Shown here one piece after another: positions 1 to 60,980 of a stretch of 60,980 nt of DNA (positions are counted from its first letter, which is position 1; the number at the start of each line of letters is the position of its first letter). The DNA is taken from positions 1-60,980 of the forward strand of contig PWEL01000029.1 in NCBI GenBank assembly GCA_003553945.1, read 5' to 3'. This DNA comes from Mollicutes bacterium. Lineage in GTDB: Bacteria > Bacillota_I > Bacilli_A > Izemoplasmatales > Izemoplasmataceae. The notes under the pieces are model-generated. The model ran no database searches and was not told the origin of the DNA. It was given only the letters and a program-made list of their open reading frames with translations. The position numbers were made by a program, and so were the translations under genes.

Positions 1-2196
1 ATCCATCAAGTCAAGGTCAGTCGATGTTTCATCCGGAAGTGTGATGTTGTTATCGGCGTATGCCTCGATCTCCTCATCCGTCAATTCAGGAAGCACGACG
101 CCTTCCAGCCTCAATTCACCGTGATAGACATCGAAAACATTGAATTCAGCCCATTCGATTGTATCTCCAACTTCGAGTTCGTCCTCGAGATGCTGGCCAT
201 AATTACGATAATCGAATCTAATCAACATATCAGCATCGCCAGTATCGAAAAAGAAGGAATTGTGCTCAATGTTAACGATTTCAAGATTCTCTACACGATA
301 GCGCTTGGATTGCGTATCCGGATGCTCTTCTGCGATTTCCTCCGCGCTCATGCCGTCGATCACATAAATCTCATGGTCCTCTTCATCGTTATGGATTAAT
401 GTTACATCTTCGAGTTGCGGGCGATTATTGTCGTAATCTGTATAAGTTTCAAGGGTACCTTCCAAAAGAACCTTGTTGCCGATGTCTACATCCTTATCGT
501 CTCTAACAAAGATAGCAGTGCCATCTTCATCCTGTATAAAGAATCCAGATTGACCATCAAAAGCCGGATAGGCAGTTACAACGCCGCGAGTCAGCGTGGT
601 CTCCCCATCATCCTCATCCAGAGTGGCTGCAACATCATTATAGCCTTCGACATCAACGACGATCTCTTGATCTGTAATCGTCTCATCCTCATCGAGGTCT
701 ACGAGCGTCAACGCTACAGTGTATTCACCGGCTTCAGGGAAGGTAACATCGAACATATCGGATTCATCATAGTCAGCCGGAAGTTCAAAGCCGTCTTCAC
801 TCGGTCCCCACCAGCCTTGCTCGACGACATCAGTGTCATTGATCATGAATGTCGGATCGGCAGGGCCGTCGACAGCAACTTCAATCAATGCGTTGTCATA
901 GCCTTCGAAACCTTCCTGAATAGTCATAAGGCCGATCTCGATATCTTCTACAGTGATGTCTTCGTAGAAGGTGACATCGTCGATGTCATAGTAGAAGTCA
1001 TAAATGCTTACAGGTTCGATGACTTCAATCTCTATGGTCTCATACATGATGTCTTCTTCTTCATCGACATCATAAAGCGTCAAGGTGATAGTGTATTCGC
1101 CTTGCTCATGGAAGGTTGAGGCGAACTGCGTCGTCACTTCATAGTCCGCAGGCAGTTCAAAACCGGATTCAGGTCCCCAGCGGCCTACATCGGCGACATC
1201 GTATTCTTCACCTGCAGTGTCTTCAGCCCATAGCTCTGCGTCTCCGGGGCCTTCTACATCCACGCCGACATAGACATTGTCATAGCCGAAGCTTCCTTCG
1301 TAGAGTGTCTGCAGGGTCATGTCGATATCCTTCTCGACGCCGGCGAGGAAATGAACGTCTTCGATGTCATAGTCGAATTCGTAGATGCTCGCCGCTTCCT
1401 CGACAGTGACATCGATATCTTTCTCGACGATGTTCTCCTCTTCAAAAACATCATAGAGGGCGAGAGAGATAGTGTAGTCGCCTGGTTCGCTGAATGTGGA
1501 TTCGAAATAGGTCGTCACGTCATAATCCTTTTCAATGTAGAATCCTTCTTCAGGTCCCCAGCGTCCGATGTCCGCAACATCATATTCATTGCCTTCGGAA
1601 TCTTCAGCGAGCAGTTCGACATCTCCCGGGCCGCTGACATCGACATCGACATAGACTGCCGGATAGCCGAGTTCGTTCACTTCTTCAGCGAACAGCGTGA
1701 TGGGGATGTCGACAGGATGGTTCTCGCCGATCCAAACATCGTCTAGGTCATAGTCGAACGCGTATTCAGAAAGTTCATAGGGGAACGGAAGATATCCGTG
1801 CATCCAGTCATAGAAGAACTCTTCCTTGGTGCGCTCATAGTCGGGATTGAGCTCAAGATACTGCTCGAAGAAATCCTTGCCGTCTTCTCCGTCTTCACCG
1901 GCAGGACCCTCCGGACCTTGCTCTCCGTCCTCGCCGTCTTCACCGGCGGGACCTTCAGGACCTTGCTCGCCGTCTTCTCCGTCTTCACCGGCGGGGCCTT
2001 CAGGGCCTTCAGGGCCTTCGAGCTCATCGAGCGCGATCAGTTCGTTCCATTCATCTTCATCTTCATAACGCCACTCGATATGCGTATCGGTGGTCTGAAA
2101 CTCGATTTCGCGCTCCTCGACATCTTCACAGCCGACGAGGGCGAACGCGAAGATTGCGAAGCCTGAAAGAATCAATAATCGTCTGAGTGCTTTCAT
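1..2196 (-). CDS. Large modular surface lipoprotein, collagen-like stalk plus Ig-like and OB-like modules (C-terminus beyond window)
   Basis: The frame is open from an ATG at 2196 to the left edge (732 codons, no stop seen). It starts with a lipoprotein signal peptide (basic MKALRR, hydrophobic core, lipobox LVGC with Cys23), so the protein is probably anchored outside the membrane. Residues about 60-107 are Gly-X-Y collagen-like repeats rich in GPE, GPA and GED. Three related modules of about 110 residues follow (roughly residues 150-500); each carries a GPGD/GPAD motif, an R/W-WGP motif and an ending like (Y)T(I/V)(S/T/A)L, and they look like Ig/Big-type beta domains. Next come two OB-fold-like stretches (for example RGVVTAYPAFDGQSGFFIQD), a layout common before endonuclease domains in secreted Gram-positive nucleases. 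The enzymatic part, if any, is outside the window. The protein is extremely acidic. Confidence 0.85.
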   Translation of the reverse strand, partial: MKALRRLLILSGFAIFAFALVGCEDVEEREIEFQTTDTHIEWRYEDEDEWNELIALDELEGPEGPEGPAGEDGEDGEQGPEGPAGEDGEDGEQGPEGPAGEDGEDGKDFFEQYLELNPDYERTKEEFFYDWMHGYLPFPYELSEYAFDYDLDDVWIGENHPVDIPITLFAEEVNELGYPAVYVDVDVSGPGDVELLAEDSEGNEYDVADIGRWGPEEGFYIEKDYDVTTYFESTFSEPGDYTISLALYDVFEEENIVEKDIDVTVEEAASIYEFDYDIEDVHFLAGVEKDIDMTLQTLYEGSFGYDNVYVGVDVEGPGDAELWAEDTAGEEYDVADVGRWGPESGFELPADYEVTTQFASTFHEQGEYTITLTLYDVDEEEDIMYETIEIEVIEPVSIYDFYYDIDDVTFYEDITVEDIEIGLMTIQEGFEGYDNALIEVAVDGPADPTFMINDTDVVEQGWWGPSEDGFELPADYDESDMFDVTFPEAGEYTVALTLVDLDEDETITDQEIVVDVEGYNDVAATLDEDDGETTLTRGVVTAYPAFDGQSGFFIQDEDGTAIFVRDDKDVDIGNKVLLEGTLETYTDYDNNRPQLEDVTLIHNDEEDHEIYVIDGMSAEEIAEEHPDTQSKRYRVENLEIVNIEHNSFFFDTGDADMLIRFDYRNYGQHLEDELEVGDTIEWAEFNVFDVYHGELRLEGVVLPELTDEEIEAYADNNITLPDETSTDLDLMD
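1880..2014 (-). repeat. Three tandem 45-bp repeats coding collagen-like Gly-X-Y
   Basis: Three successive 45-bp units (1880-1924, 1925-1969, 1970-2014) differ at only a few, mostly third-codon, positions; the last unit diverges at its end. On the minus strand they encode repeated GPEGPAGEDGEDGEQ. The unit length is a multiple of nine, so gain or loss of a unit would keep the Gly-X-Y register. The open frames on the opposite strand here (Ser-Pro rich) are by-products of the repeat. Confidence 0.9.
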
Positions 2197-2582
2197 AGAA
2201 ATCAGTGTCTAGGACACTTCTTCCCTCCTTTAGGAAATATTTTTTTAGCGCAATGCGCTTGTGAACTTAAAACTGTCTTTGGAATGAGATCTTATCGAAA
2301 TCGATGCCTCTCTCCCTATCTACAAAAAACGGCGGTCCACATCACCTCCGGAATCATAGTGTGCATTTCTGCGTGCTTGCTCCCCTATCCCAAAGACGTT
2401 GTCATGGGTGTTTCTAATTATATTTTACTCTAAATTTCACGAATGTCAAACGCTTACAATTTTGGAAATGTATTTTCAAAGACGATTGCAGGGAGAACAG
2501 TAGAAAGGCAATTGTATAATCTATTCCTTTATTGAGGCGGAAAATGCCCTCATCGCTTGAGTGGATGACTGGCCTGCCGGCC
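2197..2582. other. Intergenic region: long 5' leader of the lipoprotein gene, rest unassigned
   Basis: No convincing gene lies here. 2197-2415 would be the transcribed leader of the lipoprotein gene. It contains GATAGGGGAG and GATAGGGAGA copies, an AGCGC-ATT-GCGCT hairpin followed by A residues, and a GGAGG stretch. I could not match it to a riboswitch class I know. 2450-2582 holds an isolated plus-strand TATAAT (2513-2518) with no gene after it. Confidence 0.5.
2422..2449 (-). promoter_or_regulatory. Sigma-A promoter of the large lipoprotein gene
   Basis: On the minus strand, TTGACA (2449-2444) and TAAAAT (2427-2422) are separated by 16 bp. Transcription would start near 2415 and give a leader of about 220 nt before the ATG at 2196. 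The ATG is preceded by AAAGGAGGG at an unusually long distance. Confidence 0.7.
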
Positions 2583-3116
2583 TTATTCAATCAAAGGCGC
2601 TTTTTTCTCGAGCATCGGCACAACCTCATCGGGTGAGGCTACCGCATACACACAGTCACCCGGATCATCGTTCCGGCGTTTTTCATCTATCCTCGTCCCG
2701 GCGAGTCTTCCGCTCCAGCCTCCCGCATTTTCAAAGGCCAGGATGCAGCGGCCGAACGTCCAGGCAAGCGCGATCTCGCTCAGTGTCCCACTGCCGCCGC
2801 CGATGGCGACAACGGCCTCTGCATTGGCCGTGATTGCGTTCCGCGCATGGCCGAGGGCGGTGGGGATGCGGATATCGGCATGACGCGAGGCATCTTTCAC
2901 TGTTGCCGTGGGCAGAATGGCGATGGTGTCCCCCGGTTCATAGTTCGCAGAATCACGGGCGCCTCTCAGGGCGGCTTCCATCACACCGCCCATGTCTCCG
3001 GTCTGGACGCGGTACCCCGCATCTGCGAGCGCCTTTCCGGTCTCATAGGCGAGTCGGTAGAGAAAAGAATCGCTGTCCACATCTCCCGAGCCTATGATTG
3101 AGATGATACGCTTCAT
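2583..3116 (-). CDS. SLOG/LOG-like nucleotide-binding protein (TIGR00725-like)
   Basis: The 177-residue protein has a Rossmann-like start (IISIIGSG, residues 4-10), a TGDMGGVMEAA segment (39-49) and the hallmark GGGSGTLSE (106-114), the phosphate-binding loop of the SLOG superfamily, to which lysine decarboxylase-like/LOG proteins belong. Some LOG members are cytokinin-type nucleotide phosphoribohydrolases; others bind nucleotides with unknown roles. The usual LOG signature PGGxGTxxE is here GGGSGTLSE, as in the TIGR00725 subgroup, so a phosphoribohydrolase activity is not assured. It is the last gene of the racemase operon, 12 bp after the DUF1848 gene. Confidence 0.8.
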   Translation of the reverse strand: MKRIISIIGSGDVDSDSFLYRLAYETGKALADAGYRVQTGDMGGVMEAALRGARDSANYEPGDTIAILPTATVKDASRHADIRIPTALGHARNAITANAEAVVAIGGGSGTLSEIALAWTFGRCILAFENAGGWSGRLAGTRIDEKRRNDDPGDCVYAVASPDEVVPMLEKKAPLIE

Positions 3117-3128
3117 ACGGAACCCCCC

Positions 3129-4001
3129 TCATTCAGCGATTTGCGCCGAGTGATCGATGGTCAGGGAAGCATCCTGAGGATGCTTCCGGGCCCGCTTCTT
3201 TTCCGCGCGGGCTTTCCCATGCGTCGCATAACAGTATAGGCAGCCCCGCACACAGCTGTCGTAAGCGCCGATGTCGACGCTATTCGTACAGCCGCAGTCC
3301 GGACGCTGGCCGCTGTCCTTTTGATAAGACAGCGGCTTTCCTGTGAGCGCCGCGATGCGGCGGTTGTCGATGCACCTCGATGAGGGGACGCCTTCGATTG
3401 TGTCCGCGCAGACGGAGAGGGTGAGCCCATGCCGCTTCGCTTCATCATGAAATCCATGTGCGATGCGGCGCCTCCCTTCACGGTCTGGTGCATGGACGCC
3501 CGCCTTTTTCAACGCGCGCCGGTTCTTGCGATAGGTCCTTACGAAGCTGATGACGACCTCGCCCACAACAGGCGCGAGATGAGAGAGTAGGGATCTGAAT
3601 CGTTCCATATGCCAGGCCTCGGTGTAGCGGTCGGTGAGCAGGACGGGGTCGTAACGCCAGACGATTCTTTCCTTCCCCGCATGCTCTGAGAACGCTTTGA
3701 GTTTTGCAAGCCGGCGTTTCTTGTCCTGAGCGTCCGGTTCTACATCCACCCCGTAGGGTGTGAAGGTGAACTGCACATAATACGTATAGTTTCTAAGAAG
3801 GTGCGCATGCTCTAGGAGCGCCGTGACATCGCGGGTCCAGAAGACGAAGGCTGTGACATCATCTTCACGAAGGGGGATGTGCTTTCTCTGGTTCTTGTTA
3901 AAGGGGTTGACGGAGACCGCATGCCCTTCCTCGAGCCGCTTGAAGAACCATTCCGGATAGAAGGCCGGGATATCCGTCCGCCGCGAGACTGATACGATCA
4001 T
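3129..4001 (-). CDS. DUF1848 family protein (Cys-rich, radical-SAM-like)
   Basis: 290 residues. The N-terminus IVSVSRRTDIPAFYPEWF and the segment VNPFNKNQ are typical of DUF1848. The C-terminal third (about residues 230-262) is cysteine-rich: CGCTN, then CVRGCLYCYA, with the CxxxCxxC spacing that binds [4Fe-4S] in radical SAM enzymes, and a TIM-barrel-like alternation before it. The reaction is unknown for the family. Its ATG overlaps the stop of the HEPN-like gene by 4 bp (ATGA), indicating translational coupling. Many shadow frames exist here because of high GC, but this frame carries the family pattern throughout. Confidence 0.85.
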   Translation of the reverse strand: MIVSVSRRTDIPAFYPEWFFKRLEEGHAVSVNPFNKNQRKHIPLREDDVTAFVFWTRDVTALLEHAHLLRNYTYYVQFTFTPYGVDVEPDAQDKKRRLAKLKAFSEHAGKERIVWRYDPVLLTDRYTEAWHMERFRSLLSHLAPVVGEVVISFVRTYRKNRRALKKAGVHAPDREGRRRIAHGFHDEAKRHGLTLSVCADTIEGVPSSRCIDNRRIAALTGKPLSYQKDSGQRPDCGCTNSVDIGAYDSCVRGCLYCYATHGKARAEKKRARKHPQDASLTIDHSAQIAE

Positions 4002-4435
4002 TCGTCCGCCCCGATAAAGGCACGCACCGCGGCAAGCCAGGACGACATCAGTTCCGCATGGCCATCCATCCCGGCGATGATCTCCTCGCAGTCCGCGCGC
4101 CTCTTGCCATGGACATAGGCGTTGCGGAGCTGTCTCGGCGTCTTCTCATGTCGGCGCCCCTCGCCGCCGCGGAACAGCAGGTAGATCAGGTCCCTCCCGG
4201 CAGCTATCTCAAAAAACTCAGCCGCGCTGGCGATTTCACGCACATTCAAGTGCGTCGCCTGGCGTTCACGGCGGTATCTGTCCTTGTGATAGAAGCGGAG
4301 CAGTTTCAAGGCGGTCGCCTCGCAGTCTATATAGAGTTTCAGAAACCTTGTTATGACGGCGTTCTCCCCGAGATTATAGGTGGTGTCGAACATCCGTTCC
4401 AAGGCTTTTCTGCGTGAAACACCCTTATGAATCAT
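3998..4435 (-). CDS. HEPN-like small protein with Rx4H motif
   Basis: I chose the ATG at 4435 because AAAGGAG lies 8 nt upstream; an upstream in-frame start would lie deep in the racemase gene and has no ribosome site. The 145-residue product is mostly helical by composition, and residues 104-109 read RNAYVH, an exact R-x4-H match to the catalytic motif of HEPN ribonucleases. It overlaps the racemase end by 11 bp and the DUF1848 start by 4 bp, so the three are co-translated. Fold assignment rests on this motif and the size only; it may be an uncharacterised family without RNase activity. Confidence 0.55.
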   Translation of the reverse strand: MIHKGVSRRKALERMFDTTYNLGENAVITRFLKLYIDCEATALKLLRFYHKDRYRRERQATHLNVREIASAAEFFEIAAGRDLIYLLFRGGEGRRHEKTPRQLRNAYVHGKRRADCEEIIAGMDGHAELMSSWLAAVRAFIGADE

Positions 4436-5093
4436 CCCGGACACTCCTTTCATGAATGCGGACGATTTCGGCGGCCAGGGCATCGATGCTGGAGACGCAC
4501 TCGAAGGTGCTCAGGTGGGGTCGGATCATGCTGAGCTCCGAACATCCCAGAACCAACGTCGTATCGGCGTCATACACTGCCTTCAGGGTCTTTAGAAGCC
4601 TTGATGCGACGGTTTTTTCATCCTCGCCGCGCTTGAGGCGATAGATCTCCTCGTTGACAGTGCGCTGAACGTCGCAGGCGGGATAGATGACGTCCCCTCG
4701 TCCATAGACATCCCCTGCAACCGTCCCCTTCGTCGAAAGGAGGATGGCCTTCTTTCCTTTGAGCGCATCCAGGGTCGCTTCTACCATGTCGATGAAGGTG
4801 ATGCCTTGCACGAAGTGGAAGGTGTCGCTGAAATAATGGGCTGTATTGCAGGGAATCGCAAAATAGTCCAGATTCAGCTGCTTGAACCTTTCGACATGCT
4901 TCATGATGGCATTCAGAGGTGTCGGACCCTCCCCCAGGATATACTCCGTCCGGTCGGGGATCGAAGGGTCGTTCGCGATGACAAGCGGGATATGGTCCTG
5001 GTCATTCTTTGCATTGGTCTGTGAGACGATACAATCGAAAGCATGGACGGTGGCCTGAGACCCCATGCCGCCGACAAGGCCGAATGTGCGCAT
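4425..5093 (-). CDS. Aspartate/glutamate racemase family protein
   Basis: 222 residues, the normal size. The start GLVGGMGSQAT (residues 5-13) is the substrate-phosphate-type loop of the Asp/Glu racemase fold. The two catalytic cysteines are visible: Cys82 in AIPCNTAH and Cys184 in VLGCSELSM, where the usual GCTEL is GCSEL. These cofactor-independent racemases interconvert D- and L-amino acids, most often aspartate in this subgroup. The ribosome site is GGAGGG 8 nt before the ATG. It is the promoter-proximal gene of a four-gene operon (racemase, HEPN-like, DUF1848, SLOG). Confidence 0.85.
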   Translation of the reverse strand: MRTFGLVGGMGSQATVHAFDCIVSQTNAKNDQDHIPLVIANDPSIPDRTEYILGEGPTPLNAIMKHVERFKQLNLDYFAIPCNTAHYFSDTFHFVQGITFIDMVEATLDALKGKKAILLSTKGTVAGDVYGRGDVIYPACDVQRTVNEEIYRLKRGEDEKTVASRLLKTLKAVYDADTTLVLGCSELSMIRPHLSTFECVSSIDALAAEIVRIHERSVRDDS

Positions 5094-5125
5094 GGATGCA
5101 TCCCTCCGGAATCTCTTCTATCTGT

Positions 5126-5154
5126 ATTCTACATGCTCTTTCCCCAAATGCAAA
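5126..5154 (-). promoter_or_regulatory. Promoter of the racemase operon
   Basis: Minus strand TTTGCA (5154-5149), 17-bp spacer, TAGAAT (5131-5126). It lies just downstream of the terminator of the preceding transcript, so the racemase operon is an independent unit. Confidence 0.6.
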
Positions 5155-5159
5155 GACGG

Positions 5160-5187
5160 AATAAAAAAACACGCGCCGGGCGTGTTC
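5160..5187 (-). terminator. Intrinsic terminator after the tiny membrane protein gene
   Basis: On the minus strand the stop codon runs directly into ACACGC-CCGGC-GCGTGT followed by seven T. This closes the long operon that begins with the protease at 10402. Confidence 0.8.
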
Positions 5188-5338
5188 AGGATTTCCGCCG
5201 AAGAAAGGCGAGCACAAGGAACGCGACGAACCAGGCGAAAAGCTCCAAAGTGAACCCCTGCCGGCTCAAGACCATCAGGATGCGGAGAAAGACCAGGAAT
5301 AAAAGAACGAGAAACACTGTGTCCCATGGCTTCTTCAT
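5186..5338 (-). CDS. Small (50-residue) hydrophobic membrane protein
   Basis: A short frame from ATG 5338 to a TGA at 5188-5186. GGAG sits 6 nt before the ATG. The product starts MKKPWDT and is dominated by two hydrophobic stretches (about residues 7-20 and 30-45) split by LSRQGFT, and ends with RRKS: a probable two-helix hairpin in the membrane with positive ends. It follows the MazF-like gene in the same direction and is followed at once by a terminator. No family recognised. Confidence 0.6.
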   Translation of the reverse strand: MKKPWDTVFLVLLFLVFLRILMVLSRQGFTLELFAWFVAFLVLAFLRRKS

Positions 5339-5432
5339 AGTGACTCCTTCCCTTTGTTATCGAGGGGTATCAAGCAAGTCTCCAGATAGACGCCCGATCA
5401 CGATGGTATCGAGCATGCCGCCTGAAAGCTGT

Positions 5433-5963
5433 TCACCCTTCCTTCCGCCCTGAAGCGTCGCGCTCCTGTTTCAAAGCGTCGTTGGCGGCCTTCAATGTCT
5501 CGTTGCGCGTGAGCGCGTCACTGAAATAGTGCATGAGGTCGAGCTCTCTCGCGAGCGCCGCGTCGACCTCGCGCATGATATGCACCGGCACTGTCGTGAT
5601 GTAATCCCCGAGCCGCGCCTTGCTGACGGCGCGCACCTGGGTGAGGTTCACGGCGCCGAAGAGACAGGCGGCATCGTCGGACCCTTTGAGCGTCCCTACA
5701 TCGACGATTGTGGGGAGCGGTCTTGAATTCTTTGAAGTGACCGGCGCTATCACCGTGTTCGCGGAATAGAAGTTCCCGATGTCGTTCTGCAGAACGACGC
5801 AGGGGCGCTCCTTCCCGATTTCGGCACCGACACCGGTGCCGAGGTCGACCCTGTATACCTGACCTCTTCTGACGAAACGCTTTTTAGCGGATTCCGCATT
5901 GTGCTCGAGCCAAATCTTCTGTTTGAGCCAGTCCAGATCCTCCTGCATGTCCTTGATATCCAT
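5433..5963 (-). CDS. MazF/PemK-type toxin-like endoribonuclease with N- and C-terminal extensions
   Basis: The core (residues about 32-120) reads RGQVYRVDLG, KERPCVVLQNDIGN and APVTSKNSRP, the pattern of MazF/PemK mRNA interferases, including the conserved Arg in the ERP loop and the TS after beta strand 3. It is longer than a standalone MazF (176 versus about 115): residues 1-30 and the last 45 are charged and probably helical. No antitoxin-sized gene is next to it; the neighbours are an oxidoreductase and a small membrane protein. Toxin activity is therefore an inference from family; an extension could be self-inhibitory. Confidence 0.8.
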   Translation of the reverse strand: MDIKDMQEDLDWLKQKIWLEHNAESAKKRFVRRGQVYRVDLGTGVGAEIGKERPCVVLQNDIGNFYSANTVIAPVTSKNSRPLPTIVDVGTLKGSDDAACLFGAVNLTQVRAVSKARLGDYITTVPVHIMREVDAALARELDLMHYFSDALTRNETLKAANDALKQERDASGRKEG

Positions 5964-6033
5964 AACGCCCTCCGTCTATATGTCCTGAACGTGCCGTCAT
6001 ATATATACGCGTTTCAGGCGCCTTTTGCTTTTT

Positions 6034-6951
6034 TCAAGGAGACAGCTTGAACAAGTATTCGTGAAGCTTTCTCGTAAGGTCGAGATTGCCCTCTGAATCA
6101 CCGTGAGTGAAAAGATTCTCATAATGGACGACGAGGGGGTCCTTGCGCCTGCTTTTATAGATGCGTTCACCGTTGACAAGCAGAGACTGCGCCGTGTGGT
6201 CGAGTTCGACGGTCTTGTCGCTGTAATAGAGCGTCGTCTTCTTGAAAGACGCCCGGCGGCGCCAATCGATCGTGATGGCCGTGGGAATGCCGTCCGCCAG
6301 CAGCCGTTGCTTGATATAGACGGGCAGACCGTTCGTCTCGTCCACCACGTGGGAGACATCGATTGGTTCAAGCACCTCGAGCGGCGTGAAGCATTCGATA
6401 AGGCTCAGAGCGTTGATGCCGCTGTCGAACCAGGCACCGCCCAGTGCGGTGCGCTCCGGCAGGATGCGTCCATCCTCATCGACATAGGGGTCATGGATGA
6501 CGATATCGATGCCCTCGAGGTCCCACGCGTCATCCCTCGCATCGTCTGAGAGGAACGCCAGCACTTCATTCGCATAGCGCAAATGATACATGACACGCAG
6601 CGTGTGCCTGACGGCCTCCTCGTAATCGAGAAGCGTTTCAAGGGCATCACGGGCCAGGGTCGCGGGCTTTTCCATCAGCACATCGACCCCGTAGGATAGA
6701 CACGTTTTTGCGACAGAGAGATGAGAGGCCGGCGGCGTCGCAACAAGCGCGACATCCACATCCTCGCGCGCTAGCATCGTCTCATAGTCCCTGTAGAAAG
6801 GAATCTCGCGATACATGTGGCGGTTCACCGCGGAAGGCGAGGTGTCGCACACGCATGCAAGCGTGTATCCGGATGCCTTCAGCGCCTGCTTATAGACCCG
6901 GGCGATATGGCCGAGACCGATGATCGCCAGACGCACAGGATTTTTCTTCAC
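6034..6951 (-). CDS. Gfo/Idh/MocA family NAD(P)-dependent oxidoreductase
   Basis: 305 residues. The N-terminal Rossmann fold shows LAIIGLGHIARVY (residues 8-20), then the usual VATPPASHL and MEKPAT (EKP motif near residue 94) that positions the catalytic region. The C-terminal beta sheet domain follows. Family members oxidise or reduce sugar and inositol derivatives; the substrate cannot be told. The start is a GTG that overlaps the stop of the desulfhydrase-like gene (GTGA), so it is translationally coupled to it; the ribosome site is weak. Confidence 0.85.
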   Translation of the reverse strand: MKKNPVRLAIIGLGHIARVYKQALKASGYTLACVCDTSPSAVNRHMYREIPFYRDYETMLAREDVDVALVATPPASHLSVAKTCLSYGVDVLMEKPATLARDALETLLDYEEAVRHTLRVMYHLRYANEVLAFLSDDARDDAWDLEGIDIVIHDPYVDEDGRILPERTALGGAWFDSGINALSLIECFTPLEVLEPIDVSHVVDETNGLPVYIKQRLLADGIPTAITIDWRRRASFKKTTLYYSDKTVELDHTAQSLLVNGERIYKSRRKDPLVVHYENLFTHGDSEGNLDLTRKLHEYLFKLSP

Positions 6952-7859
6952 AGTGCATGCACCACATCGAAGAAGATCGGAGCGCCCCCCGTATGCAAAA
7001 ACAGGATGCGCCTGCCGGAGATTCCTTTCTCCTCAAGAAAACGCGACATGCCGTAGAACGCCTTGCCCGTATAGACCGGATCCAAAGGCACACCGTCCGC
7101 ATTGAAGACCTCGCGGATCGTCTCGAGGATTTCCTCGTCATACTCGCCGTAACCGCCCTTGAGGTAGGCATCGCTGAAAAGCAGGGATTTCTCTCTGACG
7201 GCGGTCGCACCCTGCTCACGCAGATACTCGTTGGCGCTTTCGGCGACGAGCGCCCTGCCCTTCTCATCCGGATGCACCACGCTGATGCCCACCGTGCGCG
7301 GCGCATGGTTCAAAAGGCGCTCCCCCGCGGCGAGGCCGGCATGCGTCGTTCCGGTGCCGCTGGCGAAGAATAGGTAATCAAAGGGGGCATCGGCTTCCTG
7401 GCGCACTATCTCGAGATAGGCATCGGCGAACGCCTTCGTCCCTAGATAGCCGTGGCCGCCGTTGGCGATGAAATACGGCCGCCTCCCATCGGCGCGCAAG
7501 GATTCAAGCGTCTCATCGATAGCGGGGCGGATCGCCTCCTTGCCGACAGTCCTGACATCCGCGCCCAGCAGCTTCATCAGCTGCTTGTTGTGAGCGTCCG
7601 GGCTTTTTTTCGAGAGGACCACGCTGCATCCGATCCCTTCCCGGGCGGCCATGTTGGCCACGATACGGCAGTGGTTCGAACTGCCGCCGCCGGTGGTCAC
7701 CACGTGGTCACAGCCCTTTTCTTTCAAATCCTCGAAGTAAAGCAGCGCCTTGCGGTATTTATTGCCGCCGAAGGAGAAGGGAAAAAGGTCGTCGCGCTTC
7801 ATGAAGACGCGGTTGCCGTTCACATCACGCGTCAGTGGATGAATCGGTGTTGTCTCCAT
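6948..7859 (-). CDS. PLP-dependent D-cysteine desulfhydrase / ACC deaminase family enzyme
   Basis: I take the ATG at 7859, which has GAGGAGG 6 nt upstream; an in-frame TTG one codon earlier is not needed. The N-terminus has RDDL and FGGNKYRK with the PLP-binding lysine (about residue 34), then TTGGGSSNHCR, the loop that holds the substrate carboxylate, and further on SGTGTTHAGL for the phosphate. This pattern matches D-cysteine desulfhydrase and 1-aminocyclopropane-1-carboxylate deaminase; the two cannot be separated by eye. It lies between VanZ and the Gfo/Idh gene with overlaps on both sides. Confidence 0.8.
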   Translation of the reverse strand: METTPIHPLTRDVNGNRVFMKRDDLFPFSFGGNKYRKALLYFEDLKEKGCDHVVTTGGGSSNHCRIVANMAAREGIGCSVVLSKKSPDAHNKQLMKLLGADVRTVGKEAIRPAIDETLESLRADGRRPYFIANGGHGYLGTKAFADAYLEIVRQEADAPFDYLFFASGTGTTHAGLAAGERLLNHAPRTVGISVVHPDEKGRALVAESANEYLREQGATAVREKSLLFSDAYLKGGYGEYDEEILETIREVFNADGVPLDPVYTGKAFYGMSRFLEEKGISGRRILFLHTGGAPIFFDVVHAL

Positions 7860-8376
7860 CAATAGCCTCCTCGTCTGAATCTGCAGTCTTTTCCCTAAGA
7901 AGGAAGAACAGCCAGAGCATTATGACACCGGTGAGCGCCCCGGCGAAATCCGTGTAGATATCCTCGATCGCCATATGGCGCCCGGGCACAAAGTACTGAT
8001 AGAACTCATCGACAATCCCCACAATCAGACCGAGCAACGCTGCATTCACATACGACATGGGCGCGGGGAGCACATACATCTGTGCCGTCGCGAACCAAAC
8101 GCCCAGAAACAGATACAGCATGAAATGTGCAGCGGTGCGCAGAACGTTGTGCACCTCCGCCGGGTCGGCCTCGTCGATGCGCTCTGATGCGACGACTGCG
8201 AGCACGTCCATGACCACATCGTTGACCGAGGAGGAGAGTTCGGCGGATGACTCGCCATCCTGCGCGGAGAATGAAAAGATCAGCACCACCCAGGCAATCG
8301 CAAGCCCCCAGGCGAGCACCGCCCGCGTGGCCCTACGCGTCAATAATCGGCTTGGCATTGTCATAAAAGAGCGCAT
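7825..8376 (-). CDS. VanZ-family membrane protein
   Basis: 183 residues with about four membrane helices. After the first helix comes FSAQDGESS, the usual F(S)SQ-x-G-x-xS signature of VanZ-like proteins, and near the end GIVDEFYQYFVPGRHMAIEDIYTDFAG, also typical (motif residues DE, Q, P-R and D-N/D-G positions). VanZ homologues contribute to teicoplanin resistance or membrane/envelope quality; the biochemistry is not established. It overlaps the CpsB-like gene upstream by 44 bp and the desulfhydrase-like gene downstream by 35 bp. Confidence 0.85.
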   Translation of the reverse strand: MRSFMTMPSRLLTRRATRAVLAWGLAIAWVVLIFSFSAQDGESSAELSSSVNDVVMDVLAVVASERIDEADPAEVHNVLRTAAHFMLYLFLGVWFATAQMYVLPAPMSYVNAALLGLIVGIVDEFYQYFVPGRHMAIEDIYTDFAGALTGVIMLWLFFLLREKTADSDEEAIDGDNTDSSTDA

Positions 8377-9022
8377 CCGCGACTTTCTTTCCTTTCTTGC
8401 GTTTCACATAATCATAGGCTTTCTTCATGGTCCGCGCATGACGGGGGCTGTGCAAATCGCTCGCCACCAGGTCGACGAGGTCCTCCTTCAGAAGCTTCCG
8501 GGCCAGGCGGTTGAACTGGGGCTGGCCCTTCTTGATGAGATGCTTGGCCGTCACCTGAAGGAGCGCCCCCTGCGCTTTCACTTCCTCCCACGCTTCTAGC
8601 GAGACATCGGGATATCTCTCGGGGTGCGCGATTATCAGCACATAATCATAAAGCTTGAGTTCATAGGCGATCTCCTCGATATCCGCATCACGCATCATGA
8701 AGTCCACGAGTATATACGGCGTGCCGTTAAGGGACGGCGCCTGATCGATGAATTCGAAGAGTTCATCGCTTTCATCTATTTCCGAACCGATATAGAGCTT
8801 AACGCCGATGCCGGCCTCCGTCGCTTTCTCTCTTAGTGTTTCAAGTCTTTCGTGGTACGTCTCATAACTTTCCATAAAAGAGCGCCATGTGGAAAAATGC
8901 GGGGTCGCGAACACGTGGGAGATGCCCGCCTTCTCCATCGCTTCGAGTGCTTCAAGCGCCTCCTCGTAGTCCTCGACGCCGTCATCGACGCCTGGAAGTA
9001 TATGGGTGTGGGTATCGATCAT
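8333..9022 (-). CDS. CpsB/YwqE-type manganese-dependent tyrosine-protein phosphatase (PHP domain)
   Basis: The ATG at 9022 is preferred over an in-frame GTG at 9031 because GAGAGGTG is 6 nt ahead of it. The PHP domain has DTHTHILPGVDDG at the start (metal-binding His residues), ATPHF, IIAHPERY and ASDLHS, in the order found in CpsB/CapC/YwqE phosphatases that dephosphorylate the tyrosine kinase of capsule and exopolysaccharide systems. No BY-kinase or capsule genes are in view, so its partner lies elsewhere or it acts on another phosphoester. Confidence 0.85.
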   Translation of the reverse strand: MIDTHTHILPGVDDGVEDYEEALEALEAMEKAGISHVFATPHFSTWRSFMESYETYHERLETLREKATEAGIGVKLYIGSEIDESDELFEFIDQAPSLNGTPYILVDFMMRDADIEEIAYELKLYDYVLIIAHPERYPDVSLEAWEEVKAQGALLQVTAKHLIKKGQPQFNRLARKLLKEDLVDLVASDLHSPRHARTMKKAYDYVKRKKGKKVADALFYDNAKPIIDA

Positions 9023-9069
9023 GCCGTTCACCTCTCAGTCATTTGTCTCGCAGGCAAAAGCCCTGCATG

Positions 9070-9657
9070 CTATGTTGCATCCTTTCGTTCAACGAGCGCG
9101 GTGACGATCGACTTCAATGCCTCCGCGAAGTCATTGAAATCACGGGGTGGCGCATCGCACTCATGTGCCACGGGGATATGGATGAAACCGGCGGGAACAT
9201 CCGCATGACGCAATGCGCGATAGAAAAGGTCGTTGCACACGTAGCCACCGGCGCTCAATGACCTTTCATAAGGTATGCCGCTCGATGCGAGCGCCTCTAG
9301 GATCGCATCGACGGGAAGGGTCGTGAATATGCCGTCGGGGCCATCCGGGTCGATTGTTTCACCGGATTTTATGACGCCGGCCTCATCCGGACGCCGCGCA
9401 TCGTTGAGATTGACAGCGATCTGTTCTATTGACAAGCGCTTCCTCCCGCGCGCTTCGCCCATCATGAGTATCGCATCGGGACGCTGTTCATCCATATGCC
9501 GTTTGAGCGTCGTGAACGCGTCCTTGTAGCGAACGGGAAGAACGACCTTGATCAGCTTGCAGCGTACGTGCGTTTCGGGAAGGGCGTTGATGATCTCTTC
9601 CGAGGCATTCCAGGAAGCACCGCCGAAGGGCTTGAAGGCTGTGAACATGATACGCAT
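9070..9657 (-). CDS. pcp: Pyroglutamyl-peptidase I (pyrrolidone-carboxylate peptidase)
   Basis: Starting at ATG 9657 (GAGGTG 7 nt upstream) the protein is 195 residues, slightly shorter than the usual 205-215. It begins with MFTAFKPFGG and keeps the catalytic triad at near-standard positions: Glu78 in GRKRLSIEQIAVN, Cys141 in GGYVCNDLFY and His165 in HIPVAHE. Peptidase family C15 removes N-terminal pyroglutamate from peptides in the cytoplasm. It sits 10 bp after a lipoprotein protease gene, so the two are almost certainly co-transcribed, which suggests a peptide-use context. Confidence 0.92.
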   Translation of the reverse strand: MRIMFTAFKPFGGASWNASEEIINALPETHVRCKLIKVVLPVRYKDAFTTLKRHMDEQRPDAILMMGEARGRKRLSIEQIAVNLNDARRPDEAGVIKSGETIDPDGPDGIFTTLPVDAILEALASSGIPYERSLSAGGYVCNDLFYRALRHADVPAGFIHIPVAHECDAPPRDFNDFAEALKSIVTALVERKDAT

Positions 9658-9667
9658 GAGAAACACC

Positions 9668-10402
9668 TCACTCTGTGATATCGATTCCGTTCTCCTCCAG
9701 ATATTCAACCACAACATCGAGAGGGATGGACATATTCACCTCGCCGGCCTCGCCTTCCCCGCTCCAGGTGTTGATACCGAGAAGATTCCCCTCGACATCG
9801 GCAAGGGCGCCGCCGCTATGCCCCGTGAAAATCAAGGCGCTGTGCGAATGGACCGGGAAATCAACTTCATCGACATGTACCATCCCGAGATATTCGCCGA
9901 ACGTCACAATGCCATCGACCGCTTTCGGATTGCCGGCGGCGAGCAGAAGCTCGCCACGCTCAGGAGGCTCGTCGAGCCGGGCCGGGACATCGATAGGAAC
10001 GGCGGACTCCGCATTTCCTTCAAAGCGCAGAAGCGCAAGCTCCTTCTCCATGCAGGCATCCACAAGCACGGCGGAGATGGGGACCGCCTCCGCTGCGGGG
10101 ATGACTGTGATGTCGCGGGATTCATACTCCTCATCAAAGATTACATGATGATTGGTCACCGCGTAGTAGTCATTCCCGACACGAGCGACAACAACGCCGC
10201 TCCCCTGCTTAGACCTCGACGCCGTGAACCACTCTGAATGAAATTCGGTCTCCACACCTACATTGGAATGGCGAAGGGTCCTTCTTCCTTCCATCATGCG
10301 CGCCTCCATGGATTCCTCTTCAAGCGCGGGGAGCGCTTCTTCCAATAGCCCGCAGCCGCTTAGCATCAAGGCAAGCATTAACAACGGCACAAGACGTTTC
10401 AT
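9668..10402 (-). CDS. Trypsin-like serine protease lipoprotein
   Basis: The ATG at 10402 gives a lipoprotein signal (MKRLVPLLMLALMLSGC, Cys17), so 244 residues anchored outside the membrane. The chymotrypsin-fold pattern is clear: VTNHHVIFD (His86) and FTGHSGGAL (nucleophile Ser196). The segment that normally reads D-L-A-L-L has Glu (ELALLRF, Glu121) where the catalytic Asp is expected, so the triad is His-Glu-Ser or the Asp is elsewhere. It lacks a PDZ domain, so it is DegP-like only in its catalytic part. It is the first gene of a long operon continuing to pcp. Confidence 0.85.
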   Translation of the reverse strand: MKRLVPLLMLALMLSGCGLLEEALPALEEESMEARMMEGRRTLRHSNVGVETEFHSEWFTASRSKQGSGVVVARVGNDYYAVTNHHVIFDEEYESRDITVIPAAEAVPISAVLVDACMEKELALLRFEGNAESAVPIDVPARLDEPPERGELLLAAGNPKAVDGIVTFGEYLGMVHVDEVDFPVHSHSALIFTGHSGGALADVEGNLLGINTWSGEGEAGEVNMSIPLDVVVEYLEENGIDITE

Positions 10403-10423
10403 CACATACCATTTCCTCTTTCC

Positions 10424-10452
10424 ATTATACATAAGCGCACGAAAAAACCCAA
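10424..10452 (-). promoter_or_regulatory. Promoter of the protease-pcp operon
   Basis: Minus strand TTGGGT (10452-10447), 17 bp, TATAAT (10429-10424). The predicted start is only about 15 nt before the ATG, so the leader is very short. Confidence 0.55.
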
Positions 10453-10499
10453 TCGAAATCGAAGCGGAAACATCCGGCGGCAAGCTCGGGATATATAGC

Positions 10500-10528
10500 T
10501 TGAAATCGAGGCGGAGAGCTGCTACAAT
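10500..10528 (+). promoter_or_regulatory. Promoter of the thermonuclease lipoprotein gene
   Basis: TTGAAA (10500-10505), 17-bp spacer, TACAAT (10523-10528), followed by AACGAGGAGG and the ATG at 10558. It diverges from the protease promoter. Confidence 0.75.
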
Positions 10529-10557
10529 TGCGTAGATAAATAACGAGGAGGCCATGT

Positions 10558-11943
10558 ATGAAAAAACTTCTTATCAGCGCTCTGGTCCTGTTCTCTTCCT
10601 GGATGCTCACCGCCTGCGGGACAGGTATAGACATCACATTCAAGATTGACGGCGAGACCTATGAAACGCTGCAACTCGATGAAGCGGGGGGCCTGCCGCG
10701 CTTCCCTTCCCCCGAGGAGGAAGACAGGTTCTTCCTGGGGTGGCATTACGATGAAACCTGGGACGAGCGCGTAGGCTACCATGATACGTTCGAAGAGAGC
10801 ACGACACTATACGGGCGCTTCATGGAGGACGACGGCACGTTGAACACGAAACTCACCGACGAACTCGACATCCCCGACTATGAGGGGAAGGACTTCTTCG
10901 AAGATGGCATCGGTGAAGTCAGCCTCCTCTCATGCCGTGATGGGGACACTGCGGACTTCACCGACGGCGAGGAGGATTTCCGGGTCCGCTATCTGGGCAT
11001 GGACACCCCCGAATCCGGTCATACCTACGAACCCTGGGGTCCGGCGGCAAGCGCCTACGCCTGTGAGATGAAGGAAGGCGCCGACACGATTGTCCTTGAA
11101 AGGGAGCCGGAAGAGAGCGAGAGAGGCACCTTCGGCCGTGAACTCGCCTATGTATGGGTCGACGGACGGCTGCTCAATCTCGAGCTCATCGAACTCGCCT
11201 ACAGCTACGCCGAAGGCGTCGCGGGCTATCGCTACGGCAGGGAGATGGCGCTCGGGGAGGAGAAGGCCGCGCGGACCGGCCGCCGCCTCTACGGCGAGGA
11301 CGACCCTCATTTCTCCTATGAAGACCCTATCGGCGTCTCCATACAGACCTTGATTGAGAATCCGGAAGACTACATGACGCAATCGGTCAACATCGAAGGG
11401 ACCGTGACCGCCACAGTCGGCAGCCACGCCTTTATAGAAGAGGACGGCCACGCCCTCTTCTTCTACGTCGGCTACGAAAGCAGCGACCGCCTTCAAACCG
11501 GAAACGACGTACGCATAGAAAACGCCCAGTTCTACATGGACGGCAAGCCGTTCGAAGGCCCGTTCCTCACCAATGCACTCCATGCAGACATCTCTTACAG
11601 GGGAAGCAGCGATATAGAGGTCCGTGAAGCCCCTTTCGATGCCATAGGCTTCGAGGAGACGGGACTTCGCTATCACTATGAAGATTTAACCATCACAGAC
11701 ATCGATGCTGAAGCGTTCCGTTTCACGGTTGAGGACGCAAACGGCGAAACGATGCACGTCTATCAGCTGCAGGAACCGAAGCTCAGAAACGACACAGAAC
11801 ACTCCCTGATACCCGAAGCACATCGCCTTGACTATGAAGACATCGACACTGGTGACGTCGTCGATATCACAGTCAATGTCATCAAGAGACACGGCGAGAT
11901 CGCCTTCACCCTCGCACACAGGGATGACATCGTCATAGAATGA
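10558..11943 (+). CDS. Secreted thermonuclease (SNase) lipoprotein with InlB-type repeat
   Basis: 461 residues with a lipoprotein signal (lipobox LTAC, Cys20). Residues about 26-88 form a Listeria-Bacteroides/InlB-type beta repeat (GWHYDETWDERV ending in TTLYGRF). The staphylococcal nuclease domain spans about 120-270: DGDT (128-131) binds calcium, and the catalytic residues match Arg144 and Glu152 in RYLGMDTPE and Arg194 in GTFGRELAYVW. Residues 280-460 look like two OB-type beta domains (VNIEGTVTATVGSHAFIEEDG). It should degrade extracellular DNA/RNA at the cell surface. It has its own promoter and terminator. Confidence 0.92.
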   Translation: MKKLLISALVLFSSWMLTACGTGIDITFKIDGETYETLQLDEAGGLPRFPSPEEEDRFFLGWHYDETWDERVGYHDTFEESTTLYGRFMEDDGTLNTKLTDELDIPDYEGKDFFEDGIGEVSLLSCRDGDTADFTDGEEDFRVRYLGMDTPESGHTYEPWGPAASAYACEMKEGADTIVLEREPEESERGTFGRELAYVWVDGRLLNLELIELAYSYAEGVAGYRYGREMALGEEKAARTGRRLYGEDDPHFSYEDPIGVSIQTLIENPEDYMTQSVNIEGTVTATVGSHAFIEEDGHALFFYVGYESSDRLQTGNDVRIENAQFYMDGKPFEGPFLTNALHADISYRGSSDIEVREAPFDAIGFEETGLRYHYEDLTITDIDAEAFRFTVEDANGETMHVYQLQEPKLRNDTEHSLIPEAHRLDYEDIDTGDVVDITVNVIKRHGEIAFTLAHRDDIVIE

Positions 11944-11948
11944 AAAGA

Positions 11949-11980
11949 CGAAGCGCGCATTCCTGCGCGCTTCGGTTTTT
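11949..11980. terminator. Bidirectional terminator between nuclease and desaturase genes
   Basis: GAAGCGCGCA-TTCC-TGCGCGCTTC followed by GGTTTTT. The convergent desaturase gene ends inside the same element (its stop is at 11981-11979); A residues precede the hairpin for the other direction. Confidence 0.8.
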
Positions 11981-13463
11981 ATTCAAGGTCTTTTTTAAGT
12001 TCCTGGGTGACGAGCTTGCCGCTGGTGATCGCGATGGGCACCCCGGCGCCGGGGTGGGCGCTGCTTCCGGCGAAATAGAGATTCCTGACATAGGGGTGGA
12101 CGTTCTTCGGGCGCCAGTAGTTGCTCTGAAAGAGCGTGGGGGCGAGGCCGAACGTCGACCCGTACATGGCGTTCAGATCCCCTTCGAAATCCTTCGGTGT
12201 CATGATCTTTAGGACATCGATCTGTTCGTCGATATCCTCAAGACCCTCGATGGATCTGAGCTTCTTGAAGACCTTTTCCTTGTAATCTTCAAGCGTGGCG
12301 TCATCCCACGTCGCTTTTGAAGTCTTGAGTTCGGGGACAGGGACGAGCACATAGAGATTCTCCTTGCCTTCCGGCGCAACGGTCTCATCCACCTGCGAGG
12401 GGCTGTAGATATAGAAGGCGGGGTCGCTCGGGAGCTTGCCGCTGAAGATCTCACGAAGGTTCTCGTCGAAATCATTGCCGAAATAGAGATTATGGACCGT
12501 GAGGGACGGGACTTTCTTGTTGAGGCCTATGTAGAAGAGAAGCACACTGCAGGAATAGTCCATCGAATGGATCTTCTTCTCCGTATATTTCCCTTTCGCC
12601 GTTTTATCCTTGATGAGGTTGTTCATCGCATAGGGGAAGTCGGCGTTCATGATGACCGCGTCGCTATAGACTGGAGTGCCGTTTATTTTGACGCCCTTCG
12701 TCTGCTTGTTGGCGAAGAGCACCTCCTCGACTTCCGTATTCAGCTTCACGGTACCGCCGAGTTCCTTGAAACGCTTCTCGAGCGCTTCAACATAGCTATA
12801 CATGCCGCCCTTGCTGTAGGAGACACCGTAAAGCGTCTCGATCATGGGGATGATGGTATAGATGGATGGGCCCTTCCTCGGGCTTATGCCGATATAGAGT
12901 GTCTGAAAGCTTAGCAGTTTCTGTATCTTCTCATCATCGACATACTTGCTGATGGCGTGATGGGCGCTGTCGAAAGTCCTGAGCTTGAGGCCCTGTCTCA
13001 ATGTCTTCGGATTATAGAAATCACGGGGGCTTCTGAAACTCTTCTCGATGAAGTGGTTCTTCGCGACAAGATACTTCTCATACGTCTCGTTGAGATATTT
13101 GAGATACCCTTTGGCCACATCCTCACCGCGCTTTTCGAGGTCGTCGATCAGATCCACGAGGTTCGTGTTGACCGCCATCTTCTCCCCGTCGGGGAAGGTC
13201 ACATTGTAGATGGGGTCGAGATACTCGAAGCTGATGTAATCTTCTGGGTCGGCGCCCGTATAGGAAAGCACGTCGTTATAGATATGAGGCATCATGACGA
13301 TTGTCGGGCCGACATCGAACATGAAACCGCCCTTCTCGATACGGCTCATCTTGCCGCCGAGCTGATTCCTGCGTTCGTAGATCGTCACATCATAGCCGTC
13401 GCTCTGCAGCATGAGGGCGGCGCTGAGTCCGGCGACACCGCCGCCGACGACACTTATCTTCAT
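11979..13463 (-). CDS. Carotenoid desaturase, CrtI/CrtN family (phytoene or dehydrosqualene desaturase)
   Basis: 494 residues. The N-terminal FAD-binding dinucleotide fold reads VVGGGVAGLSAALML (residues 4-18) with the acidic end in YERR and GGKMSRIE, then FDVGPTIVMMP, standard in CrtI/CrtN. The C-terminus has the family closing motif NLYFAGSSAHPGAGVPIAITSG. These enzymes dehydrogenate a C40 (phytoene) or C30 (dehydrosqualene) chain at the membrane; the chain length cannot be set from sequence alone. It is divergent from a phytoene/squalene synthase-type gene 147 bp away, which makes a carotenoid role firm. AAAGGAG is 7 nt before the ATG. Confidence 0.93.
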   Translation of the reverse strand: MKISVVGGGVAGLSAALMLQSDGYDVTIYERRNQLGGKMSRIEKGGFMFDVGPTIVMMPHIYNDVLSYTGADPEDYISFEYLDPIYNVTFPDGEKMAVNTNLVDLIDDLEKRGEDVAKGYLKYLNETYEKYLVAKNHFIEKSFRSPRDFYNPKTLRQGLKLRTFDSAHHAISKYVDDEKIQKLLSFQTLYIGISPRKGPSIYTIIPMIETLYGVSYSKGGMYSYVEALEKRFKELGGTVKLNTEVEEVLFANKQTKGVKINGTPVYSDAVIMNADFPYAMNNLIKDKTAKGKYTEKKIHSMDYSCSVLLFYIGLNKKVPSLTVHNLYFGNDFDENLREIFSGKLPSDPAFYIYSPSQVDETVAPEGKENLYVLVPVPELKTSKATWDDATLEDYKEKVFKKLRSIEGLEDIDEQIDVLKIMTPKDFEGDLNAMYGSTFGLAPTLFQSNYWRPKNVHPYVRNLYFAGSSAHPGAGVPIAITSGKLVTQELKKDLE

Positions 13464-13483
13464 AACATCACTCCTTTAAGGTC

Positions 13484-13512
13484 ATTCTAATGCATATATT
13501 TTACAAAGTAAA
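13484..13512 (-). promoter_or_regulatory. Promoter of the carotenoid desaturase with an overlapping palindrome
   Basis: Minus strand TTTACT (13512-13507), 17 bp, TAGAAT (13489-13484). The -35 end is part of a perfect inverted repeat TTTAC-AAA-GTAAA (13500-13512), which could be an operator for a regulator. No regulator gene is next to it. Confidence 0.45.
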
Positions 13513-13551
13513 GTAAGGGCGTCATTTTCCGATTTATCAAAGGCGCGTCAA

Positions 13552-13580
13552 TTTACAAACAACCGTATTTCCGTTATAAT
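13552..13580 (+). promoter_or_regulatory. Promoter of the crtM/B-type operon
   Basis: TTTACA (13552-13557), 17 bp, TATAAT (13575-13580). The synthase ATG at 13611 follows a TGGGGG ribosome site. It diverges from the desaturase promoter. Confidence 0.75.
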
Positions 13581-13610
13581 AAAGAAAGCATATGATATGG
13601 GGGTTTTCTC

Positions 13611-14471
13611 ATGGACAAGTACGAACATGTGCGCCAGATCATCGAAGATTCGAGTGTCACCTTCTCCAAGGCCTTCGGTGAACTCGAAGAGAACAAGCGG
13701 AACGCTGTGTTCTCCATCTATGCGTATTGTCGAATCGCCGATGACGCGGTGGATGTGGATGGTGACATCGACAAGGTCGATGAACTGGAGAAGAAAGTGA
13801 AGGACACCTTCAAAGGCGCCGTCCCCGACGACCCTGTCTTCGAGGCGCTGTATGAGACCATCATGCGCTACCCCAGCGACGAGAAACCCTACCTTGAACT
13901 GCTCGAAGCCATGCGCGACGACTACCACAACACCCCCATCAAAACCGAGGACGACCTGGAGGAATACTGCTACAAGGCGGCCGGCACGGTAGGACTCATG
14001 TTGATACCGGTGCTCGCGAGCCAGAGCTACAAGGAGAACTCCGGCAAGCTCAAGGACGTCGCCATCGAACTGGGAAAAGCCATGCAGCTGACCAACATCC
14101 TTCGCGATGTCAAGGAGGACCTCGGCCAGGGCCGTGTCTATTTCCCCGATGAAGCCATCGAAAAGCAGGGCATAAAGATCAAGACACTGCGCACGGGTAC
14201 AGTCACCGATGAATACAGGGCCCTCGTCGAGCACTATATCAAGAAAGCGAAAGAAAAATACCAGGTCTTTTATGACAACGCGGACCTCTTCGACAAGGAT
14301 GCGGTCCTCCCCACGTATATCGCCGCCAAGTTCTATGAAGGCATCCTCGATGAGATCCGCAAAGCAGGGCATACCAATGTCTCACGACGTCATTTCGTCA
14401 GCAGCATCCGCAAATTCTTTATAAAGCGCCGCGCGAAGCGCGCCCTCAAAAAACGGGGCATCCTCGAATGA
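13611..14471 (+). CDS. Phytoene/dehydrosqualene synthase (CrtB/CrtM family)
   Basis: 286 residues. Both Asp-rich prenyl-diphosphate sites are present: YAYCRIADDAVD (DDAVD at 44-48) and LTNILRDVKEDLGQGRVYFP near residue 160. The enzyme joins two prenyl diphosphates head to head: GGPP to phytoene or FPP to dehydrosqualene. Its stop overlaps the next gene by 4 bp (ATGA), so it is coupled to a prenyl-alcohol-kinase-like gene. Together with the divergent desaturase it makes a desaturated carotene; genes for end-group tailoring are not in view. Confidence 0.93.
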   Translation: MDKYEHVRQIIEDSSVTFSKAFGELEENKRNAVFSIYAYCRIADDAVDVDGDIDKVDELEKKVKDTFKGAVPDDPVFEALYETIMRYPSDEKPYLELLEAMRDDYHNTPIKTEDDLEEYCYKAAGTVGLMLIPVLASQSYKENSGKLKDVAIELGKAMQLTNILRDVKEDLGQGRVYFPDEAIEKQGIKIKTLRTGTVTDEYRALVEHYIKKAKEKYQVFYDNADLFDKDAVLPTYIAAKFYEGILDEIRKAGHTNVSRRHFVSSIRKFFIKRRAKRALKKRGILE

Positions 14472-15097
14472 TCGGGGTGGCGGTCTCTTATCTGTTCGTC
14501 GGGGCAGTACTTCTCCTCGCCTCATTCTTCGAAAGGATAAGACTTTTGAGCGACGAAGGGAGCCGGAAGCTCATCCACGTCGCTGTCGCGCACTGGATCC
14601 TGATCGCCATCGTCTTCTTTGAAGGGCGTCCCCTGCTCGCGAGTGTTGTGCCGGCCTCCTTCATCCTGCTCAACTACCTCTCCTACCGTTTCAACCTCCT
14701 CTCCGCCATGGAAAGGGACGAACGAAGAGCGGAGGACCTCGGGACCGTATACTACGCGATCTCCCTTACCATCGTATCCTATATCGCCTTCCGCTACGAC
14801 CTGCTCGCCCACGGGGCCATCGCCATCCTGGCCATGGGCTATGCGGACGGTCTCGGCGCCGTGCTGGGCAAACGTTTCGGCAGACGGAAGCTTTATCACA
14901 TGAAGACCTATATCGGCTCGCTCGCGGTGTTCTTTTTCACATTCGTCATCACCTATGGTTTCTTCCAGACCGCTTTCGTCACCGTGCTGGTATTATCCCT
15001 GGCCACCGCAGCGGTCGAGCTCTACACGCCGAAAGGCTTCGATAACCTCACTGTGCCCCTGTTCCTATTCTTCTCAGCGGTGGTGTTAATCCCGTGA
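14468..15097 (+). CDS. Phytol/dolichol kinase-like membrane protein (VTE5/SEC59 type)
   Basis: 209 residues with about six membrane helices. RKLIHVAVAHW (33-43) and GYADGLGAVLGKRFGRRKL (about 122-140) are the conserved blocks of the CTP-dependent polyprenol kinase family that contains dolichol kinase and the plant phytol kinase VTE5. It would phosphorylate a free prenyl alcohol at the membrane. It overlaps both the CrtB/CrtM-type gene (ATGA) and the DUF92 gene (GTGA), so all three are one translational unit. Substrate is inferred from the neighbours only. Confidence 0.82.
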   Translation: MIGVAVSYLFVGAVLLLASFFERIRLLSDEGSRKLIHVAVAHWILIAIVFFEGRPLLASVVPASFILLNYLSYRFNLLSAMERDERRAEDLGTVYYAISLTIVSYIAFRYDLLAHGAIAILAMGYADGLGAVLGKRFGRRKLYHMKTYIGSLAVFFFTFVITYGFFQTAFVTVLVLSLATAAVELYTPKGFDNLTVPLFLFFSAVVLIP

Positions 15098-15825
15098 CTT
15101 TTTTCATTATCGGTTTCACCCTAAGCGCCACCATCGCAATCGCCGCCTACTACAAACGCGCCCTCAATACAAGCGGCGCCATGAGCGCCATCATCACCGG
15201 AACCCTCGTCTTCGGATTCGGAGGGTTTTTCCCTTACCTCATATTCATCAGCTTCTTCGCCCTCTCGAGCGGCATCCAGTTCTTCACCGATACAAAACAG
15301 ACGGCGCAGCGCAGCTATAGGCAAGTGCTCGCCAACGGACTGATCGCCGTGCTCTTCATCACGCTATACTATCTAGAGGGTGAGACAATCTACTACGCCC
15401 TCTTCATCGGCAGCGTCGCAGTAAGCGCCGCTGACACGGCGAGCAGCGAGGTCGGCATACTCAGCAAGCGTTCGCCAGTCTCCATCTTCACCTTCCGCAG
15501 GATGGAAAAGGGCCTCAGCGGCGCCATCACGCCACTCGGCCTCGTCGCAGGCCTCCTCACAGCCCTTTTCTACGCCTTGCTCTCGCTCATCCCCCTCGGT
15601 CTCTCCTTCTTCATCCCCATCCTCATCACAGGGTTCCTCGGCACATTGATCGACAGCGCGCTCGGTACTGTGCAGGTCAAATACAAGCATAAAAAGACCA
15701 TCAGCGAAGAAAAAAGCGAAAACGCGACGCATTACGCCGGTTTCCGCTGGCTCGACAACGACCTGGTCAATTTCCTGACCAATGCCATCGCGGTCTCCGT
15801 GATGTTCATCATCTGGATCATCTAG
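15094..15825 (+). CDS. DUF92/TMEM19 family membrane protein (VTE6-like prenyl-phosphate kinase candidate)
   Basis: GTG start overlapping the upstream stop; 243 residues and about six membrane helices. The pattern LNTSGAMSAIITGTLVFGFGG near the start, the ADTASSEVGIL block (about 110-120) and the C-terminal GFRWLDNDLVNFLTNAI are characteristic of DUF92. The plant member VTE6 acts as phytyl-phosphate kinase, the step after VTE5. A VTE5-like plus VTE6-like pair directly behind a prenyl-diphosphate-using synthase suggests salvage of isoprenoid alcohols to diphosphates. Confidence 0.82.
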   Translation: MTFFIIGFTLSATIAIAAYYKRALNTSGAMSAIITGTLVFGFGGFFPYLIFISFFALSSGIQFFTDTKQTAQRSYRQVLANGLIAVLFITLYYLEGETIYYALFIGSVAVSAADTASSEVGILSKRSPVSIFTFRRMEKGLSGAITPLGLVAGLLTALFYALLSLIPLGLSFFIPILITGFLGTLIDSALGTVQVKYKHKKTISEEKSENATHYAGFRWLDNDLVNFLTNAIAVSVMFIIWII

Positions 15826-15844
15826 CGCCTCAAGGCGCTTTTTT
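15824..15844. terminator. Bidirectional terminator
   Basis: AGCGCC-TCA-AGGCGCT followed by six T on the plus strand. The stop codon of the convergent PHP gene (15845-15843) lies at its edge. Confidence 0.75.
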
Positions 15845-16667
15845 ATTTGAGACGCATGGCCGCGAGGAATCTCTCGAGCGCTTCTCCTTCGAGCGGCGTG
15901 CTACCGAGCTCACCGTGGCTCGAGTCATCGTCGATGCCGTGATAGTCGCTGCCCGCTGTGATGAATTGCCCCCTGGATTCAGCGAACGCCTTGAAACGCA
16001 CCTCATCGGCATCGGTATGCAGGGGATAGACCGCCTCAATCGCGTCATAGTCATATTCCAAAACTTCTTCGCGGACTTTGTCGCTGATCAGCCCCGGATG
16101 GGCAAGGGATATGACAATGTCGAAACGCCGCAAAAGTCTAATGCCTTCTTCTGTCGAAAGCTCCGTGCTGGGGACGTAGGCTTTCGCATGTTCGCCGAGG
16201 AAGCGGTCGAAGATCTCATCATGCGTATAGGGATAAGCGTCCATAATCGCCCTGGCGATGTGCGGCCTGGCGATGATGCCGTCGGAATGGCTGACGACCT
16301 GTTCGTAAGTGATGCTGATATCATAGAAACGCTTTAGATTTTCGATAAAACGCTTCGCGCGGTTCTCCCTTCCTTCTCGGATATAGGTGTAGTATGCCTG
16401 CATCGGCTCGGCCTGATAGGAATCATCACGGAAATACCCGAGGAGATGTACGCTTTTTCCGTCCTTCAGGGTGGAAAGCTCGATGCCGGGAATATAGGTC
16501 ATGTCGTGCGTCTTCGCAAGGGCGCGGTTCTTTTCTACACGGGCGCATACATCATGGTCGGTGATTGCCAGCACATCGACGCCCTTGGCCTTCGCCTTTT
16601 TGAACAATGCTTCCTGGGTGAGCTTCCCATCCGATTCTATTGTGTGGGTGTGGAGGTCTGCTTTCAT
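15843..16667 (-). CDS. PHP-domain phosphoesterase (YciV/RNase AM-like)
   Basis: 274 residues. DLHTHTIESDGKL at residues 4-16, ITDHDV (36-41), the PGIELST segment, ARPHIARA, LAHPGL and GSDYHG are the metal-ligand blocks of the standalone PHP family that hydrolyses 3',5'-nucleoside bisphosphates and 5' ends of small RNAs. It ends the transcript that begins with the Fe-type alcohol dehydrogenase and lies 3 bp after the YhaN-like gene, next to nucleic-acid enzymes, which fits a role in nucleotide turnover. Confidence 0.85.
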   Translation of the reverse strand: MKADLHTHTIESDGKLTQEALFKKAKAKGVDVLAITDHDVCARVEKNRALAKTHDMTYIPGIELSTLKDGKSVHLLGYFRDDSYQAEPMQAYYTYIREGRENRAKRFIENLKRFYDISITYEQVVSHSDGIIARPHIARAIMDAYPYTHDEIFDRFLGEHAKAYVPSTELSTEEGIRLLRRFDIVISLAHPGLISDKVREEVLEYDYDAIEAVYPLHTDADEVRFKAFAESRGQFITAGSDYHGIDDDSSHGELGSTPLEGEALERFLAAMRLK

Positions 16668-16670
16668 GGC

Positions 16671-19007
16671 TCATCCTCTTTCCAAGGTGATATGATTGTG
16701 CTTGATATCTAGCTCTTCAAGCGCTTCTGACTCGCGTAGATGGCAGGTGAACAGCAGGATCTGTCGGTCGGACTGGACCCTGTCCAGCGTCTCAAGGGCG
16801 CGTTTTAGGCGCTGTGCATCGAAATTGACGAAGGCATCGTCAAGAATCAGGGGGACATCGCCTTTCTCGAGCGCATCCAGTGTGCCGAGACGGATGGCGA
16901 GGTAGATCTGGTCGAGCGTGCCCGCTGAAAAGAACGTTTTATCCTCGAAGTCCTTATGGCTTGGATGCTCTACTCTGAAATCCAGCGACTTGGGCAGCTT
17001 GATACGGGTATAAGCATCGTCGGTGAAACGTTCGAGATAGTGCCCCACATGATGTTCGAGCGTCGGGGAGAAGGTCTCGGCGATGGTGGTGGATACATCT
17101 TCAAGCAGTTGCTTGGCCTTCTCATAGACCTTGCGCTTCCTAAGGAGCCGCGATGTCTCCTCCTCAGCCTGCAAACGTTCATGTTCGATGGTCGCGAGCG
17201 GCCGATGTCTCTCTTTTCTCGCTTCATGGGAGGCTTCTTTCTCCGTGATGCGCCGCTCAATCCGTTCGAGTTCCCGTTGCTTCTTTTCCAGGGAGGGCCT
17301 GTTGGATTCGTAGCCATCGAGCTTTTCGCGCGGGGCGGATTCGACCCTGGCCCTGTAGTCCTCAAAGCGCTCGCCTTCGAGCATCTCTTCGAGGTATTCA
17401 TGGAGCTTGCGCATCCTGATGAGGCAGTCTAGGCCTTCCGGCGTGAAGGGGAGGGCGAAACGCTTGAGCAGCGGGGCATACTCTTTTGACAGTTCCTCCA
17501 TCGCTTCATCGATTTCCCTGATGCGCTCATTGTTTCTTTTGTACTGTTCGCGGCGGGACTCCTCCCTGCCGTAGTAGGCCAGAAACGCCTCGGTATCAGG
17601 GACACTGTAACGCTCGAGGATGGCATCGATCTGTTCCCTGGTCTCTTTCACGTCATGGCTTTTGTTCTCATACATAGCTTCGGCGGCTTCGTGCCACTTC
17701 TTCAAAGCGGGGATCTTCCGGAAGTAGAGATGAAGGAAATAAACAAATGCGACGAGGGAGATGAATAGAAGAATGATGAAGGGCAGTGCTGAAATTTCAA
17801 GCAGTAGATGGAGGACTGCCAGCAGAACCCCTGATATTGCGGTCATGACTGTCACGCTCAAAGCGCGGAGTGCACGGCTTTTCCCTTTCTTATGCAGGGT
17901 CCGGCGCGCATCGACAGCCTCCTCGAGTTTTTCCAGATTCCGGATGTCGTCTTGTCCGGTGAGTTGTTTCAAGGTGGACCTGTCTTCCTTCAACGCTTGG
18001 AAAGCGTCGTCGTCAAGCACGTCCTCCTCTGTCGAAAGGCTCTTTCTCTCCGTACGGAGATCCCTGATATGATCGCGGTGGCTTTCTGCCTGCTCGAAAC
18101 ATTCGGGGTAGGCCTCGATGGCTTTTTCAATCGCTGGATAATCAACGCTTCCCTCTCCTTGTGAAGCCTTCTCCACCATGCGCCTTATCTTCTCGACACG
18201 CTCATCGATGGCATCGAGCCTCTGTTTCTCCTTCATGTTCTCCTGTTTTCGCAGGGTTTTTTCAAGATCTTCCTTCTCCGCATTCAAGGCGCGCTTATCC
18301 TCGCGGATTTCATCGATCCTCCGCCTTTCCTCAAGCAGGTATTCATGATGCTTTTTGGCGTTCTCATACTCTTCATCGAGGGATTCTTTCCGCTTAAGCG
18401 CTTGAGCGTAGGGTTTCGTCGGCGCGCGGGCGGTTCCGATTTCAGAGATGGCTTTTTCGAGGTGTCTAACAGCTTTTTCTACGGAAAAAGACTCCGTCTG
18501 TGTCGCGTTGAGATTGCGGAGGCGGGTGAGAAGGTCGTCCTGGGCCTCCTCATCAGTCTGCGGGGAAAGCTGCCTTAGGCTCAGCGTGTTCCGATAGAGC
18601 CGGTAGGGCATGTCGATGAAGGCGGCGATATCCGGGAGCTTGCTGACAGGGTCGATATCGAGCGAGTCGGTGATCTCTTCTCCGTTCACCTCTTTATAGA
18701 GTCTTACGCTGTCGGACCCCTTTTTGAAGGTCCTATGCAGCCGATATTCAGTTCCATCCTTCTCAAAAAGCAGCGCGCCCTTGTAAGGGGCGTTGCTTCT
18801 TGGTTGGTACCACTTGTGCAGGTCGAGATAGCGTTTCTGCTTGACATCAGGGTTCAAGAATCCATAGAACATGCCCTCTATGAAAGCATGGAGTGTGGAT
18901 TTTCCGCTCTCGTTGAGACCATAGATAAGATTGATGCCTGAACTGAGCGATAGAGAATGGTTTTCGAACATTCCGAACCCGTCGATGTGCAGGGAAGTAA
19001 GCTTCAT
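16671..19007 (-). CDS. YhaN-like SMC/Rad50-type ATPase
   Basis: 778 residues. Walker A GLNESGKST at 30-38 after FHIDGFGMF-like start (SLHIDGFGMFENHS). The middle is a long charged coiled coil broken near residues 370-420 by two hydrophobic helices, a hallmark of YhaN-type proteins as opposed to SbcC. The C-terminal half-site has FSAGTLDQIYLAIRLG (signature) and LILDDAFVNFD (Walker B) followed by ILLFTCH. It overlaps the YhaO-like gene by 4 bp, so the two probably form an SbcCD-like nuclease complex, perhaps at the membrane. Confidence 0.9.
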   Translation of the reverse strand: MKLTSLHIDGFGMFENHSLSLSSGINLIYGLNESGKSTLHAFIEGMFYGFLNPDVKQKRYLDLHKWYQPRSNAPYKGALLFEKDGTEYRLHRTFKKGSDSVRLYKEVNGEEITDSLDIDPVSKLPDIAAFIDMPYRLYRNTLSLRQLSPQTDEEAQDDLLTRLRNLNATQTESFSVEKAVRHLEKAISEIGTARAPTKPYAQALKRKESLDEEYENAKKHHEYLLEERRRIDEIREDKRALNAEKEDLEKTLRKQENMKEKQRLDAIDERVEKIRRMVEKASQGEGSVDYPAIEKAIEAYPECFEQAESHRDHIRDLRTERKSLSTEEDVLDDDAFQALKEDRSTLKQLTGQDDIRNLEKLEEAVDARRTLHKKGKSRALRALSVTVMTAISGVLLAVLHLLLEISALPFIILLFISLVAFVYFLHLYFRKIPALKKWHEAAEAMYENKSHDVKETREQIDAILERYSVPDTEAFLAYYGREESRREQYKRNNERIREIDEAMEELSKEYAPLLKRFALPFTPEGLDCLIRMRKLHEYLEEMLEGERFEDYRARVESAPREKLDGYESNRPSLEKKQRELERIERRITEKEASHEARKERHRPLATIEHERLQAEEETSRLLRKRKVYEKAKQLLEDVSTTIAETFSPTLEHHVGHYLERFTDDAYTRIKLPKSLDFRVEHPSHKDFEDKTFFSAGTLDQIYLAIRLGTLDALEKGDVPLILDDAFVNFDAQRLKRALETLDRVQSDRQILLFTCHLRESEALEELDIKHNHITLERG

Positions 19008-20080
19008 CGCGCACCCTCCTCTGTGTCAAGAAGCGCCCGCAGGGCAGCTTTCAGCACTTCCTCATCACGAGCTTTCGGAGGCTGTTTCTCGAAACGCTGG
19101 ATCATCTGTTCGACAATGGTATCCTTATAGCGCTGCTTGAGAGTCTCTAGATGAAGCGCCGCCTGGGTCTCGTCGCGGAATTCAATATAATGGAAATAGT
19201 CGTCGAGGATGCTTTTGAATTGAAGCGGGTCGATCGACATGGTCTCGTCGGCCTCCCCTGTCAGCCGCACGCGCACAAAACCATCGCGCAGCCCCGAAGG
19301 AAGGTCTTTCACCTTGTCGAGAATCTCCGATTCGCTTTCCACTTTGCTCACGGAGATCTCGCGCACATGATACGAGCGGATCTGCGAGGGGACGAACTGC
19401 GCCCGGACAAATCCGCGCACGTCGAGTTCGCCTTCAATGTAGCCTTTTTGCTCGGTTTCTGTAAAATCGAGGGGCTCCGGATTTCCGGGGTAGGCGATGT
19501 GCGGCGCTAGGAATGCATGCTGATGGATATGGCCGAGGGCGATGTAGTCGAACGGCAGGTCCTTGAGGGTCGGCACATCGGTAAGATAGTTTTCATCATG
19601 CAGCCTCTCTACATCACCGTGCAGGAGGAGGACATTCGCTTTATCAGGATCGACGCCATCGGCAAGCTCCTTCAGGAAGGCTTCGCTGAAATCATGGGTA
19701 TTGATGCCGTAGACATCCATCGTCTCTAAGGACACCTTGGGCGAACGCTTATTGAAAGTGTGGATGTTGTGGGCGCTGAGAAGACTTCTATAGGCCTTGT
19801 TGTGAAGAAACCCGTCGTGGTTCCCGATCAGAATAAAGACCTCGGCATCGAGGTGTTTCAGTTTTTCAAAGAGCCGCTCCATTTCATGAAGCGGCATATA
19901 TTGATCATCGAACATATCGCCGGCTATGAAAAGCGCTCCGGCATCGCGTGCGGCATCTATGACTCGCAAGAAGGACTCCCTCAATTCGTAGAGCCTCTTC
20001 TCATGAGCGGCAGAATCAGTGAACGCCGTATGCGTGAGCTTGGCGTTCAGATGGGCATCAGCGGTATGGATGAATTTCAT
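19004..20080 (-). CDS. YhaO-like metallophosphoesterase, SbcD/Mre11 type DNA exonuclease
   Basis: The ATG at 20080 is preceded by GGAG 7 nt upstream and starts the family sequence KFIHTADAHL. The five phosphoesterase motifs are seen: DAHL (9-12), FIAGDMFD, IGNHDG, LLHGD and ALGHIHQH. 358 residues. This is the nuclease partner of the YhaN-like ATPase coded just downstream. SbcCD-type complexes open hairpins and process broken DNA ends; the exact role of YhaO/YhaN is less well known. Confidence 0.9.
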   Translation of the reverse strand: MKFIHTADAHLNAKLTHTAFTDSAAHEKRLYELRESFLRVIDAARDAGALFIAGDMFDDQYMPLHEMERLFEKLKHLDAEVFILIGNHDGFLHNKAYRSLLSAHNIHTFNKRSPKVSLETMDVYGINTHDFSEAFLKELADGVDPDKANVLLLHGDVERLHDENYLTDVPTLKDLPFDYIALGHIHQHAFLAPHIAYPGNPEPLDFTETEQKGYIEGELDVRGFVRAQFVPSQIRSYHVREISVSKVESESEILDKVKDLPSGLRDGFVRVRLTGEADETMSIDPLQFKSILDDYFHYIEFRDETQAALHLETLKQRYKDTIVEQMIQRFEKQPPKARDEEVLKAALRALLDTEEGAR

Positions 20081-20084
20081 CGAC

Positions 20085-21188
20085 TCACTCCTTGGCCCGC
20101 TTGAATATTTCATAAAGCGCCTCGTCGCTCAGAGCTTCAAAGCGCGGAAATAGTCGTTTAAGCTCCACGACGTATTCGCTCGGGGATTCACTCAGTTCAG
20201 TCGTGGGAACATCACCGGTGAAAAGCGTGTTGACAAACGCTTCAAAAGCGATATAGAGATCGACGCTCGCATACGGAGTCTTGGAGAAAAGCGTCGTGAT
20301 ATCCTTGCGTGCCTTTTCGTCAAGAATCTCGAGACGATATTCAAGATAAGGCAGGACGCCATCACGTAAGAATGCATTATGCGGCGTCCTGGGATGAACG
20401 CTCTCAATTGTATCACTCATCTGATGAAGCGGGAACACACTCTTTGGCGCACCGATGCTATGGATGAGAAAACTCGCATAACCCAGCGTGTCGATGCTAT
20501 CAAGTGTGAGGGTCGCTTCAAAGGCCAGTTTCGCCCTGTCGTAGGCGAACGGGTTCATATCGCCCTGCATGATTTCGAACGCACGTATCATGATATCAAG
20601 GCGCGTATATAGAAGTCTCTCCTTCACGAGATGTTCATAACATGAGGGCGAGATGAAGATGGCATCGGGATAGAGGGATTCATCCTTGAGTCGTATATAC
20701 CGGCTGTCGTCATCATCATAGACGAGCGCCTGTTCATTCAACGCCCCCTGGAGCGAAGGCGTCGTCATGACCGCGAAGACAGGCAGCGCTGTATTCTTGA
20801 ATGGTGGTTCCTCCCTGCTTTTAAGCCAGGCCGACAGGAAGTCGGCTGGTTCATAGAGAAGCCTTCCCAGAATTTTACCGGCATCGATGACGCTGCCGCC
20901 ACCGAGGGTGAGGATGGCATCCGCCTCAAAAGCACGGCCGCTTTCGACCGCTTCCCTCAGTTTGTCTTCAGTGATGGGCGGGGCGCATCCATCGAACAAG
21001 CGATACGCCACCCCCTTCGCATCCAGAGCACTCTGGATGCTCCCGAGCATGTCATGACATGTCATGGCCACATGCCTGTCCGTCAGAATGAACACCCTTT
21101 TGAAACCTAAAGAAAAAAGGCGGTCCAGAAAGCCGTCCTGGTCCTTGAAATAGACCTGCATGGGAAGATGTGCAAAGAATTCGTCCAT
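20085..21188 (-). CDS. Iron-containing alcohol dehydrogenase family protein with altered metal site
   Basis: 367 residues. LTLGGGSVIDAGKI (about 92-105) is the nucleotide-binding motif of Fe-ADHs and the C-terminal helical domain follows. In the metal region the usual D-x3-H reads LDIMIRAFE: the Asp is there but the first His is Arg. The later SFLIHSIGAPKSVFPLHQM keeps two His residues at the expected spacing. A changed ligand set may mean a different metal or loss of activity. First gene of a four-gene operon with the YhaO/YhaN pair, 4 bp from yhaO. Confidence 0.8.
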   Translation of the reverse strand: MDEFFAHLPMQVYFKDQDGFLDRLFSLGFKRVFILTDRHVAMTCHDMLGSIQSALDAKGVAYRLFDGCAPPITEDKLREAVESGRAFEADAILTLGGGSVIDAGKILGRLLYEPADFLSAWLKSREEPPFKNTALPVFAVMTTPSLQGALNEQALVYDDDDSRYIRLKDESLYPDAIFISPSCYEHLVKERLLYTRLDIMIRAFEIMQGDMNPFAYDRAKLAFEATLTLDSIDTLGYASFLIHSIGAPKSVFPLHQMSDTIESVHPRTPHNAFLRDGVLPYLEYRLEILDEKARKDITTLFSKTPYASVDLYIAFEAFVNTLFTGDVPTTELSESPSEYVVELKRLFPRFEALSDEALYEIFKRAKE

Positions 21189-21213
21189 TGTGATACCTCG
21201 CTATTCTTAATTG

Positions 21214-21222
21214 ATTATAACA
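21214..21222 (-). promoter_or_regulatory. Extended -10 promoter of the Fe-ADH/YhaO/YhaN operon
   Basis: Minus strand TGT-TATAAT (21222-21214). No good -35 is seen, as usual for extended -10 promoters. 26 nt before the ATG. Confidence 0.6.
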
Positions 21223-21284
21223 TATTCCCGCCGCTCTCACCATCTGAGAAGGGGAAAGAAAATGCTTTTAGCATGAACAGGGTG

Positions 21285-21293
21285 TGCTATAAT
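21285..21293 (+). promoter_or_regulatory. Extended -10 promoter of the alkA-like gene
   Basis: TGC-TATAAT (21285-21293) just upstream of AAAGGTG and the ATG at 21309; divergent from the Fe-ADH promoter. The leader is about 10 nt. Confidence 0.6.
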
Positions 21294-21308
21294 GAGAAAG
21301 GTGATTCC

Positions 21309-21920
21309 ATGCAATACATCGTGCCTGAAGAAGCCAGGGAATTCTTGAAAGCGAAAGACGCCCGCATGCGCCGGTTGATCCTTTACGGCCAAGCGCCGAG
21401 GGAATATATCATAGAGGATGCCTTCAAAGCGCTTGTGGACATCATCGTCGGCCAGCAGATATCGGAGAAGGCCAAGGCCGCAATCCTTTCACGGGTGAAA
21501 GCGGCGTTCCCCACCATGGACCAACGCACCTTCGAATCGCTCGCTGAAGAGGACCTGACTGCCCTGGGCTTATCGCGTATGAAAGCCTCAACCATCATCC
21601 GCCTCGCTAAAAGCGATGAAGATTTCAATGCCTTGAAACAGGAAGACAAGCGCACTGTCAAAAAGAAGCTTACGGCTTTCAAGGGCATCGGCATGTGGAC
21701 AGTCGAGATGTTCTATTTCATCGCCATGCAGGATGAGGATGTGCTGAGCCTCAGGGACATGGGCATCCGCAACGCCTTGAAAACACTCTATGACTGCAGT
21801 GACAAGGACCTGCCGGCATTCAAGCCCTATTTCTCGCCCCATGGTTCAGCGGCTTCCGCATACCTCTGGACCATGCTTGCACTGGACGATGAAACCATCC
21901 AAACCATAAAAGGAGCGTGA
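21309..21920 (+). CDS. DNA-3-methyladenine glycosylase II (AlkA-like, HhH-GPD)
   Basis: Start ATG 21309, with AAAGGTG 6 nt upstream; the frame is open further 5' but crosses the promoter. 203 residues, short for AlkA because the N-terminal beta domain is missing. LVDIIVGQQIS (42-52) opens the HhH-GPD domain, FKGIGMWTVEM (124-134) is the helix-hairpin-helix, and Asp150 in LSLRDMGIRNAL is the catalytic Asp. It removes alkylated purines from DNA. It is followed at 5 bp by a carbonic-anhydrase-like gene, probably co-transcribed. Confidence 0.88.
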   Translation: MQYIVPEEAREFLKAKDARMRRLILYGQAPREYIIEDAFKALVDIIVGQQISEKAKAAILSRVKAAFPTMDQRTFESLAEEDLTALGLSRMKASTIIRLAKSDEDFNALKQEDKRTVKKKLTAFKGIGMWTVEMFYFIAMQDEDVLSLRDMGIRNALKTLYDCSDKDLPAFKPYFSPHGSAASAYLWTMLALDDETIQTIKGA

Positions 21921-21925
21921 ACGAC

Positions 21926-22429
21926 ATGCCAATGAAAACGTATAAAGGAAAGGAACCTGTCGCCATGGACAATGTGCGCATCTTCGAAGGCGCCATGGTC
22001 ATCGGCGACGTCCGCCTGGGCAAAAACACCGGCGTCTGGTTCAACGCCACCATCCGCGGCGACATGGACCGCGTTGAGATCGGCGAGAACACCAATGTCC
22101 AGGATAACGCTGTCATTCATACTGACAGCGGGGAGCCCACCGCCATAGGTAAAAACGTCACCATCGGTCACGGCGCCATCATTCATGCGGCGACTGTCGG
22201 CGACGGCGCCCTTATAGGCATGGGAAGCATCATCCTCAATAATGCCGAAATCGGTGAAGAAGCCCTTATCGGGGCGGGCACCGTCGTCCCTCCCGGGAAG
22301 AAGGTCCCGCCACGTTCCCTCGCTGTAGGCAATCCCATGAAAGTAGTGAAAGAACTTACAGACGAGGACATCTCTCGCATCCACGAGAACGCCGGTCACT
22401 ACGTTGCGCTGAAAGACACCTATCAATAA
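21926..22429 (+). CDS. Gamma-class carbonic anhydrase-like hexapeptide protein (YrdA type)
   Basis: I choose the ATG at 21926 (AAAGGAG 10 nt upstream) over the overlapping GTG at 21917. The 167-residue product is a left-handed beta-helix: repeated [IV]-x-x-[GN] hexapeptides from residue 16 to 150, with GVWFNATIRGD and the metal-binding histidines in AVIHT and IGHGAIIHA. Such proteins are zinc or iron trimers; many YrdA-type members have weak or no proven anhydrase activity. Confidence 0.88.
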   Translation: MPMKTYKGKEPVAMDNVRIFEGAMVIGDVRLGKNTGVWFNATIRGDMDRVEIGENTNVQDNAVIHTDSGEPTAIGKNVTIGHGAIIHAATVGDGALIGMGSIILNNAEIGEEALIGAGTVVPPGKKVPPRSLAVGNPMKVVKELTDEDISRIHENAGHYVALKDTYQ

Positions 22430-22450
22430 AAAACGCCGCGGCCGCGGCGT
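22430..22450 (-). terminator. Terminator with NotI-containing stem
   Basis: Minus strand ACGCCGC-GGCC-GCGGCGT followed by TTTTTTATT, directly after the stop of the EIIA-like gene. It lies between two convergent genes; in the plus direction the stem has no U tract. Confidence 0.75.
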
Positions 22451-22873
22451 CTAATCTTCATGTGTCTTGAACCATCTGATGAAACGCGCTTCATCGATGA
22501 GCGAAGAATCGTCGCGCATCAGGGAGACGAACTGGCTGATCCGCGCGAGTATCTTTCGGTGCGTGTCGTCGTCCTTCGCCCCGAAGACGAAATAATTGTG
22601 GATGGGCCTGCCGAAATACTGTACGGGCTCCTCCGTATGCAGGAACGCGATAAAAGGAATTTCAACACCTTCGTGCGGTCTTGCATGCAGGAAGACAGTG
22701 TCTTTTGTCAAGGCCAGTTCCGGACCGCTCTTGTGAATCTGTTCCACAATCTCCTTGAGATACATCGAGGTGAGCACCCCTACCTGAAGCAGGGGGGAGA
22801 CCGATTTATAGAGCCCTTCCTCCCAAGAATCGAGACGCTCGACGATTTCGGCATGCAGACGGATATCTTCCAT
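22451..22873 (-). CDS. PTS EIIA (mannitol/fructose type)-like protein
   Basis: The ATG at 22873 has GGAG 9 nt upstream and is preferred to upstream starts. 140 residues. The size, the GVLTSMYLKEIVEQI helix and the block FLHARPHEGVEIPF with a candidate phospho-His resemble EIIA domains of the fructose/mannitol family. Standalone EIIA proteins can deliver phosphate to a transporter or act as regulators (PtsN-like). No EIIB/EIIC genes are nearby, so a regulatory role is a reasonable guess. Own promoter and terminator. Confidence 0.7.
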   Translation of the reverse strand: MEDIRLHAEIVERLDSWEEGLYKSVSPLLQVGVLTSMYLKEIVEQIHKSGPELALTKDTVFLHARPHEGVEIPFIAFLHTEEPVQYFGRPIHNYFVFGAKDDDTHRKILARISQFVSLMRDDSSLIDEARFIRWFKTHED

Positions 22874-22928
22874 GGAATTCATCTCCTTCAAGCGTTCTCT
22901 TGCCAGAAGTGTTGAATAGAACAGGCAT

Positions 22929-22937
22929 ATTATAGCA
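22929..22937 (-). promoter_or_regulatory. Extended -10 promoter of the EIIA-like gene
   Basis: Minus strand TGC-TATAAT (22937-22929), about 50 nt before the ATG at 22873. Confidence 0.6.
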
Positions 22938-22994
22938 CAATACATCCGTTTTTATAAATTTTATGTTCCACATGTGCAAAGATGGCGGGTCTAT

Positions 22995-23002
22995 TGTATA
23001 AT
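22995..23002 (+). promoter_or_regulatory. Promoter of the CYTH gene
   Basis: TG-TATAAT (22995-23002), with a weak TGCAAA upstream at the -35 distance; AAGGAGG and ATG 23025 follow. Confidence 0.55.
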
Positions 23003-23024
23003 GTGAATGTAAGGAGGAAATTCT

Positions 23025-23642
23025 ATGGTTCAGAAAAAGCGCGTCCTCGACAAGGAACTCCGCCATGAACTCACCAAGGAAGAGTGCCATGAGATCATGG
23101 ATTATCTCATGGTCCAGTTCAGCGACTCCAAGGACATCCATTTCAACTACTATTTCGACACGCCTGATGGAGCGCTCGCCGAGCGGGACATCACCCTTCG
23201 CATGCGCACCATCCGCAAGGAGAACCACACATCCTACCACCTTACGCTCAAGGTGCCCACCATCGACGAGGCCACTTACCTCGAATATCATCAACGCCTC
23301 ACCGAACGTGAGATGCGCCGCATGGTCTACAACAACGAGCTACCCGAAGGGGAGATCAAGGACCTCGACTCCATCCACGGCGGCAACGTGAGGAACGTGA
23401 ACATGATCCGCGTCAACCGTGTGTACGCCAAGTACCTCGATTTCCATGTCTATTTCGACAAGATCTCCCACCGTGGGCGCACCTATTACGAAATCGGCAC
23501 CCGCATCGATTCCTCCCTGGTCTCCAAGGACAAGCAGTCCCAAGCGTTCAAGGACCTTCTCGCCTCATTCGGAATCACCTTCAAACAGACCGACAGGCGC
23601 TCGAGGAAATTCCGTTATAGAAACCGTCCGGGCAACAGATGA
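23025..23642 (+). CDS. CYTH-domain protein (YjbK-like triphosphate tunnel metalloenzyme)
   Basis: 205 residues. KELRHELTKEE near the start stands at the place of the ExExK motif, and later blocks NYYFDTPDGAL, LRMRTIRKEN and HLTLKVP are the alternating basic strands of the tunnel fold; YYEIGTRID ends it with an acidic strand. Related Bacillota proteins (YjbK) are next to RelA-type synthetases, which are not present here. The family hydrolyses triphosphates or binds inositol/poly-phosphates. Good AAGGAGG ribosome site. Confidence 0.8.
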   Translation: MVQKKRVLDKELRHELTKEECHEIMDYLMVQFSDSKDIHFNYYFDTPDGALAERDITLRMRTIRKENHTSYHLTLKVPTIDEATYLEYHQRLTEREMRRMVYNNELPEGEIKDLDSIHGGNVRNVNMIRVNRVYAKYLDFHVYFDKISHRGRTYYEIGTRIDSSLVSKDKQSQAFKDLLASFGITFKQTDRRSRKFRYRNRPGNR

Positions 23643-23644
23643 TC

Positions 23645-23680
23645 GAAAAAGACGCTCATTATGCAGCGTCTTTTTTTAAA
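23645..23680. terminator. Bidirectional terminator between CYTH gene and antiporter operon
   Basis: AGACGCT-CATTATGC-AGCGTCT with a run of seven T on the plus side and AAAAA on the other. It closes both convergent transcripts. Confidence 0.85.
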
Positions 23681-25280
23681 GAACGATGAAATGGAGCGCC
23701 ATCGCAGCCATGTAAAGAACAAACACATAGTTCGCCGTCTCGAATGAAGGACGGAATCCGCGGAGTCTTTGGATGAGTGAACCATCTTTCTTGATAATCA
23801 GACGGAATATAAGATACCCTGCTATAAGATAGAGCGCATATTCAAGGATGCCTCTTGCACTCAGAATCGATACATGAGATATATCGACAGTGAAGAAAAA
23901 GTCTGAAAGCGGGGCGAAAAAGACCCCGAACACCAGACATAGGATCGAAAGAATCGCCAAGGCCACATAGGGTGGTCTTTTTTTAACCGCATAACTCAAA
24001 GGCTTCTCTCCGAAGAATATCTGGGAAGCCTTTATGAATGAGGCCGCCGTCCCTATATTCACCGCGAATAACGCTGCATACTGAAAGGGGTTCGCTTCAA
24101 TCCCGTATTTAATGATGGACTTGCTGATATAGCCATTGAACAAAGGCGCCCCCGTAATTGAGAGCATGCCGATGATCATCATTGCGCTGACGAACGGCAT
24201 GGTTTTCATGACCCCACGAATCTCGCTGACATTCTTTGTCCTGTAGACTTTAATGATCACGCCGGCGCACAGGAAGAGAAGACTTTTGAACATGCCATGA
24301 TGGAACGCGTGCAATAAGCCGCCGTGCGCAGTCATGGCATCAACTTGCGCCAATCCCATAAACACAATGCCAACCTGCGAGACGGTGTGGTAGGCGAGAA
24401 TCTGCTTGATGTCCTTTTGTGAAAGCGCGAATACGACACCGACGATTGCTGTCAAGGCCCCGATGATGAAGAAAAAGTCCACATAATCGAGTGATAATGC
24501 CGCGAACATCTGATTCATGCGGATGAACAGATAGACACCTGATTTGACGATAAGGCCGCTGAGGAGTGCGCTCACAGCGGATTGGGCCGCTCCGTGAGCT
24601 TTCGGAAGCCATGTGTAGACCGGAAAGATCGCTGCCTTGATACTGATGCCGGCCATCATAAGGATATAGGCAAGCTGGACGAGCCTTTCGGAATCCATCG
24701 CCTCCATATTATCTCGAATATGGAGGAGATTGATGGTGCCGAACACATTATATAGCAGGAGTACACCGATGAGGAACATAAGAATACCGCTCGTATTGAT
24801 CAACAGGTAGTAGATTGCCGCCCTTAATGAACTGCCGGTCTTTTTAAACCCCACTAGGACTGTCGCGACAATGGTGGTCAATTCAATGAATACGAAAAGG
24901 TTGAACAGATCATTCGTCTGCAGAAGACCGAAGAACACGCCTTGCAGAAAGAGAAAGAAAAACAGGAAACTATGGTCTGTTTTCCTAGGTTCATATTTAT
25001 AGAAAAGCACCACCCACCAAAGCAGAATGGTGAGAAAGATAAAAGACATGCTCAGTCGGTCATTGGCAAGTGTAATGCCAATGTGTTCCGGCCATCCGCC
25101 CAGAACAAACGCACCACTTGCAAAGTCGTCACGGAAAACAAAAAAATATGAGACCGCCAAGACGGTGATAAGGGTCTGGGCAAGGAAGGCTAGCAGGTAC
25201 ATCCTTTCATTTCTGAACATCAGGATCAGGATGCCTGTCACAACAGGGATCAAAACCAGGAAGGCTGGCACATATATCAT
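23676..25280 (-). CDS. mrpD: Mrp-type antiporter subunit D (NuoM/N-like proton channel)
   Basis: ATG 25280 overlaps the mrpC stop. 534 residues with about 14 membrane helices. Central blocks are those of the proton-translocating NADH-quinone oxidoreductase M/N family: AGISIKAAIFPVYTWLPKAHGAAQSAVSALLSG with the buried Lys, then LAYHTVSQVGIVFMG and LLHAFHHGMFKSLLFLCAG (listed here as blocks of key residues K, H and E). It should be the main ion-pumping subunit. It is the last gene of the operon and ends at a terminator. Confidence 0.92.
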   Translation of the reverse strand: MIYVPAFLVLIPVVTGILILMFRNERMYLLAFLAQTLITVLAVSYFFVFRDDFASGAFVLGGWPEHIGITLANDRLSMSFIFLTILLWWVVLFYKYEPRKTDHSFLFFFLFLQGVFFGLLQTNDLFNLFVFIELTTIVATVLVGFKKTGSSLRAAIYYLLINTSGILMFLIGVLLLYNVFGTINLLHIRDNMEAMDSERLVQLAYILMMAGISIKAAIFPVYTWLPKAHGAAQSAVSALLSGLIVKSGVYLFIRMNQMFAALSLDYVDFFFIIGALTAIVGVVFALSQKDIKQILAYHTVSQVGIVFMGLAQVDAMTAHGGLLHAFHHGMFKSLLFLCAGVIIKVYRTKNVSEIRGVMKTMPFVSAMMIIGMLSITGAPLFNGYISKSIIKYGIEANPFQYAALFAVNIGTAASFIKASQIFFGEKPLSYAVKKRPPYVALAILSILCLVFGVFFAPLSDFFFTVDISHVSILSARGILEYALYLIAGYLIFRLIIKKDGSLIQRLRGFRPSFETANYVFVLYMAAMALHFIVL

Positions 25281-25612
25281 TTGACATCTTCCCTTCTCAG
25301 TATCTGAGCCCATTCCGTCGATCCGTAGTGATGGAAGACCTTGATACAGATAATAAGTGCTAGAGCAGTGACGGCCGAGCCGATAACAATAGTGGTGATC
25401 ATCAGTGCATGCGGGAGCGGGTCGACAATAGCTGCCACATCTTCGCTGACAATGGGAATGGCACCGCCTTCATAATTTGCAAAATTCAAAAAGAGCAATA
25501 TGACGCCTGATTCTATAATCGTCACACAGAAGACACTCTTTATTATATTCTTACTCGTGGCCAGTCCATAAAGTCCAATCAACACGACAATGAAAGTCAA
25601 TACAGGATTCAT
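25277..25612 (-). CDS. mrpC: Mrp-type antiporter subunit C (NuoK-like)
   Basis: ATG 25612 has GGAGGGG 6 nt upstream. 111 residues and three membrane helices; IGLYGLATSKNIIKSVFCVTIIESG and DPLPHALMITTIVIG carry the NuoK-like Glu and the DPLPQALVLTAIVIG-type block (here His in place of Gln). It overlaps both neighbours by a few bases, as expected of a multi-subunit complex made from one mRNA. Confidence 0.9.
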   Translation of the reverse strand: MNPVLTFIVVLIGLYGLATSKNIIKSVFCVTIIESGVILLFLNFANYEGGAIPIVSEDVAAIVDPLPHALMITTIVIGSAVTALALIICIKVFHHYGSTEWAQILRREDVK

Positions 25613-26304
25613 CAGCGCCCCTCCTTCAAGAAAGCAGTGAAGATAGCCCAAAGACAGAGCGCTACATTGATACCGATCAGGATGTCAAGTGCAATGATAT
25701 AGATATATTTGGACATGGTCGGTGCGTCGACCGCCATGAAATTTGTGAAAATCTCCCCCCGCGTTATAAGGCTGATCGAAGCTGTAAGAACAATGCCGAG
25801 ATAAGCGAATTTCACAACAGCCACAATCAGACTGATGTCCGTCTTGCGTTCAAGATTGATGTAATAAAGTAAAAGAATCGCTGTCGCAACGACTGCGCCG
25901 CCTTGAAATCCACCACCCGGCGTTAGATGCCCATTGAGGATAATGAAGAAACCCAACATGAGCAACAATGGAAAAACAAAACGCGAAAGTGTGACGAACA
26001 ACTCAGGGGTTTTATATTTATCCAGCATGAAATGTGCATTGCGCTCTTCAAAATCATGCCGGCTGATCCAGATCACGCCGGACACCGCGACGAGAAGGAT
26101 GCCTGCTTCAAACAAACTGTCGAAAAGACGATAGTCCAGAAGAATCGCAGTGATAAGGTTTGAAGAGCCGGTGTCATCCAGACCATGTTCGAAGAAATAG
26201 AGTTTTGCATCATTTTTGAAAAGATCCTCCATCTCCTCCATGGAGAGGAAAAACATCACAAACAGAATCCCCAGCGCAGCTACAAGTATTATTTTCCTAC
26301 TCAC
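25612..26304 (-). CDS. MbhE-MrpB fusion antiporter subunit
   Basis: Two parts. The first ~85 residues match MbhE, the C-terminal MrpA-like piece (SNLITAILLDYRLFDSLFEAGILLVAV pattern). From about residue 95 the MrpB/MbhF domain follows with NGHLTPGGGFQGGAV, its signature. I place the start at GTG 26304 because GGAG lies 10 nt before it; an in-frame GTG at 26313 is too close to that site. It overlaps the preceding gene. The fusion covers the junction that other operons code as two genes. Confidence 0.85.
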   Translation of the reverse strand: MSRKIILVAALGILFVMFFLSMEEMEDLFKNDAKLYFFEHGLDDTGSSNLITAILLDYRLFDSLFEAGILLVAVSGVIWISRHDFEERNAHFMLDKYKTPELFVTLSRFVFPLLLMLGFFIILNGHLTPGGGFQGGAVVATAILLLYYINLERKTDISLIVAVVKFAYLGIVLTASISLITRGEIFTNFMAVDAPTMSKYIYIIALDILIGINVALCLWAIFTAFLKEGR

Positions 26305-26878
26305 CAAAACCACGCTCCGTAAATGTATGGACCTCTATATCATCGTAATCTTCCGCCATCTGTGCAAGCTTCGTCATCAGAAGGCTTGATTCTTTTCCTT
26401 TCAATTGATATACACCTTTTTCCTCGTCCCTTGAAACAATAAGGTCCACATTTGTCTTTTCACATATGACCTTGTCAGGGCCCGCTTCCCAGCTGCAAAG
26501 CCCAGGGTCGTTACAGATGTTGAGTTCGAGATGGTAGTAATCCGTGAATCGTTTCAACAATACATAGCCTATGCCGGTAAAATCATTATTGCTGATGATG
26601 AAATCATCCATCGCCCTGTCTAGAACAATGAACTCCCGTTGCCTTGAGATGCTGATCACATAAATAAGCGGGATGATCGCCGCTCCGATCGCTACTTCCG
26701 CAATAGCGACATCCGGCGCATGGTTGATGACATATAATCCGGATACGACCAAAGAGAACGCTACTACAAGAAGCACGATAGTACTGTTGTTCTTCTGAAG
26801 GACCACAACAACCGCAATCGCAATCAGCATGAACTGAAGCACATATGCAATGATATCAATCCACATCAGATCATTCAT
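26297..26878 (-). CDS. DUF4040/MbhD-like antiporter subunit with soluble C-terminal domain
   Basis: 193 residues from ATG 26878. The first ~80 residues are three membrane helices with the DUF4040/MbhD block NHAPDVAIAEVAIGAAIIPL, equivalent to part of the MrpA C-terminus. The last ~110 residues are soluble and unlike standard MbhD: they include CNDPGLC (two cysteines) and a charged alpha/beta-like stretch ending HTFTERGFGE. The extra domain may be a sensor or a contact site; I do not recognise it. It overlaps mrpG by 8 bp. Confidence 0.8.
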   Translation of the reverse strand: MNDLMWIDIIAYVLQFMLIAIAVVVVLQKNNSTIVLLVVAFSLVVSGLYVINHAPDVAIAEVAIGAAIIPLIYVISISRQREFIVLDRAMDDFIISNNDFTGIGYVLLKRFTDYYHLELNICNDPGLCSWEAGPDKVICEKTNVDLIVSRDEEKGVYQLKGKESSLLMTKLAQMAEDYDDIEVHTFTERGFGE

Positions 26879-27215
26879 AGTTTCCACCCTCTTTATCCTC
26901 AAGACGGGCAATGGGAACGCCGGTCAAATAGGCGCTCCGAGCATTGACGTGTGCACTCACTGGCCCACTCAAAAGATGAAACGCAAGCAAAAGCAAGTAA
27001 CGAATCAAATGCTGGAAACAAAAATACGGGAAATCCCCCTCATAACAAACGATTGATAACGTTATCAGCCCCAATGCCAGAAAAAGGTGAGCAACTGTAT
27101 CGATCAATGTTGCAGAAAGCATGCGGGTATAGATGTTCTTCACTCTCAAAAGCGCTATGACACCGCATGCGACTAAAAACCAGCTTAAAACGATCAAAAC
27201 GGCGGCGAGTATCAT
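26871..27215 (-). CDS. mrpG: Mrp-type antiporter subunit G
   Basis: 114 residues, three membrane helices. The block VKNIYTRMLSATLIDTVAHLF resembles the standard G-subunit pattern (DxYTRxHAxTxxxTLG), here diverged with Ile-Asp-Thr. The ATG overlaps the mrpF stop by 4 bp. In Mrp complexes G is a small subunit needed for assembly. Confidence 0.82.
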   Translation of the reverse strand: MILAAVLIVLSWFLVACGVIALLRVKNIYTRMLSATLIDTVAHLFLALGLITLSIVCYEGDFPYFCFQHLIRYLLLLAFHLLSGPVSAHVNARSAYLTGVPIARLEDKEGGNYE

Positions 27216-27499
27216 TTTTCACGCCCCCCGGACATAATAAATTTGGACAGCAACGTAATCGTCAGAAACCCTGTCAATCCAAGGACCAAGGCCATGTCAA
27301 GCATGAAGACGCTCCCTGTGATCATGGCATACACGACAACCAGCATCATTATTTTAATGCTGAGAAGGTTGACCATCAGGATACGGTCCCAGATCGTCGG
27401 GCCGATGATGAAGCGTATCAGAACCGCGAGTACACCGATAATCAACACAAAAAAAGTTATTTGCAGCATAATCTCAATGAAGCCAGGCAGTTCAATCAT
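27212..27499 (-). CDS. mrpF: Mrp-type antiporter subunit F
   Basis: 95 residues, three membrane helices. FIIGPTIWDRILMVNLLSIK is the F-subunit signature (RxxxGPTxxDRxxAxD type, with Asn for the last Asp). The ATG overlaps the mrpE stop by 4 bp. Confidence 0.87.
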   Translation of the reverse strand: MIELPGFIEIMLQITFFVLIIGVLAVLIRFIIGPTIWDRILMVNLLSIKIMMLVVVYAMITGSVFMLDMALVLGLTGFLTITLLSKFIMSGGREK

Positions 27500-28008
27500 G
27501 ATGAATCCTCTTTTCTATATTGTTTCAACGTTCCTTCAAAACGTTTCCGTATCACCTTTTCGAGGTGATCCCTGGTCGCTTCCTCCGAAGCGATCGTCAA
27601 CACTGTCACCGTCTTTTCATCTTTATTGCTCTCAACAGTCATTGTCCCAGGTGTCAGTGTAATCGAATTCGCAATAATGCCCAATTCCACATCATCTTTT
27701 ACATCGAGTTTCATCGTGAATACAACAGGTGCGTAACGTTTGAAAAACAGAACCGCCAGAAACTGAAGCGCCGATCTAAAGACCGTGACCAAAAGCATGA
27801 CAATATAGCGAAAGATGCGGGGTGGATGAAAAGGACGATATGACTTGTCGCCGCCTCCGTAGAAGACTCCATACGCCATGATACTGAGCACCAAAGAAAC
27901 AACCCCTCCCTTTATAAGAGAAAGGGGATCGAGACTGGAACTCAAAAAAAGCCAGAAAACAAATAACAATAAAAATAACTTGTATCGAGCACGTATATAT
28001 TCCAACAT
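27496..28008 (-). CDS. mrpE: Mrp-type antiporter subunit E
   Basis: I use the ATG at 28008, which starts MLEYIRARYK just ahead of the first hydrophobic helix and follows a GGGGTGG site. 170 residues. The typical E-subunit block ANSITLTPGTMTV is present near residue 115, followed by a soluble ferredoxin-like tail. It is the first gene of the antiporter operon, about 35 nt after a good promoter. Confidence 0.9.
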   Translation of the reverse strand: MLEYIRARYKLFLLLFVFWLFLSSSLDPLSLIKGGVVSLVLSIMAYGVFYGGGDKSYRPFHPPRIFRYIVMLLVTVFRSALQFLAVLFFKRYAPVVFTMKLDVKDDVELGIIANSITLTPGTMTVESNKDEKTVTVLTIASEEATRDHLEKVIRKRFEGTLKQYRKEDSS

Positions 28009-28044
28009 GCCACGCCACCCCTTGCTGTTTGAAAAATCACAGCC

Positions 28045-28073
28045 ATTATAACAGACATTCACGATGCAGACAA
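28045..28073 (-). promoter_or_regulatory. Promoter of the antiporter operon
   Basis: Minus strand TTGTCT (28073-28068), 17 bp, TATAAT (28050-28045) with TGT before it (extended -10). It lies right behind the NUDIX stop, so the antiporter genes form their own transcript. Confidence 0.75.
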
Positions 28074-28079
28074 CGAAAG

Positions 28080-28616
28080 TTACCTATCGGCAGCCATCAA
28101 TAAGGCCACTACCGTCTTCGCATCCATGATATCCCCCTGCTTCGCCATCGCGAGAGCCTCCTCGAAAGGCATTTTAACTATCTCAAGGTACTCATCGTCG
28201 TCCCCGAGCACATCGCGCCCCGTGGGATAGACGTCGTAGGCCGCATAGATATCGATTCTTTCATTGGAGAAGCCGATGGCGGAATAGATGCTCGTAAGCC
28301 AGGTGAGCGCATCGCTGACATGTCCGGTCTCCTCCTCGAGCTCCCGCAATGCGCACCGCCTGCCATCCTCACCTTTTTCATCCTTCTTGCCCGCGGGAAT
28401 CTCAAGGGAATCAATCCCGGCAACGTAGCGATGCTGCTTCACGAGGATGACATCGCCTTTTCGCGTGAACGGGAGCACAGCGGCGGCGCCGTCATGATCG
28501 ACAACGACACGTCTGCCGCGCTTCCCCCCGGGAAGCGTGACATCATCTTCATAGACACGCAGGAACGGACATTCATATTTCAATCTTCGCGCGACCTTCT
28601 TCTCTCTTCTGACCAC
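28080..28616 (-). CDS. NUDIX hydrolase, ADP-ribose pyrophosphatase type
   Basis: 178 residues from a GTG at 28616 with AAGGAG 9 nt upstream. The Nudix box is complete: G-x5-E-x7-RELEEETG (GKKDEKGEDGRRCALRELEE, then ETGH). KQHRYVAGIDSLEIPAG before it is typical of ADP-ribose/NudF-type enzymes. It cleaves ADP-ribose or similar nucleoside diphosphates. Downstream of a membrane protein gene in the same direction. Confidence 0.88.
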   Translation of the reverse strand: MVRREKKVARRLKYECPFLRVYEDDVTLPGGKRGRRVVVDHDGAAAVLPFTRKGDVILVKQHRYVAGIDSLEIPAGKKDEKGEDGRRCALRELEEETGHVSDALTWLTSIYSAIGFSNERIDIYAAYDVYPTGRDVLGDDDEYLEIVKMPFEEALAMAKQGDIMDAKTVVALLMAADR

Positions 28617-28655
28617 CGGGCATCTCTCCTTGAAAGTACAATTCTCTGAACTTTA

Positions 28656-29072
28656 TCAAGTGATAAGTGTGAGGACGATGGGCAACATCACCAGATAAAG
28701 CCCCCACAGAAACATCCGCGTCGTCCAGAACATGAAAGCATGTCGGACCGCTATCAATAGGGGCATAGCTAAAAGCGCCACATAGCCGGCAAACATCAAA
28801 AGCCGCATCATCCAGATATTCTCGATGAATGACGACTCATTGACCACATGATACGAGAAAACCATGCTGATGAGGACGAAACTGAGCAGCGAGAATGCGA
28901 ACACCAATGTCCCCACTGTAAGGTAGTCGGCCAGCTCCAAGCCCTCGCTGACAATCTTCGTCGTCATAAACAGTATGGCATACACCATGATCAAAAGAAG
29001 TAAAAGCCTTAGTATCGTGTGACTCAGAAGTTCAGATAATTCCGCCACTATCGGGTCATACGGAGTTGTCAT
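28656..29072 (-). CDS. Uncharacterised membrane protein (four helices)
   Basis: ATG 29072 has GGGAG 8 nt upstream. 138 residues; after a short acidic start (TTPYDPIVAELSELL) there are four hydrophobic helices. No family recognised. It lies between an aldo/keto reductase and the NUDIX gene, all on the minus strand with short gaps, so probably one transcript. Confidence 0.65.
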   Translation of the reverse strand: MTTPYDPIVAELSELLSHTILRLLLLLIMVYAILFMTTKIVSEGLELADYLTVGTLVFAFSLLSFVLISMVFSYHVVNESSFIENIWMMRLLMFAGYVALLAMPLLIAVRHAFMFWTTRMFLWGLYLVMLPIVLTLIT

Positions 29073-29128
29073 GTCGTCCACTCCCTCTCTTTTCATTCCG
29101 GGCGCCACCCTGAATCAGGCGTCTACGG

Positions 29129-30274
29129 TCATTCATCCTTGAGACGCCCGTAAAGACTCTCTATCTCCCGCATGCGGGCAGGAATATCGATGCCCTGCGG
29201 ACAGTGCTCAAGACAGACGCCGCAGTCGATGCACACTGAGGCGGCGCCGTCCTTGTTTTCATACCTTCTGACGAACCCGTTCTCGTTTTCAGAGATCGCA
29301 TAATCATTGTAGAGCGTGAACACCCCCGGGATGTCGACACCTTCAGGGCACGGCATGCAATAGCCGCAATCCGTGCAGGGGATGGTGCGTTTCTTGAGGA
29401 AGGCTTCAAGCGCGTCATCGATGACGCGCTGTTCTGAAGCCGAGATGGGCTTGAAGTCCGTGAGCGTCTCGATATTGTCCTTCGTCTGCTCCATGTCAGA
29501 CATGCCGCTCAGCACCACCATCACATTGGGAAGCGACGCCACGTAGCGTATCGCCCATGAAGCGATGCTCACATCGGGGTCATGAGCTTTAAAGATGTTC
29601 CTGGACTCTTCACTCAAAGAAGCGAGCGTCCCGCCACGGACTGGTTCCATCACAATGCAAGGAACCCCGTATTCCTCGACAATCTCATACTGGCGCTTCG
29701 CATCCTGATGCGTCCAGTCGAGATAATTGATCTGGAGCTGCACGAAATCCCATTCGTAGGCGTGGATGATGGTCTCTAGCACATCAGGCGTGTCGTGAAA
29801 AGAGAATCCGAGATAGCGAATCCTCCCCTCGCGCTTCATCTCATAGAGAAACTCCATCACGGCGGGCAGCTTGAATGTCTCGAACATCTTCTCATTCAAG
29901 GCATGGGCGAGGTAGTAGTCAAAATACTCGACCTGGCAGCGCTCGAGCTGTTCATAGAAGATGCGCCGCGCATCCTCGACGGACTCGATCTCCCATCCGG
30001 GCATCTTCGACGCCAGATAGAAGGAGTCGCGGGGATACTTGGAGAGCACGCGCCCCACAAAGGGCTCCGAGAGACCATGATGATAGGGATACGCCGTGTC
30101 GAAGTAATCGACGCCCCTTTCATACGCATAATCCAGCATCGCTTCCGCACGTTCCTCATCGATATCGGGTGCATCCTCGTTGAGCTTGGGGAAGCGCATG
30201 CAGCCGAACCCCAGAAGCGAGGGCGTCTCTTCGATGCCTTTGAATCCCTTTTTCCTATAGACCTTTCGAGCCAT
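29129..30274 (-). CDS. Aldo/keto reductase with C-terminal 2[4Fe-4S] ferredoxin domain
   Basis: 381 residues. The barrel shows LGFGCMRFP (22-30), YFDTAYPYH (catalytic Asp and Tyr), SKMPGW (Lys) and YYLAHAL (His). The C-terminal domain has two cysteine sets, CTDCGYCMPCPEGVDIP and CIDCGVCLEHCPQGIDIP, spaced as in [4Fe-4S] ferredoxins. This fused type is common in anaerobes and may pass electrons between ferredoxin and a carbonyl substrate. GAGGAGGG ribosome site. Confidence 0.9.
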   Translation of the reverse strand: MARKVYRKKGFKGIEETPSLLGFGCMRFPKLNEDAPDIDEERAEAMLDYAYERGVDYFDTAYPYHHGLSEPFVGRVLSKYPRDSFYLASKMPGWEIESVEDARRIFYEQLERCQVEYFDYYLAHALNEKMFETFKLPAVMEFLYEMKREGRIRYLGFSFHDTPDVLETIIHAYEWDFVQLQINYLDWTHQDAKRQYEIVEEYGVPCIVMEPVRGGTLASLSEESRNIFKAHDPDVSIASWAIRYVASLPNVMVVLSGMSDMEQTKDNIETLTDFKPISASEQRVIDDALEAFLKKRTIPCTDCGYCMPCPEGVDIPGVFTLYNDYAISENENGFVRRYENKDGAASVCIDCGVCLEHCPQGIDIPARMREIESLYGRLKDE

Positions 30275-30286
30275 GAAAACCCTCCT

Positions 30287-30838
30287 CTATTTTATGACAC
30301 GCTTCAATGTCGTACCGAGCATGTCGGTGACGGCTTCGCACACCACGCGGTAGTGCGGAGCATATCGCCTCTTGAACGGTTCACTATGCGGGATCGGACG
30401 AAGCCCTTCCGCTTTGTAATGCGCTACGAAAGTTTGAACCTGTCTACAGCTGAAGGGCATGCACCCTTCGTCCGCCATCTTGAGAAGCGCCTTTATCTGC
30501 GCATCAAAACGTCGCTTCCCCTCCATGGATTCAACGGAATAACTCATCGAGCGCTCGAACATAAGCGCCAGTTCATCAAGTGTCAATATCCCCTCACGCA
30601 CCAGGCCCAGATGCGCCCGGAAATAGCCATGGCCTATCTTCTCAAGACAAGCAGGACTGCTTGTCATCGCCTGGTATTCCCCTTCTAGATATGCACGCAC
30701 TTCCCTCGAGGAGGGCGCGGAGAAATGCGCAGGACCGAAACTGTTCTGATAGAAGAGTTTCAGAAAATCCTGGACCTCCATGTGCGGATAACGTCTCAGA
30801 TGCGTGATGATGATCTGCCTTGGATTCTGCACACTCAT
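30287..30838 (-). CDS. Uncharacterised protein (YQNSFGPAH motif)
   Basis: 183 residues, soluble, helical by composition. The segment FLKLFYQNSFGPAHF (about 25-39) and the later IGHGYFRAHLGL resemble a conserved but unnamed Bacillota protein family that I know only as hypothetical. It is 12 bp upstream of the aldo/keto reductase and overlaps the preceding gene by 4 bp, so the three are co-transcribed. No catalytic motif identified. Confidence 0.7.
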   Translation of the reverse strand: MSVQNPRQIIITHLRRYPHMEVQDFLKLFYQNSFGPAHFSAPSSREVRAYLEGEYQAMTSSPACLEKIGHGYFRAHLGLVREGILTLDELALMFERSMSYSVESMEGKRRFDAQIKALLKMADEGCMPFSCRQVQTFVAHYKAEGLRPIPHSEPFKRRYAPHYRVVCEAVTDMLGTTLKRVIK

Positions 30839-31926
30839 CCCCTCTTCAATAGATAACTGAAGACACCCGACTTTGGTATATCAATAACGCCACGCTCGGC
30901 GAGCGTGTCCGTAAGTGCCGTATAGAAGAAATGATACCACCAGATGAAGAACGATGCGAAGGAAACTTCTTCGTCATATCCCATGCGCCGGTAATGCATC
31001 TCGAGTTGTGGACGCGCCCTCTCGAAGAGCGCGAGGAGACCATCCTCCAAAGTACCGGCGATGCGTGCGAGACGGGCTTCATCACCAGGCTTGAAAAGGG
31101 GCATGGAGAACCTTCCGTTCTCCATGAGGCCGAGCGCTTCGAAACCGCGGACCTCGGAGGCCTCCAGCGTAAGTGTTTCCTGAACGGCCTCCATATAGCG
31201 CTTCAAGAGCCTGGTCTTTACCTCATGCAGCGTCCCGTCAAAGTGCGCGGAGAAGAGACGTCTCAAGTCGCCGATTCCGGCCGAGAGAAAATGCAGGGCG
31301 TTACGGCGATTGCCGTAGACGGACAACACCATGTCCTCGAAACGCTCGAACTGATTGCCGTAGATGCCGAATGCCTCTTTATCCGGGTCGGTCTTTTCCT
31401 GCACGGAATAGTAATAGCGGCCACCTTTGCGTTTCGGACGCGGACTATTAAGAAACCTACGTTCCATCGCGTCAAGCTGAAGGACATCCAGTGCCACCGT
31501 GCTGAGAAGAAAAAAGCTGATATCGGAGAAAGCGAAGGGGTGTAAGCTTTCAATGCCATCCGCGATGGTCCGGATGTCCTTTAGTTTTTCTTCCACGAGC
31601 TCGGCGCCCTCTTCCAGTAACTCATCCGATAAAGTGAAAAGCGCCTTTCCTTCATCGCGCGTGATCACCATGCAGAGCGGTCGGAGCGTCTCTTCCTGCA
31701 CCAGCCCCTCGCGCACCAGACTATCCAGCGCCCCGTCAAGCTCCGGCCTTGAAAGCGAGAAATGCTTTCTAGTCCCATCCAGGGAGAGGCGCTTGTGAAG
31801 CGCGACAAGGATCTCGTTCAGACGCCCCTCCTCCATGGAGACAGCCGGACCGTTCTCGCCGTCGGCGATGCGCTTGCCTTCAAATGCATGTCGATACACG
31901 TCGGAAAAATCCTCTCGCCGGGACAT
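30835..31926 (-). CDS. Uncharacterised 363-residue protein
   Basis: ATG 31926, ribosome site GGAAG. The N-terminal part (residues about 40-110) reads like a winged helix (LSLDGTRKHFSLSRPELDGAL, then LVREGLVQEE), the middle has RRYYYS-like aromatic stretches, and the C-terminus is helical with FASFFIWWYHFFYTAL near residue 330. I do not recognise a family. It begins a transcript with the 183-residue gene (overlap ATGA) and the aldo/keto reductase. Confidence 0.65.
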   Translation of the reverse strand: MSRREDFSDVYRHAFEGKRIADGENGPAVSMEEGRLNEILVALHKRLSLDGTRKHFSLSRPELDGALDSLVREGLVQEETLRPLCMVITRDEGKALFTLSDELLEEGAELVEEKLKDIRTIADGIESLHPFAFSDISFFLLSTVALDVLQLDAMERRFLNSPRPKRKGGRYYYSVQEKTDPDKEAFGIYGNQFERFEDMVLSVYGNRRNALHFLSAGIGDLRRLFSAHFDGTLHEVKTRLLKRYMEAVQETLTLEASEVRGFEALGLMENGRFSMPLFKPGDEARLARIAGTLEDGLLALFERARPQLEMHYRRMGYDEEVSFASFFIWWYHFFYTALTDTLAERGVIDIPKSGVFSYLLKRG

Positions 31927-31966
31927 ACCTTCACTTCCTTATACTGTATTTGAACCATGCACATTC

Positions 31967-31995
31967 ATTCTACGTCAACTGTACCGTCCTTGCAA
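31967..31995 (-). promoter_or_regulatory. Promoter upstream of the 363-residue protein gene
   Basis: Minus strand TTGCAA (31995-31990), 17 bp, TAGAAT (31972-31967), about 40 nt before the ATG at 31926. Confidence 0.55.
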
Positions 31996-32052
31996 CTGCG
32001 CGTTCACTTTAAAATATCGATTGTATTCCCCCGCACGCGGATGACGCCCTCT

Positions 32053-32211
32053 TCACTTAGCTTCTACATCCCTCACCATCGTGCGCCGGCCGATATTGAG
32101 ACAGTCCGCAAGCGCTTGTCGGGAGGAAGGACGTTCGTCGGCCAGAGGTTTCCGTCTCTCACAGGCACGCTCGAAATAGCCGAGTGGCTTTTCCGACCGG
32201 CTTTCTGAACA
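32053..32211 (-). pseudogene. Helix-turn-helix protein remnant (no start codon)
   Basis: A 52-codon open frame on the minus strand directly after a TGA. Its end reads SRQALADCLNIGRRTMVRDVEA, which has the shape of a DNA-binding helix-turn-helix (S-R-Q-x-L-A-D, turn, I-G-x-R-T). There is no ATG/GTG ahead of the HTH in this frame; a start at 32212 exists one frame over (MFRKPV...), so a frameshift or a 5' deletion would explain it. It lies between the Memo-AMMECR1 gene and the next promoter, a 296-bp stretch with no intact gene. Confidence 0.45.
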
Positions 32212-32222
32212 TCAACACGGTT

Positions 32223-33521
32223 TTATGCCTCTTCATGACGCACGACATCGAAACGATAGAGCTCACACTGGGCACCTTCAGGAATCCCGGCCTTCCCGCG
32301 TGCAAGCGCGAGCTGTTTCTCGACGGCATCGATGCCCTTAAGATCCGGCAGGAGCACACCCTTGCGCGCACCGGAGACCACCACCACGCCGTAGCGGGAT
32401 GGATCGAGTGATGCTTCATCGGCGGCTTCAAGCGGCGAAAGCACATCCACACTGACGGAAAGTCCGGAAAGCTCCTCGCGTTTGACAGGAGCGAAGCGCG
32501 GATCGTCCTTCGCCGCGGCGAGCGCGTTGTTCTCGATCTCTTCGGCGAGTGTCTCCCTGGTCGGTTCTATCGTACCGATGCAGCCGCGCAGACTCCCCTC
32601 TTTCTTGAGCGTCACGAAACATCCACGGCGCTTTGTAAGAAAATCCGGAAGCCTTCCAGGAAGACGAGGCGCTTCGCCTTCCTCGATATAAGCTCCGATG
32701 ACACGTCTCGCAAGGCGTGTATGCCAGGAGGACACCCGGATGTGTGACGATACAGCGTAGCCCACGCCGAAGGGGCCTTCATAGTTCAGAAGATCGTGGG
32801 TGTGTTCAGCGTCTGCAAGCGCCCCTCCCAGCGTCACCATCGAACGCAGCCCGCATTCTTTCGCATTGCGCACCAGGCGCTTGTTGAATGTCAAGAGCTT
32901 CGAGAACTCACCCTTCTTCAATGCATCTTCGACGCCCGCATCGAATTCAGCGCCGTCCGGATGATGCCCGTGGGGCGCGCCACGTTTCAAGGCATGAGAG
33001 AGGTCGCCGCTCGCCAGGAATACCACGTTCTTGTCGCTTCTTTTGCATGCCGCGGCGATGGCTTCACCAGCTTTCCAATGGTCCTTGAGGGACAGCCCTG
33101 AAATGGAAAGGTGTACAACCTCGTAATCATAGAGCATCTCATCGATATACATCAGGGGAACCAGGGCGCCATGGTCGAGCGTGTCACGGCCTTTTTCAAC
33201 GGTAAGTTTTGCATCACTTAATGCGGATGCAATTCTATCGATAAAATCGCACGCATTCGGAATTTCAAGCGAGACTCCGGCATGGCCGAACATCGCAAAG
33301 TCACCGCTCAATTGCGGTGATTGATTGATATTGAATGCGTCCCTATAGGCGTTCGCATGCGGAGTCATCACCACGATGACATCCGGGTCGAGCAGGGAGA
33401 GCTGTTCAGCCACCTCCCTCATCGCACGTTTCGTAAGAACCGCATCGTCCCCTCTCGAACCACCGATGGCATCGATGACGATGGGTGGGTGCGGCATCAC
33501 CACGCCGCCTAAGAGTCCCAT
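32223..33521 (-). CDS. Fused Memo/LigB-type and AMMECR1-type protein (AmmeMemoRadiSam system A+B)
   Basis: 432 residues. Residues 1-260 are a class III extradiol dioxygenase/Memo fold (MPHPPIVID, VVMTPHANAY, FLASGDLSHAL, HPDGAEFD). Residues 265-432 are AMMECR1 (GCFVTLKKEGSLRGCIG, with LRGCIG as its signature, then DPRFAPVKREEL and SVDVLSP). These two domains and a radical SAM enzyme often occur together as the AmmeMemoRadiSam set, whose job is unknown; no radical SAM partner is seen here except the distant DUF1848 protein. AAAGGAGGG ribosome site. Confidence 0.92.
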   Translation of the reverse strand: MGLLGGVVMPHPPIVIDAIGGSRGDDAVLTKRAMREVAEQLSLLDPDVIVVMTPHANAYRDAFNINQSPQLSGDFAMFGHAGVSLEIPNACDFIDRIASALSDAKLTVEKGRDTLDHGALVPLMYIDEMLYDYEVVHLSISGLSLKDHWKAGEAIAAACKRSDKNVVFLASGDLSHALKRGAPHGHHPDGAEFDAGVEDALKKGEFSKLLTFNKRLVRNAKECGLRSMVTLGGALADAEHTHDLLNYEGPFGVGYAVSSHIRVSSWHTRLARRVIGAYIEEGEAPRLPGRLPDFLTKRRGCFVTLKKEGSLRGCIGTIEPTRETLAEEIENNALAAAKDDPRFAPVKREELSGLSVSVDVLSPLEAADEASLDPSRYGVVVVSGARKGVLLPDLKGIDAVEKQLALARGKAGIPEGAQCELYRFDVVRHEEA

Positions 33522-33631
33522 GCAATCCCTCCTTTTGAATCTATCTACTTATATTGTATCAAGAATACGACAAAAAGCATAAATCCTTTCCCGGCATGCA
33601 TGTGATTTCTCATGAAGAACGCACGGTTTCA

Positions 33632-33640
33632 TGCTATAAT
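33632..33640 (+). promoter_or_regulatory. Extended -10 promoter of the AI-2E permease gene
   Basis: TGC-TATAAT (33632-33640), 33 nt before the ATG at 33673. Confidence 0.6.
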
Positions 33641-33672
33641 GGATGCAAAGCGAGGCAAAAGGGGGACATACC

Positions 33673-34854
33673 ATGAAACGCTTTGAAAAGGAAACGTTAT
33701 TGAAACTATTGCTACTCGTCTCCATCATAACCATCGCCATCATCGGGCTCTATGCCCTCTCCCTAATCTTCTCGGGACTCATCGATAATGTATCCACAGC
33801 GGCGATATCGGTCATCATGCCCTTCTCCATCGCCTTTTTAATAAGTTTCATCATCCATCCTCTCGCCAATATATTCAGAGACCGGATAGGCATCCCTGAG
33901 ACACTCGCCATCATACTTGCAATTACAGTAGGAATCCTCGGCCTTCTCGGCGTCATCACCATCACTGTGGTCTTCATCACCTCTCAGATCGGAAACATCC
34001 TCTCGAGCCTCGTCAACTTCATCGACAACGAAGCCATTGAAAACCTCATCGAAGCCGCCCTCGCAGCCATTAACGATTACCTCGACCGAAGCGACATCAT
34101 CGCAATCATAGAGAATTTCCAGGAAGAGGGGCTCTCGCTTGAACCGCTCGGAGAGCTTATCACCACTGTGTTCTCGACACTCGCCTCAGCTGCGACAAGC
34201 GTCGTCAGCGCAACTTTCACCATCATCCTGACGCCTGTCTTCATGTATTATCTCATCAAAGACCGTAATAAAGTCTTCAGAGGCATCGGAAGAGTCTTCC
34301 CCCCTAATATCCGCCCCCACGCCAAGGCCCTCGCTGTAAGAAGCGACGCCGTCATCCGCAGCTACCTCAAGGGACAGGGGCTTGTCATGATATTCATCGC
34401 TACGTTCTTTATTATAACCTACAGCATCCTCTCCTTCTTCATCCCCGATTTCCACCTCTGGCACGCCATCTTCTTCGCCGTCATCATGGGACTTTTCAGC
34501 ATCATCCCCTATTTAGGGGTATGGATCAGCATCGCAGCGCCCGTCGTCCTGCTTCTCACACTACATCTCGAGCATGGCGAAGACACCTGGATCTACATCA
34601 TCGGCATCGCCATGATCTTCATCCTGAACATCATCGAGGAGATCATCGAGAGCGCCTTCATCCAACCGAACGTGTTCAGCCGGCAGGTGCGCATCCACCC
34701 TCTCGCCGTCCTGGCGAGCTTCCTCTTCTTCGGCGGCATATTCGGACTCGTCGGTGTCATCCTCGCCGTACCGATCGCAGGCACCATCAAGGTCACCTTC
34801 ATCTATTTCAAATCATTGAATCAAGACACGGCATCCAGCAGTGACACCCCATAA
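33673..34854 (+). CDS. AI-2E family transporter (YdiK/PerM-like permease)
   Basis: ATG 33673 after GGGGG at 7 nt. 393 residues with about eight membrane helices in the usual order: two near the N-terminus, a soluble helical part (residues 115-180), then a cluster. The conserved PVFMYYLIKDR, the GLFSIIPYLGVWIS block and the C-terminal RVHPLAVLASFLFFGGIFGLVGVILAVPIAG pattern (here QVRIHPL) are family marks. Members export AI-2 or act as Na+/H+ antiporters; which applies is not known. Own promoter and terminator. Confidence 0.9.
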   Translation: MKRFEKETLLKLLLLVSIITIAIIGLYALSLIFSGLIDNVSTAAISVIMPFSIAFLISFIIHPLANIFRDRIGIPETLAIILAITVGILGLLGVITITVVFITSQIGNILSSLVNFIDNEAIENLIEAALAAINDYLDRSDIIAIIENFQEEGLSLEPLGELITTVFSTLASAATSVVSATFTIILTPVFMYYLIKDRNKVFRGIGRVFPPNIRPHAKALAVRSDAVIRSYLKGQGLVMIFIATFFIITYSILSFFIPDFHLWHAIFFAVIMGLFSIIPYLGVWISIAAPVVLLLTLHLEHGEDTWIYIIGIAMIFILNIIEEIIESAFIQPNVFSRQVRIHPLAVLASFLFFGGIFGLVGVILAVPIAGTIKVTFIYFKSLNQDTASSSDTP

Positions 34855-34857
34855 CAC

Positions 34858-34895
34858 GTACCCTTCGGAGGTCTATCCGGAGGGTTTTTACTTTT
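34858..34895 (+). terminator. Terminator after the AI-2E permease gene
   Basis: CCCTTCGGA-GGTCTA-TCCGGAGGG followed by TTTTTA. Confidence 0.8.
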
Positions 34896-34991
34896 AAAGC
34901 CACGAAACAGATCTCCGGATGGTTTATTAACCACCACTGAGTTGTTAGAATATAAATAGAGACCATGACAAGGCTGCAAGGAGGTGTGTTC

Positions 34992-36128
34992 ATGTACAAC
35001 ATCATCAAGACCCTCGACCACAGTATCTTCACCTCACAGAATGGCCCCTTCATCTCTCTCTATCAACCAGCGCACAGAGGTGCGCCGCAATCGGAGAAGG
35101 ACATCATCCAGTTCAAGAATCTGACCAAGGACATCGAACGCCACCTTGAAGCAAACCATGACAAGGACGCAGTCAAATCAATCCTCGAACCCTTCTATAC
35201 CCTCCGCGAGGACAAGGCGTTCTGGAACAGGACCGCCGACGGCGTGGCAGTCTTCGCGAACCCTGAACACTGTGTCGTGTTCCATTTGAACCATGTCGTA
35301 GAACCCTTCAGCTCGATCGGCGATAATCTCTATCTCATCCCGCTATACTATTCCCGCCAGCTCGTCTACTCCTATCACGTCCTCACTTTGAACAGCGATG
35401 CCTTCGCTCTCTTTGACTGCGACCATGAAAGCTGCCGGAAGATCCGTTTCGACGAGGACACGCCTACCACCAAGGAGGAAGTCGTCGGAACGCCGGATGT
35501 CGAAAGACAGCACACCCATGCCTCCTACGGCGGCGGTGCCATGTATCATGGGCATGATGACGCCAAGGACGATGTTGAAAAGGACATCAAGCGTTTCTTC
35601 AAACATGTCGACGCCTTCGTCTATGATCATTTCTCGAAGCAGGACAAACAGCCCCTCATCCTCTATGCACTCCCCGAACATCAGACGCGGTTCCGCGCAT
35701 TGAGTCAGAACCCGTTCCTTCTCGAAGAAGGCGTGAAGGAATCCGACAACAATGTCGATGAGGACAGGGCCTATCAGAAAGCTTGGAAAATCATGGCGCC
35801 GAAAGTCGACCAATACATCGATAGGCTGACATCCGAATTCCAGGCAGCCAAAGCCAGGGGCAAGGCGAGCGACGATATCACCGACATCGTCAGCCACATC
35901 AAAAGCGGAAGGGTCGAAACCATTCTGATCGAAAAGGACAGGACCCTCCCCGGACTCATAGACATGGAAAAAGGAACCTATGAACCCCATGACGAGACAC
36001 CGCCGATATTCAACGATATCCTGAATCAGATCGCAATCAATGTGAAGGACTACGGCGGGGAGGTCATCATCATCGAGAAAGAAAGGATGCCCACAGACAG
36101 CCCCCTCGCCGCCATCTACCGTTTCTAA
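34992..36128 (+). CDS. Bacterial eRF1-like protein (baeRF family 3)
   Basis: ATG 34992 with AAGGAGG 7 nt upstream; an ATG 27 bp earlier has no ribosome site. 378 residues. The N-terminal LYQPAHRGAPQSEKDIIQFKNL and the middle part with RQLVYSYHVLTLNSDAFALFDC are typical of the baeRF group, which share the fold of archaeal/eukaryotic release factor 1. They are thought to act on stressed ribosomes, but this is a prediction. Monocistronic, with terminator behind. Confidence 0.82.
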   Translation: MYNIIKTLDHSIFTSQNGPFISLYQPAHRGAPQSEKDIIQFKNLTKDIERHLEANHDKDAVKSILEPFYTLREDKAFWNRTADGVAVFANPEHCVVFHLNHVVEPFSSIGDNLYLIPLYYSRQLVYSYHVLTLNSDAFALFDCDHESCRKIRFDEDTPTTKEEVVGTPDVERQHTHASYGGGAMYHGHDDAKDDVEKDIKRFFKHVDAFVYDHFSKQDKQPLILYALPEHQTRFRALSQNPFLLEEGVKESDNNVDEDRAYQKAWKIMAPKVDQYIDRLTSEFQAAKARGKASDDITDIVSHIKSGRVETILIEKDRTLPGLIDMEKGTYEPHDETPPIFNDILNQIAINVKDYGGEVIIIEKERMPTDSPLAAIYRF

Positions 36129-36130
36129 CG

Positions 36131-36160
36131 AAAGAAGCGCAAGAGGCGCTTCTTTTTTAA
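36131..36160 (+). terminator. Terminator after the baeRF gene
   Basis: AGAAGCGC-AAGAG-GCGCTTCT followed by TTTTTT. Confidence 0.85.
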
Positions 36161-36187
36161 ACGGGATACGATTCGCAAGCAAACATT

Positions 36188-36216
36188 TTGCATCGTTCGG
36201 TGAAAAGACATATAAT
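36188..36216 (+). promoter_or_regulatory. Promoter of the MacB-like ABC gene
   Basis: TTGCAT (36188-36193), 17 bp, TATAAT (36211-36216); ATG at 36250. Confidence 0.75.
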
Positions 36217-36249
36217 GAACTATCAATCCCGAAAGAACTAGGTGATACC

Positions 36250-38532
36250 ATGCTCGAACTCAGAAATACCACAAAAAAATACGAAATCGGCTCCTTCAAG
36301 CAAGCCGCGCTCAACGGCGTCGACCTCGCCTTCAAAACCAGGGAGTTCGTCGCCGTGCTGGGTCCGTCCGGTTCGGGAAAGACGACCCTGCTCAACCTGA
36401 TCGGAGGGCTCGACCGCTATGATGAAGGCGACCTGCTGATCGACGGGAAATCGACACGGGAGTTCAGCGACCAGGAATGGGACAGCTACAGGAACCATGA
36501 GATCGGCTTCATCTTCCAGAACTACAATCTGATCTCCCACATCAGCGTCCTCGCCAATGTCGAAATCGGCCTCACACTCACAGGACTCTCCCCGGAGGAA
36601 CGACGGAAACGGTCCGAGGAGGTACTCGGACGCGTCGGGCTCATCGACCATATCCACAAGAAGCCCAATCAACTCTCAGGAGGCCAGATGCAGCGTGTCG
36701 CCATCGCCCGGGCACTGGTCAATGACCCGGAGATCATCCTCGCCGATGAGCCCACGGGCGCCATCGACAACGAGACCAGCCGGCAGATCATGGAACTCAT
36801 CCAGCAGATCGCGAAGGACAAGCTGGTCATCATGGTCACGCACGACGAGGCGGTCGCCAAGGGCTATGCCAACCGCATTGTCTCACTGAGCGACGGCGTC
36901 GTCACCGACGATACGAGACCGCCGGAAGTGACTGTACCGGATAACGGCGCCCTTGCCTTCGACAAGACATCCATGTCTTTCCTGCAGGCGCTCAAGCTCT
37001 CCTTCAGCAACCTCAAGACGAAGAAATTCCGGACGTTGATCACCGCCATCGCCGGATCGATCGGCATCATCGGCGTGGCGCTTGTACTGGCCATCGCCAA
37101 CGGCATGAACAATGAGATCGACGAGCTCGAGCGGACCACGCTCGCCGAGTTCCCCCTGCAGATCGACCCACGACCCATCGATATTGATGCCATGCAGGGC
37201 GGACCATTCGAGAGGCACATGAATGAAGAGGACGCGGCTTTCGATGAAGAGATCATCTATCCCCTTGAACAGGAGTTCGGACCACCCTCGACGCATACCA
37301 ACGACATCGACGACGACTATATGCAACACCTTGAGGCCCTGGACGAATCACTCTACAACGAGATGTCCATATCCTATGATGTGAACATGAATCTCCTCAA
37401 GGACCTCGGTGATGACATCATCAATATCGACACCAACGATATCGGCTTCGATTCCACGCTTTCGGACGAAACGTTCTTCGAAGAGAACTACAACCTCCTC
37501 GCTGGAGACACGCCTGAAGGCAAGAGCGAGCTCCTGCTCATAATCGACAGCCAGAACCGCGTGGATGCAGAGCTTCTAGAAGCGATCGGTCTCGGTGCGG
37601 AGGAAGAGATCCCCTTCGAGACCATGCTCGAATATGACTTCCACATCGCTTATCCAGACGATTATTATATCCAGGACGACAATACCGGACGTTTCGCCCC
37701 CGTACAGGACAAGGATGCACTTATCGGGGAAGACACCCTTGAACTGAACATCACCGGTATCGCCCGTCTTGATGAAGACGCGCCGGGCGGTTTCCTCACC
37801 CCGGGGCTCAAGTACCACCCCGACTTGGAAGAGACCTATCTTGAGAGAGCGAGGACGAGCGATATCGGCGAAGCGCAGCTCGAATCCGATGTCAGTGTCA
37901 TCACCGGACTGCCGCTTTCCGAGAGCGCCAAGGAGGCACTGCTCAAAGAGCTCGGCGTCGACAGCACGCCCGCACAGATCCAAATCTACCCGGTCGATTT
38001 CAGTGCCAAGAACACCATCACTGACCATCTCGACGCGTATAACACTGATAAGGAGGAAGAAGACGAGATCCGCTATACGGACATAGCGTCCATCATCACA
38101 GAACTCAGCGGCGACATCATCGACGGAATCTCCTACGTCCTCGTCGCCTTCAGCGCCATCTCGCTGCTTGTATCCTCCATCATGATCGGCATAATCACCT
38201 ATGTGTCCGTGCTTGAGAGAACCCGGGAGATCGGCATACTCAGAAGTCTCGGTGCGAGAAAAAGGGACATCCTTAGGGTCTTCAACGCAGAGACGACGAT
38301 CATCGGCTTCACGGCCGGCCTCTTTGGCGTATTGATCGCCACCGGGCTCACATTCCCCATCAACCGCCTGATCGCCTATCTTGTCGAGGACCTTGAAAAC
38401 CTTGCCTCCCTACCGCTGTTTGCGGCCGCGGGATTAATCCTCATCAGCATCATCCTCACATTCACAGCCGGATTGATCCCCTCCAGCATAGCTTCCCGCA
38501 AGGATCCGGTCAGCGCACTCAGGGTCGATTGA
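36250..38532 (+). CDS. MacB-like ABC transporter, fused ATPase and FtsX-type permease
   Basis: 760 residues. The ATPase (1-225) has GPSGSGKTT (Walker A), [15 protein letters not shown] and [10 protein letters not shown], all of the LolD/MacB group. A first membrane helix follows near residue 265 ([16 protein letters not shown]), then a large, very acidic extracytoplasmic domain of about 330 residues, and three helices at the C-terminus (620-760) with the FtsX core [19 protein letters not shown]. Such mechanotransmission transporters move lipoproteins, peptides or signals rather than classic substrates. Monocistronic; partner unknown. Confidence 0.9.
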
Positions 38533-38553
38533 AAAAGCCTTCGTCGCTTAATG

Positions 38554-38606
38554 AACTGCACCCCTCCCTTGGACACTAACAATCCAAGAAAGGGGTGCAG
38601 TTTTCA
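38554..38606. terminator. Large imperfect hairpin between convergent genes
   Basis: AACTGCACCCCT (38554-38565) pairs perfectly with AGGGGTGCAGTT (38591-38602), with an inner CTTGGA/TCCAAG pair; TTTTC follows on the plus side. It lies between the ABC gene and the convergent fasciclin gene and probably terminates both. Confidence 0.7.
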
Positions 38607-38628
38607 TATGAAGCATTTTGGTGACTCT

Positions 38629-39792
38629 TTAATCAAAATCATCGACATGTGGCGGAATGAGCACTTCATCGATCGTATGGAGTAAACCGATGTCGTCAAG
38701 CTCATCGCTATAGAGGACGCGGGCATCATTGACATGCAGCGCATCATCGATTACCTCGATGGAGAGTTCCTCGTCGGTGAAGGTGGGAAGTGTCTTCGGC
38801 GCGTTGAGATAAAGCGTGTCCGCTAGATAGGCATCCGGCACAATATGATAGAGAAGCACATCCTGCGCGACATCCATCTCGAGGAATTCCTCGGCGCTCA
38901 TGCCCTCTTCATCAAGGAATTCAGTGAATGCTGTCTCGGATGGGAAGAAGGCCGTGACCTCTCCTCCAGTGATGATATGTGTGAAGACACCGCTCTCTAT
39001 GAGTTCATCGATGAAGGCATCAAGCACCTCGGGGTCTATCGCCTCATCCCCGAGAGCATCCGTCACCGCATCACTCAGGAGTACGGCGTCGATGATGTGC
39101 ACATGGCCATCCGCAGCCTCTCCTTCGAACGGCTCGAAACCCGCGGTGCCGTCAATCCTGAGGTCCCCGTTAACTTCCGTGAAGGCCAAAGTCGCCCCGC
39201 TTTTCGCTTCCAGCGGTTCATCAGTGTCGCTGAGAGCGGCCTTGTCCCATGTCCCTTCCAACATATGACTCTTTATAAATGCCTCGGCGTCGACCGTATC
39301 CTTGAAAGCGTCCTCGTCAGTATTGAAGACGTTGAAAAGAGTCGTGAACGCGTCATCCGTAGGGGCGAAGTAGGTATGGTCCGAAGCGGAGAAATCCTCT
39401 CCGCTCATTTCGAGGAGGGTCGCGAAAGTCGAAAGGGACGCTTGTTGTCCGATGGTTTCCGCGGCACTCGCGGGCGTCACTTTCACCTCGATTTCAGGCG
39501 TGAAGCCATCGAGGTTTCCAGGTTCATCCACATCCCACTCTCCCTCAAGTGTATAAGTCCCGGTCGTGGTTTTGTCATAGTCAGCCTCAGTGGCACTCCA
39601 GTCGACGTCGATCAGTTCACGGCTGTCGTCGGTGAAGTGCACCCGGTTCCTCTCGGGCAACGGGAGGTCATCAAAAGCCGTGTAGCGTTCAACTTCAACG
39701 GGGTTATAGGACGTTATCTCCTCTATTTCACGAGGTTCCTCGCACGCTGCGAATATGAATAGCAATAAGCCTGCGATGAGTATTTTCTTCAT
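38629..39792 (-). CDS. Lipoprotein with two fasciclin (FAS1) domains
   Basis: 387 residues. Lipobox FAAC (Cys17) after MKKILIAGLLLFIFA. Residues about 30-95 look like a Big_4-type Ig fold (YTLEGEW). Two FAS1 domains follow (about 110-240 and 245-385), each with the F-A-P-T/F-F-P-S block (YFAPTDDAFTTL; FFPSETAFTEFL), the HMLEG/HIVPD block and the closing HIIDAVL/HTIDEVL block. FAS1 proteins mediate adhesion. It lies 12 bp after the S9 peptidase gene, same operon. Confidence 0.9.
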   Translation of the reverse strand: MKKILIAGLLLFIFAACEEPREIEEITSYNPVEVERYTAFDDLPLPERNRVHFTDDSRELIDVDWSATEADYDKTTTGTYTLEGEWDVDEPGNLDGFTPEIEVKVTPASAAETIGQQASLSTFATLLEMSGEDFSASDHTYFAPTDDAFTTLFNVFNTDEDAFKDTVDAEAFIKSHMLEGTWDKAALSDTDEPLEAKSGATLAFTEVNGDLRIDGTAGFEPFEGEAADGHVHIIDAVLLSDAVTDALGDEAIDPEVLDAFIDELIESGVFTHIITGGEVTAFFPSETAFTEFLDEEGMSAEEFLEMDVAQDVLLYHIVPDAYLADTLYLNAPKTLPTFTDEELSIEVIDDALHVNDARVLYSDELDDIGLLHTIDEVLIPPHVDDFD

Positions 39793-39804
39793 AATAAATC
39801 CACC

Positions 39805-41787
39805 TCATCCTGTGTAGCGATAGTGCTCGAACCATCCTGTGATCTCTCCGAGCCTTTTAAGGCGCGCCTGAGGGCTACCGGCCCTTGAAAGGCCGTGGCT
39901 CTCGCCCTTGATCCATACGAGCTTCGTCTCCACGCCGCGATATTTGAGGATGGCGAAGAGCTGCTGAGCCTGCTCGATGGGACAGCGGTGGTCCTGATCG
40001 GCATGAATGAAAAGCAGCGGCGTCTTGATCCTGTCGGCGTAGGTGATCGGGGATTGTTTCTTCAAAGCCTCGGGCGTCGAGACCGGGTCGCCGGCCGCCT
40101 GGTCGGATGCGAAGAAGAACCCGATATCCGAGGTGCCGTAGAAGGAATACCAGTTCGCGATCGACCGCTGGGTGACGGCAGCCTTGAAACGGTCGGTATG
40201 GGAGACAATCCAGTTGGTCATGAAGCCGCCGTAGGACCCGCCTGTGACGAACAAATTCTCTGCATCGATGCCGGGATACGCCTCGAGCACAGCATCGGTG
40301 AACGCCATGAGGTCTTCGTAATCAACGGTCCCGTATCTGCCGCGGATGTCCGCAAAAGCGTCCCCCTTGCCGTCCGATCCTCTCGGGTTGGCGTAGAAGA
40401 CGACATACCCCAGATTCACCCAGTACTGCATCTCATGATAGAAGACTTCCCCATACACCGTCTTGGGGCCGCCGTGGATGTCGAGAACCGCAGGAAATGC
40501 CTTATCATGTGTATAATTCTTCGGCAGAAGCACGAACCCCTTGACTGTGTGCTCGCCCCTCTCGATCTCCAAGGGTTGCGGTGTCGCCACGTAACGGTTG
40601 GCGAGGGCTTTTCTATTGAAATTGCTGAGGCGCTTCAGGGAGCCGTCGGTGATACGGTATAGCTCCTGAAGACGCTGATTCTGCATGGCGATCAGCCGTA
40701 TGCCGTCCTGAAAGGGCATGACGCCGTCGATCGAGCCAGGAACCGTCACTACCGTCTCCAGTGAGCCATCGAGACCGAGGGCGAACAGTTCACAGTGATC
40801 ATCGATCGTCGATACGAAATAGAGTCTGTCCCGACGCACGAACGACTGCTCGGACCCAAGCAGACGGGCGTCGGAACCGACAGTATTGCCGATTGACTGT
40901 CCGAACTCCTGAAGCGGTTTCAACGCGCCGTCTTCAACGGTGAAGAAGTCGGGATTCTCATTGACCCCGTAGGACTTCATGTCCTTCGCGGCGACGACGA
41001 GGGTGCCACCGAGCTCAGCGAGCAGGGAGACGGCATAATCCTTCTCCTCATAAAGCGCTTCATGCGTACCCTCCGCTATATCGTAGGCATAGATGTTCGT
41101 CGTCATGGTCATGACGCCCTCTTTTTCCTTGCCGGTATAATAGAGTATCCGCTGGTCCTTGGAAAAAGCATGATTCTCCACTGCGAAGGATTTCTTGAAA
41201 AGACGCGTCGTCTCCTCGCGTCTTATATCATAGATGAAGAACTGCCGGTGCTTGTTCGCGACGAAGTTCTGGCCATCGAAATAGTAGGGAATCTCCTCGA
41301 TATCCTCGAAGGCCTTCTCCCGCTTCTTCTCTTTCAAATACGCCTTGCGCTCCTCTTCGGTGCCTTCATAGAGCACATGGTCCTTCTTGTCCATCTGCGC
41401 GGAAAGAAGCACGCGTTCTTCGTCGATGCGGGCCTCGATCTTCGCGGGGAAGGGCAGATAGAAGGCCGGTTTCAGATTCCTTTCGTCGATATCGTAGGTA
41501 TAGAAGCGCTGGCGGAAATCCTCCTCGAGCGCCTTCTTCTCGGACTTGTTCTTCTGATAATTGATGAGGAGCGTTGTCTCATCGAGAAAACAGAAATTCT
41601 GATTCTTCTTCAGGTTCAACCGTCGCTCGATGCGCTCACCATCACCGATGTGAAGCGTGTGATGGTACGTGTTCGCTTCTTCCTTTGCCTCTGAAGCGAG
41701 CAAAGCGTAACGGCTCTCCTCCGGGGACGCTTTGAGCGCTCCTAAGAAGGTGAAATCCAGAAATGCGTCCTTTGTGATCTTTTCCAT
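39805..41787 (-). CDS. S9 family serine peptidase (acylaminoacyl/oligopeptidase type)
   Basis: 660 residues. A beta-propeller-like N-terminal part (1-400) precedes the alpha/beta hydrolase with LDIHGGPKTVYGEVF, nucleophile in TGGSYGGFMT, the acid in FIHADQDHRCP and the His in KGESHGLSR. No signal peptide, so cytoplasmic peptide hydrolysis is likely. ATG 41787 with GAGG 8 nt upstream. The downstream fasciclin lipoprotein is co-transcribed. Confidence 0.92.
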   Translation of the reverse strand: MEKITKDAFLDFTFLGALKASPEESRYALLASEAKEEANTYHHTLHIGDGERIERRLNLKKNQNFCFLDETTLLINYQKNKSEKKALEEDFRQRFYTYDIDERNLKPAFYLPFPAKIEARIDEERVLLSAQMDKKDHVLYEGTEEERKAYLKEKKREKAFEDIEEIPYYFDGQNFVANKHRQFFIYDIRREETTRLFKKSFAVENHAFSKDQRILYYTGKEKEGVMTMTTNIYAYDIAEGTHEALYEEKDYAVSLLAELGGTLVVAAKDMKSYGVNENPDFFTVEDGALKPLQEFGQSIGNTVGSDARLLGSEQSFVRRDRLYFVSTIDDHCELFALGLDGSLETVVTVPGSIDGVMPFQDGIRLIAMQNQRLQELYRITDGSLKRLSNFNRKALANRYVATPQPLEIERGEHTVKGFVLLPKNYTHDKAFPAVLDIHGGPKTVYGEVFYHEMQYWVNLGYVVFYANPRGSDGKGDAFADIRGRYGTVDYEDLMAFTDAVLEAYPGIDAENLFVTGGSYGGFMTNWIVSHTDRFKAAVTQRSIANWYSFYGTSDIGFFFASDQAAGDPVSTPEALKKQSPITYADRIKTPLLFIHADQDHRCPIEQAQQLFAILKYRGVETKLVWIKGESHGLSRAGSPQARLKRLGEITGWFEHYRYTG

Positions 41788-41889
41788 AAGACATCCTCTC
41801 TCGTTTAATTGTCGGACAGGCCGAAGCCATCCTTATGAATATACCCTTCATAGGGGTACTATCTTTCAATATAACATGCGTGGCAGGCA

Positions 41890-42744
41890 TTATTCATTCC
41901 GGAATGCACTATTTTCAACCGCCGCGTCCAAAAAACGAAGAAACCGCTTCTCGATATCATCGTTGATCGCCTCGCCGATGGTCTTCAATGACGTTTCCTT
42001 CGCCCAGTCTTCGATGAAGGTCAGCCCGAGATAGTATCCCAGGTCGCTTTGTCCCAGCAGGGAATGCCAGTCCCCGTAGAAATCATCCGTCCTCTTCTCT
42101 TTGGCGATCCTTTCTCTGAAGACGGCGGCGATTTCTTCCTGGTGCGCCTCGCACCAAAACAGCCATTCCGTCCCACGCATGTTGCGGGAGGTCATTCTCT
42201 GAGCAGCAAATTCAGCGAACCCCTCGATATAGAGCCGCATGACGGAATAGCGGCGGCCTGCATACTCATCGAGCCACCTCGCCCTCAACGCTTCATGTGC
42301 GGCATGCGCCAGTTCATGCGCGAGCAGGGGGAGCATGCGGCTTTTCTTCCACCAGCCGAGCTCGATGATCTTCTCCACGCCGATCAATACATGATTGATG
42401 CCCCGGACCTTCGTCATCCACCCCGCCCCGTTGCAGAGGCCGAGATAGAAGACCACACGTATTTCCGGACTGTCAAAGAGCGCCGTAAAGCTCTCTTCAA
42501 GTTCCCGGAGACTGAAAAGGAAATTATCATGGGCCTCATCGATGAGGTCCTCTCGGGAGAGCGCCTTTTGGATGACGGGAAAGCAGTCCCGATCGAAATC
42601 ATAGATGGACGCATCGCGGATGAGGTGTCTCGCGAGGCCTTCATCGTTCATATAGCGTCTCCAGCTTGTCATGAACGCATCAGGTGAAGCGTCATCGAGC
42701 GTAGCGATGCCGGGGTGAAGATCGATAAGTGTCAAAGCGGTCAT
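41890..42744 (-). CDS. Putative zinc metallopeptidase (HExxH; DUF2268-like)
   Basis: 284 residues. HELAH (about residue 142) is an HExxH zinc site, followed about 30 residues on by EGFAEFAA, a plausible third ligand (gluzincin-like). This layout resembles DUF2268 predicted Zn-proteases. No signal peptide. It lies 26 bp downstream of a small membrane protein gene, same direction. Substrate unknown. Confidence 0.72.
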   Translation of the reverse strand: MTALTLIDLHPGIATLDDASPDAFMTSWRRYMNDEGLARHLIRDASIYDFDRDCFPVIQKALSREDLIDEAHDNFLFSLRELEESFTALFDSPEIRVVFYLGLCNGAGWMTKVRGINHVLIGVEKIIELGWWKKSRMLPLLAHELAHAAHEALRARWLDEYAGRRYSVMRLYIEGFAEFAAQRMTSRNMRGTEWLFWCEAHQEEIAAVFRERIAKEKRTDDFYGDWHSLLGQSDLGYYLGLTFIEDWAKETSLKTIGEAINDDIEKRFLRFLDAAVENSAFRNE

Positions 42745-42770
42745 GGTGTCAACTCCTCATAGTCATTACG

Positions 42771-43202
42771 CTATTTGCCCTGCGTCGTTTCAAACAGACT
42801 GAGCAGAAAGCCGCCCGCCGCGAAGGCGACGGCAAGAACGAGACCTGTCTCGCGCGCCCAGTCGAGGTCGGTCGGCACGGTGATGATTCTGACCTCCATG
42901 TATTCCGGCAGAAGCACCAGCAAGACGGCAGCCGCACCGAAACAGATTGTGGCGAAAATGCCCGCCCGTCTGGAAAGGAGAAGGCTTAAAGCCGCGATAA
43001 AAGGGAGGGCGAAAGCGATCAGGGCGATGATATTGAACTCGATCTCGAAGACGGCCTCATCCTCGATCGATGTTCCGAACACCGCCTCGACGCCCGTGAG
43101 TGTCAGATCGAGAAACGGCCAAGTGATGACATCGAGAAAGATCATCGCACTCGAAAGCACGCCCAAAAGTGCCGCAAGCAGTCTGAAAGGACTTTTTTTC
43201 AT
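42771..43202 (-). CDS. Uncharacterised membrane protein (four helices)
   Basis: 143 residues. Starts MKKSPFRLL and has four hydrophobic helices: about 7-30, 50-80, 82-100 and 118-138. An extracellular acidic loop lies between the first two. No family recognised. A run of overlapping TATAAT-like sequences (43220-43235, minus strand) just upstream could be a promoter. It sits between the nuclease-helicase gene and the metallopeptidase gene. Confidence 0.65.
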   Translation of the reverse strand: MKKSPFRLLAALLGVLSSAMIFLDVITWPFLDLTLTGVEAVFGTSIEDEAVFEIEFNIIALIAFALPFIAALSLLLSRRAGIFATICFGAAAVLLVLLPEYMEVRIITVPTDLDWARETGLVLAVAFAAGGFLLSLFETTQGK

Positions 43203-43252
43203 AAGTACCCGCTCCCTATATTATTATATTATATTGATGATTTGAACGTTGG

Positions 43253-45577
43253 CTAGGATTCAAACTGGCTCCAGAACGCATCGAGCGCCGTCTGCAGGTA
43301 GTCGTCCTTATAAAGCATGGTCGGCCGCCAGTGCGAGGGCATGAGGCGCAGGTATTTCTTCGTCGCGTACCGCGTATCGAGGAGGACAGCCACGCCTTTA
43401 TCCTCTTCCCGCCGGATGACACGTCCGGCGGCCTGAATGACTTTGTTCATGCCGGGATAGGGGTAGGTGTAGTCAAAACCATCGAAGCCCTGCGCGTCGA
43501 AATAGGCCTTCTGCAGCTGATTGATCGTCGAGAGCGCCGGCAGGGCCACACCGACGATGAGCACGCCCGAAAGCATGTCGCCGATATAATCGATGCCTTC
43601 GCTGAACGTGCCGCCGAGCACTGAGAAAAGAATCTTTGAATGCTCGCTCTCGCTTTGGAAGCGTTCAAGGAGGTCGCCTCTTTCAAACAGGGACAGGTTC
43701 CTTTCCTGCACGAGAAGGTCATAGCCTTTCGCGTCGAAATGTTCAAGCACCATATGCATGTACTGATAGGAGGGGAAGAAAGCGATATAGTTCCCTTTCT
43801 TGCTCTCAAGCAGCGCATAGATGCTGTCCACGATCCGCATGACGCTTCCAGGTCGGTCGCGGAGCTTCGTCGAGGTCGATACATCAAGCATCACCCCAAA
43901 CCTGGAAGGATCGAAGGGCGAGGGCACCTCGAAATGCGACCCTGCGCCCTTGCTGATGAGATTGGCGAAATATTCAAAGGGCCTCAGCGTCGCGGAAAAA
44001 AGCACCGTGCCGTGTGATACATGATTGATGATGTCGCTGAGCGGAGTGGACGCATCCAGACAGACGATATTGAAGGTCGCCCCGTCGCCCTGTTCTATAG
44101 TGTATCGGAACGCATCGGTAAAATATTCGCTGATACGTCTGAACTCCAGCAGATAGAAGTACGCTTCCCGCACCCGCTTGCGGTTTTTATGCTTTTTGTG
44201 GATATCGAGCCATTGACCGAGCTTCTCCATCGCATCATCGATCGCCTCGAGAAGTCCGGGGTCCAGGTACTGTTCAATGAACAGCGGCTCCTCCCCGATT
44301 GCCTCCAGGCTCTCTTCCATGGTCTTTAGGAGTCTTTTCACGCTCGGCTCTATCGATGACATCCCCTTGAAAGCCTCCAGCATCGTATGTACTTTTGCGT
44401 AGCTCAATGAGGCGGAGTGCATAGAGCGGGAACGCTCGACGAGATTATGTGCTTCATCGACCAACAGCTTCGGGGCATAGTCGCCTTCATCCGTATAGCG
44501 CACAAGCTTCACCCTCGGGTCGAAGAGGTAGTTGTAGTCGCAGATGACGACATCGCAATATCTTGAGATGTCGAGGGCGAACTCGTGCGGACAGATCGTA
44601 TGGTATCGGCCATAATCCATGATGAGCTTGGCGTGGTAGACATCGTCATGTACGAATATATCCTCGAGCGCTTTTCTCACGCGTTCATAATATCCTTTCG
44701 CATAAGGGCATAGCTCCGGATCGCAATCGACTTCGTCCATCAGGCACATGTTCTCCTTTGAATTCAGCGTTATGGCCTTGATTCTGAGTCCATGACGTTT
44801 GAGCTGTTCCATGGTTGAGACAGCGATGGTCTGTCCGTTGTTCTTCGCTGTGAGGTAGAAGATCTTCTCGTTTTCATGCTTCAGTGTCTTGAGAGAAGAA
44901 AAGAGTGCGCCGATGGTCTTCCCTATGCCTGTCGGAGCCGTCGCATAAAGGATATCCTCTCTGATTAACGCCTGATAGACCGCCCCCATGAAATGATACT
45001 GTCCTTCCCGGTATGATTCATGTGGGAAGGTGAGACCTTCAAGGGTCTTCCGCTTTTCAAACTGATGCTCCGTGTAGAGCGTGAGCCATTCCATGTAGGC
45101 ATCCAGCGCTTCATCCACCGTCTCTTTCAGCTCATGGAATGACTGGTTCTTGATCAGCGTCTTATGCTGTTTAGAGGGATGGTGGATATAGGTGAGATGG
45201 ATGCGAATCGAGTCCAGCCCGGTGTCAAGACAATACATATAACCATAGAGCTTGGCCTGCATCATGTGAGCGGGAAATGTATCCTCTTCAATCAGGGTAA
45301 GCGCCGTCTCCGTGGTCTTGATCTCCTCGATGATGTCCTTTTTCTCCCCGAGGACGCCGTCGATACGACCGCTCAACGTGATCTCGTGCATCGCTTTGTG
45401 AAAGGTCGCCTCCACGTACACTTCCCGCCTGTCGGTCTCTGCATACGTGGCCTGTCTCTCGCTATGCAGATGTTGCCCTATGCGCTTCAAGCGGTTGTGC
45501 TTGCTCTGCGACTCCAGGTCCCCTGTCCCGTAGATGAAGGTGACGAGGTCCCTCACAGCAAGACGGTAATGCCCCAT
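43253..45577 (-). CDS. PD-(D/E)XK nuclease fused to XPD/DinG-type Fe-S helicase
   Basis: 774 residues. Residues 1-170 carry a Cas4/RecB-like nuclease pattern: GRIDGVLG (Asp) and EEIKTT (the ExK pair). The helicase starts near residue 190: PTGIGKT (Walker A), the four cysteines of an XPD-type [4Fe-4S] domain (CLMDEVDCDPELCPYAKGYY, with a further Cys at ICPHEF), LLVDEAHN (DEAH box), and the C-terminal VLGGTFSEGIDY and QAAGRVIRREED. Such proteins act in DNA repair, 5'-3' unwinding with trimming. Confidence 0.92.
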   Translation of the reverse strand: MGHYRLAVRDLVTFIYGTGDLESQSKHNRLKRIGQHLHSERQATYAETDRREVYVEATFHKAMHEITLSGRIDGVLGEKKDIIEEIKTTETALTLIEEDTFPAHMMQAKLYGYMYCLDTGLDSIRIHLTYIHHPSKQHKTLIKNQSFHELKETVDEALDAYMEWLTLYTEHQFEKRKTLEGLTFPHESYREGQYHFMGAVYQALIREDILYATAPTGIGKTIGALFSSLKTLKHENEKIFYLTAKNNGQTIAVSTMEQLKRHGLRIKAITLNSKENMCLMDEVDCDPELCPYAKGYYERVRKALEDIFVHDDVYHAKLIMDYGRYHTICPHEFALDISRYCDVVICDYNYLFDPRVKLVRYTDEGDYAPKLLVDEAHNLVERSRSMHSASLSYAKVHTMLEAFKGMSSIEPSVKRLLKTMEESLEAIGEEPLFIEQYLDPGLLEAIDDAMEKLGQWLDIHKKHKNRKRVREAYFYLLEFRRISEYFTDAFRYTIEQGDGATFNIVCLDASTPLSDIINHVSHGTVLFSATLRPFEYFANLISKGAGSHFEVPSPFDPSRFGVMLDVSTSTKLRDRPGSVMRIVDSIYALLESKKGNYIAFFPSYQYMHMVLEHFDAKGYDLLVQERNLSLFERGDLLERFQSESEHSKILFSVLGGTFSEGIDYIGDMLSGVLIVGVALPALSTINQLQKAYFDAQGFDGFDYTYPYPGMNKVIQAAGRVIRREEDKGVAVLLDTRYATKKYLRLMPSHWRPTMLYKDDYLQTALDAFWSQFES

Positions 45578-45634
45578 AAACCATCAATTCCTCTATGTCA
45601 TATTGTAGCGGGGTGCTTCTATATACCGACTGGT

Positions 45635-46240
45635 TCACGCAGTCCTTATCATCCTTGCCCCGCGAACGAGAAGATAGACTGAAACGATGATCGTCCCTGC
45701 CTGGTCGATATAGTAGCTTCCCTGCGACGCTTCAAACAGCCAGACAGACGCCAATGCGACGACGACGCTCACATCGACGAATGTCTTCGCCTGATAGAGC
45801 TTGCGCTGCGTATCCATCACCGCGTGCGCCTTCCTTCTATGAAAAAGCGTATAGCGTATGAAGAACCCGCCGTTGAACAGGATGCCGAGCGTCGCCACGG
45901 CCAGACCCAGGCGGACATCGCCCGTGGGAATCTCCACGATGAAGAGCCCCCGAAGGAACATCCCCAGCAAAAACACACCGCTCAAAATAAGCACACCGCC
46001 GGATACATGATAGATAGTCCGGACCCAGCGCTTCTGGGATGCGTCATCCATTTCACGTTTCAACATCATATAGACCACAAGTGCAAGCACCAAAACGCCG
46101 AGCTCCGCTGTGCGGCGGACAAAATCGGCGAGCTGTGTCACAGCGGTGTTCATGAACAATGCATACCCTGTCACAAAGGGGCCGAATGCACTGAAAAAAA
46201 TTGAAAGAATCAACGTGCGGCGACGTTTATCCTTCTGCAT
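45635..46240 (-). CDS. CDF-like (cation efflux) membrane protein, metal ligands lost
   Basis: ATG 46240, with GGAG 9 nt upstream inside the end of the preceding gene. 201 residues, five to six membrane helices. The helix arrangement and TAVTQLADFVRRTAELGVLVLAL look like the start of cation diffusion facilitators, but the HxxxD/DxxxD zinc residues are not in place and the C-terminal cytoplasmic domain is missing. It may be a degenerate family member. Coupled to the polyprenol kinase-like gene (1 bp gap). Confidence 0.55.
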   Translation of the reverse strand: MQKDKRRRTLILSIFFSAFGPFVTGYALFMNTAVTQLADFVRRTAELGVLVLALVVYMMLKREMDDASQKRWVRTIYHVSGGVLILSGVFLLGMFLRGLFIVEIPTGDVRLGLAVATLGILFNGGFFIRYTLFHRRKAHAVMDTQRKLYQAKTFVDVSVVVALASVWLFEASQGSYYIDQAGTIIVSVYLLVRGARMIRTA

Positions 46241-46241
46241 A

Positions 46242-46967
46242 TCACAACACTCCAAGGGTGATGAAGAGCAGATTCATAAGATAAAGCACAAGCGCTGTGG
46301 ATAAAGGAAGGAAAAGTGTATCCCACCCGTGCTTCGCATACGCCTCGACGAAAGTGGACACCGAGGAGACGACCGCGCCGATCAAGAGCGCGACCCACCA
46401 GGGATATCCATAAAGCCACAGCAACAATGACACGACGATAAAGACACCGACATCCATCGCGATACTTCCGGTCCAGGTCTTCTTTCTATCCGTCCCCGGC
46501 AGTGAAAGACGGCGTCTTCCGAAACGCTTGCCTATAAGCGCCGCAAGCGCGTCGCCGATACCCCAGCTCAACACCGCGACGATGACGATGACATCCGAGC
46601 CATGCGGCAGAACCTCCGCTAAGGCAATCAACGCCGCAAAGGAGAAAAGCGCAAGCAGTCCGGAGCGCTTCATTTCACCACCACGACGGGACCTGTCGAC
46701 GAAAAACCGCTTATAAAACGGCATGCGCTCCAATATCGAAAGCCCGACATAAATCCCCGCCATGAATATAGCGATGACCAGCAGGATCTCCCCTGCCGCA
46801 GCGAACAACTCAATAAATAAAAAAATCGAAAGCGCAAACCCGATATGCTGGGTCTTCCGCACCACCTCCCCGGGCGCCTTCAAGACCGCACGCAAAAAAA
46901 CGGAGAGTCCCAGAAGCACCACGGTGAAATAACCGACCAGCACAGCGATTCCAATCAATAGGCTCAT
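46242..46967 (-). CDS. Polyprenol/phytol kinase-like or CTP-transferase membrane protein
   Basis: 241 residues, seven to eight membrane helices. VVRKTQHIGFAL near residue 35 and WGIGDALAALIGKRFGRRRL (about 135-154) with KTWTGSIAM are the conserved blocks shared by dolichol/phytol kinases and CDP-diacylglycerol synthases; the RK-x-x-H and short length favour the kinase side. It is a second member of the family in this window (the first at 14.5-15.1 kb). Good GAGGCGG site. Confidence 0.8.
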   Translation of the reverse strand: MSLLIGIAVLVGYFTVVLLGLSVFLRAVLKAPGEVVRKTQHIGFALSIFLFIELFAAAGEILLVIAIFMAGIYVGLSILERMPFYKRFFVDRSRRGGEMKRSGLLALFSFAALIALAEVLPHGSDVIVIVAVLSWGIGDALAALIGKRFGRRRLSLPGTDRKKTWTGSIAMDVGVFIVVSLLLWLYGYPWWVALLIGAVVSSVSTFVEAYAKHGWDTLFLPLSTALVLYLMNLLFITLGVL

Positions 46968-46995
46968 AAAGTCCGCCTCTTTTCCTGTTATCTAC

Positions 46996-47004
46996 ATTAT
47001 ATCA
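46996..47004 (-). promoter_or_regulatory. Extended -10 promoter of the prenol-kinase/CDF operon
   Basis: Minus strand TGA-TATAAT (47004-46996), about 29 nt before the ATG at 46967. Confidence 0.6.
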
Positions 47005-47098
47005 AACTTCTCCCAGGATTTTGACTATTTTGAAGACACTTCTCTTTTCACATGATTTCTAGTAGAATGTATCATAGATTGGAAAAAGGTGACGGTCC

Positions 47099-47674
47099 AT
47101 GGAGTATCAGACACTGCTTGAGGCAATAAGGAACTGCAAAGAATGCCGGGAACGCTTCGACCATGAACCGCGTCCCGTCGTCCTCGGCTCTTTGAATGCC
47201 AAGATCATGCACATCTCCCAGGCCCCTTCGAGACACGTGCATGAAACGGGATATCCTTTCAACGACCAATCAGGCGAGACCCTGCGGCATGAATGGTATC
47301 ATATAGACGATGAGGACTTCTATGATGCCGACAACTTCTACATCACATCGATCGGCAAGTGCTTCCCCGGCAAACAAAAAAGCGGTGGTGACAAGAAACC
47401 CCCGAAGATATGCTCGCAGCTCTGGCTGAATAAGGAACTCGACCATGTCGGGAACTCTCTCTATCTCATCGTCGGCAGAGACGCGAGCGACTATTTTTTC
47501 AAGAACGAACCCTTCATCGACATCGTCATGAACGACCAGACCATCAGGGGAAAACCGGCATTCGTGCTGCCGCATCCCTCACCGCTCAACATAAAATGGT
47601 TCAAGGACCATCCGGAATTCTTCAACGACCGTCTGCCGAAAATCCGGGCATACATCCACGCACTGCTATATTGA
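47099..47674 (+). CDS. Uracil-DNA glycosylase superfamily protein (family 4-like)
   Basis: 191 residues. CKECR near the start holds two possible Fe-S cysteines; further ones are in GKCFPG and ICSQLWL, the arrangement of family 4-type glycosylases. VLGSLNAKIMHISQAPSRHVHETGYPF is the motif I region (usual GExPGxxE is here QAPSRHV), and VLPHPSPLNIKW is the end motif (HPS). The changed motif I means the base preference is uncertain. AAAGGTG ribosome site. Confidence 0.75.
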   Translation: MEYQTLLEAIRNCKECRERFDHEPRPVVLGSLNAKIMHISQAPSRHVHETGYPFNDQSGETLRHEWYHIDDEDFYDADNFYITSIGKCFPGKQKSGGDKKPPKICSQLWLNKELDHVGNSLYLIVGRDASDYFFKNEPFIDIVMNDQTIRGKPAFVLPHPSPLNIKWFKDHPEFFNDRLPKIRAYIHALLY

Positions 47675-47745
47675 AGTGGCGGATTTTTTTCTCATCTAAG
47701 CGTATATGATAATATATTAGTAAGGTGAATCTATAGGGGGATTCC

Positions 47746-48750
47746 ATGCACAATCAGAAAGAAGCGGTCAAAACCGCATTCTATGCCTTTTTAGACGATT
47801 ATTTCACGAGACGCGACTTCGAGGCCACCATGCAACATTTCGGAGAGCACATCAGCGGTTTCGGATCGTCAAAGGATGAAAACACTTATTCCTATGAAGC
47901 TTGTTATGAGGCTTTCAATCGGGACCTCACCGAAGCACCGGATCCAATACATTACGACATCCGGTCACTGAAGATCACGAACCCCGTGCACAATGTGGGG
48001 CTTGCTTCATGTGAACTCAATATATCAACCACCATCCGCGAGCAGAGAATCGCCTTCAACAATCTGCGGTACACACTCGTGTTCATCAAAGACGAGGACA
48101 GATGGCGCATTGAGCACAAGCACCTCTCGCTTCCGAGCATGGAGAATGAAGATGACGAACCCTACCCCATCAAGGAACTCGAAGAGAGGAACGAGGCCTT
48201 GAAACGGATGGTTGATGAAAAGACCGAAGAACTCAACCACTCTCTCGAGAGAATATCGGAACTCGCCAACAACGACTTCCTCACCGGCATCTCCAACCGC
48301 CTGAAGATCGACAAGACCCTGAAATCCCTTATCAGAAGAGCGGAGGATGAGGGGAAGACGTTCAGCGTCATCCTGCTTGATATAGATGATTTCAAACAGG
48401 TGAACGACACTTTCGGCCATCTGACCGGCGATAATCTCCTGAAAGCAACCGCAGAACTATTGGATGGACACTGTGATGAGGACAGTATCGTCGGCCGTTG
48501 GGGTGGCGATGAATTCATAATCATCACACCGGGCAAGACTTTAATGGACGCTGCCTCCATGGCCGAATCCATCCAGGACGATTATCGTCGTAAAATCAGG
48601 GAAAAAGGCTATGACCTCACTGTCAGCCTCGGTGTCTGTGAATACCGTAGTGGTGACGATATTGAAAGTATCATCATGCGCGGCGACAAGGCGGTCTATA
48701 AAGCCAAGGAATCCGGGAAGGACCAGCTCAGGATCTGTGAAAAGGCCTAA
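47746..48750 (+). CDS. Diguanylate cyclase with N-terminal NTF2/SnoaL-like domain
   Basis: 334 residues. Residues 1-135 form an NTF2/SnoaL-like cone fold (AFYAFLDDYFTRRDFEATMQHF, then DRWRIEHKHLS). A coiled coil (about 140-170) joins it to the GGDEF domain (175-334): DFLTGISNR, DIDDFKQVNDTFGH, RWGGDEF, so the active-site loop is intact. It should make c-di-GMP in the cytoplasm, with the NTF2-like domain as a possible small-molecule sensor. GGGGG ribosome site. Confidence 0.9.
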   Translation: MHNQKEAVKTAFYAFLDDYFTRRDFEATMQHFGEHISGFGSSKDENTYSYEACYEAFNRDLTEAPDPIHYDIRSLKITNPVHNVGLASCELNISTTIREQRIAFNNLRYTLVFIKDEDRWRIEHKHLSLPSMENEDDEPYPIKELEERNEALKRMVDEKTEELNHSLERISELANNDFLTGISNRLKIDKTLKSLIRRAEDEGKTFSVILLDIDDFKQVNDTFGHLTGDNLLKATAELLDGHCDEDSIVGRWGGDEFIIITPGKTLMDAASMAESIQDDYRRKIREKGYDLTVSLGVCEYRSGDDIESIIMRGDKAVYKAKESGKDQLRICEKA

Positions 48751-48878
48751 AAGAATGTGCTGCATTCTATACGCACACTTTTCCTCAGACAAATGGTAAA
48801 TGAAATTATCGCACAAAAAGCGGCTGCAAGTAATACCATCATAACCGGAAGTTATCACAGCATTGAAGGGAGATAAAC

Positions 48879-49115
48879 ATGAAAGATATTGTACATTTCT
48901 TCGATGAGATGCCGCTTATTCTGAAAATCATTCTAGCGCTTCCCTTCATCGATGGCATCGCCTGGGGAATCTACCGCATCGCCAAAGGCATTGATGAGAA
49001 TAATGCCGTCCTCTTCATCGCCGGCATCATCTGGATTATTTTCGGATTCTTCCTTTTCTGGGTGCTCGACCTTGTCGCAATCATCATAAAGGGCCGCCCG
49101 ACGATACTGGCTTGA
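48879..49115 (+). CDS. Small membrane protein (78 residues)
   Basis: Good GGGAG site 6 nt before ATG. Two hydrophobic helices (about 12-30 and 44-72) with a short polar loop. No signal for a family name. It may be read from the cyclase transcript, 128 bp downstream of it. A terminator at 49203 ends the unit. Confidence 0.7.
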   Translation: MKDIVHFFDEMPLILKIILALPFIDGIAWGIYRIAKGIDENNAVLFIAGIIWIIFGFFLFWVLDLVAIIIKGRPTILA

Positions 49116-49202
49116 AAATGCACCCCTCTATTGTCCTATCGTCGGCGCCTGAAAAATCCTACCGGACTTGAGACACAGACAGCGGTCCGACAATCACCTC
49201 CT

Positions 49203-49226
49203 GCGAGCAGAGTGCTCGCTTTTTTT
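49203..49226 (+). terminator. Terminator GCGAGCA-GAG-TGCTCGC-T7
   Basis: A perfect 7-bp stem with a 3-nt loop and seven T. It lies about 90 bp after the small membrane protein gene. The segment between (49135-49200) is rich in possible pairings (GTCGG with CCGAC, CGGAC with GTCCG) and may be a structured 3' end. Confidence 0.8.
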
Positions 49227-49334
49227 ATGCTATGTCATTCACGGGGTCGTTCTTTTACATCTTCTCTTCATTTTCTTCACCACTACTCACTTTTCTCAAG
49301 CATCGAAACATGGAATATGTAAAAAAAACGTGTG

Positions 49335-49363
49335 CTTGACAATAAGCTGTATATTGCATAAAA
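49335..49363 (+). promoter_or_regulatory. Consensus promoter of the marR-ABC operon
   Basis: TTGACA (49335-49340), 17 bp, TAAAAT (49358-49363). The best match to consensus in the window. Confidence 0.85.
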
Positions 49364-49371
49364 TGTTTTAT
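49356..49371 (+). promoter_or_regulatory. Probable MarR operator overlapping the -10 box
   Basis: CATAAAA-TG-TTTTATG, a perfect 7-bp inverted repeat with a 2-bp centre, covers the -10 box. MarR proteins bind such palindromes; the next gene is a MarR regulator, so autorepression with de-repression by a ligand is likely. Confidence 0.65.
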
Positions 49372-49412
49372 GTTCAATTGTTTTATTTCAAACTTTCGGG
49401 AGGCGGTCGCTC

Positions 49413-49853
49413 GTGCACGAAAAGAGAATCTCCTATCATCTCAAATCGCTCGGAAACATCATGAAGCGCTATTTTGAAAACAAGGGTTCCATTGAATACG
49501 CCAGAAGCATCACGGGGGAGAACGTATTCATCCTCCGCTACCTCGGGGAGCATCAGGATGAACCCATCTATCAAAAAGACATCGAGAGACGCTTCTCCAT
49601 CACACGCTCGACCACATCGAAAGTCATCAGTCTCATGGAGGAAAAAGGCCTGGTGAGGAGGTTAAGTGTCGAGGGCGACAGACGTCTGAAACAGATCGTG
49701 CTCACTGAAGACGCCCAGAAGCTTCATGCAGCCATCCAAAAAGAGATCGACACGTTCGAGAGGCTTATCCGGAAAGGGTTCACACAAGAAGAGATTGACA
49801 TCTTCATCACCTATATCAACCGCGTGAAAGACAACCTCCAGTCCGCGGAGTAG
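49413..49853 (+). CDS. MarR family transcriptional regulator
   Basis: GTG start with GGGAGG 9 nt upstream; 146 residues. The winged helix shows YQKDIERRFSITRSTTSKVISLMEEKGLVRR (helix-turn-helix with recognition helix), followed by the wing VEGDRRLKQIVLTEDA, standard in MarR. 30 bp ahead of two ABC exporter genes in the same direction, so it probably controls their expression in response to a toxic ligand. Confidence 0.92.
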   Translation: MHEKRISYHLKSLGNIMKRYFENKGSIEYARSITGENVFILRYLGEHQDEPIYQKDIERRFSITRSTTSKVISLMEEKGLVRRLSVEGDRRLKQIVLTEDAQKLHAAIQKEIDTFERLIRKGFTQEEIDIFITYINRVKDNLQSAE

Positions 49854-49883
49854 ACAGTATACCGACAGCAAAGGAGTCCGCAT

Positions 49884-51653
49884 ATGCTTAAGACTTTAGC
49901 CCGATCCGTCCGCGAATACAAAAGGGAATCCCTCCTCGCACCCCTCTTCGTCGCGCTCGAAGTCGTCGCGGAGATTTTTCTGCCCTTGATCATGGCCGTC
50001 CTCATCGATGAGATCCTCGCCAGGGACATCACCAACCTTGTGCAGATCAGCCTCGTGCTCGTGCTACTGGCCATGATGGCGCTCTACTTCGGCTATCTCG
50101 GCGGAAAATACAGCGCCATCGCCTCCTCCGGATTCGCCAAGAACATCCGCAAGGATATCTTCTACAATGTTCAGGGGCTCTCTTTCTCCAACTTCGACCG
50201 CTACAGCCACACCGCTCTCGTCACCCGCATGACGACCGACACCACCAATGTACAGAACGCCTACGACCTGCTTGTGCGCGTAGCGCTCCGCGCTCCGCTC
50301 ATGATCATCTTCTCCATCATCATGGCGTTCTCGATCAACGCGCAGCTGAGCCTCATCTTCCTGCTGGCGCTGCCGATGCTTTCACTGGGCATCTTTTTGG
50401 TCTATAAATACGCAATCCCCATCTTCCGCCGCGTCTTCGACAAATACGACAAGCTGAACAAATATGTGCAGGAGAACATCAAGGGCATCCGCGTCGTCAA
50501 GACGTTCGTCCAGGAGGAATACGAGAAGACGCGTTTTAAAGCGCGAAGCGAGGACATACGTGATGATTTCATCAAGGGCGAGCGTCTCGTCGTCATCAAC
50601 CAACCCGCCTTTCAGTTCACGCTCTATGTCGTCATGACGATCGTCGCCATCGCCGGTTCCTATATCATCGTCAACACCTTCGGCGGCTACGACGCCGCCG
50701 GCAATCCCATATGGGGCGACCTCTCCACCGGTCAGCTCTCGAGCCTCATCATCTACGGCATGCAGATGCTGGGGAATCTGATGATGCTGGGCATGATCTT
50801 TGTCATGTTCACCATCTTCTCCGCCTCGGCGCGTCGAATCACCCGCTTTTTGCATGAAGAGAGCGACATCAGGAACCCCGAAGACCCCATCACCCATGTG
50901 CGCAACGGCGCAGTCGCTTTCGACGATGTCTATTTCAAGTACACCGAGGAAGCTGAGAACTGGGTGCTCAAGGATATAAACCTTTCAATCAATCCCGGCG
51001 AGACCATCGGTATCATCGGTGGAACCGGCATGGGTAAATCCAGCCTCATAAGCCTTATAAGCAGGCTCTATGACGTCGACAGGGGCCGCGTCTCTGTCGG
51101 GGGTGTGGATGTGAGGGACTACGACATCGCCACCCTTAGAAACGCAGTCTCCGTTGTCTTGCAGAATAACGTGCTGTTCACCGGCACCATCGCCGACAAC
51201 ATCCGCTGGGGTGACGAGGACGCTCCGCTCGAAGCGGTTGAACGCGTCGCTAGAATCGCTTGTGCTCATGATTTCATCATGTCCTTCCCCGAAGGCTATG
51301 ACAACCCGATCGAGCAAGGCGGCACCAATGTCTCGGGCGGACAGAAACAGCGGCTATGCATCGCCCGGGCGCTCCTCAAGAAACCGAAGATCCTCATCAT
51401 GGACGACTCCACGAACGCCGTCGATACAAAGACCGAACGCTCCATCCGCGAAGGCCTGAGGACCCACCTGCCCGATATGACGAAAATCATCATCTCCCAG
51501 CGCGTCGGTTCCGTCGAGGACGCCGACCAGATCTTCGTCATGGACCAGGGCAGGATCGTCGATAGCGGCACCCACGAGACACTCCTCGAGACAAGCGACA
51601 TCTATCAGGAGACCCACGCCATGCAACAGTTGGGGGATGATGCCGATGAGTAA
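49884..51653 (+). CDS. ABC multidrug exporter half, degenerate nucleotide site (BmrC/TM287-like)
   Basis: 589 residues: six-helix membrane domain, then ATPase. Walker A GGTGMGKSS, signature VSGGQKQRLCIARAL. Walker B reads ILIMDDSTNAVD: the catalytic Glu is Asp. The switch His is Gln (IIISQRVGS). Both changes are the known mark of the non-hydrolysing site in heterodimeric exporters. It overlaps its partner by 8 bp. AAAGGAG site 7 nt before the ATG. Confidence 0.92.
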   Translation: MLKTLARSVREYKRESLLAPLFVALEVVAEIFLPLIMAVLIDEILARDITNLVQISLVLVLLAMMALYFGYLGGKYSAIASSGFAKNIRKDIFYNVQGLSFSNFDRYSHTALVTRMTTDTTNVQNAYDLLVRVALRAPLMIIFSIIMAFSINAQLSLIFLLALPMLSLGIFLVYKYAIPIFRRVFDKYDKLNKYVQENIKGIRVVKTFVQEEYEKTRFKARSEDIRDDFIKGERLVVINQPAFQFTLYVVMTIVAIAGSYIIVNTFGGYDAAGNPIWGDLSTGQLSSLIIYGMQMLGNLMMLGMIFVMFTIFSASARRITRFLHEESDIRNPEDPITHVRNGAVAFDDVYFKYTEEAENWVLKDINLSINPGETIGIIGGTGMGKSSLISLISRLYDVDRGRVSVGGVDVRDYDIATLRNAVSVVLQNNVLFTGTIADNIRWGDEDAPLEAVERVARIACAHDFIMSFPEGYDNPIEQGGTNVSGGQKQRLCIARALLKKPKILIMDDSTNAVDTKTERSIREGLRTHLPDMTKIIISQRVGSVEDADQIFVMDQGRIVDSGTHETLLETSDIYQETHAMQQLGDDADE

Positions 51654-53535
51654 GAAGGCCACCCTGTTCAGGCTGATCAAGGAGCTTTTCCTCACCAACA
51701 AAAAAGCGGTGATCATCGTCTTCATCTCGCTGATCTTCGCATCCGCGGGCATGATGAGCATCTCCGTCTTCATCCAGATCATCATCGACGACGCCATCAT
51801 GCCGGCGCTCGACGCCGGCTGGCCCGCCGTCGCCGACAGGCTATTCGCCATCCTTATCGCCATGATTGTCGTCTACACTCTGGCGATCACAGGAACCCTG
51901 CTTTACACCCAGATCATGGCGAAGGTCGGACAGGATTATCTCGACGATATCCGCAAGGCCATGTTCGAAAAGATGGAATCCCTGCCCATCAACTTCTTCG
52001 ACAGGAACTCCCACGGCGATATCATGTCGTATTACACCAACGATGTCGACACGCTCAGACAGTTCATCACCCAGAGCCTCGTGCAGTTCACCATGACCAT
52101 GCTGACGCTGATGTTCATCATAGGTGTCATGCTCTATTACAGCTTCATTTTGACAGTGTTCGTCGGCATCGGCGCCTTCATCATGTTCAAGGTCACGAGC
52201 CGCGTAGGCGGTAAATCCAGCGAACGATTCAAGAGCCAGCAAAAATCACTCGGCGCCGTCGAAGGCTATATCGAGGAGATGATGCACGGCCAGCGCGTCG
52301 TCAAATCCTTTGTCCGCGAAGAGAAGGCCAAGGAGGAGTTCGACGCGCTCAACGAAACGTGGTATGACGACTCGGCCACGGCACGGCACTACGGAAACAT
52401 CCTCATGCCAGTGCTCCACAATATCGGCAACATCCTCTATGTATCCCTCGCCATCCTGGGAAGCATCCTTGTCTATTTCAACGTCACCAATATCGGCTTC
52501 AGCGGCATCTATCCCTTCTCCATCGCGACCATCGGCATCGTCGTCTCGTTCCTCTCCCTGAGCCGTCAGTTCTCCCAGAACATCCGCATGGTCTCCCAGC
52601 AGGCCCCGATGGTCGCCATGGCCCTCGGCGGCGCATCGCGCATATTCTATCTGCTCTCGCTTGAAGAAGAGCACGACGAAGGGTATGTCACACTCGTCAA
52701 CTGCATCGAGGAGGACGGAAAAATCCGCGAGGTGGATGAGGAGACAGGTGAATGGGCCTGGAAACACCCTCACCGGGATGGCCGGCTCACCTACAGAAAG
52801 CTTGAAGGCGATATCGTGCTTTCGAACGTTGATTTCCAATACGTCGAGGATACACCCGTCCTCAAGGATGTCTCCGTCTACGCCCACCCCGGACAGACTA
52901 TCGCCCTCGTCGGCGAGACAGGGGCAGGCAAGACGACCATCACCAACCTCATCAACCGCTTCTATGAGATCAAGGACGGCAAGGTCCGCTACGACGGCAT
53001 CAACATCAATAAGATCAAAAAGCCCGACCTCCGCCGTTCGATCGGCATGGTGCTTCAGGACACCAGCCTCTTCAGCGGCACCGTCAGGGACAACATCCGC
53101 TACGGCAGAAAGGACGCGAGCGACGCGGATGTCATCGAGGCCGCCAAGACAGCCAATGCCTACGACTTCATCCAGCATCTTCCCAAAGGACTCGACACCG
53201 ACCTCTCCGCCGACGGCGCGAACCTTTCAGAAGGACAGAGACAGCTCATCTCCATCGCCCGTGCCGCCTGCGCAAACTCCCCGGTGCTCATCCTCGACGA
53301 GGCGACCTCCTCCATAGACACCCGCACCGAGGCATTGGTCCAGGAGGGGATGAACCGATTGATGGAAGGAAGGACGGTGTTCGTCATCGCCCATCGCCTC
53401 TCCACTGTCAAGAACGCTGACGCCATCATGGTCATGGACCACGGCGAGATCATAGAACGCGGCGACCATGACTCTCTGATTGAAGAGAAAGGCGTCTATT
53501 ATCAGCTCTATACGGGCGCACTGGAAATGGAGTAA
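51646..53535 (+). CDS. ABC multidrug exporter half, consensus nucleotide site (BmrD/TM288-like)
   Basis: 629 residues from ATG 51646 (GGGGG 9 nt upstream). Six membrane helices, then an extra stretch of about 60 charged residues between membrane and ATPase domains (IEEDGKIREVDEETGEWAW region), seen in many Bacillota partners. Walker A GETGAGKTT, signature LSEGQRQLISIARA, Walker B LILDEATSSID with Glu, and IAHRLST with the switch His. Pairs with the preceding half-transporter as a drug or lipid exporter. Confidence 0.92.
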   Translation: MSKKATLFRLIKELFLTNKKAVIIVFISLIFASAGMMSISVFIQIIIDDAIMPALDAGWPAVADRLFAILIAMIVVYTLAITGTLLYTQIMAKVGQDYLDDIRKAMFEKMESLPINFFDRNSHGDIMSYYTNDVDTLRQFITQSLVQFTMTMLTLMFIIGVMLYYSFILTVFVGIGAFIMFKVTSRVGGKSSERFKSQQKSLGAVEGYIEEMMHGQRVVKSFVREEKAKEEFDALNETWYDDSATARHYGNILMPVLHNIGNILYVSLAILGSILVYFNVTNIGFSGIYPFSIATIGIVVSFLSLSRQFSQNIRMVSQQAPMVAMALGGASRIFYLLSLEEEHDEGYVTLVNCIEEDGKIREVDEETGEWAWKHPHRDGRLTYRKLEGDIVLSNVDFQYVEDTPVLKDVSVYAHPGQTIALVGETGAGKTTITNLINRFYEIKDGKVRYDGININKIKKPDLRRSIGMVLQDTSLFSGTVRDNIRYGRKDASDADVIEAAKTANAYDFIQHLPKGLDTDLSADGANLSEGQRQLISIARAACANSPVLILDEATSSIDTRTEALVQEGMNRLMEGRTVFVIAHRLSTVKNADAIMVMDHGEIIERGDHDSLIEEKGVYYQLYTGALEME

Positions 53536-53560
53536 ACACAAAAGCGGCAGGATATGTTAT

Positions 53561-53585
53561 TATAATGCAGGGAACATTCCCTGCA
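53561..53585 (+). promoter_or_regulatory. TATAAT box with a 20-bp palindrome upstream of tRNA-Ser
   Basis: TATAAT (53561-53566) is followed at once by a perfect palindrome TGCAGGGAA-CA-TTCCCTGCA (53566-53585), 3 bp before the tRNA. The -35 is poor. The palindrome may be an RNA stem at the 5' end of the tRNA precursor or end the ABC transcript. Confidence 0.55.
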
Positions 53586-53588
53586 GAC

Positions 53589-53683
53589 GGAGGAGTACCC
53601 AAGTCCGGCTGAAGGGGCTCGACTCGAAATCGAGAAGGTCGGTTCATACCGGCGCAAGGGTTCAAATCCCTTCTCCTCCGCCA
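53589..53683 (+). tRNA. tRNA-Ser (anticodon CGA)
   Basis: Acceptor stem GGAGGAG (53589-53595) pairs with CTCCTCC (53673-53679), then G and an encoded CCA (53681-53683). The anticodon stem CTCGA/TCGAG encloses loop CTCGAAA, anticodon CGA, which reads UCG. A long variable arm (GGTCGG-TTCAT-ACCGGC region) marks a class II tRNA as in tRNA-Ser, and GGTTCAAAT is the T loop. 95 nt. Confidence 0.95.
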
Positions 53684-53695
53684 TAATGCAATGCA

Positions 53696-53722
53696 AAACA
53701 GCTAGTTCGCTAGCTGTTTTTT
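53696..53722 (+). terminator. Terminator after tRNA-Ser
   Basis: AACAGCTAG-TTCG-CTAGCTGTT followed by TTTT; stable UUCG tetraloop. Confidence 0.88.
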
Positions 53723-53827
53723 CACTCCATGCATTTCAGACAATAGCGCTTCATTCCATCCGATGCAGGGACATTCCTTCGTCGCTTTCAGCGTGTATTC
53801 CCCTTGTGATACCTAGCTTTCATAAAC

Positions 53828-53860
53828 TTAACTTTCACTTAACGTGTTATCATGTATAGT
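53828..53860 (+). promoter_or_regulatory. Promoter and direct-repeat box of the two-component operon
   Basis: TTTCAC (53833-53838), 16 bp, TATAGT (53855-53860). Two TTAAC copies, 53828-53832 and 53839-53843, are 11 bp apart and flank the -35, which is the geometry of OmpR/PhoB-type regulators. Autoregulation is likely. The same box recurs at 55596. Confidence 0.6.
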
Positions 53861-53882
53861 GTAATTGCGAGGTGAATTATCC

Positions 53883-54536
53883 ATGCGCATATTGATCATC
53901 GAAGACGAAAGCTCCCTTCTGAACGCACTGAAAAAAGGGTTCGAAAAACATTATTACGCAGTTGACACCGCTCTGGACGGTGAAGCGGCACTGGAACGCT
54001 ATTATGAGGCGTACTATGATATTGTCGTGCTCGATCTCAATCTACCAAAGGTCGACGGGCTCGATGTCTTGAAAGCAATCCGTGAAGAGAACAGCAATAT
54101 AAACATTATCATTCTCTCCGCGCGCAACACTGTCGAGGACAAGATATCCGGACTCGACATGGGCGCTAATGACTACCTGGAGAAACCATTCAGCTTCAAA
54201 GAGCTCCTCGCACGCGTCCGTGCACTCTCCCGCCGTAAATACCGGACTGAGGACACTGTCCTGAAAGCTCATGGCATCACACTGCATCTCGCACGACGGG
54301 AAGTATACTACAATGATGAATCCGTTCCACTCACCAAGAAGGGGTTCGGCATCCTTGAATATCTTTTGCTCAACCAAGGAGAGGTTGTAAGCGGCGAGGC
54401 GCTGATCGAACATGTGTGGAACCACGAGGCGGACATGTTCTCGAACGCTTTCAAGGTTCATCTCTCTTCATTAAGAAAAAAGCTACCGAAAGATGTCATC
54501 AGAACTGTGAGAGGTGAGGGGTATTATGTTCCCTAG
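53883..54536 (+). CDS. OmpR/PhoB family response regulator
   Basis: ATG 53883 with GAGGTG 8 nt upstream. 217 residues. Receiver domain: IIEDE (acidic pocket), DIVVLDLNLP with the phospho-acceptor Asp (about 51), ILSARN and EKPFSF (Lys). The C-terminal winged helix (125-217) ends with VHLSSLRKKL and IRTVRGEGYYV, typical of the OmpR class. It overlaps the kinase gene by 11 bp. Confidence 0.95.
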   Translation: MRILIIEDESSLLNALKKGFEKHYYAVDTALDGEAALERYYEAYYDIVVLDLNLPKVDGLDVLKAIREENSNINIIILSARNTVEDKISGLDMGANDYLEKPFSFKELLARVRALSRRKYRTEDTVLKAHGITLHLARREVYYNDESVPLTKKGFGILEYLLLNQGEVVSGEALIEHVWNHEADMFSNAFKVHLSSLRKKLPKDVIRTVRGEGYYVP

Positions 54537-55599
54537 GACACTACAGAAACGCATTCTTCTTTTCGGCATGGCCTTTTTGCTCGTGGCAATCATAGTGACC
54601 GGTGTGAGCATCTGGCAAATCAGCCAGAACCTCTTTTCGGCAGAAGCGTATGCAGACGCTATGGACACCGACCTTGCGACGCTGGATGACTCCGTTGAAG
54701 TGTATTTCGAAAGAGCGGCCACCACTTTCTTCTATCAAAGCCTTCTGATCATGGGGTTGGTGGTGATTTTCCTAGGAGGTCTTTCCTGGCTTTCCATCCG
54801 TCGACTCTTCAGGCCCGTCAGGGAACTGACCTCCACCATCGACAACCTTGATACAAACAGTTTGCCCAAAAGCATTCACATCAATAATAGACACGCTGAA
54901 ATCCAAAAACTTCAGCAAGCATTCAACCGTATGCTGAAAGAGGTCAACGCTACTCTTGAGAACCAGAAACGTTTCGCCGCGAACGCCGCCCATGAACTGA
55001 AGACACCCATCTCATCCATCCTTGCGAATCTTGAAGTCCATGACATGGAAGCAACACCGGCCTCTGGGGACTGCCAGGAGATTCTGAAAATCACAAAAGA
55101 GAACACCGAACGGATGCGGACGCTTGTTGAGAGCCTTATGGAGCTGACCCAGGTTGAGAGGATAGAACGTGAAACCTTCAAACTAAAGGATATCAGGCTG
55201 ATCACGCCGGAACAAAGAGCACTCGCAGAGGAGAAGCATATTGAAATTCACACCGAAGGGGATACCACCATCAAGGCAAGCAAACACCTTTTCGAAAGAG
55301 CCCTGCAGAATCTGATTCATAACGCGATACGCTATAACAAGAAAGGCGGTGATGTTTACATCACTGCCGAAGAAGGGGCGATTTACATCAGGGACACCGG
55401 TCCAGGAATCCCTGAAGCAAAACAGGACAAGGTCTTCCAGCCATTCTACTGTGTGGACCCCTCACGGTCTCGGGCTGCCGGCGGCAATGGTCTCGGCTTG
55501 TCCATAGTGAAACAGATCATGGATGCGCATCAGTTCACCATCGACATCGACAGCGCCGCTGAAAAAGGAACGACTATTACAATCCATCTCGATGCTTAA
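54526..55599 (+). CDS. Sensor histidine kinase
   Basis: ATG 54526 within the end of the regulator gene, with GAGGGG just upstream. 357 residues: two membrane helices (about 13-33 and 72-92) with a short outer loop of about 40 residues, a HAMP-like linker, H-box AAHELKTPIS, N-box IHNAIRYN, G1 IRDTGPGIP and G2 GNGLGLSIV. The small outer part suggests sensing at or in the membrane, or through a partner. Terminator follows. Confidence 0.93.
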   Translation: MFPRTLQKRILLFGMAFLLVAIIVTGVSIWQISQNLFSAEAYADAMDTDLATLDDSVEVYFERAATTFFYQSLLIMGLVVIFLGGLSWLSIRRLFRPVRELTSTIDNLDTNSLPKSIHINNRHAEIQKLQQAFNRMLKEVNATLENQKRFAANAAHELKTPISSILANLEVHDMEATPASGDCQEILKITKENTERMRTLVESLMELTQVERIERETFKLKDIRLITPEQRALAEEKHIEIHTEGDTTIKASKHLFERALQNLIHNAIRYNKKGGDVYITAEEGAIYIRDTGPGIPEAKQDKVFQPFYCVDPSRSRAAGGNGLGLSIVKQIMDAHQFTIDIDSAAEKGTTITIHLDA

Positions 55600-55611
55600 C
55601 CGAATCTTAAC
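55596..55611 (+). promoter_or_regulatory. Second TTAAC-N6-TTAAC direct repeat
   Basis: TTAAC at 55596-55600 and 55607-55611, 11 bp apart, exactly as upstream of the response regulator gene. It spans the kinase stop codon and lies 75 bp before the DUF4358-like lipoprotein gene. May be a response regulator site; could be chance. Confidence 0.4.
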
Positions 55612-55652
55612 CTCCCGCTTGCTACCCTAGAGGGTGCAAGCGGGAGGTTTTT
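55611..55652 (+). terminator. Strong terminator after the two-component genes
   Basis: CCTCCCGCTTGC pairs with GCAAGCGGGAGG (12 bp), with an inner ACCC/GGGT pair, then TTTTT. Confidence 0.88.
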
Positions 55653-55685
55653 AATAACATAACAAAATACATAAGGAGTGATACT

Positions 55686-56180
55686 ATGAAAACTATTCTC
55701 GCCTTCTTCACAGCTATTACATTCATCATGACACTCACAGCATGCAACGAACCGGAAAACCGTGTACTCGAAGATGACCTCGAGACAATCATGGAGGATA
55801 TTCTCACCGACGAAGAACTGAGTGATGAGTCATTCTTTGAAGGGCTCACAATAGAAGAAGTGCGCGACGACAAGGTCGAATGGCATCTAGGCACTGACGA
55901 TGTCTCCTTCGAAAAAGCAGTGAGCGCAGTACCCGCAATGTCTACAACCCCCTTTGAACTGACACTAATCCGTGCGAACGCCAACCAAGACGTCTCCGCA
56001 CTCAAAGACACTATCGAGGAGCATGCAGATCCGTTGAAATGGGGAAGTTTCACAGTCGACCCTGAGAATGTCCTTGTCGACAATATCGGTGATGTCGTCA
56101 TCCTAATAATGAGTGATGATTTCATAGAGGATCTGCATGTTTCGTTTGAAAGGCTGAAAGAGACGGGAAAAAACGAATAA
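55686..56180 (+). CDS. DUF4358-like lipoprotein
   Basis: 164 residues; AAGGAG 7 nt before ATG. Lipobox LTAC (Cys20). The rest matches the usual DUF4358 course: an acidic part, then VPAMSTTPFELTLIRANANQ, an amphipathic helix ALKDTIEEHAD, and a last strand GDVVILIMSDD. Family members are nearly always coded next to MBOAT acyltransferase and DHHW genes, as here. The function is not known; it probably helps the acyl transfer machinery outside the membrane. Confidence 0.75.
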   Translation: MKTILAFFTAITFIMTLTACNEPENRVLEDDLETIMEDILTDEELSDESFFEGLTIEEVRDDKVEWHLGTDDVSFEKAVSAVPAMSTTPFELTLIRANANQDVSALKDTIEEHADPLKWGSFTVDPENVLVDNIGDVVILIMSDDFIEDLHVSFERLKETGKNE

Positions 56181-56186
56181 AAGACT

Positions 56187-57590
56187 ATGCTTTTCTCTAG
56201 CATCACGTTTTTATACTACTTCCTCCCCATACTTCTCATCATCTACTTCATTGTCCCCAGCAAGTATAAAAACCTAGTGCTTCTATGCTTCAGCCTAATC
56301 TTCTATTTCTTCGGTGAACCTGTTTACATCCTTCTTCTGATCGGAAGTTCACTCTCGGGATATATCCATGGAAGATTGATCGATGCTTCCAGGCATACAC
56401 CCTATGCAAGGGTGTGGCTGATATCGTCAATTGTCGTCGGGCTTGGACTGCTCGGGTTCTTCAAATACTCGAATTTCTTCATTGACAACATCAACATCCT
56501 GTTCGGGACGGAGATCACCCCCCTGGCTATCGTCCTCCCTCTTGGGATAAGCTTCTACACGTTCCAGATTCTTAGCTACACGATCGACCTCTACCGCAAG
56601 GAAGTCGCCGTACAGAAGAACCCCATCGACTTCATGACCTACGTCTCCCTCTTCCCGCAACTTATCGCCGGGCCGATTGTCCGCTATCACACCATCGAGC
56701 ATGCTCTGCAGGACAGAAAATCCAAGCCAGAAGACATACGGGTGGGAGTCAAACGCTTCATGACGGGACTCGGAAAGAAGGTGCTGATCGCTGATACACT
56801 AGGGGAGATAGGTCTGCACTTCCAGCAAGCCCAGGAGACTACCGTCGTCTTCTACTGGCTGTATGCCATCGCCTTCACATTGCAGATCTATTTTGATTTC
56901 TCCGGGTACAGCGACATGGCGATAGGTCTTGGAAGAATATTCGGCTTCCGCTTCCTGGAGAATTTCAACTATCCCTATATCTCCAGAAGCATTACAGAGT
57001 TCTGGCGAAGATGGCATATATCCCTAGGACAGTGGTTCAAGCGCTATCTCTACATCCCCCTGGGGGGAAACCGGGTCGACCTCAAACGATTCCTCTTCAA
57101 CATCACCATTGTGTGGTTCGCTACGGGACTCTGGCACGGAGCGGCCTGGAACTTCATCATATGGGGCCTCTACTATGGCGCACTACTGCTTCTTGAAAAG
57201 CTGGTGCTGAGACGCTATCTGGAAAAAACACCGAATGTGCTGCGGCATACCTATGTCATATTGATCACTATATTCGGCATGACGATGTTCAACGCCGGAA
57301 GTCTGAGTGAAGGGTTTCGAAACATAGGCGGCATGTTATTGCTGTCGGACGCTGCTTTCATCAATGCAGAAACAGTATATGTCCTGAGGAATTATGCCGT
57401 CATCCTCCTGCTCGCCGCTATAACCGCAACCCCCGTCTTCAGACTGTTGAAGGAGAGGCTTGAACATATGACGATTGTGCGACGTGGTTTCGCAGCCATC
57501 GAACCGGCGCTTTTGGTCCTTTTGCTCTTATTAGTATCCGGCACGCTGATAGACGGATCGTTCAACCCTTTCATCTATTTCCGCTTCTAG
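56187..57590 (+). CDS. MBOAT family O-acyltransferase (AlgI/DltB type)
   Basis: 467 residues, about ten membrane helices. The AlgI-like pattern is clear: LFSSITFLYYFLPILL start, PLGISFYTFQILSYTIDLYR, LIAGPIVRY, DFSGYSDMAIGLGRIFGF, EFWRRWHISLGQWFKRYLYIPLGG and the catalytic His in LWHGAAWNFIIWG. It moves an acyl group across the membrane onto an extracellular polymer or sugar. It is 6 bp after the lipoprotein gene and 12 bp before the DHHW gene. Confidence 0.93.
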   Translation: MLFSSITFLYYFLPILLIIYFIVPSKYKNLVLLCFSLIFYFFGEPVYILLLIGSSLSGYIHGRLIDASRHTPYARVWLISSIVVGLGLLGFFKYSNFFIDNINILFGTEITPLAIVLPLGISFYTFQILSYTIDLYRKEVAVQKNPIDFMTYVSLFPQLIAGPIVRYHTIEHALQDRKSKPEDIRVGVKRFMTGLGKKVLIADTLGEIGLHFQQAQETTVVFYWLYAIAFTLQIYFDFSGYSDMAIGLGRIFGFRFLENFNYPYISRSITEFWRRWHISLGQWFKRYLYIPLGGNRVDLKRFLFNITIVWFATGLWHGAAWNFIIWGLYYGALLLLEKLVLRRYLEKTPNVLRHTYVILITIFGMTMFNAGSLSEGFRNIGGMLLLSDAAFINAETVYVLRNYAVILLLAAITATPVFRLLKERLEHMTIVRRGFAAIEPALLVLLLLLVSGTLIDGSFNPFIYFRF

Positions 57591-57602
57591 GAGTGATACT
57601 GC

Positions 57603-58688
57603 ATGAAAGCACTGCTCACACCTTTATTACTGCTTGTCGTACTGCTCTTCGGCATGACGCTTTCCATCGTCACCCCGGAGAAGGATATATCAGAATACGA
57701 AAGACGCTCGCTCAAATCCTTCCCTGAACCAACGATCGAGAAGATCTTTGACAGCGATTACTATCAGGAGATAGAAGCGTATCTTCTCGATCAGTTCGTA
57801 GGACGTCAGAAACTCAGGGAGATCAACACTTTGACACGTTACTATCTATTCAATCAACTCGATGTCAACGACACCTTTGTCATCGATGACATCCTTTTTC
57901 AAAAGAACAACCCTCTCGATGAATCATCAGTCAAGCATGCTGCAGACCTCATCCAAAGCTATCAACAGCAGTATTTTTCAGAAAATGACGTCTACTACGG
58001 GGTCCTCCCGGACAAGAACTACTTCATCCCCGAGGATGGATATTACCCTAGAAAAGACTACGAGGAGCTTAAAGACATTTTGGAAGAAAGACTTCAAGGG
58101 ATCACTAACGTTCCATTGTCTGAACAGATTGATCTGGATCATTTCTATCGGACCGACCATCATCTCGACCAGAGCCGCCTCACCGGATTAGAAACTTATC
58201 TCTATGACTCCTTGGGCGTCGAGGTAAATCCTCCTAATGATTATGATACAACATGCCATTCCCCGTTTTATGGTTCCTACTACGGACACGCCGCCCTGCC
58301 TTTAGAAGCGGACACTCTGTGCTATGTGGAAAATGGCACAATCGAGAGCGCTTATGTCACACGACCGGGCAGTGAGGAACAATATCCCATCTACGAGGAG
58401 TCCTCACTAGAAGGTATCGATGCTTATGAGGTGTTCCTCGGCGGCCTCGACCCCATAAGGCACGTGCATAGTCCAGAGGCGCAGACTGAAAAAGAATTGA
58501 TAATTTTCGGCGATTCTTTCGCCAACAGCATTGTTCCGCTCCTTTTGGACGGCTATGAAACCATTACAATGATAGATCTGCGTTATGCCTCGGAGACAGC
58601 TTTTGAAACACATGTGGATGTCGAGGACCAGGATGTCATGTTCCTCTATTCCACTATGATTCTGAACGACGCCTGGGCGCTAGATTGA
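57603..58688 (+). CDS. DHHW/AlgX-like SGNH-type protein
   Basis: 361 residues; GGAG 9 nt before ATG. N-terminal signal anchor (residues 4-23). The name-giving motif appears as RTDHHLDQSR (DHHL instead of DHHW), and IFGDSFANSIVPLL is the GDS nucleophile block of the SGNH fold. Such proteins complete O-acetyl transfer outside the membrane, taking the acyl group from the MBOAT partner. End of the cluster; a large hairpin follows. Confidence 0.88.
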   Translation: MKALLTPLLLLVVLLFGMTLSIVTPEKDISEYERRSLKSFPEPTIEKIFDSDYYQEIEAYLLDQFVGRQKLREINTLTRYYLFNQLDVNDTFVIDDILFQKNNPLDESSVKHAADLIQSYQQQYFSENDVYYGVLPDKNYFIPEDGYYPRKDYEELKDILEERLQGITNVPLSEQIDLDHFYRTDHHLDQSRLTGLETYLYDSLGVEVNPPNDYDTTCHSPFYGSYYGHAALPLEADTLCYVENGTIESAYVTRPGSEEQYPIYEESSLEGIDAYEVFLGGLDPIRHVHSPEAQTEKELIIFGDSFANSIVPLLLDGYETITMIDLRYASETAFETHVDVEDQDVMFLYSTMILNDAWALD

Positions 58689-58721
58689 ACTGCCCTATAT
58701 AGCTTCCATGAACACCTCTTT

Positions 58722-58781
58722 GATAAAAGGGGCTGTAAAGAGATGGAATCTTAAATGATTTCATTCTTACAGCCCCTTATC
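58722..58781. terminator. Long imperfect hairpin after the acyltransferase cluster
   Basis: AGGGGCTGTAA (58728-58738) pairs with TTACAGCCCCT (58767-58777), flanked by GATAA/TTATC, with inner ATGGAATC/GATTTCAT. A clear U tract is missing (CTTATCTTTG follows). Probably a transcript end. Confidence 0.55.
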
Positions 58782-58890
58782 TTTGACTTAAACCATGACA
58801 ATTGTCTCCGCAGTGAATGCCAACATATTAATCTGCTTAAAAAAGACCACAAGACGTGCTAACATATAAGCAACACATGCTTCTATCGTG

Positions 58891-58919
58891 TTTTAGTTCT
58901 GCTTATTTATTCATATACT
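58891..58919 (+). promoter_or_regulatory. Promoter of the membrane diguanylate cyclase
   Basis: TTTTAG (58891-58896), 17 bp, TATACT (58914-58919); ATG at 58951 with GGAGGTCACC before it. Confidence 0.5.
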
Positions 58920-58950
58920 GGATCGGAAACTGAAAGCGGAGGTCACCAAG

Positions 58951-60039
58951 ATGTTGAAAAAAACCAGCGACAAACCTCAATCGCATAATTACAAGCAGCT
59001 GACGAAATCGCACCGCAGACAACTGCTCATTACAACCTTCATCCTGCTCCTCGCCGGGCTGAGCACAGGGCTTGTCGCGAATATCATACTGACCGGGAAC
59101 ATGCCTGCCATTATACTATTTATCGTAGCTATAGCGCTCTCAATCGGTATCATAGCGTTCTATGGGATGACGAGACATTTCCATGCGACAGCCTTCGCGG
59201 TTGCAGCGCTTCTCATGGCGGTTTATATCTTGTACCTGGACATCGCCCAGCATCCCGCCTTCGTCCTTTATCTCTTCCCTTCTGTCGTTGTAGTGGCATT
59301 CTATCTTACTGGACGTTTCAAGGGCGCTTTATTCTCATTCGTCCCTTTTATAATCAGTATCGTCTATCTTCTCTTCAACCAGCAGACCTGGGAGGCGGCG
59401 ACATTCGGCGTCGGCTCCTTGATCAATTTCGTTGCCGCGACACTGGCATTCATCGCCTTCATGATGTTCTATGAAATCACCCTCCATAATGTACAGACAG
59501 AGCTGGAAAAGACTAATCAGCGCTTGCATGTATTATCCATCACTGATGCGCTGACCGGTATCTACAACCGTGCATGGCTTGATAGGGAAATGGAAAGGCG
59601 TCTGGAAGAAGCCGAGAAAGGCAAAGGTTTCTCCATTATTGTCGCAGACCTTGATAACTTCAAACGCATCAACGATAACTACGGGCATGTCCAAGGCGAC
59701 AGGTTCCTTCAAGAATGCGCAACCCTCCTGCAGAACACCGTTGAAGATAAATGCAGCGTCGGAAGGTGGGGCGGTGAAGAATTCCTCATCATCTGCGACG
59801 CCGCTTCCGTCGCTGAAGTGAAGGATTGTGCGGAGACAATCCGGCGAGCGATCCAGAACCATCCGACATTCAAGGAGGCCTGTCTGACAATCAGCCTCGG
59901 TGTCGCCATCTATAGAGAACATGACAATGAAATCACCATGATTCAAAGAGGGGATCAAGGACTCTATCAAGCCAAAGCGGATGGCAAGAACTCTATCTGC
60001 ATCTGGGAGGACGAAAAACAAACCTGTCTCGATATCTGA
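58951..60039 (+). CDS. Membrane diguanylate cyclase (six helices plus GGDEF domain)
   Basis: 362 residues. Six membrane helices (about 27-175) form a compact sensor without a large outer domain. A short coiled coil (TLHNVQTELEKTNQRLHVL) leads to the cyclase: DALTGIYNRAWLD, DLDNFKRINDNYGHVQGD and RWGGEEF, an active GGEEF loop. It should make c-di-GMP. It follows the polymer acylation cluster, a plausible target of c-di-GMP control, but it has its own promoter. Confidence 0.92.
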   Translation: MLKKTSDKPQSHNYKQLTKSHRRQLLITTFILLLAGLSTGLVANIILTGNMPAIILFIVAIALSIGIIAFYGMTRHFHATAFAVAALLMAVYILYLDIAQHPAFVLYLFPSVVVVAFYLTGRFKGALFSFVPFIISIVYLLFNQQTWEAATFGVGSLINFVAATLAFIAFMMFYEITLHNVQTELEKTNQRLHVLSITDALTGIYNRAWLDREMERRLEEAEKGKGFSIIVADLDNFKRINDNYGHVQGDRFLQECATLLQNTVEDKCSVGRWGGEEFLIICDAASVAEVKDCAETIRRAIQNHPTFKEACLTISLGVAIYREHDNEITMIQRGDQGLYQAKADGKNSICIWEDEKQTCLDI

Positions 60040-60115
60040 CCATCCACAAGAGACATTATCCCAATGCGGTGCCAAACTTTTAAATCCTAACTTCTCATCT
60101 AAAAACAACACATTG

Positions 60116-60155
60116 TAAAAAGATGTCAGGAAGCATTCACTTCCTGACATCTTTT
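60116..60155. terminator. Bidirectional terminator
   Basis: AAAAGATGTCAGGAAG-CATTCA-CTTCCTGACATCTTTT, a perfect 16-bp inverted repeat with T/A ends on both sides. It ends the cyclase transcript. Confidence 0.85.
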
Positions 60156-60359
60156 ATATCATGACAATCACGCTGAATCGAAGCCTTCCACTCGAATTCA
60201 GAGCCATTACAGCAACTCTGAATCGCGTTTGAAATGCTGCATGCACAAAGCTTGAGCGCAACCTATCTTGCGGATTCGCGCCCTGGACTGTCAAAACACC
60301 ATCACTTTGATTAAATAAGCGCTCACCAATCACTAAAACGTAATTAAATTCAAAAAAAG
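60156..60359. other. Intergenic stretch without a recognised gene
   Basis: From 60040 to 60359 there is no gene. Apart from the terminator at 60116 it contains a small inverted repeat ATTCAGAG/CTCTGAAT (60196-60203 and 60216-60223) and AT-rich sequence before the stop of the next minus-strand gene. Nothing else seen. Confidence 0.5.
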
Positions 60360-60710
60360 CTACTTCCTATACATGCTTTTGCGGACTAATAGTAGGTTGA
60401 CTGCATCCTCCGTCCGCTCGACCTCCATATAATCAATCAAGAGACTGAGTATTTCAAATTCACTCCTGGAATCGTGATCACCGACCAGCTCAAAGCCATA
60501 GGTCTCAACTTCTATCTCTCGCTGCCGGTTCAGCTTTTCCTTCATTCGATTCAGCAATTCATCCTTGATATGGTCCATTTTCAATAAGAAATGCGTTTCT
60601 TCCTGATTATTTTCTACTGTGATAGAGAACGACGTATACCCATATGTCATCATGAAGTAGCTCAATTCATGGATGATTCTCGTCTGGATGCGGATTTCCT
60701 GTTTCGTCAT
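60360..60710 (-). CDS. Uncharacterised protein coupled to DUF1576 gene
   Basis: 116 residues, soluble, with a start MTKQEIRIQTRIIHEL and an alternating hydrophobic stretch SFSITVENN, charged helices in the middle and LLVRKSMYRK at the end. I do not recognise it; the helix followed by a SFSITV strand and ENN is faintly like a small GHKL/anti-sigma-type ATP-binding protein but the required motifs are absent. The ATG overlaps the DUF1576 stop by 4 bp, so it worked with that membrane protein. Confidence 0.65.
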   Translation of the reverse strand: MTKQEIRIQTRIIHELSYFMMTYGYTSFSITVENNQEETHFLLKMDHIKDELLNRMKEKLNRQREIEVETYGFELVGDHDSRSEFEILSLLIDYMEVERTEDAVNLLLVRKSMYRK

Positions 60711-60919
60711 GCCTTTTCCTCCTCTTTATTGTTTTTCAGCACCGCTTCAAGGAACGGAATCATCAACGCTGCCACAAAGCCGGCGGCGAACCCGTTGTTA
60801 TAGAGGTTGAAGCCACCCTCCTGAAACACAAGGGCCAGCGGCGTGATGACCACATGGATGATGTAGATATACAATACATGTGAGACCTTCGCTTGAATAA
60901 ATAAAAGGTGGTCCGTATC
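60707..60919 (-). pseudogene. C-terminal fragment of a DUF1576-type membrane protein
   Basis: A 70-codon frame ends at 60707 and opens after an in-frame TAG at 60922-60920 with no usable start. It reads HVVITPLALVFQEGG, then FNLYNNGFAAGFVAALMIP, a pattern I associate with the C-terminus of DUF1576 membrane proteins, then a charged tail. The body of the gene (several hundred residues) is missing: the sequence upstream is unrelated and looks like the end of a mobile element. Alternatively the rest lies on a displaced segment. Confidence 0.6.
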
Positions 60920-60980
60920 CTATGAGTGTAACGACCAAACCACACTAAGGGAGGATACGAACCACATGTGTAGTATAGCA
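60908..60980 (+). mobile_element. Possible left end of an insertion element at the window edge
   Basis: GTGGTCCGTATCC (60908-60920) is the inverted copy (12 of 13) of GGATACGAACCAC (60953-60965). Directly behind the second arm an ATG (60966) opens a plus-strand frame that starts MCSIA and runs off the window, with GGGAGG 11 nt upstream. Together with the interrupted DUF1576 gene on the other side this looks like the end of an IS with its transposase start. Only 15 coding bases are visible, so the family cannot be named. Confidence 0.35.

Follow-up and report, generated by a model that had tools for sequence, protein, structure and literature searches.

The window, a 60,980-nucleotide stretch of a Mollicutes contig (PWEL01000029.1), comes from a wall-less sediment bacterium whose MAG spans 1.17 Mb and is 64% complete. 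The first-pass annotation had placed a carotenoid synthase gene and two kinase-like genes, each overlapping the next by 4 bp, at 13611-15825; this reading was confirmed, as the open reading frames lie at these coordinates and the family assignments are partly supported by curated models. The locus comprises the following features:

11979-13463, minus strand: CrtI/CrtN-family carotenoid desaturase gene (crtI), divergent from the trio (TIGR02734 crtI_fam, 441 bits, cut-off 238)
13552-13580, plus strand: sigma-70-like promoter, TTTACA-17-TATAAT (11/12 consensus positions, assigned by consensus match alone)
13611-14471, plus strand: CrtM/CrtB-type synthase gene (crtM), 286 aa, ATG start
14468-15097, plus strand: VTE5/SEC59-like gene, 209 aa, ATG start, 4-bp overlap with the synthase gene
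15094-15825, plus strand: DUF92 (VTE6 family) gene, 243 aa, GTG start, 4-bp overlap with the VTE5-like gene
15824-15839, plus strand: intrinsic terminator-like hairpin and T-run at the DUF92 stop codon, AGCGCCTCAAGGCGCT TTTTT

The junctions within the trio read ATGA (synthase/VTE5-like) and GTGA (VTE5-like/DUF92), 4 bp each. The promoter-like site lies 30 bp 5' of crtM and, with the terminator-like site, encloses exactly the synthase, VTE5-like and DUF92 genes, which are predicted to form a single transcription unit. This arrangement is not due to chance, because the gene order and mostly -4/-1 bp overlaps recur in relatives at ~35-70% protein identity. Many relatives also have a crtI gene next to crtM, encoded on one strand or the other. 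Downstream of the trio, the window encodes a PHP phosphoesterase (15843-16667) followed by an SbcC-like AAA ATPase and an SbcD-like phosphoesterase (16671-20113, minus strand); in the window's family, synteny is seen for the PHP and ATPase genes.

The synthase was assigned to the SQS_PSY family (Pfam PF00494, E 1.6e-60, 205.5 bits against a cut-off of 26) and has both Asp-rich Mg-diphosphate motifs intact (DDAVD and DVKED). Curated models give it no exact sub-function because its scores stay below the NCBIfam equivalog cut-offs for CrtB, HpnC and HpnD (best score, HpnD with 173 bits against 279). Among solved structures, CrtM 8is6 and phytoene synthase 5iys come nearest, followed by S. aureus CrtM. 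When aligned to the latter, the position equivalent to F26 is Phe22 in the window's enzyme and phenylalanine in 23 of 24 homologues, the exception being L125 (Leu). In mutagenesis of S. aureus CrtM, a bulky residue at this position favours FPP and C30 products, and the phenylalanine found here may point to FPP use and a C30 product. Overall, the enzyme is predicted to be CrtM-like and to perform head-to-head prenyl condensation.

For the middle protein, Pfam and NCBIfam scans gave nothing above cut-off, a profile search of the PDB found no relative, and a query against plasmid records returned no match. Across 62 VTE5-like sequences, residues E30, K34, H37, D127, G150, E184 and D192 are invariant, and a charged RK..H clamp lies near the N-terminus (R33 in 61/62, K34 and H37 in 62/62). 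The same clamp has been proposed to bind CTP in a verified Plasmodium farnesol/geranylgeraniol kinase (PMC10849223). We identify the protein as VTE5/SEC59-like because the RK..H, D and K[ST]..G residues are invariant, because its relative in Soehngenia longivitae was named phytol kinase VTE5 (PMC7763609) and, weakly, because of a CdsA-like fold. The AlphaFold model (pLDDT 95) has CdsA 4q2e as its best PDB fold match, which is a weak one (Foldseek E 0.05; Z 7.3 over 151 residues); CdsA is a CTP-using enzyme. The middle protein is predicted to be an integral membrane, CTP-dependent prenol kinase. Prenol kinases of the SEC59/COG0170 type share a superfamily with dolichol and diacylglycerol kinases, and sequence does not reveal the substrate. 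A second, distant VTE5/SEC59-like (COG0170) membrane protein is encoded elsewhere in the window (46242-46967, minus strand); it aligns to the VTE5 profile with an hhalign probability of 98.9, has no Pfam match and has relatives in other genomes of the window's family, and is possibly a diacylglycerol or dolichol kinase.

The third protein matches DUF92 (Pfam PF01940, E 4.9e-53, 180.5 bits against a cut-off of 27.5) and falls under the cut-off of NCBIfam TIGR00297 (100.9 bits against 205.85), as do its Eubacterium and Acholeplasma homologues. Plant VTE6, a verified prenyl-phosphate kinase, is a member of the DUF92 family, and the window's protein is a predicted prenyl-monophosphate kinase of this family, integral to the membrane. 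A DUF92 profile search of the PDB found no relative, and the AlphaFold model (pLDDT 96) has CdsA, weakly, among its top fold matches; for both putative kinases, the modeled similarity to CdsA is too low to trust alone. VTE5 and DUF92 constitute a single open reading frame in four loci (L080, L090, L121 and L137) and are joined in frame in L111. As the two are fused as well as adjacent, there is strong, genomic evidence that the putative kinases act in consecutive steps. An open reading frame at 3148-6723 of L111 was considered as a synthase-kinase fusion and rejected, its N-terminal part being in the wrong frame, which leaves only VTE5 and DUF92 fused. Common descent of VTE5 and DUF92 was unsupported (hhalign probability 9.9).

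The trio is widespread, which leaves standing an idea that the first-pass annotation had staked on conservation elsewhere. In the window's family, DUF92 and synthase genes occur together in 18 genomes and form a contiguous trio in 17, mostly with -4/-1 bp junctions; in the eighteenth (G022), a contig edge leaves only the end of the synthase. A VTE5 profile scan of genome contigs gathered 80 named loci, 46 of which (manual count) carry a contiguous trio, in Mollicutes, Clostridia and spirochaete-labelled MAGs. Trio-bearing isolates include Acholeplasma equifetale, Paracholeplasma vituli, Eubacterium callanderi, Acetobacterium dehalogenans, Acetobacterium wieringae and Soehngenia longivitae, and the named loci that share the window's gene order belong to Mollicutes and Candidatus Izimaplasma MAGs, which marks the source of the window as Izemoplasma-like. 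Over 24 trios, the three proteins have mean pairwise identities of 40, 47 and 36%, and their distance matrices correlate at 0.69-0.81, as would be expected for genes that travel together, with shared species history adding to the value. An even draw of 392 genomes from the phylum contained DUF92 above cut-off in 22, the synthase family in 19 and both in 16, where ~1 was expected by chance (Fisher p 6e-21, uncorrected for relatedness, related genomes not being independent); three had only the synthase and six only DUF92. The two genes are adjacent in all 16 co-occurring genomes. Thirteen have the order synthase-VTE5-DUF92, and the other three (f4 genomes G150, G156 and G426) have VTE5 upstream of crtI and DUF92 immediately after the synthase.

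Genomes that break the pattern were also considered. Within the window's family (f1), all synthases seen with intact motifs have the VTE5-DUF92 pair, and the only synthases without it (G015 and G018) have lost the catalytic Asp, with RNAVV and SDAVR replacing DDxxD; the degenerate synthase of G018 sits at the syntenic locus. G006 retains the pair although the motifs of its synthase are degenerate. Such degenerate-Asp SQS_PSY homologues (L043, L046, L047 and L125; genomes G006, G015 and G018) may be decaying or repurposed carotenoid synthases. G074 and G119 have adjacent crtI and synthase genes without DUF92 and possess FPPS and the MEP pathway, which is the conventional arrangement. The pair was found with no accompanying synthase gene in G027, G033 and G034, in several loci from Clostridium and Tissierella, and in others. 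Because it persists without a synthase or beside a degenerate one, the pair appears to be a general prenyl-diphosphate device that is mostly, and not exclusively, tied to carotenoids. The earlier claim of a tie to carotenoid synthesis is upheld by the conserved adjacency to the synthase and narrowed by the synthase-free pairs of some Clostridium, Tissierella and Izemoplasma relatives.

Genes for precursor supply were sought family by family. The trans-polyprenyl synthases (PF00348, FPPS/GGPPS) had no match in 14 of the 22 trio genomes tested and were found by the same search in 14/14 control genomes; a profile made from the phylum's own polyprenyl synthases agreed with this result. The negative genomes include three on a single contig (G201, G220 and G234) as well as four from the window's genus, of which two reach 96% completeness. 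PF00348 is present in the other 8/22, including f4 genomes G150, G156 and G426, so salvage is not the only possible route there. The window's own genome and its genus carry the MEP marker IspG, most f4 genomes have HMG-CoA reductase instead, and neither was found in G201. A similar combination, the MEP pathway present and FPP synthase missing, has been described for an Izemoplasmatales genome (PMC7761423). Overall, many trio genomes keep a synthase that consumes FPP/GGPP and have no recognised maker of these substrates besides the proposed salvage pair. UppS is represented by one PF01255 gene in 41/41 genomes, PF00348-negative ones included, and because it is universal even where FPPS is absent, some prenyl-diphosphate source must exist for it. 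A NUDIX gene adjoining the pair in L044 was considered as an IPP isomerase and rejected, as it had no curated IPP isomerase match.

We favor the reading that the VTE5-DUF92 pair charges a prenol, probably farnesol, in a CTP-dependent manner for use by the carotenoid synthase, and hold it to be likely, with some reserve. The VTE5-like membrane kinase would use CTP to convert farnesol (or geranylgeraniol) to its monophosphate, the DUF92 protein would place a second phosphate on the prenyl monophosphate to give the diphosphate, the synthase would join two diphosphates (probably FPP) into a C30 product, and the desaturase of the CrtI family, encoded divergently, would make the pigment. The prenyl alcohol would be drawn from the environment or from the cell's own turnover. 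The operon anatomy, its conservation, the fusions, the intact synthase motifs and the lack of a PF00348 match in many trio genomes are observed; the kinase activities, the use of CTP, and the identity and source of the alcohol are inferred. Where a trans-polyprenyl synthase is absent, as in the window's genus, the pair probably supplies most of the FPP/GGPP used for the pigment. The first-pass proposal that prenyl-alcohol recycling feeds carotenoid synthesis has become likelier, given the VTE5-DUF92 fusions and the many trio genomes in which FPPS/GGPPS went undetected, and its emphasis has moved from recycling to what is now probably the main supply where the chain synthase is absent. A broader proposal is that wall-less and other anaerobes decoupled carotenogenesis from chain synthesis, having lost the FPP/GGPP synthase and become obligate scavengers, through a dedicated VTE5-DUF92 pair within the carotenoid operon, of prenols such as farnesol or geranylgeraniol from decaying phototrophs. 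We offer this tentatively and at somewhat below an even chance, because MAG gaps, another E-prenyl synthase or internal recycling could explain the missing FPPS.

Several other explanations were weighed. The pair might serve recycling and not supply, in a cell that makes its own FPP/GGPP and only retrieves the prenol that phosphatases or prenyl-ester turnover set free, thereby keeping the synthase saturated. The polyprenyl synthase of 8/22 trio genomes (the three f4 genomes included) and the IspG of the window's own genome are consistent with this, whereas the 14/22 trio genomes without a PF00348 match, complete ones and the window's genus among them, make it unlikely. We are rather more doubtful that the two proteins are kinases for another membrane lipid (diacylglycerol, a dolichol-like polyprenol or undecaprenol) whose neighbors merely share a role in the membrane or in light stress. 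SEC59/COG0170 includes dolichol and diacylglycerol kinases, pairs without a synthase exist and the window encodes a second, distant COG0170 paralogue. However, tight adjacency to the synthase across families, fusion of VTE5 to DUF92 and the degenerate motifs of synthases that lack the pair all argue against other lipids, as does the family membership that DUF92 proteins share with VTE6, a verified prenyl-phosphate kinase (PMC9782597).

Little credence is given to a supply by UppS, a cis-prenyltransferase that would provide the synthase perhaps with short Z-prenyl diphosphates and render the kinases incidental. Its single gene in every genome, also in those without PF00348, speaks for this, but genomes lacking carotenoid genes have it just the same, so that it does not track the carotenoid pathway. 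Moreover, known CrtM/CrtB enzymes take E-prenyl diphosphates, and the co-occurrence of VTE5 and DUF92 would be left unexplained. Hardly credible is a plant-like function, in which phytol is converted by the pair to phytyl diphosphate, destined for a tocopherol-like or quinone product, with the synthase as just a neighbor. A tocopherol-cyclase-like gene (PF14249) does lie beside the cluster in 14 loci, but the window was found to have none; a non-exhaustive scan of the neighbors recognised no homogentisate prenyltransferase, and the 4-bp coupling is with the synthase.

The preferred reading, prenol charging for carotenoid synthesis, has partial precedents. The crtM-crtN C30 cluster of Staphylococcus and Enterococcus likewise combines a CrtM/CrtB-family synthase with a CrtI-family desaturase. 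Its hosts make their own FPP, and it is not known to have VTE5/DUF92 partners. In plants, and partly in cyanobacteria, VTE5 and VTE6 act in series, a SEC59-like, CTP-preferring prenol kinase being followed by a DUF92/COG1836 monophosphate kinase that yields the prenyl diphosphate (PMC9782597). In contrast, the pair described here shares its operon with a carotenoid synthase and belongs to anaerobes that lack chlorophyll and are mostly wall-less or clostridial. It is fused in several lineages, often occurs where no chain synthase was found and has a predicted substrate that is probably farnesol or geranylgeraniol. Plasmodium PfPolK, a CTP-dependent farnesol/geranylgeraniol kinase, has the same RK..H clamp, and prenol salvage in this parasite can bypass the MEP pathway (PMC10849223). 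PfPolK differs in serving prenylation, dolichol and ubiquinone, in having no identified monophosphate-kinase partner and in lacking a CrtM operon.

The first-pass annotation had regarded the arrangement as undescribed in bacteria. The pathway argued here is new in the literature searched, but the genes had already been listed together in part: Soehngenia longivitae 1933P (L085) has the same crtI-crtB-VTE5 set, reported among its lycopene-biosynthesis genes without a mechanism, DUF92, conservation or the idea of prenol salvage (PMC7763609). This list was the sole bacterial mention of VTE5 with carotenoid genes found in the literature searched, where nothing joined heliorhodopsin with phytol kinase or DUF92 with carotenoid terms. 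A 2022 review noted that prenol-salvage kinases are largely unidentified outside photosynthetic organisms and urged a search in animals and pathogens (PMC9782597). The operon, its fusions and the culturable isolates offer small, paired bacterial kinase candidates with a colored read-out. If correct, prenol charging would explain carotenoid production in bacteria without FPP synthase and would imply that prenyl alcohols are traded within anoxic sediments.

Further genes were observed around related loci. Heliorhodopsin-family genes (PF18761 in the one scanned) adjoin the carotenoid/VTE5/DUF92 cluster in L089, L091, L096, L103, L107, L108, L110 and L134, mostly from Acholeplasmataceae/Tenericutes MAGs, and photolyase-family genes follow DUF92 in several of them; these surroundings may constitute a light-response neighborhood. 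The tocopherol-cyclase-like gene (PF14249 in the one scanned), whose 14 loci include L088, L096, L104, L105, L107, L109, L112, L114, L115 and L118, is possibly a carotenoid hydratase or other lipocalin-like enzyme. In gut and uncultured Clostridia MAGs (L120, L122, L128, L131-L133, L135, L136 and L141), a VTE5-like gene without DUF92 adjoins a gene of the 1-deoxyxylulose-5-phosphate synthase family (as assigned on L128), again an isoprenoid context. Lastly, crtI has as its neighbor in Soehngenia (L085) and a Tissierellales MAG (L079) a gene for an M48 protease, whose N-terminal domain is that of a CAAX prenyl protease in L085, the one scanned.
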